A stretch of 27,133 nucleotides of DNA, from contig JAIDJZ010000193.1 of assembly GCA_029051965.1 (NCBI GenBank), positions 1 to 27,133 on the forward strand. Reading direction: 5' to 3'. The DNA comes from Paramuribaculum sp. (GTDB lineage: Bacteria; Bacteroidota; Bacteroidia; Bacteroidales; Muribaculaceae). Made by a program: the position numbers and the translations under genes. Positions 1-27,133 of the stretch are shown piece after piece (position 1 is the first letter of the stretch; each line of letters opens with the position of its first letter). Below the pieces are notes generated by a model. It was given only the letters and a program-made list of their open reading frames with translations, searched no databases and was not told the DNA's origin.

Positions 1-942
1 GAGATCGGGCTGTTCTTCCGGAACGAGGATCGATTCGAGAGTTGAAAGTTTCGAAACTTCTTTGGTGCGGAAGTTGGCGGGTTCGTCGAGCACGAGACCG
101 TCGCGGTTACCGAGGATGTTGGTTGAGAACCATCCTGACAGACCGAGGCAACGAGTGCCGATGATGGGGGCGAAACCTGATTTAACAAGAGTCTGTCCGG
201 TCTTGAAGTCTTTACCGGCGATAGGCATCTTGGTCTGTTCCGAAAGTTCCCACATTGCGGGAATGTCGACAGTTGTGTTGGGAGCACCCATGATGAAGGG
301 AGCACCTTCTTTAAGAGCTGCGTAGGCATAGCACATCGAAGGAGCGATGTGTTCCTTGTCGTCAGCTTTCATTGCGGCTTCGAGCGATTCGACTGTAGCG
401 TGGATCTTGTCGTCAACCGGCACATATACTTCAGTAGAAGCAGCCCAGAGCACTACAACGCGGTCGCAGCCGTTCTTTTCCTTGAAGTCGCGGATATCTT
501 TGCGGAGGTTTTCAACCATTTCCCAGCGGGTAGCATCCTTCATGATGTTTTCTCCGTCGAGACGCTTTGCATAGTTGTGGTCGAAAGCGGCCTTCATCGG
601 TTTGATGGCTTCGAGCTCATCTTTGACCGGATTGATGTCTTTTTCTTTGAGAACTTCAGCGTTGATGGCGCTTTCGTAGGCGTTGGCAGGATAAACGTCC
701 CATGCTCCGAAGACGATGTCATCGAGTTTTGCGATAGGCGCGATTTCGTCGTATTTCAGATATTTTTTGTCAGCACCTTTGCCAACACGGATTTTGTCAT
801 ATTGGGTCATCGAGCCCACGGGCTTGGAAAGACCTTTGCGGGCCATAAGCACGCCGGTCATGAATGTTGAAGTAACGGCTCCGAGTCCAACTACGAGGAC
901 GCCGAGTTTACCTTCTGCAGGTTTTACGTCAGTTGCCTTCAT
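1..942 (-). CDS. myo-inositol-1-phosphate synthase (partial, C-terminus outside window)
   Basis: Inositol-3-phosphate synthase converts glucose 6-phosphate to inositol 1-phosphate in an NAD-dependent reaction and is the committed step for inositol lipids. The 314 residues visible begin at an ATG at 940-942 and run off the window edge; the family is usually about 430 residues. The N-terminal Rossmann motif GLGAVTST is at residues 19-26. Later segments typical of the family are APNTTVD and the GKDFKTGQT signature, followed by GTRCLGLSGW, all before the cut. The gene is last in the minus-strand inositol cluster, separated from the HAD gene by 224 bp that contains its own promoter-like element. 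Identification is from conserved motifs; it is confident. Confidence 0.93.
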   Translation of the reverse strand, partial: MKATDVKPAEGKLGVLVVGLGAVTSTFMTGVLMARKGLSKPVGSMTQYDKIRVGKGADKKYLKYDEIAPIAKLDDIVFGAWDVYPANAYESAINAEVLKEKDINPVKDELEAIKPMKAAFDHNYAKRLDGENIMKDATRWEMVENLRKDIRDFKEKNGCDRVVVLWAASTEVYVPVDDKIHATVESLEAAMKADDKEHIAPSMCYAYAALKEGAPFIMGAPNTTVDIPAMWELSEQTKMPIAGKDFKTGQTLVKSGFAPIIGTRCLGLSGWFSTNILGNRDGLVLDEPANFRTKEVSKLSTLESILVPEEQPDL

Positions 943-984
943 AAATTTAAATTGATAGTATATATTTTGTTCTATTTTAAGGTT

Positions 985-1003
985 AAAAGCCGACTGGCTT
1001 TAG
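985..1003 (-). other. short hairpin in the leader of the inositol phosphate synthase gene
   Basis: On the minus strand TAAAGCC, a loop AGTC and GGCTTTTA form a 7-bp stem ending in four T residues. It lies between the proposed promoter and the ATG of the inositol phosphate synthase gene. It could be a weak terminator for the upstream transcript or a leader attenuator; the tail is too short to decide. Confidence 0.35.
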
Positions 1004-1025
1004 TTGTGCCCGAGAAAAGAGCGTG

Positions 1026-1055
1026 TAAAAGTACGCTATATAATCCAATTGCAAA
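1026..1055 (-). promoter_or_regulatory. putative promoter for the inositol phosphate synthase gene
   Basis: On the minus strand TTTG (1052-1055) is followed after 18 bases by TACTTTTA (1026-1033), a 7-of-8 match to the Bacteroides -7 box TAnnTTTG. Predicted transcription would start near 1019 and give a leader of about 77 nt that includes a small hairpin. The rest of the 943-1166 gap is AT-rich and holds no gene that I can support. Confidence 0.5.
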
Positions 1056-1166
1056 AATTTTATACTTTAATATTTTCTTATTTTTGTTACTGTTGTTTAA
1101 AAACAGCGCAATTAGATGTGATTTTAGTTTGCAAACGTTAAAAACTGGCGCGTTTTTGTTAATGGT

Positions 1167-1871
1167 TTATAATGCTACGTCGAGAACTTCATTAAGTCTT
1201 TTTATCATCGATGGGTCCTCTGCGGCATCTTCTTCGGCTGTCCAGCCTTTGCCTTTGAGCCAGGCGGTCGGACATCCGATCGATCGGGCGGGAAGTATGT
1301 CTTTTTTGAGGCTGTCGCCGATGACAAGCACTTCTTCAGGCTCATAGCCGAGTGCGACGACTCCGAGGCGGAAGATGGTCGGATCAGGCTTGCGGATTCC
1401 GACAACGGCGCTTTCGATGATTCCCTTGAAATAACGGCGCAGATCGAAGTCCCGCAGTACGGAATCGACGTTGCCGTAGAAGTTGGAGACGAGCATCATC
1501 GGGTAGCGTGATGCGAGAATCTCGAGTGTGGGCCGAGCCTCTTCGATCGATTCGCGGGCTGCGTTGTAGCAGTATCCGGCTATTGGTTCAGTGAACTTCC
1601 CGATTGCTTCGGCGGGAATATGGCTGTTGTCGGCGAGCCATTTAAGTTCGATTTCGATTTTCTTTATCAGAAGATCATGGAAATTATCGTTCGGAAGAAT
1701 GTGGCGCACGCGTGCCAGTTCGCGTTCGGCAAAGACGTAGGCCTCGCGGAATGTCAATTTGTCAATGCCGACATTGCAGCTTTTATAGCCGTCCCAGATT
1801 ATTTCGCTCCAGTGGACGCCGCGGCTGTCGATAGTGCCGCCGTAGTCGAAGATGATTCCTTTCAGTTTCAT
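1167..1871 (-). CDS. HAD-family hydrolase (putative phosphatase)
   Basis: This 234-residue protein is a haloacid-dehalogenase-fold hydrolase, probably a phosphatase. Motif I is FDYGGTID with nucleophile D9; motif II has S129 in LVSN; motif III has K161 in RKPDP; motif IV is GDSLKKD at 185-191. A helical cap lies between residues 15 and 110. The usual second aspartate of motif I (two residues after D9) is glycine, so the general acid/base is missing or supplied from elsewhere; this may affect whether it is a fast phosphatase. It is encoded between a lipid phosphatidyltransferase and inositol phosphate synthase, so dephosphorylation of inositol phosphate or of a phosphoinositol lipid is a reasonable guess. 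The start codon abuts a palindromic element. Substrate unknown. Confidence 0.85.
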   Translation of the reverse strand: MKLKGIIFDYGGTIDSRGVHWSEIIWDGYKSCNVGIDKLTFREAYVFAERELARVRHILPNDNFHDLLIKKIEIELKWLADNSHIPAEAIGKFTEPIAGYCYNAARESIEEARPTLEILASRYPMMLVSNFYGNVDSVLRDFDLRRYFKGIIESAVVGIRKPDPTIFRLGVVALGYEPEEVLVIGDSLKKDILPARSIGCPTAWLKGKGWTAEEDAAEDPSMIKRLNEVLDVAL

Positions 1872-2007
1872 AAGTAAGAGTTCAAATTTAAACGATAGTA
1901 AGTGAACGAAAATCTTTTATACAATCTGCTGCTTCTTTTCTCTGCCGATTCCGGTGCGGAGAAAATAAGCTCGCATATTGTATAAATTAAATTTGAACAC
2001 TTACTTA
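1871..2007. repeat. 137-bp palindromic element (MITE-like or structured RNA)
   Basis: The ends, 1871-1891 and 1987-2007, are inverted repeats of 21 bp that match at 20 positions (outer sequence TAAGTAAG, inner TTCAAATTTAA). Inside them a second perfect 10-bp inverted pair TTTATACAAT / ATTGTATAAA and a third central stem around TCTCTGC / GCGGAGA are nested, so the whole segment can fold into one long hairpin. The outermost bases are TA on both sides, as in elements that target TA. It fills most of the 146-bp gap between the HAD and phosphatidyltransferase genes and its edge overlaps the last base of the HAD start codon. Confidence 0.7.
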
Positions 2008-2017
2008 ATTAAATAGT

Positions 2018-3001
2018 TTAGAACTTGCCTTCTTTCAGTTCGCGTGTGAAGAAACGGCAGATGCGTTCGTGACGGACGATCATATAGATGAGGAGGATGT
2101 TGAGGACGGTCAGTTCGAAGGCGAAATAGAGCCAGGGCATCTGGAGGAACAGCGAAGTGAAAAGTGCGATAGTTCGCCAGTTGAATGAAAGTATATTGGT
2201 ATATTTCATCAGCGGGAGCGATTTCCGGCGGAATGCTTCGCGGAAGCTCGTCGGTATTTGTCCGTCAGGGAATCTGTCGCTGAGTTCGCGGCGGAGAGTC
2301 TGCATTGCGGGAGCAGTGGCTTCCTGCTGAAGGGTGTAGTTCGTATAGGTCGACAGTGTCAGTTTTTTCCAGAAGTTTCCTTTCCAGCTCAGTTCACTCA
2401 GCTGTTTTTTCAGCTGTGAGCCGCTGTCGAGTTCGCTTCCTTCCTCACCCTTGAGGAAATAGAGATGGAACTGGCGGTAGTAGTCGGCCATGGCTGCCTG
2501 TTTTGCATGGCAGAGTCCGGTAATGACTGCAGTAACCCAGATCACCCAGTGGTGGGCCATGAAGAATTCGGAGGTGACGTTCTCTCTCAGACAGATTGCT
2601 ACATAGATTGCGGCGAACCAGAAGTCTCCGCTGAGGCCGTCGAGAATTCGTCCGATGCGCGAATACTGTCTGGTCATTCGGGCGAGCTGGCCGTCGGCAC
2701 TGTCAAACGAGTTTGCCCAGATGAGCAGCAACATTCCGACGATGTTGAGCCACAGATCGGAGAAATAGAACATAACACCGGCTCCGAGACCGAGGAAGAT
2801 CGAAGCGATAGTAATGACATTTGGGGTGATGCCCAATTTTTTAGCGAGGCAGGCCCATGCATAGCCGATCGGACGGTAGAAGGCGAGGTCGATATGCTCT
2901 TCAGTGTCCATCGACTTCAATGAGTCGCGATAAGATGAGGAGGATGTTGAGGAGGAGTTTTCGTTGGATGATATCTTATTGTCTGAAATCATTTTATTCA
3001 A
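2018..3001 (-). CDS. CDP-alcohol phosphatidyltransferase family protein (candidate phosphoinositol lipid synthase)
   Basis: Integral membrane enzyme of 327 residues that probably transfers a phospho-alcohol from a CDP-activated donor. The family signature is visible as D100-SA-D103-G-QL-AR, eight residues, G117, then D121. The fourth aspartate, normally four residues after the third, is glycine (G125), with D126 one place later. About six hydrophobic segments occur (near 48-58, 62-95, 127-138, 150-163, 275-310). The N-terminus is serine-rich and low complexity; the stretch 165-270 is a long polar insert, making the protein larger than typical 200-residue phosphatidyltransferases. Position beside inositol phosphate synthase suggests inositol phosphate as head group, with a CDP-inositol or CDP-diacylglycerol donor. 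The gene overlaps the acyltransferase by 4 bp (ATGA), so it is probably translationally coupled. Confidence 0.85.
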   Translation of the reverse strand: MNKMISDNKISSNENSSSTSSSSYRDSLKSMDTEEHIDLAFYRPIGYAWACLAKKLGITPNVITIASIFLGLGAGVMFYFSDLWLNIVGMLLLIWANSFDSADGQLARMTRQYSRIGRILDGLSGDFWFAAIYVAICLRENVTSEFFMAHHWVIWVTAVITGLCHAKQAAMADYYRQFHLYFLKGEEGSELDSGSQLKKQLSELSWKGNFWKKLTLSTYTNYTLQQEATAPAMQTLRRELSDRFPDGQIPTSFREAFRRKSLPLMKYTNILSFNWRTIALFTSLFLQMPWLYFAFELTVLNILLIYMIVRHERICRFFTRELKEGKF

Positions 3002-3885
3002 TTTTTAGGAGCTGGATTTACTGGATTGTCGCGCAACTCATAGGTTTTCTGACGGAGGTATTGGCCGAGTTGTTCGATAGAGCCGCTATGGGCTTCCTGT
3101 TCGGCGACAGTGATCGGATTTCCGATTGAGATGTGGAGTTCTTTTCCGTTTTTGCGGAAAACTTCTGCCGGCAGGCGCAAAGAGCGGGCGGGCCAGCAGA
3201 CAACTCCGAGAATGTTACACCACCAGCTGTTTGAGCCGTGGAAGAATACCGGAATCACCGGAACTTTCGATTTGGCAATGATCTGAAGAACCGATTTCTG
3301 CCATTCGCGGTCCTGGAGACGTCCGCGCCAGTTGACTTTGCTCATGGCTCCGGCCGGGAAGAATCCGAGTGGTTCGCCATCTTTGATCTGTTTGATGCAT
3401 TCGCGTATACCTTTGACCGACTGGGCTTTTTTAGCGGGATCATTCGACGGGATAGGGTCGACGGCGATGAAGTTGGGGCGCATTCCTGAGATGTAGTTGA
3501 GGATCATGTTGACCATCACACGGAATTTCGGGCGGCGGGTGCCGAAGAGGTAAATGAGAGCGATTCCGTCGAGCGCGCCGAACGGATGATTGCTGATTGT
3601 TATGAACGGACCTTCGGGAAGATTGTCGAGAAGCTCGGCGTTGTCAACGCGAAGTGTGTTGTGGAATTCCTGAAAAAGCAGTTTTTCGGTGCATTTGGGT
3701 CCGGGTTCAGAGCAGCTGTTGGCATGTACCCGGTTGACTTTGTCGACGGAGAGAAGGCGTAGGAGAAAGTTGACAAGACGGGGATGTCCGTCAAGTTTAG
3801 GCACCATTCGCCGTATGTCGTCATAGTTGAGGACATCGGGTTTGATTTCAGACTTACAGGAATTAGAGTTCTTTTCTTCAGACAT
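2998..3885 (-). CDS. lysophospholipid/glycerol acyltransferase family protein
   Basis: This 295-residue protein has the PlsC-type acyltransferase core. The catalytic block is ISNHPFGALDG with H100 and D106, i.e. HX5D instead of HX4D; the NHPxGxxD form is known from hemolysin/OlsB-like acyltransferases. A second block FFPAGA is at 175-180, then VPVIPVFFHGSNS at 208-220. No signal peptide is evident; the protein is likely peripheral on the inner face of the membrane. It sits between GtrA and the CDP-alcohol transferase in the inositol operon, so it may acylate a glycerol or amine of the lipid made here. It could equally be a housekeeping lysophosphatidic acid acyltransferase; the operon favours a specialised role. 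Confidence 0.82.
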   Translation of the reverse strand: MSEEKNSNSCKSEIKPDVLNYDDIRRMVPKLDGHPRLVNFLLRLLSVDKVNRVHANSCSEPGPKCTEKLLFQEFHNTLRVDNAELLDNLPEGPFITISNHPFGALDGIALIYLFGTRRPKFRVMVNMILNYISGMRPNFIAVDPIPSNDPAKKAQSVKGIRECIKQIKDGEPLGFFPAGAMSKVNWRGRLQDREWQKSVLQIIAKSKVPVIPVFFHGSNSWWCNILGVVCWPARSLRLPAEVFRKNGKELHISIGNPITVAEQEAHSGSIEQLGQYLRQKTYELRDNPVNPAPKN

Positions 3886-3945
3886 TTATCGTAATAGTTG
3901 GTGTGGAGATTAGGATTCGGGGCAATGGATTACCGACATTTCCGG

Positions 3946-4488
3946 TCAGTGTCTCAGCGGATTTTTCAGCGACGGGCAGAGCAGGTTCATGATCCTTATT
4001 GCCTTTTGGTCGAATTTAGTAGGTCGATAGACGAAATAGCGCTGGAGAAGGAAGTTCCAGAACCATGAAACCATGATCGAGACAGTCAGACGGGCGGCGG
4101 CATAATAGCCGTCGGGTTTGAATCCGAGTGAGTCAAGCCAGTGCCAGCGTGAGAGAACGGCATAGAGTCCCTCGGTTCCCGCCGAATTAAGAAACATGCT
4201 TCCGCACCATACCAATATGTATTTGACAATCACTGCCTTCCACGAACAATTGGTCGCACGGAAAGTGAAGCGATAGTTGAGAATGCAGTTGAGGATGCCT
4301 CCGGCGATGGCCCCTATCGCAGTCGAGAGCCACACAGGAAAACCGAGGAAAGCGAAAAGGAGGAATCCGGTGAGCATGTCGAGGATTCCGGATGATTGCG
4401 AAGAGAATCCGCTACGCAGAAACGTATAGAAGATCTTGTCGCTTTTCAGGAGATTGTCGCTTACGTCGCGGAGTTTTGTCATTTTCAA
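3946..4488 (-). CDS. GtrA-like membrane protein
   Basis: A 180-residue protein with four hydrophobic segments (roughly 36-55, 57-75, 88-105, 131-155) and the GtrA/DPMS hallmark NYRFTFR-like block after the second segment, ending with WNFLLQRYFVYR. GtrA proteins are thought to help move polyprenyl- or lipid-linked sugars across membranes, or to support glycosyltransferases. No glycosyltransferase lies next to it here; it is instead embedded between an ATP-grasp gene and an acyltransferase, 59 bp and 60 bp from them. A flippase-like role for an inositol lipid is conceivable but unproven. The family call is firm, the function is not. Confidence 0.8.
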   Translation of the reverse strand: MKMTKLRDVSDNLLKSDKIFYTFLRSGFSSQSSGILDMLTGFLLFAFLGFPVWLSTAIGAIAGGILNCILNYRFTFRATNCSWKAVIVKYILVWCGSMFLNSAGTEGLYAVLSRWHWLDSLGFKPDGYYAAARLTVSIMVSWFWNFLLQRYFVYRPTKFDQKAIRIMNLLCPSLKNPLRH

Positions 4489-4547
4489 TCGGATTTGTGG
4501 AAAAGAGTCACGGTCTGACCGTCAGTGAGAGCGGGATGACGGGGCGA

Positions 4548-5417
4548 TCAGCCGACAGAGTGTTTCTTTATCTCATTCATTATCGCTTTGGCGATGTGCG
4601 GGGCGGCTTCATTGCGGCATGGAGCGAAACTCGGCCAGTCGTTGAAGTCGATGATGCGGATGTCGCCCTGAGGCGAGACGATGCAGTCTCCGCCGTAGAT
4701 CTTGACGTCGAGAACTTCCGACGCTTTCTGACAGATGTTTTTGAGCTGGTTGACGTCGAAATGCAGTCCCTGTGAACGTCCGTTGATCGCTTCATGGCCA
4801 TATTTGCTGTGACCAAGATCGAAGGGATAGAACCAGTAGAAGAACGGAGAATCCTGGACACCGTAGAATTTGATAAGATCACCTTCGAGGTGGCGGTTGA
4901 TGACGGCGCGTTTTATGCCTCTGAGGAAGTATTCCTGAAGAACTTCCTGCGCTTCTTCGGGGTGGCGCACATAGCTGACATCCTCTTTATGCATTGCGTG
5001 GAAGTCGCCGCGCTTGATCCAGCACTGGTTCATCTTGAGCCGGGTGAGCTGGTCGCGGACACCTTCGTCAGTGTTGACAATGATGCTTTCCGGATAAGGG
5101 ATGCCGCATCCGACGAGAATGCGGGTCATTCGTTCACGTGTGCAGTTCTCGATTCCGTAGCCGGAATTAATGACGAGTGCGCCGGCGTCTTCAAGCTGCT
5201 GGAGTTTTTCGATCGACCGCTGCTCGCGACACATATTTATGATGATCCGCTCTTTGACCTGACCGGCGATAAGTTGTTCTTCACTTAGCGTGGTGACGGA
5301 GCAGCCTCTTTTTCTGAGCTGGTCCGCGACGAGATTGAAGATCGCAGCATCATTGCCGATGTGGTTTGGAGAGAATGCCCCGGCTCTCATGATGCCTGCT
5401 ATATTGATGTCTGCCAT
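4548..5417 (-). CDS. ATP-grasp family protein, possibly inositol-phosphate-kinase-like
   Basis: This 289-residue soluble protein has ATP-grasp features: ATP-binding K135 followed by a small loop RGDFH, a strand HLEGDLIKFYGV with K183, and a metal-binding end GGDCIV (D244) with IDFNDWP (D257, N259). The D-x-N pair in the last motif, and the H-x-x-x-x-L-I-K-F-Y arrangement, resemble inositol 1,3,4-trisphosphate 5/6-kinases (ITPK), where the end reads DINxFPG, more than RimK or glutathione synthase, where it is usually ExN. Context in an inositol gene cluster makes an inositol phosphate kinase attractive. Peptide or amino-acid ligase activity remains possible, since most bacterial ATP-grasp enzymes are ligases. 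It starts at ATG 5415-5417, 81 bp after the nucleotidyltransferase. Confidence 0.8.
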   Translation of the reverse strand: MADINIAGIMRAGAFSPNHIGNDAAIFNLVADQLRKRGCSVTTLSEEQLIAGQVKERIIINMCREQRSIEKLQQLEDAGALVINSGYGIENCTRERMTRILVGCGIPYPESIIVNTDEGVRDQLTRLKMNQCWIKRGDFHAMHKEDVSYVRHPEEAQEVLQEYFLRGIKRAVINRHLEGDLIKFYGVQDSPFFYWFYPFDLGHSKYGHEAINGRSQGLHFDVNQLKNICQKASEVLDVKIYGGDCIVSPQGDIRIIDFNDWPSFAPCRNEAAPHIAKAIMNEIKKHSVG

Positions 5418-5498
5418 ATGAAGATTTGTGGAGTGATGATTGGTAGTGGGGGAATTGGAATAAAATGGTGTTTAGGGTGGCGGATCAGGCAAGACCGC

Positions 5499-6203
5499 TC
5501 AGTCTTTGCTTTGTAGGAATTTTTCGGCAGTTTCGATGTCGCCAGCGTGGTCGACATCGACAATTTTGCTGAAGGGAAATGCTTTCAGTCTCATGCCTTC
5601 TTCGACCAGCGCACGCTGATAGTTGCGCATGCGGCTGACTCCGCGGTCCATGCAGTCCGAGAGTATATCCAGTGCCCGGGGTGTCAGACCATAGATTCCT
5701 CCGGAAATGAACCTGACTCCTTCGAAGGATTTGTCGCAGAAAGCCGTGATGTCCATCTTTTCGTTTACGTCGATATAGAGGGGTTTTTCGTCGTCGATAA
5801 AAGAGGTTACTGCCATGTAGCCGTCGGCTTCGCTGTCTTTTTCGAACGCATCGACGTAGCGGCGGAAATCTTCCGGACGGAAAATTGTGTCGACGGTGGT
5901 CAGAATGAATTTGCCGTTGTCGAACCCGCGGCTGACTTCATAGAAGCTGTGCATTGAACTCGGAGTCGATCTGACGACGAGATTAAACGGAACGGGCAGA
6001 GAAAGAGATTCGAGATATTCTCTGACTTCTGTCATCTGCTCGTTGACAATGATGCTCAGAGACGTGGGGTTGCAGTCCATCATTATGTCGATGAGGCGTC
6101 GGATCATCGGCTTGCCGCAGAGACTGACAAGCGGTTTGGGGAGCTGCACACCCTCCTGGGCGAGTCTTGAACCTTCGCCGGCTGCTATTATCGCGTAGTT
6201 CAT
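5499..6203 (-). CDS. nucleotidyltransferase (candidate inositol-1-phosphate cytidylyltransferase)
   Basis: A 234-residue protein of the NTP-transferase / GT-A fold. The nucleotide-binding signature AAGEGSRL is at 7-14 followed by PKP at 22-24; a metal aspartate lies in TVDT (D105) and another in DVDHAGD (D218). The family activates sugar or alcohol phosphates with NTPs. Because inositol phosphate synthase and a CDP-alcohol transferase share the operon, the best guess is CTP:inositol-1-phosphate cytidylyltransferase forming CDP-inositol, as in archaeal and thermophile di-inositol-phosphate pathways. A mannose or choline phosphate substrate cannot be excluded. It overlaps the pdxA stop by 4 bp (ATGA), implying translational coupling to pdxA. 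Confidence 0.82.
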   Translation of the reverse strand: MNYAIIAAGEGSRLAQEGVQLPKPLVSLCGKPMIRRLIDIMMDCNPTSLSIIVNEQMTEVREYLESLSLPVPFNLVVRSTPSSMHSFYEVSRGFDNGKFILTTVDTIFRPEDFRRYVDAFEKDSEADGYMAVTSFIDDEKPLYIDVNEKMDITAFCDKSFEGVRFISGGIYGLTPRALDILSDCMDRGVSRMRNYQRALVEEGMRLKAFPFSKIVDVDHAGDIETAEKFLQSKD

Positions 6204-7306
6204 GCTTCGTCGGTTGATTTTGTTAGGTCGAGAACGACGTTGTCTTTTTTATTGCGTTCGACATATTGTTTACGCAGCGGATTGCGGGTAATTTCCCTGT
6301 GCTGTTTTCTGGAACGGATGATGTCGATTGCCCGATAGATTGCCTGGCGCATTGATTCTTCCGAGGCCTCTCCTTTTCCTGCGATGTCGAATCCGGTTCC
6401 GTGGTCGGGCGATGTTCTGACGAAGGGAAGGCCTGAGGTCACGTTGACACCCGCATCCATGGCGAGGGCCTTGAACGGTGCGAGACCCTGATCGTGGTAC
6501 ATGGCGAGAATTCCGTCGAATTTCTTCCACTGTCCGCTGCCGAAAAATCCGTCGGACGCAAACGGGCCGAAGCAATTTATTTTTGAGTTGCGGGCATTCT
6601 CAATCGCGGGGATGATTTCGTTTTTCTCTTCAGTTCCGATCAGTCCGTTTTCGCCACTGTGGGGATTGAGGGAGAGAACGGCTATTCTGGGATGCGGAAT
6701 GCCGAAATCTTTTTCAAGAGCGGAGTTGAAGTCGCGGATTCTGGATTCGACTTTATCGGCCGTGATTTCCGAAGCGACGGATGCAAGCGGAGTGTGGATT
6801 GTGACCAGTGCCACGCGCATATTCTCCGAAGAGAGAATCATCAGAGCTTTCTCGCCGTTTTCAGCCAGTGAGGCTTCGAGGTATTCTGTGTGGCCGGGAA
6901 ATGTGAACTCTCCGCTCTGGATCGTTGCTTTGTTGATCGGGGCAGTTACGATTGCGTCGATATTCTCCGCTCTCATGTCGGCGACGGCTGCTTCCAATGC
7001 GATAAAAGCTGCTTTTCCGGCTTCTTGCGATGGATTGCCCGGTTCGACTTTCAGCGATTCGTCAATGACATTTATAATGTTGACCTGATCAGGGCGGGCA
7101 TTGTCCGGCGTCTGAATCTGATGGAGAGGAAACTGACTGATGTCAGACAGTTTTCTATAGTGATTGGCAATTTTTGCCGACCCATATATAATAGGTGTGC
7201 AAAGTTCCAGCATGCGGGGATCTTCCAGCGCCTTCAGGATAACTTCATATCCGATTCCGTTGGGATCGCCGTGGGTGATGCCTATTTTTATCTTATGTTG
7301 TGACAT
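6200..7306 (-). CDS. pdxA: 4-hydroxythreonine-4-phosphate dehydrogenase PdxA
   Basis: PdxA oxidises 4-phosphohydroxy-L-threonine with NAD in the deoxyxylulose-phosphate-dependent pathway to pyridoxal 5'-phosphate. The 368-residue length is normal for Bacteroidetes members. Conserved blocks include GITHGDPNGIGYE near the N-terminus, FPGHTEYLEA, TIHTPLASV, MYHDQGLAPFKAL and RTSPDHGTGFDIAG; the histidines in TIHTP, YHDQG and SPDHG are the metal ligands of the family. It is the first gene of the minus-strand unit leading into the inositol genes, with a 4-bp overlap to the nucleotidyltransferase. No pdxJ is present in the window. Identification is confident. Confidence 0.95.
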   Translation of the reverse strand: MSQHKIKIGITHGDPNGIGYEVILKALEDPRMLELCTPIIYGSAKIANHYRKLSDISQFPLHQIQTPDNARPDQVNIINVIDESLKVEPGNPSQEAGKAAFIALEAAVADMRAENIDAIVTAPINKATIQSGEFTFPGHTEYLEASLAENGEKALMILSSENMRVALVTIHTPLASVASEITADKVESRIRDFNSALEKDFGIPHPRIAVLSLNPHSGENGLIGTEEKNEIIPAIENARNSKINCFGPFASDGFFGSGQWKKFDGILAMYHDQGLAPFKALAMDAGVNVTSGLPFVRTSPDHGTGFDIAGKGEASEESMRQAIYRAIDIIRSRKQHREITRNPLRKQYVERNKKDNVVLDLTKSTDEA

Positions 7307-7342
7307 TGGTTATTTCTCGGAGAAATTTTTTTTAAGCTATCG

Positions 7343-7376
7343 CAAAATTAGCAAATTTTCCCCAACCTCCTGCAAT
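7343..7376 (-). promoter_or_regulatory. putative promoter for the pdxA-inositol operon
   Basis: On the minus strand TAATTTTG (7343-7350) fits the Bacteroides -7 box TAnnTTTG. A weak -33 candidate ATTG lies at 7373-7376, 22 bases upstream, slightly long. Transcription would start near 7336 and give a leader of about 30 nt. The upstream terminator at 7435-7464 separates this unit from the sigma factor gene, which supports a promoter here. Confidence 0.45.
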
Positions 7377-7434
7377 TTCCATGAAAAACGGCTGAAAAAA
7401 CGACTGTTCACTCTTTTTTTGGATAACATGCCGC

Positions 7435-7464
7435 AAAAAAAGAGGGCTTCCTCACGGGAGCCCT
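7435..7464 (-). terminator. rho-independent terminator downstream of the sigma factor gene
   Basis: On the minus strand AGGGCTCCC, loop GTGA and GGAAGCCCT form a 9-bp stem (one G-T pair), then C and seven T residues. It lies about 200 bp beyond the sigma factor stop. The intervening 7465-7665 stretch holds no gene I can support. The stem is nearly symmetrical but only the minus orientation has the T tract. Confidence 0.8.
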
Positions 7465-7665
7465 GATTCTTTAAAAAACAATCATATTTGTTAAACCAAT
7501 CAAAAACGTATGTGCTGTCTGTTCGTGTTTGAATTTAAATCAAAACACTCTATTAGTATTTATCTATAGCAGATGCTGAATTTCTGTTATGAGGGAGATA
7601 AGATAAAGGAGTAAAAAAGGAAAGAGCGAAGAGAGAGGGGGTTAGCTATCAGTCTGGCCGCTTTT

Positions 7666-8172
7666 TCAACGATAGTCGGCAAAACGCTGTTGCAGAGCCT
7701 GGCGAGCGAAGAAAATGCGGCTCTTTACAGTGCCGAGGGGAAGCCCCATGTGGTCGGCTATTTCGTTATACTTATAGCCGGCTACGTGCATTGTGAACGG
7801 AACGCGATATTTTTCGGGAAATTCTTCGATGGCGGCGGAAATTTCGTTGACGCCGAAAGATCCTTCCGGAGTTTCGAAGCCGGAATCCTGCGGCAGATTA
7901 AGATGGTAGAGGTCTTCGGTACGGTCAACCACTGTTGCCGAGCGAACGACACGGCGGTAGTTGTTGATGAAGATATTGCGCATGATGGTGAAAACCCATC
8001 CCTTGAAGTTGGTGTTTTCGATATACTTGTCTTCGTTCGAAAGAACTTTGAGCATAGTGTCCTGCATAAGATCATATGCGTCATCGCGGTTGGATGTAAG
8101 AGTGTAGGCAAAGTTGAGCATATTGCTCTGGAGATCCATCAGGCGGTTGGAGAAATTAGTTGAAGCGTTCAT
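7666..8172 (-). CDS. RNA polymerase sigma factor, ECF-type sigma-70 family
   Basis: A 168-residue sigma-70 family protein. The N-terminal region 2 has the segment LTSNRDDAYDLMQDTMLKVL and the -10 recognition part FKGWVFTIMRNIFINNYRR; the C-terminal region 4 has AIEEFPEKYRVPFTMHVAGYKYNEIADHMG and the HTH end GTVKSRIFFARQALQ (quoted in parts). I chose ATG 8170-8172, giving MNASTNFSNRL, over an upstream in-frame ATG at 8274 because that position falls inside the predicted -33 region of the promoter. No anti-sigma gene adjoins it, so it may be one of the free-standing ECF factors common in Bacteroidales. It directs transcription of an unknown regulon. Confidence 0.9.
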   Translation of the reverse strand: MNASTNFSNRLMDLQSNMLNFAYTLTSNRDDAYDLMQDTMLKVLSNEDKYIENTNFKGWVFTIMRNIFINNYRRVVRSATVVDRTEDLYHLNLPQDSGFETPEGSFGVNEISAAIEEFPEKYRVPFTMHVAGYKYNEIADHMGLPLGTVKSRIFFARQALQQRFADYR

Positions 8173-8249
8173 GATAGCTGAGGTTTTATTGTAACCGAAA
8201 ATTGAGTTTGTCAGGTGTGCGACATTTGTGTTACAAACCGTTGACAATG

Positions 8250-8279
8250 CAAAGTTACAAAGAGAAATCCGCATGCAAA
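8250..8279 (-). promoter_or_regulatory. promoter of the sigma factor gene
   Basis: On the minus strand TTTG (8276-8279), 18 bases, then TAACTTTG (8250-8257) is a full match to the Bacteroides primary-sigma consensus. Transcription should start near 8243, leaving a leader of about 70 nt before the ATG at 8172. Confidence 0.7.
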
Positions 8280-8410
8280 TATTTTAATGCTAAAATTAGT
8301 TAAAATAATTACAGTGCTGTTACAATCATGATGCCAAGTTAATTATTTATATGACTAATGCGTTGGAATACAGGTGGATGATAATTTAAATTAAAAACAT
8401 AAAAAGAGGG

Positions 8411-8528
8411 TGTGTCATAACGGCTCATCCGGGTCGTCGCCTGAGGGATTCAGGTTCGGTCATTGACGACAGTCAACTCCCATCACCCTCACCCTCATGC
8501 TTCTACCGGCTGAACCATTCTGACAGCC
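8411..8528. repeat. diverged single copy of the intergenic repeat found at the window end
   Basis: The segment contains ATAACGGCTCATC, GGTCGTCG, GGTCATTGAC, AGTCAACTCC, CTCACCCTC and ATTCTGACAG in the same order and spacing as the tandem copies after 26842. A small hairpin TTGAC-N4-GTCAA is kept, although the loop differs (GACA here, TGGT there). No ORF runs through it. It occupies most of the otherwise geneless 8280-8556 stretch; the remainder, 8280-8410, is AT-rich with nothing I can name. Confidence 0.7.
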
Positions 8529-8556
8529 CCCTCGCCATCCGGCAGAAAATAACAGA

Positions 8557-8589
8557 CGCTGTGTCAAAATTCTGAATTTTGACACAGCG
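8557..8589 (-). terminator. strong 15-bp hairpin, probable terminator of the nitroreductase unit
   Basis: CGCTGTGTCAAAATT and its exact complement AATTTTGACACAGCG surround a 3-base loop. It begins about 34 nt after the stop of the nitroreductase gene in the minus direction. The tail after the stem is TCTGTTATTTT, only moderately T-rich, so it may act as a terminator or as part of the adjacent repeat. The heptamer TGTGTCA occurs both here (8560-8566) and at 8411-8417 on the far side of the repeat copy. Confidence 0.55.
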
Positions 8590-8623
8590 CCTTAAGAGCG
8601 TATTAAGAAATTGTTTTTCTATT

Positions 8624-9259
8624 TCACCAACCGTTATAGTGAACACGGCTGCGGTCGAATTTATCTTTTGGGCTGAGTGGGTTTTTCGGCTGTCCGATCG
8701 GTATGACGCTCAGTGGAATGACCGTATTTGGCAGATCAAGCAGTTTCTGAATGAATTCGACTCTCTCCTGGATTGGATAGATTCCGCACCAAACCGCACC
8801 ATAGCCCATAGAGTGAGCAGCCAAAAGAATATTCTCGGTAACAGCCGACAGATCCTGATCCCAGAATTCGTCGCCGCCTTTATCGTTTGCTATAGTCAGA
8901 TCTCCGCATGCAACAAAGGCCATCGGAGCCTCGGCGGCCATCTTTATGTTTTTATATGTTGAGGCGATTGTGTCCAGTATTTCGCGGTCCGTTATGACAA
9001 CAATCTGCCAGGGACGGGCATTGCGCGCTGTCGGTGCTGCCATTGCTGCTTGCAGAAGAGAATCGATCTGTTCCTCGGTCGGTCTTGCGTCTGTGAAAGA
9101 GCGGCAGCTTGAGCGTGTCATTATGCAGTCATATGCTTCATTGCCTGACGCTTCGGCCGAAGCTGTTTCGTCAGCTGTACAGTCGGATGAAACCAGTTTC
9201 CATGTAACGAACCCGAGAGCGATTGCAAGGACAAGGCAGAGTAAATGGGATGTTTTCAT
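8624..9259 (-). CDS. exported nitroreductase-family protein
   Basis: A 211-residue flavin oxidoreductase fold protein. The N-terminus (residues 1-22) is a hydrophobic signal or anchor segment, MKTSHLLCLVLAIALGFVTW, followed by a polar linker, so the catalytic domain should sit in the periplasm. FMN-binding features are RSSCRSF near residue 49, AAPTARNARPWQ near 74, and the C-terminal ILLAAHSMGYGAVWCGIYP. The cysteine at 27 is not in a clear lipobox. It lies 48 bp downstream of the FMN-binding NosR-like membrane protein on the same strand, implying that electrons reach it from that protein rather than from cytoplasmic NADH. The natural electron acceptor is unknown. Confidence 0.85.
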   Translation of the reverse strand: MKTSHLLCLVLAIALGFVTWKLVSSDCTADETASAEASGNEAYDCIMTRSSCRSFTDARPTEEQIDSLLQAAMAAPTARNARPWQIVVITDREILDTIASTYKNIKMAAEAPMAFVACGDLTIANDKGGDEFWDQDLSAVTENILLAAHSMGYGAVWCGIYPIQERVEFIQKLLDLPNTVIPLSVIPIGQPKNPLSPKDKFDRSRVHYNGW

Positions 9260-9307
9260 TGTAGAATCACAATATTTGATTGATGTTTTTTTGATTTGAC
9301 TTAGGGA

Positions 9308-10399
9308 TCAGTGATTGTCTGGGTTTTCTGAAAGGCGGAAGAGCAGGCCGGTCGGACAGACAAAACGGCAGTAGGGGCGTCCGACGAAAAGCGAGATGAT
9401 GATGAACACAACTCCGGCGACAGTGACACCGACGGCTGCCTCATTGACCATGAAGGCCGTGAAGAGTTCATAGTCGATCCAGTTGACCATGAAGCCTGTC
9501 CAGAGAGCAAGCATCAGAACACTCCAGAGCGCTGTGCGGAACCATCTTAGAGCTTTGACGGTTGCGGCCGAGAGTTTCAGCTTGCGGGAAGGATTGCATC
9601 GGCCTGCGAGCTCCTGAAGCGATCCGAGCGGGCAGATCCAGGTGCAGTAATAGTCTGTTTTGCCGAAAAGCGGATAAATGAAAGCTGTAATAAGCATAAG
9701 GATCAGGACCAGCGAGGCTGAAGCTCCGAATCCGTTGGAAAGAATGCCGAGCAGGACAGTATAGTCAATGAACGTTCCGGTCCAGAAACCGAGCACTCCG
9801 GCATTAAGTATCTGCTGGATAATTCTGTAGCGTTTGTTCTTGATAAAGAGCGGAACAACTGCCCCGAGAGCTACCACAAGCAGCGCACAATAGAAGCCGA
9901 CCCCCTTCTTAAGCGGTTGTTTTGCAACCGACGAGTTTGAGGACTCATAGTAGTTCAGGCCTGTTCTGACGTTGGAAATGAGGGCCGAAGAGGTGAATGT
10001 CGCGCCGGTGACAGCGTCGACCTCTTCGGCAAGTGCCTCTTCGGGAGACTTCCCGACCCATCTGTCCGTGATGCCGGAGTCGAGAACGCGTTTTAAAAAC
10101 CCGGGTGTCTCAGAGTTTTCGAGTGGAGTGACGGAAGCAATAGTGTTGTCGGCGATTCTGATTTCGACAGGGACCGGTCCGGCATAGCCGGTGATTTCGG
10201 CTCCGAGTCCTGATGTGTTTAGTGTGACGGATCCGTCGGCATTGTCGGTCCGGGTGACACCGGCTGATTCAGTCTCGTTACTTTTTTTAAGCGAATGGCC
10301 GAAAAATGTTCCGTCGCGGAGCATCGCTGCCGACGCCATCATCAGAAACACAATAATAAGGCCGGTTATATTGGGCCATATCGTTTTGCTTTTTACCAT
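9308..10399 (-). CDS. FMN-binding, NosR/NapH-like membrane iron-sulfur protein
   Basis: A 363-residue membrane redox protein. Residues 8-26 form an N-terminal membrane anchor. Residues 55-150 are an FMN_bind domain with flavinylation motif DAVTGAT at 128-134, in which T134 is the expected site of covalent FMN attachment by ApbE. Five or six membrane helices follow (about 166-186, 196-222, 226-246, 286-307, 321-340). Two CxxxCP motifs, at 252-257 and 344-349, match the NosR/NapH polyferredoxin-type membrane domain; there is no additional soluble 2x[4Fe-4S] domain, and the protein ends soon after the second motif. It probably carries electrons across the membrane to the exported nitroreductase encoded next. 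No apbE is in the window. Confidence 0.87.
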   Translation of the reverse strand: MVKSKTIWPNITGLIIVFLMMASAAMLRDGTFFGHSLKKSNETESAGVTRTDNADGSVTLNTSGLGAEITGYAGPVPVEIRIADNTIASVTPLENSETPGFLKRVLDSGITDRWVGKSPEEALAEEVDAVTGATFTSSALISNVRTGLNYYESSNSSVAKQPLKKGVGFYCALLVVALGAVVPLFIKNKRYRIIQQILNAGVLGFWTGTFIDYTVLLGILSNGFGASASLVLILMLITAFIYPLFGKTDYYCTWICPLGSLQELAGRCNPSRKLKLSAATVKALRWFRTALWSVLMLALWTGFMVNWIDYELFTAFMVNEAAVGVTVAGVVFIIISLFVGRPYCRFVCPTGLLFRLSENPDNH

Positions 10400-10430
10400 T
10401 ATTACTTTTGATTAGAAAAAATAGTTAGTG

Positions 10431-10462
10431 CAAAATTAACTCATAAATCCCATAAAATCCAA
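10431..10462 (-). promoter_or_regulatory. putative promoter for the FMN-binding protein and nitroreductase genes
   Basis: On the minus strand TTGG (10459-10462), 20 bases, TAATTTTG (10431-10438). The -7 box is a full consensus match; the -33 box matches 3 of 4. Predicted leader about 25 nt. Confidence 0.55.
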
Positions 10463-10553
10463 CCGAAGATAATTTCTTTTGTCATCTTCATGGATAAATA
10501 CTCCAACTTTATTCCGCTTATGGCGTTGTTCATATTGTTCGCCCGAAAAATGT

Positions 10554-10585
10554 TTTGGTGCGGATAGGAAATTTTTTTAATTTTG
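10554..10585 (+). promoter_or_regulatory. putative promoter for nadB
   Basis: TTTG (10554-10557), 20 bases, TAATTTTG (10578-10585). Transcription would begin near 10592, downstream of an in-frame upstream ATG at 10583, which supports the internal ATG at 10634 as the true start. Together with the minus-strand promoter at 10431-10462 it forms a divergent regulatory region. Confidence 0.6.
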
Positions 10586-10633
10586 TGGGGCTGCATAGTG
10601 CGGCCGGTATTTTATTGTATTGTCTCACACACT

Positions 10634-12214
10634 ATGACCAAGGAATATGATTATCTTGTGATCGGCTCAGGTATTGCCGGCATGAGTTTCGCGCTGAAGG
10701 TGGCTGACGAAAACCATCGTGTTGCGCTGATTTGCAAAACTGAAATCGATGAGGCCAACACTGCGCTTGCCCAGGGCGGGGTTGCTTCCGTTACCGATCT
10801 CAGGGTTGATGATTTTGAAAAACATATTTCCGACACTATGGTTGCCGGAGATTATCTGAGCGACATCAGTGCTGTCAGAAAGGTCGTGACCGAAGCGCCG
10901 GAACAGATCCGTCAGCTGCTCGAATGGGGAGTTGATTTCGATCGCAAGGAGGACGGTTCGTTTGATCTCCACCGCGAGGGCGGACATTCCGAGTTCCGGA
11001 TTCTCCATCACGCTGACAATACAGGCTACGAGATCCAGCAGAGTCTGATCCGGAGGATCAGAGAGAATCCGTGGATCGATCTCTATGAGAATTATTTCGC
11101 AATCGAGATCATCACGCAGCATCATCTCGGCAAAATTGTCACGCGGCGCACAAAAGACATTACCTGCTATGGTGCCTATGTCCTGAATCCCGAAACCGGA
11201 CTGGTCGACAAATTTCTCTCGCGCATTACCCTGATTGCCACCGGCGGCATCGGAGCGGTCTATACGACAACAACGAATCCTCTGGTTGCCACAGGCGACG
11301 GCATTGCGATGGTCTACCGTGCGAAAGGGACTGTTGCCGACATGGAGTTCGTCCAGTTCCACCCGACTGCCCTGTTCCATCCGGGCGACCGTCCGTCGTT
11401 TCTTATAACAGAGGCAATGAGAGGTTATGGAGCTGTTCTGCGGAACAGAAAGGGCGAGGAATTCATGCATAAATATGATCCGAGACTGTCGCTTGCGCCC
11501 CGCGACATCGTTGCACGTGCGATCGACTCGGAAATGAAGCTCCACGGCGATGATCATGTCTATCTTGATGTCACCCACAAGGATGCCGAAGAGACAAAAC
11601 GGCATTTTCCGAACATCTATGCCAAATGTCTTTCGCTCGGAATCGACATCACACGCGACTATATTCCTGTTGCGCCGGCAGCCCATTATCTGTGCGGCGG
11701 CATAAAAGTCGATCTCAACGGAGAGTCATCGATCAAACGACTCTATGCCGTCGGCGAATGTTCCTGCACCGGTCTTCACGGCGGAAACCGTCTGGCCTCC
11801 AATTCACTCATAGAGGCTGTCGTTTATGCTGACGCCGCCGCGCGTCATGCAGCTGCACAGGTCGGACACTATGAGATACGTGGCGATGTGCCCGACTGGA
11901 ACGATGAGGGCACTTCCCATCCTGAAGAAATGGTTCTGATCACCCAGAGTATCCGTGAGGTGAACCAGATAATGAGTTCCTATGTCGGAATTGTCAGAAG
12001 CAATCTGCGTCTGGATCGCGCGTGGAACCGTCTCGACATTCTCTATGAGGAGACTGAGCGTCTCTTCAAATGTTCGAAAGCTTCGCGTGAGATCTGTGAG
12101 CTGCGCAATATAATCAATGTCGGTTATCTGATCATGCGTCAGGCTAAAGAACGTCATGAATCACGCGGTCTGCATTTCACTCTTGATTATCCGCAGGTTA
12201 AAAAAGCTGACTGA
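10634..12214 (+). CDS. nadB: L-aspartate oxidase
   Basis: NadB oxidises L-aspartate to iminoaspartate with FAD, the first step of de novo NAD synthesis; NadA then makes quinolinate. The 526-residue protein begins MTKEYDYLVIGSGIAGMSFA, with the FAD-binding GSGIAG near residue 12. Further conserved blocks are NTALAQGGVAS, HREGGHSEFRILHHAD, the active-site region EFVQFHPT, LITEAMRGYG, and ASNSLIEAVVYA, with a C-terminal helical domain rich in RxxxRL-type helices. It resembles succinate dehydrogenase flavoprotein subunits, but HREGGHS and the lack of Sdh neighbours favour aspartate oxidase. nadA and nadC are not adjacent. ATG 10634 was preferred to the upstream 10583 start because of the promoter position and the family N-terminus. 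Confidence 0.95.
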   Translation: MTKEYDYLVIGSGIAGMSFALKVADENHRVALICKTEIDEANTALAQGGVASVTDLRVDDFEKHISDTMVAGDYLSDISAVRKVVTEAPEQIRQLLEWGVDFDRKEDGSFDLHREGGHSEFRILHHADNTGYEIQQSLIRRIRENPWIDLYENYFAIEIITQHHLGKIVTRRTKDITCYGAYVLNPETGLVDKFLSRITLIATGGIGAVYTTTTNPLVATGDGIAMVYRAKGTVADMEFVQFHPTALFHPGDRPSFLITEAMRGYGAVLRNRKGEEFMHKYDPRLSLAPRDIVARAIDSEMKLHGDDHVYLDVTHKDAEETKRHFPNIYAKCLSLGIDITRDYIPVAPAAHYLCGGIKVDLNGESSIKRLYAVGECSCTGLHGGNRLASNSLIEAVVYADAAARHAAAQVGHYEIRGDVPDWNDEGTSHPEEMVLITQSIREVNQIMSSYVGIVRSNLRLDRAWNRLDILYEETERLFKCSKASREICELRNIINVGYLIMRQAKERHESRGLHFTLDYPQVKKAD

Positions 12215-12311
12215 CACAATCTGAGGCCTGTTCGCGCGTTATAATTCTGAGCAGGGGAAACAATGAAAAACCGGTCAGTCCCCGCCGGACACAGAAACAA
12301 AACAGTCGCAT

Positions 12312-12941
12312 TTGAAGAAAATACTCACTCTCCTGGTTTTTATCGCAGCGTCATTGTCACTGATGGCGTCAGAGCCGCCTTTGCTTGAAATTCCGGAGGT
12401 CGGGTCGGGCCGCAAACAGCCGACCCGAGGCTACTATGTCACTGAAATAGATGGCGAGGAGGTGACGATGATCGTTCTGAACGATGTTGTCTGCTATCCT
12501 CCGCTTGTGTTTAAAAACAAGAAGGAGGAGGAATTCTACTGGCGTACGGTCAGGGATGTCAAACTGACGCTTCCTTATGCGAAACTGATCTGTTCGACCC
12601 TGCTCGAGACGTATGAATATATCGAGACTTTTCCGACAGTCAAAGAGCGTGAGGATTATCTCAAACGAATGGAATCGGCTATATTCGATCAGTATAAGCC
12701 TGTTCTGAAGAGGTTTTCCAAGAATCAGGCCACTATGCTCTGCAAGCTTATCAAGCGCGAGACCAATCAGTCGGGCTACAATATCATAAAAGCTTTTCTC
12801 GGCTCGCTTCGTGCTACTTTCTGGCAGACTTTCGGGCGCTTTTTCGGCGTCAATCTCAAGGTTGACTTTCAGCCTGAGAAGGATCATAAGGATGCGATTA
12901 TCGAACGCGTAGCCGCCCACGTTGAACTTGGAATCCTCTGA
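12312..12941 (+). CDS. DUF4294 family exported protein
   Basis: A 209-residue protein of unknown function that belongs to the Bacteroidetes DUF4294 group. It has a signal peptide, MKKILTLLVFIAASLSLMA, with likely cleavage before SEPP, so it acts in the periplasm. The middle is charged and helical: EFYWRTVRDVKLTLPYAKLI, TYEYIETFPTVKEREDYLKR, then NQSGYNIIKAFLGSLRATFW. The start is a TTG codon (12312-12314); the next ATG is at 12363 and would remove the signal peptide, and an in-frame stop at 12264 limits upstream extension. It follows nadB by 97 bp and precedes the LOG gene by 88 bp. No catalytic motif is apparent. Confidence 0.75.
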   Translation: MKKILTLLVFIAASLSLMASEPPLLEIPEVGSGRKQPTRGYYVTEIDGEEVTMIVLNDVVCYPPLVFKNKKEEEFYWRTVRDVKLTLPYAKLICSTLLETYEYIETFPTVKEREDYLKRMESAIFDQYKPVLKRFSKNQATMLCKLIKRETNQSGYNIIKAFLGSLRATFWQTFGRFFGVNLKVDFQPEKDHKDAIIERVAAHVELGIL

Positions 12942-13014
12942 GGCTATGATCTGATTTTAGTCCGGACATTCCTATCGGTGGGCCGACTATGATGCGGAGA
13001 TGGAAGTTTTTTTG

Positions 13015-13022
13015 TAATTTTG
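13015..13022 (+). promoter_or_regulatory. putative -7 box immediately upstream of the LOG-family gene
   Basis: TAATTTTG ends 7 bases before the ATG at 13030, so transcription would start at or next to the start codon, giving a leaderless or very short-leader transcript. No good -33 TTTG lies at the expected spacing. Confidence 0.4.
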
Positions 13023-13029
13023 CAAAGAA

Positions 13030-13623
13030 ATGACTGAAAAACAATCTGGAGGCACTGCTGTAGTAGTCTATGGAGCCTCAAGCGAGAATATAAAACAGAT
13101 CTATAAAGACGAGGTTTTCGAAGTCGGTCGTCTGATTGCCGGACATGGTCATGCAGTAGTGTGTGGCGGTGGCCGACAGGGTCTTATGCGTGCTGCTATC
13201 GACGGAGCTCTCAGTGTCGGTGGCGAGGCGATCGGTGTGCTTCCGCAATTCATGGTAGCCAATTCGTGGCAGCATCCGAAACTCAGCCGCATGATCGAAG
13301 TGCCCGATATGCATGTCAGAAAACAGACAATGGCCCGCATGTCTATGGCTGCTATCGCCTGTCCCGGCGGTTGCGGTACATTCGAGGAGCTGACCGAACT
13401 AATCACATGGCGTCAGCTCGGCCTTTACCACGGCAATATCGTCATTCTCAATATCGAAGGCTACTATGACAGTCTGCTCGCCCAGTTTGACAGATCGATA
13501 GCTGAAGGATTCATGCATGAGGACCATAGGAGTCTTTTCTGTGTGGCGACTACCGCAGGCGAAGCAGTCAGACTTGCGCTTGAGCCCGTTGAATCAATCC
13601 GGTTTTCCCAAAAAATCCACTAA
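13030..13623 (+). CDS. LOG-family protein (TIGR00730, nucleoside 5'-monophosphate phosphoribohydrolase)
   Basis: A 197-residue Rossmann-like enzyme of the LOG family, often mislabelled lysine decarboxylase, which removes the base from (modified) nucleoside monophosphates. Signature GGG-RQGLMRA is near residue 47-56 and the diagnostic PGGCGTFEE block is near residue 115-123; the preceding MHVRKQTM supplies the conserved RK pair. There is no pyridoxal-phosphate lysine, which argues against the old name. It follows a possible very short-leader promoter and is 12 bp from the next gene, so it may be co-transcribed with the DUF4271 gene. The specific substrate in this organism is not known. Confidence 0.9.
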   Translation: MTEKQSGGTAVVVYGASSENIKQIYKDEVFEVGRLIAGHGHAVVCGGGRQGLMRAAIDGALSVGGEAIGVLPQFMVANSWQHPKLSRMIEVPDMHVRKQTMARMSMAAIACPGGCGTFEELTELITWRQLGLYHGNIVILNIEGYYDSLLAQFDRSIAEGFMHEDHRSLFCVATTAGEAVRLALEPVESIRFSQKIH

Positions 13624-13635
13624 TCGATCAGACTG

Positions 13636-14526
13636 ATGCCCGACAGCGTTGCGACACATATGCCGGTTTCGCCCGATACGGTCCGGTCTGACAATAATCT
13701 GCCGGAAACATCCGTAGTAGCCGACTCTACGGAGACGCCTGTCGTGATTTTCAATGCTCTCGAGCAGAAGACCTGTCACGAAGTTGACGCTCCGCGCATC
13801 ATCCATCTGCGAAATGCCACCCTCGGACGTGTCGCCTATGCTGAAGGCATCATGCCGTCGCCTCGTCCGAAACTTCCCGGCTATGATTCTGGCGTCACTG
13901 CCCTGCTGGTTGTGCTGTTCCTTTTTATCGCGTCGAATTTCCGTCATTATTCGACGTTCATCAAGACATTTGCACAGGATCTTTTCAAGGTGCGCCGGCG
14001 CGCGAATATATTCGATGACAACAACACACTGAGCGAGACGCGAGTTCTACTGTCGCTGATTTCGTTGCTGTGTGTATGTGAGGGCATCCTGCTTTACAGT
14101 GCTGTCGGACTGCGGGGAGAGATGGCTGTCACCCCCTTTGCCGGAGTAGGGATGCTGTCTGTTCTGGCAGGCGGGTACTATCTCTGTCAGCTGGCGGCTT
14201 ACAGGACCGTGGGCTACCTGTTTTCCAACGAACCGGACACCCTGCAGTGGTTAAAAGGGTTCAATGCGTCGCAGTCGCTTCTTGGGCTTGTGCTCGTCAT
14301 TCCTGCCCTTCTTTCGCTGTTCAGTCCGGGGCTTTCTCCGCTGTTGTTAAGTCTGAGCGTATTGTTCTATGGAATTGCCCGTTTTATATTTATCTCCAAG
14401 GGTTTTAGAATTTTTTACGACAATTATACCTCTCTTGTCTACTTTATTTTGTATCTTTGCACTCTGGAAATTATTCCACCTGTAATACTTTGTCAATTAG
14501 CTTCAAGAATCTCCACAAATATCTGA
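13636..14526 (+). CDS. DUF4271 integral membrane protein
   Basis: A 296-residue membrane protein of the Bacteroidetes DUF4271 family, function unknown. Residues 1-85 are polar and probably cytoplasmic or periplasmic, with a proline-rich part PSPRPKLPGYDSG. Six to seven hydrophobic helices follow (about 86-103, 135-155, 164-186, 212-233, 236-253, 263-285). The gene precedes hemD, rnpA, yidD and tatD, an order I recall as conserved in Bacteroidetes, which hints at a cell-envelope or membrane-biogenesis link. ATG 13636 was taken as the start; the 12-bp gap after the LOG gene supports it. No enzymatic motif seen. Confidence 0.82.
   Translation: MPDSVATHMPVSPDTVRSDNNLPETSVVADSTETPVVIFNALEQKTCHEVDAPRIIHLRNATLGRVAYAEGIMPSPRPKLPGYDSGVTALLVVLFLFIASNFRHYSTFIKTFAQDLFKVRRRANIFDDNNTLSETRVLLSLISLLCVCEGILLYSAVGLRGEMAVTPFAGVGMLSVLAGGYYLCQLAAYRTVGYLFSNEPDTLQWLKGFNASQSLLGLVLVIPALLSLFSPGLSPLLLSLSVLFYGIARFIFISKGFRIFYDNYTSLVYFILYLCTLEIIPPVILCQLASRISTNI
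14452..14459 (+). promoter_or_regulatory. possible internal -7 box upstream of hemD
   Basis: TATCTTTG, a full match to TAnnTTTG, lies inside the end of the DUF4271 gene, about 98 bp before the hemD start. A clear -33 TTTG is not seen at 18-20 bp, so the evidence is weak. Confidence 0.3.
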
Positions 14527-14556
14527 TTCTCAAATTCTTACAAAAACACTTCGAGC

Positions 14557-15303
14557 GTGAACGTTAAAAAGATTTTAGTGTCCCAGCCCAAGCCTTCGTC
14601 GGAAAAGTCTCCCTACTATGACATTGCTCAAAAGTTTGGAGTTGAGATTGTTTTTCGTCCGTTTATCAAGGTCGAGGGCCTTTCTGCCAAAGAATTCCGC
14701 CAAGCTAAAATTAATATCTCTGATTTCACGGCTATTATTTTTACAGCCCGTACTGCCATAGACCATTTTTTCCGCCTTTGCGAAGAGATGCGAATTTCAA
14801 TTTCGGACAATATGAAGTATTTCTGTACGACAGAGTCGATCGCTCTCTACCTTCAGAAATATATTGTGTATCGCAAGCGTAAGATTTTTCATGGATCGAC
14901 TGGCAAACTCGAAGGTCTGGTTTCATCTTTGGTCAAGCACAATAAAGAACGCTATCTGTACGTAGTCAGTGATGTAAACAAGAATGATTCGAATGTTCTC
15001 GACGAGAACAAGATCAATTACACCAAGGCAGTCATGTATCGCACTGTCAGCAACGATTTTGCCGCTGACGAGGCTTTTGACTACGATATGCTTCTCTTTT
15101 TCAGCCCTCAGGGCATTGACTCTCTGATGAAGAATTTCCCGGACTTCAAACAGGGTGATATCAGGATTGGCACATTCGGTCCGGCGGCTGCCGCGGCAGT
15201 TAAAAACGCAGGCATGCGTCTTGATCTGGAGGCTCCGACTCCGAAGACTCCTTCGATGACCGCAGCCCTCGACTGTTTCCTCGCGGAAGAGTCTAAAGCG
15301 TGA
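14557..15303 (+). CDS. hemD: uroporphyrinogen-III synthase family protein
   Basis: A 248-residue protein with the two-domain uroporphyrinogen-III synthase fold, which cyclises hydroxymethylbilane in tetrapyrrole synthesis. The N-terminus KKILVSQPKPSSEKSPYYDIAQKFG matches the Bacteroidetes form; the C-terminal half has a LLFFSPQGIDSLMKNFP stretch and FGPAAAAAVKNAG, equivalent to the conserved IGxxTAxAA block. The sequence is poorly conserved across bacteria, and Bacteroidetes genes of this type have sometimes had no confirmed activity, so the name is at family level. It starts at GTG 14557. A 162-bp gap with a long imperfect stem separates it from rnpA. Confidence 0.85.
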   Translation: MNVKKILVSQPKPSSEKSPYYDIAQKFGVEIVFRPFIKVEGLSAKEFRQAKINISDFTAIIFTARTAIDHFFRLCEEMRISISDNMKYFCTTESIALYLQKYIVYRKRKIFHGSTGKLEGLVSSLVKHNKERYLYVVSDVNKNDSNVLDENKINYTKAVMYRTVSNDFAADEAFDYDMLLFFSPQGIDSLMKNFPDFKQGDIRIGTFGPAAAAAVKNAGMRLDLEAPTPKTPSMTAALDCFLAEESKA

Positions 15304-15342
15304 CCAACGCGGGTCTGATAGAACTTATTTTCAATGATTTAC

Positions 15343-15390
15343 AGCAATGGCCCGTCTGAGGTGTTTCAAGCCGGAAGTCGGACCATTGCT
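15343..15390 (+). other. imperfect stem-loop in the hemD-rnpA gap
   Basis: AGCAATGGCCCG (15343-15354) pairs with CGGACCATTGCT (15379-15390): eight continuous pairs, one mismatch, then three more. The 24-base loop is unpaired in this reading. There is no T tract after it. The remaining parts of the 15304-15465 gap hold a second small hairpin CGGAAT / ATTCCG (15414-15432) and a T-rich run before rnpA. It may be an RNA leader structure; function unknown. Confidence 0.4.
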
Positions 15391-15465
15391 TATTAATTAA
15401 TCCGGGGCAGAGTCGGAATCGCTTGAATTCCGGTGACGCTCTTTTTTGTTTTTACATTATTCCCG

Positions 15466-15894
15466 ATGACCGCTTCCTTACGACTTTATAAAAAGGAGAA
15501 GCTCTGCAGTCTGACTGCTATCGAACGGCTTTTTTCGGCCGGGGAGAAATGTCACGGACGCATGGCTTATCCGTGGCGTGCGGTGTGGCGGTTCCGTGAA
15601 GATAGCGACATCCGGCCTGCGGTGCCTCAGTTTGTCATAACTGTGCCAAAAAGGCGTTTGCGTCATGCTGTCGGGCGTGTCAGAATGCGAAGGGTGCTGA
15701 GAGAGGCCTATCGTCTTAACCGTCATCTTTTTCCTGACGGCGGTAACTGTCCGGTCGACATCGCATTCATCTATGTGGCCAACGATCTGACAACCTACAG
15801 GGCCGCAGTCAGATCTGTTACGAAAATTATCGGTGACATAGCTGCTGAATGGGCCGTCAGAAGCAAATCTGCCGGGGATGACCCTGTTGTATGA
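15466..15894 (+). CDS. rnpA: ribonuclease P protein component
   Basis: Small basic protein (142 residues) that binds RNase P RNA and aids removal of tRNA 5' leaders. The typical order is visible: N-terminal [18 protein letters not shown], central [17 protein letters not shown], then the helix with the RNA-binding RNR motif, here [17 protein letters not shown]. In the motif the asparagine is replaced by valine at residue 72 (R71-V72-R73). ATG 15466 was chosen over an upstream GTG at 15433, because the family starts just before the KKEKL segment. It overlaps yidD by up to 17 bp, and the order rnpA-yidD is conserved. Confidence 0.9.
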
Positions 15895-16111
15895 AGCTAT
15901 GATCCGCCGTCTGTTTATTCTTCCCATCCGCTTCTATCAGCTTTGCATTTCGCCTATGTTGCCGAATGCATGCCGCTTTACCCCGACATGCAGTCAGTAT
16001 GCCGTAGAGGCGATAATGCGGCATGGCGTGATATACGGCAGCTGGCTGGCTTTGAAAAGAATTCTCCGCTGTCATCCCTGGGGAGGAAGCGGCTATGACC
16101 CTGTGCCGTGA
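15878..16111 (+). CDS. yidD: membrane protein insertion efficiency factor YidD
   Basis: A 77-residue member of the YidD (haemolysin-like) family that assists YidC-dependent membrane insertion. The diagnostic block is [27 protein letters not shown], quoted in parts, with the [17 protein letters not shown]-terminus. Start choice is uncertain: ATG 15878 overlaps rnpA by 17 bp, ATG 15899 would start 5 bp after the rnpA stop and also fits the family N-terminus MIRRLFILP. It overlaps tatD by 4 bp (GTGA). The conserved linkage to rnpA supports the call. Confidence 0.93.
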
Positions 16112-16716
16112 GACTGATTGACACCCACTCCCATTTTTTGCGCTCTGATGCACTCGTCAACCGCTATCCGGGCGAGAGTCTTCCTTCGGGCTATGTTTTT
16201 TCGGCTGGAATTCATCCGTGGCATTCGGCCGATGCCGATTTCGCGTGTCTTGAGCAGATGCTGAAGATGCCCTGTGTCAGGGCTGTAGGCGAGGCAGGCC
16301 TCGATTCGATGAGAGGACCTTCGTCAGATGTTCAGACAGCGGTTTTCCGGCGTCAGATCGAACTGAGTGAGAGTTTTGAAAAGCCGCTTCTGATCCATTG
16401 CGTCAGATCATTCCAGCCGCTGTTGGCTCTGCGTAGAGAGCTGCGTCCGCGCCAGCCGTGGATCATCCACGGTTTCCGGGGCAAACCGCAAATGGCGCGG
16501 CAGCTCACATCTGCCGGACTTTACCTTTCTGTCGGTCCGAAGTTTAATGCGGATGCTTTGAAGGAGATCCCCGCCGACAGGTTGCTGATAGAGACTGACG
16601 ACTCTGAAACTGGAATCGAAGCTGTTGCGGCAGCTGTTGCGGAGAATCTGGGCTGTCCGGCCGCATTGGTCATTGATAGCTGTTGCGGCAATCTGAACCG
16701 CCTGCTTTTTCCTTAA
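16108..16716 (+). CDS. TatD-family hydrolase
   Basis: A 202-residue metal-dependent hydrolase of the TatD amidohydrolase family; members act as 3'-5' DNases or deoxyribonucleases in quality control. Metal-binding residues seen are H7 and H9 in DTHSHF, E62 in GEAGLD, H97 in LLIHC, H121 in IIHGF and D164 in IETDD. The protein is shorter than the usual 255-260 residues, as is common for Bacteroidetes forms. The start is GTG at 16108 sharing GTGA with the yidD stop, so translation is coupled. It ends the hemD-rnpA-yidD-tatD run; a short hairpin with a T run follows. Confidence 0.9.
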
Positions 16717-16719
16717 AGA

Positions 16720-16746
16720 TTGCTTTTATCTGTAAAGCAAGTTTTT
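16720..16746 (+). terminator. short hairpin with T run: terminator of the tatD unit or operator of the HTH gene
   Basis: TTGCTTT (16720-16726) pairs with AAAGCAA (16734-16740), a 7-bp stem with loop TATCTGT, followed by GTTTTT. It begins 4 bases after the tatD stop and ends 13 bases before the start of the HTH gene. Both a terminator and an antitoxin operator would fit the position. Confidence 0.45.
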
Positions 16747-16758
16747 AAGTATAAAGAT

Positions 16759-17118
16759 ATGGAGATCTCAAAACAGCAATACGAGTATGCACTCAACCGC
16801 ATAGAGGAACTTTTGCCGTTGGTGACAGACGAAACTCCGGTGAGCGACAAGAACGCCGTTGAGTTGACCATTGTTTCAGATGTGGTTGAAGCATATGAAA
16901 AAATGCACTACCCGATAGCCAAACCGACTATCGGTGAGCTTATAAGCCTTTCAATAGAGGAGAAAGGCATGACCCAGAAACAGCTTGCCAAAGAGCTGGG
17001 TGTGAGTCCGTCAAGAGTAAGTGACTATATTTCAGGTCGTGCCGAGCCTACATTACGGATTGCTCGTGCTATCTGTCTTTTTCTTGGCATTACGCCTGCC
17101 GCCATGCTCGGTATCTGA
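16759..17118 (+). CDS. HigA-like helix-turn-helix transcriptional regulator (orphan antitoxin)
   Basis: A 119-residue protein. The N-terminal half, MEISKQQYEYALNRIEELL, is an acidic helical region; the C-terminal half is an XRE-type HTH: MTQKQLAKELGVSPSRVSDYISGRAEPTL, which binds DNA at an inverted repeat. This layout matches HigA antitoxins of type II toxin-antitoxin pairs. No HigB-like toxin gene is found on either strand within 500 bp; TatD and aroK flank it. ATG 16759 was taken as start; the TTG at 16720 overlaps a hairpin and is less likely. It is probably an autoregulated orphan or a regulator of a distant gene. Confidence 0.85.
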   Translation: MEISKQQYEYALNRIEELLPLVTDETPVSDKNAVELTIVSDVVEAYEKMHYPIAKPTIGELISLSIEEKGMTQKQLAKELGVSPSRVSDYISGRAEPTLRIARAICLFLGITPAAMLGI

Positions 17119-17202
17119 AGAATACCTATAAAGTCATGGACCTCCACTCCATAGAATGTGAAAAACTCATCTCAATGCGGCGGAAATGTGGCGATAAAAA
17201 GT

Positions 17203-17210
17203 TATCTTTG
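17203..17210 (+). promoter_or_regulatory. putative -7 box for aroK
   Basis: TATCTTTG is a full match to TAnnTTTG and gives a short leader of about 13 nt before the aroK ATG at 17230. No clean TTTG is seen 18-20 bases upstream. Confidence 0.45.
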
Positions 17211-17229
17211 CAGGTAGTTAATAGTTGAA

Positions 17230-17769
17230 ATGAAGCCTGTTTTTCTCATCGGATTCATGGGGAGCGGTAAATCCACTCTCGGTCGGGCACTTGCCAAAGC
17301 GTCCGGCCTCGGTTTCATCGACCTCGACAATTATATCGAAACACGTTTCCACAGGAATATTCGCGATCTGTTTGCGGAATGCGGTGAAGACGGCTTCCGT
17401 GATATCGAGCGACGGATGTTGCATGAAGTCAGTGACTTTGAGGATGTCATTGTAGCCTGCGGAGGCGGAACTCCCTGTTTCTATGATAATATGGAGCGGA
17501 TGAATCTCGCTGGGCTGACGATTTTGCTCGAGTCTTCGCATGAAAAGCTTCTGCAGCGTCTCAAACTCGGACGCCGGCGCCGTCCGCTGATCGCGTCGAT
17601 GTCAGATGATGAACTCGACGTCTACATCCGGAAGGCACTCGAAAGCCGGATGCCGTTCTATTCGGGAGCATCGGTCAGATTCTGTTCGGATTTCCTCGAT
17701 TCGCAGGAGGAGATTGACTGTTCTGTCAGACAATTCATTGAGCGTTTCAACTTGCCTTCCATTAAATAA
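17230..17769 (+). CDS. aroK: shikimate kinase
   Basis: Shikimate kinase phosphorylates shikimate at the 3-hydroxyl in the chorismate pathway. The 179-residue protein has the Walker A GFMGSGKST (residues 8-16), shikimate-binding D33 in DLDNYIE, the ACGGGTP block near residue 77-83, and a lid with RRRRPLI. A second shikimate-pathway gene, aroQ, is in this window at 24734, but they are not clustered. It is followed after 11 bp by an alanine-dehydrogenase-like gene. Identification is confident. Confidence 0.94.
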   Translation: MKPVFLIGFMGSGKSTLGRALAKASGLGFIDLDNYIETRFHRNIRDLFAECGEDGFRDIERRMLHEVSDFEDVIVACGGGTPCFYDNMERMNLAGLTILLESSHEKLLQRLKLGRRRRPLIASMSDDELDVYIRKALESRMPFYSGASVRFCSDFLDSQEEIDCSVRQFIERFNLPSIK

Positions 17770-17780
17770 GCTAACTCGTT

Positions 17781-18971
17781 ATGATCCATTCCTTAGATCC
17801 GAATATGGCCACTCTTGAGCAGCCTTCCGCCCTCGCGTCACGCCGGAGGCTTTTTTCACTCGGTCTGCCAAAATGCAATGATTTGTCGGAGCGTCGCTTC
17901 CCTCTGACTCCCGAAGGTGCAAGAATGCTTGTCGAGCAAGGCTTTACGGTCAGAATGGAGTCTGGAGCCGCTGACACGATCCACTATACAGACAATCAGT
18001 ATGCTGCAGCCGGGGTCAGGATAGCATCGCGCGGAGAGGTGCTTGGCTGTGACATCGTCATACATCTTGCCGATCTTCATCCGATGGATGTCAGGCAGAT
18101 GCGTCGAGGAGCTCTCCTTCTGACGCTTCTGACTCCGATGCGTATCAATCGTGACACAGTTGTCGCTCTTCTTGACCGGCATATCATTTCAGTGGCTGTC
18201 AATCTGATCCGTGACGAACGCGGCAACCTCCCCTTTGCGGATATTCTCGATGAGGTCGACGGGCGTGCTGCGATGGCCAGGGCGTCGTCATTCCTTGCGG
18301 ATTCTGTTCATGGAAAGGGGATTCTGCTGGGCGGAGTCGCCGGAGTGGGACCGTGTGAGGTGATGATAATCGGAAGCGGCATAGCAGCATGCGCTGCGGC
18401 GCGTTCGGCAACCGGAGCCGGTGCACTTGTCAGAATGTTCGACAATGACGTTTATCGTCTGCGTGAGGCAACTCGCCTTCTCGGACCGTCTGTGGTTGCT
18501 TCGGCGATGCATCCGCGCGTGATGGCTAATGCGTTGCGTACGGCCGATGTTCTGATCTACACGTCAGTCAGCCAGTCGCCTGTCTTTGATTGCGAATCGA
18601 TTTCCGATATGAAGCGCGGTCTGATTATTTTTGATCTCAGCGAAGATCCCGGAGTAGCCTTTCCCTCGTTGCCTACAATCGATCTGGCTCTTGCCTCGCC
18701 GCTCGACATCTCCCCGACAGAGCCTTCGAGGGCCTGTTATGTCAATGCAGGCAGCGCAGTTGCCCGCACGGCAGCAATGGCGCTCAGCAACACGTTTTCA
18801 ACGATGTTCAGCCAGCTTGTCGATTGCGACGGTGTGACAAACGCCCTGAACCTTCATTCGGGGCTTCAGGCCGCGACGTTTACCTTTCTGGGAAAGGTTG
18901 TCAACCGAAAGGTCGCCGAGATGGTGGGACGCCGGGCAGTAGATATCCGTATATTCCTGACACTATCGTAA
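17781..18971 (+). CDS. divergent alanine dehydrogenase/NAD(P) transhydrogenase alpha-like protein
   Basis: A 396-residue protein with the two-domain alanine dehydrogenase/PntA fold. The N-terminal domain has SERRFPLTPEGARML (37-50) equivalent to NRVALTPAG, then IHLADLHP where the family has VKVKEP. The Rossmann stretch MIIGSGIAACAAA is at 195-207, with D221 after strand two; the third glycine of the nucleotide motif is alanine. The catalytic lysine appears replaced by alanine (about 97), and the catalytic histidine after the LLTL strand by threonine (about 118), whereas an aspartate in SEDPG (about 289) remains. It may lack classic activity and do something else with NAD. It follows aroK by 11 bp and precedes rnhA by 14 bp, so it probably belongs to an operon. 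Confidence 0.72.
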   Translation: MIHSLDPNMATLEQPSALASRRRLFSLGLPKCNDLSERRFPLTPEGARMLVEQGFTVRMESGAADTIHYTDNQYAAAGVRIASRGEVLGCDIVIHLADLHPMDVRQMRRGALLLTLLTPMRINRDTVVALLDRHIISVAVNLIRDERGNLPFADILDEVDGRAAMARASSFLADSVHGKGILLGGVAGVGPCEVMIIGSGIAACAAARSATGAGALVRMFDNDVYRLREATRLLGPSVVASAMHPRVMANALRTADVLIYTSVSQSPVFDCESISDMKRGLIIFDLSEDPGVAFPSLPTIDLALASPLDISPTEPSRACYVNAGSAVARTAAMALSNTFSTMFSQLVDCDGVTNALNLHSGLQAATFTFLGKVVNRKVAEMVGRRAVDIRIFLTLS

Positions 18972-18985
18972 CGTTCTGAAAAACT

Positions 18986-19630
18986 ATGGCTCGTAGAAAA
19001 TTTTATGTTGTCTGGGCCGGCCATTCGCCGGGAGTTTATGATTCATGGGAAGAATGCCGTCTGCAGACGGAAGGTTTTGCCGGTGCGCGCTTCAAGAGTT
19101 TCGACTCTCAGGATGAGGCGGTCGCAGCCTACCGCGGCAATCCGCAGGAGTATCTCAATATTTTTAGGGCGATGGGTAGCCGCAAACAGCCTGTGATTGT
19201 GAACTATAGCGCTATTCCGGAGATTGTCCGCGGTGCGATTGCGGTCGATGCCGCGTGTAGCAGAAATCCGGGACCTGTCGAATATCGCGGAGTCGACATC
19301 GAGACTGGCGAACAGATCTTTCATGTCGGGCCGCTTGCAGGAGGCTCAAACAACATGGGCGAGTTTCTGGCGATAGTCCATGCGCTTGCCATGCTGACTC
19401 AGTCAGGGCGCGGCAACGTGACGATCTATTCGGACTCTAAGACCGCAATGGCGTGGGTCAGAAACCGTAAGGCTAAGACAACGATCGCCCCTACCCCAGA
19501 AAACCAGCGGATCAGAGAGCTTGTTGCGCGCGCAGAGGCGTGGCTGTCGGACCACACCTATACTAATCCCATTGTCAAATGGGACACAGAGCGCTGGGGT
19601 GAGATACCGGCAGATTTCGGCCGTAAATAG
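18986..19630 (+). CDS. rnhA: ribonuclease H with N-terminal viroplasmin domain
   Basis: A 214-residue RNase HI that degrades RNA in RNA-DNA hybrids. Residues 1-50 form the caulimovirus viroplasmin-type domain that binds hybrid (KFYVVWAGHSPGVYDSWEEC). Residues 80-210 are the RNase H core with the DEDD residues: AVDAACS (D88), NNMGEFLAI (E near 126), YSDSKTAM (D), and the final KWDTERWGEIPADF (D). The gene converges on mscL with a gap of only 6 bp and no terminator visible in between. Identification confident. Confidence 0.93.
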   Translation: MARRKFYVVWAGHSPGVYDSWEECRLQTEGFAGARFKSFDSQDEAVAAYRGNPQEYLNIFRAMGSRKQPVIVNYSAIPEIVRGAIAVDAACSRNPGPVEYRGVDIETGEQIFHVGPLAGGSNNMGEFLAIVHALAMLTQSGRGNVTIYSDSKTAMAWVRNRKAKTTIAPTPENQRIRELVARAEAWLSDHTYTNPIVKWDTERWGEIPADFGRK

Positions 19631-19636
19631 ATCAGG

Positions 19637-20077
19637 TTATCTGTTCTTTTCGTCGGCTGCCTGCTGCCTGAGAAGATCACGGATCTCGGTCAGAAGGATT
19701 TCTTCTTTTGTGGGTTCGGGAGCCGGGGCCGGTTTTTCTTCCTCTTTCTTTTTGAATTTCAGAATGATGCGCAGGGCAACAAAGATGCTGAACGCAATGA
19801 TCAGGAAGTCGACGATGTTCATGATGAAGTTGCCGTAGTTGATGGCTACTTCCTGAACGGCTGCCACTCCGGGTGCTGCGTCTTTGGCGTGGACTATGAT
19901 GTATTTCAGGTTTTTGAGACCGTCGCCGCCGGTTGCGATAGAGACAACGGGCATGATGATGTCATTGACGAGGGAGCTGACTATTGTGCCGAATGCGCCG
20001 CCGATGATCACACCGACTGCCATGTCAATGATGTTGCCTTTCATGGCAAATTCCTTAAAATCTTTGAGAAACGACAT
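19637..20077 (-). CDS. mscL: large-conductance mechanosensitive channel MscL
   Basis: MscL opens on membrane tension and releases solutes during osmotic downshock. The 146-residue protein has the amphipathic N-terminus SFLKDFKEFAMKGN, pore helix NIIDMAVGVIIGGAFG, a periplasmic loop, TM2 YGNFIMNIVDFLIIAFSIF, and a C-terminal cytoplasmic helix EILLTEIRDLL. The gene lies 67 bp downstream of a YbdG-like MscS channel on the same strand, so both osmotic channels could be coordinated. A TAATTTTG box at 20139-20146 may give it its own promoter. Confidence 0.96.
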   Translation of the reverse strand: MSFLKDFKEFAMKGNIIDMAVGVIIGGAFGTIVSSLVNDIIMPVVSIATGGDGLKNLKYIIVHAKDAAPGVAAVQEVAINYGNFIMNIVDFLIIAFSIFVALRIILKFKKKEEEKPAPAPEPTKEEILLTEIRDLLRQQAADEKNR

Positions 20078-20138
20078 AGTTGGTAGAATGAATGCTGTTA
20101 TAGATTTTGGATAAGTGAAAAGAGGGCTGTCGCCCGCA

Positions 20139-20146
20139 CAAAATTA
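20139..20146 (-). promoter_or_regulatory. possible -7 box for mscL
   Basis: On the minus strand TAATTTTG overlaps the stop codon of the MscS-type gene, about 62 bp before the mscL start. No TTTG at the right spacing. Just downstream GGGC-GACA-GCCC followed by TCTTTT may be a weak hairpin. Confidence 0.35.
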
Positions 20147-21340
20147 AACAAGAGAGCGGTTTTGTTGGTTCAGACGGGCAATGTCGCTGCCGGCGGGCGA
20201 CTGGAACAGTGACAGTCCGAATACGCGAACGACCGAGTAGACGTGGTCCATGAAGTCGCTCTGGACTTTTTCGAACGCTACCCATTCGGTTGTCGGTGTG
20301 AAGAAGTAGATCTGTAGTGGCAGGCCGCTGGGTGTCGGCTCCATTTCGCGGATCATGTGGGTCATGTCGTGGCGTACGAATGAGGCTTCCGTGACATAGT
20401 TTTCGAGGTAACGTCTGAGAAGTGTCAGATTGTTATGGGGATGTTGTCCGGCGGCTGTTTCCGCATTGACAAATCCGTCGGCGGCAAGCCTGTCGACTTC
20501 TTCGGAAGTGAGGAAACGGACGGTTGACAGGTCGATCAGAACGGAGCGCTCGATTCTCCGGCCGCCGGAATCGCGCATTGCCTGATAGTTGCGGAAAGAG
20601 TCTGAGATGAGCGAATAGGGAGGGATAGTCGAGACTGAGTTGTCCCAGTTCCGGACTTTTACTGTTGTCAGCGAAACATCGATAACTTCTCCGTTGACGT
20701 CATATTTCGGAGCTGAGATCCAGTCGCCGCGATGGAGCATTTCGTTAGCAGTCAGCTGAACTGATGCAACAAGTCCGAGAATTGTGTCGCGGAAGACAAG
20801 CATCAGGACGGCTGCAGATGCTCCGATTGTCGTTATGATCGCCAGTGGGGTCTTGCCGATCAGAAGGCTGATTGCGACAATCGCGCCAAGAGCTATCGCA
20901 ATCAGTTTGCCCATCTGGAAGACACCCTTGATTGCGAACGCTTTAAGTTTGGGACGCCTGGCAAGAGCGTTGTAGAGGTTAGATAGGGTGACATTGATGA
21001 TGTGGACAACGGCCCAGACGATGTAGAACGATGTTATGACGCGGCACCAGTGATTGAGCGCGTCGGTTTCGTCGAACAGGTTGGGCAGCATCCAGTTGAT
21101 CAGCAGGGCGGGTGCGAGCTGAGCCACGCCGCTGAGGAGTCTGTGGTTGAGGAGGTCGTCGTCCCATGTGGTTGCTGTGTTCCTGACTGCTGAATCGAGG
21201 AGATAGAGGAGAGCCTTTACGATGAAGAATGTTATGACAGCGGCCAGTCCGATGCCGAGAAGGAGGATGGCGTCGATCAGCACACTGGAGCCGGGCCCGG
21301 ATATTGATTGTGCAAGGAATTCTCTGACAGTCTGTAGCAT
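20144..21340 (-). CDS. mechanosensitive ion channel, MscS/YbdG-like
   Basis: A 398-residue mechanosensitive channel. Five hydrophobic segments occupy about the first 180 residues; the pore helix region is GASAAVLMLVFRDTILGLVASVQL, quoted in parts. The beta domain GDWISAPKYDVNGEVIDVSLTTVKVRNWDNS and the ensuing IPPYSLISDSFRNY match YbdG/MscM-type members, which have a longer C-terminal domain. I chose ATG 21338-21340; a TTG at 21349 would overlap the preceding gene. The thioesterase stop at 21346 is 5 bp before this start, suggesting co-transcription. Substrate is ions under membrane tension. Confidence 0.88.
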   Translation of the reverse strand: MLQTVREFLAQSISGPGSSVLIDAILLLGIGLAAVITFFIVKALLYLLDSAVRNTATTWDDDLLNHRLLSGVAQLAPALLINWMLPNLFDETDALNHWCRVITSFYIVWAVVHIINVTLSNLYNALARRPKLKAFAIKGVFQMGKLIAIALGAIVAISLLIGKTPLAIITTIGASAAVLMLVFRDTILGLVASVQLTANEMLHRGDWISAPKYDVNGEVIDVSLTTVKVRNWDNSVSTIPPYSLISDSFRNYQAMRDSGGRRIERSVLIDLSTVRFLTSEEVDRLAADGFVNAETAAGQHPHNNLTLLRRYLENYVTEASFVRHDMTHMIREMEPTPSGLPLQIYFFTPTTEWVAFEKVQSDFMDHVYSVVRVFGLSLFQSPAGSDIARLNQQNRSLV

Positions 21341-21345
21341 GGAGA

Positions 21346-21822
21346 TCAATCTACGAATGTCCGTTGCTCAAAAGCTTCTATCTTTCCGACCCATCGTTCG
21401 GGTATCGGAGCGCCGGTCATTGTCTTCGGGTCGAAACCGGCCATTACTGTCCGGGCAACGCATTTGGTTTCTCCGGTGTTGCGGTCGACCAGTCGCTGTT
21501 CGAGTCTGACGCTGCGCTCTCCGATGTGGGTGGTGCGTGTCCAGACTTCGATGCTGTCGCCGAGAAAAGTGGGTGAGACAAAGTCGCAGTTGACGTTTAC
21601 AACAACCATGCAGAGGTCATGGACTGAGACTGGAGAGCCGTTGACGGCACAGAAGTATTCGATTTTCGCGAGATCCATGAATGTCAGATAGACATTGTTG
21701 TTGAGATGGCCGAGCATGTCGATGTCCGAGAATCTGATCTGGACCGGGAGGCAGAATCGGAAGGGGTGGTCGGCAGGGGTGACACGCGGATTGTCAGATG
21801 GAAGATATGTTGGTGAGGTCAT
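21346..21822 (-). CDS. acyl-CoA thioesterase, 4-hydroxybenzoyl-CoA thioesterase family
   Basis: A 158-residue hotdog-fold thioesterase. The active-site segment is RFSDIDMLGHLNNNVYLTFMD near residues 30-50, quoted in parts, with the Asp-X-X-Gly-His-X-Asn order typical of YbgC/4HBT enzymes, which hydrolyse acyl-CoA or acyl-ACP thioesters. No signal peptide. The gene lies between the MscS channel and the DUF721/recF pair on the minus strand, with gaps of 5 and 29 bp. The acyl substrate is unknown. Confidence 0.88.
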   Translation of the reverse strand: MTSPTYLPSDNPRVTPADHPFRFCLPVQIRFSDIDMLGHLNNNVYLTFMDLAKIEYFCAVNGSPVSVHDLCMVVVNVNCDFVSPTFLGDSIEVWTRTTHIGERSVRLEQRLVDRNTGETKCVARTVMAGFDPKTMTGAPIPERWVGKIEAFEQRTFVD

Positions 21823-21851
21823 TGCGGTTAAATGATTTAAGAAGACTGATA

Positions 21852-22142
21852 TTAATGGAAAACGATTGAGGTAATGGCGTTTGATCCGACGGCTCTGTTG
21901 ATCTGGTCGACGAGCGAGCTCCGGTTGAACGAGAGTTCGTTTTTGAGGGCGGCAGAGGTCAGGTAGACGTGGAGGACGCCCCGGTCGACGTAGCGTTTGA
22001 ATGTGTAGCGGTTGATTCCGGGACCGACGATTTCAGGCCAGATGTAGCATGCCCGCTGTTCGGCTACTGTCGAGCTCAGTCCGACCTGCTGGATTCCTTC
22101 CCGGATTATTTCGGCAATTGTTTTGGGTTCAGTTCGTTTCAT
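21852..22142 (-). CDS. DUF721 family protein
   Basis: A 96-residue protein of the DUF721 group, often next to recF and thought to bind nucleic acid. The core reads KTIAEIIREGIQQVGL, a WPEIVGPGI motif typical of the family, then a VLHVYLTSAALKNELSFNR stretch. ATG 22140-22142 is chosen; it shares ATGA with the recF stop (overlap 22139-22142). Upstream in-frame starts exist but lie inside recF. No enzymatic residues are evident. Confidence 0.88.
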   Translation of the reverse strand: MKRTEPKTIAEIIREGIQQVGLSSTVAEQRACYIWPEIVGPGINRYTFKRYVDRGVLHVYLTSAALKNELSFNRSSLVDQINRAVGSNAITSIVFH

Positions 22143-23281
22143 GTCGTCGGTTGATCGTCTGTCGGGGATAGTATCGGGGTGAATCTTCCGTGTCGTACGC
22201 TCCACATCGAGTAGTTTCCGGCGGTGTGGGCCATTATTTCGTCGAGGTGTTTTCGGTTGGTGTCTGTGACGAAGATCTGTCCGAATTCGCTGCCGGTGAC
22301 GAGCGTCATGATGCGTTCGACGCGAGAGCTGTCGAGTTTGTCAAAAACGTCGTCGAGCAGCAGCATCGGCCGGAGTCCTGAGGCTTCACGGAGAAAATCG
22401 TACTGAGCAAGGCGCAGAGCCGTCGTGAATGTCTTGCACTGACCTTGCGAACCGGTGCGTCGCATGGACATTCCTTCGAGGGATATGTCGATGTCGTCGC
22501 GATGTGGTCCGACAGACGTGTGGCGCACGATTTCGTCATGACGCCTCGCGCTGTCGAGCATCTTTATCAGACTTTTTTCGCTGCCGGCTTCGGGAGCGTC
22601 GAGCGAACCGCGGAAAGTCAGGCTGACTTCTTCGGCATCGTCTCCGGCAATCGCAGAGTAATAACGGTCTGTCAGACGGCTGAGTTCACTGACCCATCGA
22701 GAACGTGTCGAATGGATGTAGGCTGCCGCCATTTCCATTGTCATTTCGAGAGCTTCGTAGAGAGTGTGGTCCACTATTCCGTCGCGTAGCATCCGGTTTC
22801 GCTGTTCGAGCCCGGCATTGTAGCGTATGAGAGCGTCGAGATAGCGTTTGTCGCTCTGGGAGATGACCATGTTCATCCAGCGTCGGCGTTCCTCCCCTGC
22901 TCCCCGAATGAGGTCGATGTCCTGAGGGGCTGACATGACAATCGGAAATAGTCCGATGTGGTCGCTCAGCCGGGAGTATTCCTTCCCGCCGCGTTTGAGG
23001 CTTTTCCGCTTGCCGCCGGACAGTCCGAGAGTCAGCTCCTCGACAGAGTCGCGTCGGGAGTATCTGGCGCGTGCGATCGCGAAGTCTTCACCTCTGCGAA
23101 TCAGCATTCTGTCTGTCACACCGGAGAAGCTCCGGCAGAAGCTGAGATAGAAGATCGCGTCGAGCAGGTTGCTTTTGCCCATGCCGTTGTTTCCCAGAAA
23201 ACAATTTATTTTCGGGGAGAAGTCGAGGTGGGCTTCCTCGATGTTCTTGAAGTTTGTCAGAGAAAGATGATCGAGATGCAC
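22139..23281 (-). CDS. recF: DNA replication/repair protein RecF
   Basis: RecF loads RecA at gaps together with RecO and RecR. The 380-residue SMC-like ATPase has Walker A GNNGMGKSN (30-38), a signature near the middle, and Walker B LLLDDVFDKLD about residue 300. The N-terminus MHLDHLSLTNFKN matches the family. The gene is transcribed towards DUF721, and its promoter region is shared divergently with the epimerase gene. Identification is confident. Confidence 0.95.
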   Translation of the reverse strand: MHLDHLSLTNFKNIEEAHLDFSPKINCFLGNNGMGKSNLLDAIFYLSFCRSFSGVTDRMLIRRGEDFAIARARYSRRDSVEELTLGLSGGKRKSLKRGGKEYSRLSDHIGLFPIVMSAPQDIDLIRGAGEERRRWMNMVISQSDKRYLDALIRYNAGLEQRNRMLRDGIVDHTLYEALEMTMEMAAAYIHSTRSRWVSELSRLTDRYYSAIAGDDAEEVSLTFRGSLDAPEAGSEKSLIKMLDSARRHDEIVRHTSVGPHRDDIDISLEGMSMRRTGSQGQCKTFTTALRLAQYDFLREASGLRPMLLLDDVFDKLDSSRVERIMTLVTGSEFGQIFVTDTNRKHLDEIMAHTAGNYSMWSVRHGRFTPILSPTDDQPTT

Positions 23282-23317
23282 AAGCGTTTTTTCGTACAGC
23301 TATTTGTTTTTCGATTA

Positions 23318-23325
23318 CAAAATTA
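23318..23325 (-). promoter_or_regulatory. possible -7 box for recF
   Basis: On the minus strand TAATTTTG lies about 37 bp before the recF ATG. The nearest upstream TTTG is 12 bases away, too close, so support rests on the -7 box and the divergent arrangement. Confidence 0.4.
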
Positions 23326-23348
23326 AAAAAAATCTGCCAAATATTGCC

Positions 23349-23356
23349 TAAATTTG
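23349..23356 (+). promoter_or_regulatory. putative -7 box for the epimerase gene
   Basis: TAAATTTG ends six bases before the ATG at 23362, so the transcript would have almost no leader, as at 13015-13022. No good -33 box. Confidence 0.4.
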
Positions 23357-23361
23357 CAGTT

Positions 23362-24405
23362 ATGGAACAAAACACTCCCCGACAGAAAAAAGTTTTGATA
23401 GTCGGCGCGGGCGGTTTTATCGGCGGATTCATTGCCGAGGAGTCGCTGCGTCGCGGTTATGAGACGTGGGTTGCCGTGCGCGAAACGACATCGCGGCGTT
23501 ATCTGACAGACAGCCGGCTTCATTTTGTTGTGCTTGACTATGACAGCGAGAAAGCGCTTTCCGAGGGTCTCGGACATGCTCTGCCGGAGGGTGACCGGTG
23601 GGATTATATCGTCTATAATCTCGGTGCGACGAAGTGTGTGAACTTCGCCGATTTCAACCGGATCAACTATCTCTATCTCTGTGATTTTGTAGAGGCTCTC
23701 CGTAAGGAGTCGCTCCTTCCGGAAAAGTTTCTCTACATGAGTTCGCTGAGCGCGCTGGGCCCCGGCGACGAGAAGGGGTATGACCCCCTTTCGTCTACCT
23801 CGATACCGCAGCCCAATACGCGTTACGGAGTCTCGAAGATCAAGGCTGAGACGTTTTTGCAGACATGTCCGGATGTTCCGTGGATCATTTTCCGTCCGAC
23901 GGGTGTCTACGGTCCTCACGAGAAGGATTATCTGATGATGATCGAGTCGATAGACCGTCATCTTGACTTCGGGATCGGTTTCAGAAAACAGATGCTGACG
24001 TTTGTCTATGTCGAGGATCTTGTCGGAGCAATTTTCGATGCACTTCAGTCGGACAAAACACTGAAAAAGAAGTATATCATCTCTGAGCCGCGAGCCTATT
24101 CCCAGAGGGAGTTCCGCCACATCGTCTCGAAGCTGCTCGGCGGACGCTGGGTTGTGCCGGTTCGCTTGCCGCTGTGGGTTGTCTATGCGGCGTCTGTCGC
24201 TGCCGAGCGGTGGGGCACGTTGAAGGGTAATCCCTCGACGCTCAACCGCGACAAATTCAAGATAATGAAGCAGCGCAACTGGAACTGCGATGTCAGCGAT
24301 GCGGTTGCGGATTTCGGCTTCACATGCCGTTTCGCTCTTGAAGAGGGGCTGCGTGAAACGGTCAAAGCGTATAAGGAACAGAAAATAAAGGGTAAAGATC
24401 TATGA
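23362..24405 (+). CDS. NAD-dependent epimerase/dehydratase family protein
   Basis: A 347-residue extended short-chain dehydrogenase. The nucleotide-binding GAGGFIGGFIAEE is near residue 15; the catalytic S-Y-x-x-x-K set is visible as MSSLSALG and YGVSKIKAE; RPTGVYGPHEKDY follows in the substrate region. It probably acts on a nucleotide sugar or on a lipid-linked or sterol-like substrate; substrate not deducible. The ATG at 23362 is used rather than an upstream in-frame ATG (23254), because the region between overlaps the recF start and promoter. The next gene overlaps by 4 bp (ATGA). Confidence 0.85.
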   Translation: MEQNTPRQKKVLIVGAGGFIGGFIAEESLRRGYETWVAVRETTSRRYLTDSRLHFVVLDYDSEKALSEGLGHALPEGDRWDYIVYNLGATKCVNFADFNRINYLYLCDFVEALRKESLLPEKFLYMSSLSALGPGDEKGYDPLSSTSIPQPNTRYGVSKIKAETFLQTCPDVPWIIFRPTGVYGPHEKDYLMMIESIDRHLDFGIGFRKQMLTFVYVEDLVGAIFDALQSDKTLKKKYIISEPRAYSQREFRHIVSKLLGGRWVVPVRLPLWVVYAASVAAERWGTLKGNPSTLNRDKFKIMKQRNWNCDVSDAVADFGFTCRFALEEGLRETVKAYKEQKIKGKDL

Positions 24406-24695
24406 TGTCGATTCTTCCAAAAACGCCGAAATGGATGGTGGCTGTGATCATCATTCTGCTGCTTCCGGTTTTTCAGTTTCCCTATCTGCTTGTGTCGGCT
24501 CCGGATGTCCAGATGATCAGGACGCTGATCTGGATCTATCCGTTCTATTGTCTTGTCGCAGCGTGGCTTGCCTGGCAGTGCTATCCCCAACGCCCTGCCC
24601 TGTCATGGATACTTCTGGCTCTGATGGTGATGTCGCATGTCTCTGTGTGGTGTCTGGTGACTCTTCCCGCGTCTGAACTCGATGCGATCGTGTGA
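24402..24695 (+). CDS. small membrane protein of unknown function
   Basis: A 97-residue protein, unrecognised. Three hydrophobic segments are predicted at about 12-32, 40-60 and 65-88, with a proline-rich break (CYPQRPALSW). It overlaps the epimerase stop by 4 bp (ATGATG at 24402), which argues it is a real, translationally coupled gene that may partner the epimerase. It is followed by 38 bp before aroQ. I do not assign a function. Confidence 0.65.
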   Translation: MMSILPKTPKWMVAVIIILLLPVFQFPYLLVSAPDVQMIRTLIWIYPFYCLVAAWLAWQCYPQRPALSWILLALMVMSHVSVWCLVTLPASELDAIV

Positions 24696-24733
24696 GCTGA
24701 ACGAGACTTTCATATAATTCTGACGATTTACTT

Positions 24734-25177
24734 ATGAAATTATTGATTATCAACGGTCCAAATCTGAATCTGCTCGGGCGCAGGCAGCCGGAGATCTACG
24801 GTTGCGAGTCGATGGAGAGCTGTCTGGACCGGCTTCGCAGGCGTTTTCCGGATGTTGCGATAGATTACTTTCAGAGCAATCATGAGGGTGGTATAATCGA
24901 CGAACTCCACCGTCGCGGGATGGATCCGGCGGGCTGCGACGGGATTATTCTCAATGCGGGAGCATATACGCATACCTCTCTTGCGATTGCTGATGCGATC
25001 TCTTCGATTGAGGTTCCGGTCATTGAGGTTCATCTGAGTAACGTTGCTTCGAGGGAGCCAATCCGCAGGACGTCGCTGATCGGCGGGGTCTGTCTCGGTG
25101 TTGTCGCCGGTTTCGGGACTGACAGCTATCGTCTGGCGGCCGAGGCTTTCATGGAACGTCTTCAAAAGAATTCTTAG
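24734..25177 (+). CDS. aroQ: type II 3-dehydroquinate dehydratase
   Basis: AroQ dehydrates 3-dehydroquinate in the shikimate pathway. The 147-residue protein has GPNLNLLGRRQPEIYG at 9-24 with the catalytic Tyr in EIYG, SNHEGGIID, LNAGAYTHTSLA and the VIEVHLSN/ASREPIR stretch with its catalytic histidine. Small dodecameric type II enzymes have this length. It precedes the pyruvate kinase gene by 39 bp, apparently in one unit. Identification confident. Confidence 0.95.
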   Translation: MKLLIINGPNLNLLGRRQPEIYGCESMESCLDRLRRRFPDVAIDYFQSNHEGGIIDELHRRGMDPAGCDGIILNAGAYTHTSLAIADAISSIEVPVIEVHLSNVASREPIRRTSLIGGVCLGVVAGFGTDSYRLAAEAFMERLQKNS

Positions 25178-25216
25178 AAACTGGTTGAATTTAAACCGTG
25201 TAGACAATAAAGAGGA

Positions 25217-26230
25217 ATGAAGAAACATTCTGTCATGGCCACTGTGGCCGACGTGCGTTGTACGGCGGATTTTATCCGTTCGCTTCGCGATGCGGGGATG
25301 GAGAGTGTCCGGATCAATTCGGCTCATGTCGAGGCTGATACGTTTCGCCGTATGGTCGATGTGATCCGCGGCGTTGATGCCGATATCAGGATTCTGATGG
25401 ATACTAAAGGCCCTGAAATCCGCACTACTGCCCTGCCCTCGCCTGTTATGGTCGCGGCGGGCGATGAGGTCTGCTTTGAATCAGGTTCGGAAGAGTCTGC
25501 GGCGGGGCATGTCTTTATCGCAGTTGCGGGCGTTGAAAAATATCTGGGAGAGGGTCAGGAGATTCTTTTCGATGATGGCGAGCTGAGGTTTGAGGTTCAG
25601 AGTGTCGAGGGGACTAAGATCCGCTGCCGAGCTTTGAATCACGGCGTTATGGATTCCCGAAAGACGATCGCTTTTCCGGGTGTGGAGATTCCTTCGCTTC
25701 CGGCAGTCAGTGAGCGTGACCGCAGAAATATTCTTCTCGCGGTCGAGACGGGTATCGATATGATCGCTCATTCATTTGTCAGATCGGCCGCCGATCTGCT
25801 TGAGGTGCGCGCTCTGCTTGGGGACTCCCCTATCAGTCTGTATGCCAAGATTGAATGCCGCGAGGCATTGCGCAATCTGGAATCGATTGCGGAGGAGGCT
25901 GACGGACTGCTTGTGGCCCGCGGAGATCTGGGGACGCAGATAGCGCTTCCGGAGATTCCGGCTGTACAGTTCCGTGTGGCAATGCTTGCGGCTGAAATGG
26001 GGAAGCCGACAATTCTTGCGACGCAGATCCTGCAGTCGATGATGACGAAACCGATCCCTACGCGTGCGGAGCTGAGCGATATAGCACTGGCAGTCGCGGA
26101 GGGTTTCGACCGGCTTCTCCTTTGCGGAGAGACGGCGCAGGGTGACTATCCGCGCGAGTGTGTTGAGATTTTATCAGAAACAGTCAATCAAACATCCCGA
26201 ATCCCATGGAGGCTCTCGACGACTATATAG
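25217..26230 (+). CDS. short pyruvate kinase (C-terminal domain absent)
   Basis: Pyruvate kinase transfers phosphate from phosphoenolpyruvate to ADP. At 337 residues this form contains the A and B domains only; typical enzymes are about 470-480 residues with an allosteric C-terminal domain. Seen are MDTKGPEIRT (61-70), a B-domain LFDDGELRF, catalytic AKIE, LVARGDLG and PTRAELSDIA/CGETAQGDYP. The N-terminal RLNFSH motif reads RINSAH, so the potassium-ligand serine is alanine. It could be a catalytic, unregulated enzyme or a paralogue with changed specificity; the residues for PEP and ADP are mostly retained. The stop lies 25 bp inside the O-methyltransferase gene, suggesting coupling. Confidence 0.82.
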   Translation: MKKHSVMATVADVRCTADFIRSLRDAGMESVRINSAHVEADTFRRMVDVIRGVDADIRILMDTKGPEIRTTALPSPVMVAAGDEVCFESGSEESAAGHVFIAVAGVEKYLGEGQEILFDDGELRFEVQSVEGTKIRCRALNHGVMDSRKTIAFPGVEIPSLPAVSERDRRNILLAVETGIDMIAHSFVRSAADLLEVRALLGDSPISLYAKIECREALRNLESIAEEADGLLVARGDLGTQIALPEIPAVQFRVAMLAAEMGKPTILATQILQSMMTKPIPTRAELSDIALAVAEGFDRLLLCGETAQGDYPRECVEILSETVNQTSRIPWRLSTTI

Positions 26231-26835
26231 CAGCGCACATAAGCGCTGAGCCTGAAATACTTCAGGAGACATTCCGCTACACTAACACGCATCATCTCTA
26301 TCCGCGCATGTGTTCTGGTCATGTGCAGGGGCGTCTTCTGAAGATGCTGACAACTATGATCCGCCCGCGAAGGGTGCTGGAGTTGGGTGCTTTTACCGGC
26401 TATTCGACTCTCTGTATCGCGGAGGGGCTTGAGGATGGTGCGGTGCTTGATACGGTCGAGCTTGACGATGAGCTGGCCGACGAGCTTACGGAGCGTTTCG
26501 AAAAGGCGGGCTACTCCGACCGTATAAGGCTGCATATCGGTGACGCTCTGGAGATTGTCGGTGGGCTTGAAGGGGAATGGGACATGGTTTTCATGGATGC
26601 GAACAAGCGAAACTATCCGGAATATTACGAGATGATTTTTCCTCGTCTGCGTCGCGGCGGCTATCTTATCGCGGATAATACTCTCTGGGACGGAAAGGTT
26701 GCTTCGGTTCCTCCTCCAACCGACGGCCAGTCGGTCGGAATCATGAAGTTCAACGACCTTGTGGCGAGTGATCCGCGTGTGGAGGTCTGTATGATTCCTG
26801 TTCGGGATGGGTTGACGATAGTGCGGCGTCTGTAA
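26206..26835 (+). CDS. class I SAM-dependent O-methyltransferase
   Basis: A 209-residue protein of the O-methyltransferase family 3 (caffeoyl-CoA type). The SAM-binding motif LELGAFTGYSTLCIAEGL is at about 60-77, and a D-containing VFMDANKRNYPEYYEM near 125 and ADNTLWDGKV near 154 are the metal-binding residues of the family. It overlaps the pyruvate kinase gene by 25 bp. The acceptor is unknown. Tandem intergenic repeats follow directly. Confidence 0.88.
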   Translation: MEALDDYIAAHISAEPEILQETFRYTNTHHLYPRMCSGHVQGRLLKMLTTMIRPRRVLELGAFTGYSTLCIAEGLEDGAVLDTVELDDELADELTERFEKAGYSDRIRLHIGDALEIVGGLEGEWDMVFMDANKRNYPEYYEMIFPRLRRGGYLIADNTLWDGKVASVPPPTDGQSVGIMKFNDLVASDPRVEVCMIPVRDGLTIVRRL

Positions 26836-26841
26836 TAGGTT

Positions 26842-27133
26842 CGTGATAACGGCTCGTCTGCGTCTTGGGGCGGTCCGTGATAACGGCTCATCTGGGTCGT
26901 CGTCGAAGGGATGAGCACTCAGTCATTGACTGGTGTCAACTCCTTCGTTCTCACCCTCCGTCTCCTAGCATCCAAGCCGTTCTGACGAACCTTATGGCGG
27001 TCCGTGATGATGGCTCATCTGCGTCTTGGGACGGTTCGTGATAACGGCCCGTCTGCGTCGTCGTCGAAGGGATGAGCACTCAGTCATTGACTGGTGTCAA
27101 CTCCTTCGTTCTCACCCTCCGTCTCCTAGCATC
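26842..27133. repeat. tandem intergenic repeats, 161-bp period
   Basis: Two successive units begin at 26842 and 27003 with period 161. The 77 bp from 26896 to 26972 recur without a change at 27057-27133. Each unit contains two related short modules, GTGATAACGGCTC-type boxes spaced 34 bp apart, and a palindrome CAGTCATTGACTG (26920-26932, 27081-27093) overlapping TTGAC-N4-GTCAA. The array runs off the window edge. No ORF crosses it sensibly. A diverged single copy occurs at 8411-8528. Confidence 0.85.

Follow-up and report, generated by a model that had tools for sequence, protein, structure and literature searches.

The window analysed here, 27,133 bases in length, is the first part of a 30,743-base contig (C105) from a genome (G000) that is 88% complete. 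The homologues of its ATP-grasp protein put the genome close to Paramuribaculum, and on this basis we take its family and order to be Muribaculaceae and Bacteroidales. The window begins with eight open reading frames, all on the minus strand and, read from 7306 down to 1, in the order given by an initial annotation of this DNA:

6200..7306, minus strand: PdxA (4-hydroxythreonine-4-phosphate dehydrogenase), at the head of the run; TIGR00557, 377 bits (cut-off 290)
5499..6203, minus strand: NTP transferase, probable CTP:inositol-phosphate cytidylyltransferase; Pfam NTP_transferase / NTP_transf_3
4548..5417, minus strand: ATP-grasp enzyme whose family has no Pfam model, at best guess a kinase of inositol or inositol phosphate; RimK-family model match below cut-off, AlphaFold2 fold
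3946..4488, minus strand: GtrA-family membrane protein; PF04138 (GtrA_DPMS_TM)
2998..3885, minus strand: acyltransferase, GlsA/OlsF-like; Acyltransf_2, far under both the GlsA and the OlsF cut-off
2018..3001, minus strand: CDP-alcohol phosphotransferase (PT); CDP-OH_P_transf; start at TTG 3001 or ATG 2992
1167..1871, minus strand: HAD hydrolase, predicted pathway phosphatase; Pfam HAD families; motif I DYGGT
1..942, minus strand: myo-inositol-phosphate synthase (MIPS), cut; PF07994 and PF01658

Pfam bears out the names originally given to the inositol phosphate synthase, CDP-alcohol transferase, HAD, nucleotidyltransferase, GtrA and acyltransferase genes, and the gene that had gone unnamed is PdxA. 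MIPS is incomplete, its C-terminal part being truncated, because the contig starts at window base 1. Several of the genes had been thought to overlap by ATGA, but only the PdxA/NTP junction does; acyltransferase and PT overlap (TTGA) only if PT starts at the TTG, its first ATG falling past the acyltransferase stop codon, and the remaining five junctions have gaps of 59–224 nt. We regard the run as a real operon; it is no chance grouping, as the same gene set recurs in many genomes of the order.

Elsewhere in the window, positions 8250–8279 (minus strand) match a promoter consensus that we take to be Bacteroidetes-type. The match overlaps the listed start of a presumably sigma-factor-like open reading frame (7666–8274), whose true start may therefore lie further in. 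The window holds two matches to the consensus against 0.3 expected, and 6/100 shuffles reach two.

Relation to known inositol-lipid clusters

What does this operon make? The phosphatidylinositol-phosphate (PIP) route of B. thetaiotaomicron comprises a PIP synthase (PIPS), a PgpA-type phosphatase and an AUR1-like transferase (PMC9246714). The same study (Heaver et al. 2022) describes a putative alternative cluster in B. vulgatus and Prevotella, with an NTP transferase, a PT and a HAD protein beside MIPS, and proposes that CDP-inositol and diacylglycerol yield phosphatidylinositol (PI), the HAD protein then acting AUR1-like. Its mass spectrometry confirmed phosphoinositol dihydroceramide (PI-DHC) in B. 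vulgatus and P. veroralis, two species named with the alternative cluster. With MIPS nearby (1–942) and NTP, PT and HAD genes together, the window operon is a member of this published, unproven cluster; the NTP-PT-HAD-MIPS set had already appeared in print as an alternative cluster, and the pathway is not new either (PMC9246714). The window adds GtrA and the acyltransferase to the shared genes, and the functions that we propose below for the HAD protein and for the acceptor differ from those of Heaver et al. The main text of that paper contains neither the term 'ATP-grasp' (0 occurrences) nor 'acyltransferase', and among the open-access titles and abstract openings listed we found none that ties an ATP-grasp gene to inositol lipids of bacteria. 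The locus tags given there, BVU_RS13095 (NTP), 13105 (PT) and 13115 (HAD), leave space for two genes. In five surveyed loci (L023, L024, L029, L030 and L035), the corresponding places hold the ATP-grasp gene and an LPG-synthase-type membrane protein, and we infer that B. vulgatus has both genes there too. Of the 20 loci retrieved first, 11 have an LPG-synthase-type gene separating PT from HAD; the window has none.

With the BT_1522–1526 operon (PMC9246714, PMC8791184), the window shares MIPS, GtrA (of the same Pfam family as that described for BT_1524) and the predicted product class, phosphoinositol dihydroceramide; unlike that operon, it has no AUR1-like gene among its eight. Neither a BT_1523-type PIPS nor a PgpA-family phosphatase (PF04608) was matched in G000 (88% complete), and the window PT scores 25.8 bits against the PIPS model NF052561, whose cut-off is 350.

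The ATP-grasp gene as core partner of the NTP route

The ATP-grasp call, made initially from the sequence, holds: the window protein finds no match in Pfam, yet its AlphaFold2 model (pLDDT 90.9) has an ATP-grasp fold and the RimK-family model picks up all 26 aligned members. With 32.9 bits against a TIGR00768 cut-off of 143.4, the window protein falls well short of that family, and we rejected RimK membership on that ground. Top structural matches are RimK, LysX and ArgX, and the best sequence-profile match in the PDB is ITPK. With the inositol phosphate kinases ITPK and PPIP5K, the family shares the ATP-grasp fold and the metal motif D-x-N, which has aspartate, not glutamate, in 26/26 members. 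In contrast to those kinases, the overall fold score is slightly closer to RimK-type ligases, and PF05770 (ITPK) is touched by a single member, the most divergent one (L041), at 20.3 bits (cut-off 23); ITPK was accordingly rejected as a family assignment and kept as a likeness.

The distribution of the gene points to a core role. Among 159 genomes of the same order, we counted ATP-grasp in 18, MIPS in 23 (E≤1e-50), NTP orthologues in 17 and PIPS in 7 (E≤1e-25), NTP orthologues being matches above 150 bits (matches at E≤0.001 occur in 94/159 genomes, the others reaching at most 37.5 bits). MIPS accompanies ATP-grasp in 18/18 genomes of this sample (Fisher p 1.4e-19, a value that kinship makes only a guide), and the five MIPS genomes without ATP-grasp all carry PIPS. 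ATP-grasp is likewise found in 16 of the 17 NTP genomes. The exception, G187, has no MIPS match and a cluster that looks broken: at 620–1897 of L042, NTP continues in frame into PT, of which the C-terminal half is left and the signature region is gone; there is no ATP-grasp gene, and only a fragment of HAD. We read this as decay by deletion or as misassembly, and not as proof that ATP-grasp is dispensable. In two loci (L035 and L041), NTP and ATP-grasp are fused.

Among 149 genomes of the window's family, ATP-grasp occurs in 139 (105/109 once genomes below 90% completeness or above 5% contamination are set aside), MIPS in 127, NTP in 118 (E≤1e-30), PT in 117 (E≤1e-40) and PIPS in 44; NTP and PT are found together in 115, and every NTP genome and every PIPS genome has ATP-grasp. 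Twenty-one genomes carry ATP-grasp without NTP. Of these, 17 have PIPS, none of the 17 has PT, and another (G429, 69% complete) holds a partial ATP-grasp gene together with PT. In three genomes of one genus (G360, G379 and G395; loci L048, L050 and L051), ATP-grasp adjoins PdxA and MIPS, NTP, PT and PIPS were not found, which counts against a simple reading. The neighbours in L050 are housekeeping-like frames, presumably FabH-, Era- and Der-like. A class-wide sample that holds few order-mates yielded ATP-grasp in 3/149 genomes, all three from the same order, and none in its other orders.

Together, this makes ATP-grasp a core partner of the NTP route. Being core and fused to NTP in two loci, the enzyme is more likely to have its place in donor synthesis than to modify the lipid, although its retention with PIPS clusters in the window's family means that it may also be a decorating enzyme.

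Donor and phosphotransferase

The NTP transferase matches the archaeal IPCT-DIPPS model weakly. Its PDB profile matches, where glucose-1-phosphate and other sugar nucleotidyltransferases score above LicC and IPCT (2xme), were not decisive for nucleotide specificity. In one genome (G406, L062), NTP and PT form a single chain with the domain order of the archaeal enzymes, in which a cytidylyltransferase-like domain stands at the N-terminus (PMC4634129). The PT model has the class I CDP-alcohol phosphotransferase fold with an extra helical insert, and its nearest folds are AF2299 (4o6m) and the CDP-inositol user IPCT-DIPPS of Archaeoglobus (4mnd), closer than PIP synthases. The window shares with these enzymes the cytidylyltransferase-like and CDP-alcohol phosphotransferase domains; it differs from them in encoding the two as separate genes, in the loss of D4 (below) and in its predicted lipid acceptor. 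The fold neighbours and the fusion lend indirect support to the initial suggestion that CDP-inositol is the donor, an activity that stays putative, and we consider it very likely that the operon uses a CDP-inositol route.

Class I enzymes share the motif D1xxD2G1xxAR...G2xxxD3xxxD4 with eight absolutely conserved residues (PMC4634129). The window PT keeps seven of them; D4, the catalytic-base aspartate, is glycine here and in 103/103 orthologous frames with the motif, so that some other residue would have to serve PT as the base. Candidates, numbered as in our PT alignment, are D16-T-E-E, which is N-terminal and invariant, as well as H149, H163 and D110 (N in some members). We also noted, upstream of the cluster in two loci (L037, 5522–6406; L038, 6370–7266), a second CDP-alcohol phosphotransferase, a distant PT relative in which the D4 aspartate is kept.

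Phosphatase and acceptor

HAD motif I usually has aspartate at +2. In 16 aligned members of the window's HAD family, the motif reads D-[YF]-G-[GA]-T (DYGGT in the window), and glycine at this place is an unusual phosphatase signature. HAD is present in 16/16 uncut main-type NTP clusters (L023–L041; L031 is cut before HAD) and, of the stretches read, in 0/9 with PIPS but without PT and NTP (L028, L044–L047, L049, L052–L054) and in 0/6 stretches with a divergent NTP (L056, L058–L062). PgpA (PF04608), for its part, was found in 18/18 genomes with PIPS and 0/6 without (G000, G173, G394, G279, G207 and G171) among 24 chosen genomes. The split between HAD and PIPS would also be expected if HAD replaced AUR1 and thus does not decide by itself; we nevertheless think that HAD is probably a pathway phosphatase. 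As to gene structure, the LPG-synthase-type membrane protein and HAD share one open frame in L033 (6415–8163), and a long HAD frame in L034 was rejected as a fusion, as it overlaps PT in another frame.

Which lipid receives the headgroup? In B. vulgatus, ceramide phosphoinositol (Cer-PI) was reported at 1% of sphingolipids with no diacyl PI detected; B. thetaiotaomicron and B. ovatus, in contrast, each contained the two lipids (PMC10056535). The B. vulgatus profile favours direct transfer to dihydroceramide, and we lean towards phosphoinositol being handed straight to ceramide, with PT as the predicted CDP-inositol:dihydroceramide phosphoinositol transferase.

Genes outside the core

We surveyed the 80 most window-like of at least 569 ATP-grasp loci in named genome contigs, many of them cut by contig ends. 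Among these best 80, PT was present in 80, HAD in 65, NTP in 61, PdxA in 56, MIPS in 49, PIPS in 8 and AUR1-like genes in 8; for GtrA + ACYLTRANSFERASE, the counts were 12/80 (GtrA) and 8/80 (acyltransferase), with 6 of the 8 acyltransferase loci also holding a PIPS/AUR1-like cassette and the exact gene order of the window recurring in L070 and L101. We place GtrA, acyltransferase and PdxA outside the pathway core, and PdxA, a frequent neighbour, is unlikely to have a role in lipid synthesis. Since six loci (L072, L080, L100, L126, L129 and L139) have GtrA-PIPS-AUR1-like-acyltransferase at the same place, these two genes of the window are probably what is left of a PIPS cassette, the rest of which has been lost. 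L072, L080 and L126 (the last from Paramuribaculum intestinale DSM 100749) are hybrid operons combining NTP/ATP-grasp/PT/HAD with the PIPS/AUR1-like cassette.

The acyltransferase and ATP-grasp genes had initially been taken as signs of a further modified lipid. We dropped this reading: few loci have the acyltransferase, and ATP-grasp belongs to the core; for ATP-grasp, the retention with PIPS clusters leaves room for decoration.

Discussion

How might these genes act together? Gene content, linkage, fusions, distribution, predicted folds and the D4-to-glycine exchange are the observations behind the following route, whose every reaction is inferred and to which, as a way of making a phosphoinositol sphingolipid through CDP-inositol, we give slightly less than an even chance. 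MIPS would supply D-inositol 3-phosphate. The ATP-grasp enzyme would phosphorylate inositol or inositol phosphate, most simply by placing a phosphate on O-1, and the NTP transferase would join the O-1 phosphate to CTP, giving CDP-inositol or phosphorylated CDP-inositol. PT, relying on a residue other than D4, would then move phosphoinositol directly to dihydroceramide, involving neither a diacyl PI nor an AUR1-type exchange. HAD would strip off the phosphate that remains, acting on inositol 3-phosphate ahead of the kinase or, afterwards, on the lipid, and so be the counterpart of PgpA (BT_1525) in the PIP route. Taken by itself, the assumption that the ATP-grasp enzyme is a kinase acting on an inositol compound seems to us evenly balanced; inositol phosphate kinases were described as unreported outside eukaryotes before archaeal and viral ones were found (PMC10897400).

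In the published model, NTP would make CDP-inositol straight from the MIPS product, PT would yield diacyl PI and HAD would act AUR1-like, leaving no role for ATP-grasp. It predicts the absence of HAD from the nine PIPS-only stretches that carry an AUR1-like gene, as seen, but B. vulgatus has Cer-PI with no diacyl PI detected (PMC10056535), HAD matches only HAD families in Pfam and has no AUR1-like domain, and ATP-grasp follows the NTP route and fuses with NTP; we regard this model as distinctly improbable. Less improbable, if still unlikely, is a RimK-type ligase whose substrate is the inositol lipid or a precursor, onto which it would load an amino acid or a comparable group, the product being an aminoacylated phosphoinositol sphingolipid. 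The RimK, LysX and ArgX matches and the RimK-family model (26/26 members, the window protein under the cut-off) agree with it, and a decorator would be retained in the PIPS-type clusters of the window's family, as ATP-grasp is. Yet the predicted intermediates carry no carboxylate, the enzyme is fused to NTP transferase, D-x-N has aspartate, not glutamate (26/26), and ATP-grasp is missing from five PIPS genomes of the order sample that lack NTP and lie outside the window's family.

A salvage kinase, which would take free inositol from import or from phytate and make inositol phosphate for either route, would fit the fact that in the window's family ATP-grasp accompanies PIPS clusters as well as NTP clusters. 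It would also fit B. thetaiotaomicron, whose described BT_1522–1526 cluster is without ATP-grasp and whose use of exogenous inositol is very minor (PMC9246714). However, ATP-grasp always comes with MIPS (18/18 in the order sample), so salvage is not its sole use, and we find this account quite unlikely. Least of all do we expect NTP to activate another phosphate, such as a sugar 1-phosphate, with MIPS linked to a different product: sugar nucleotidyltransferases are the best PDB profile matches of NTP, but the gene is linked and fused to a CDP-alcohol phosphotransferase, MIPS co-occurs in 16/17 NTP genomes of the order sample, and the two species named with the cluster make PI-DHC (PMC9246714).

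In gut Bacteroidetes, inositol lipids influence both fitness in the mammalian host and resistance to antimicrobial peptides (PMC9246714); the second of the routes that lead to them is as yet unproven. To the known cluster, our analysis adds a core ATP-grasp partner, likely the missing core gene, a PT family in which the residue named as catalytic base in structural papers is gone, an exchange of phosphatases and a different predicted lipid acceptor; it also makes the stereochemistry of the headgroup a question. In its most specific and rather doubtful form, the CDP-inositol route proposed here would involve a bacterial family of ATP-grasp inositol-phosphate kinases, present in nearly all Muribaculaceae, that phosphorylates the MIPS product anew to give D-1-linked CDP-inositol, from which the D4-less PT loads dihydroceramide. 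If true, this would mean a eukaryote-like D-1 linkage and a second, independent way to inositol phosphoceramide.
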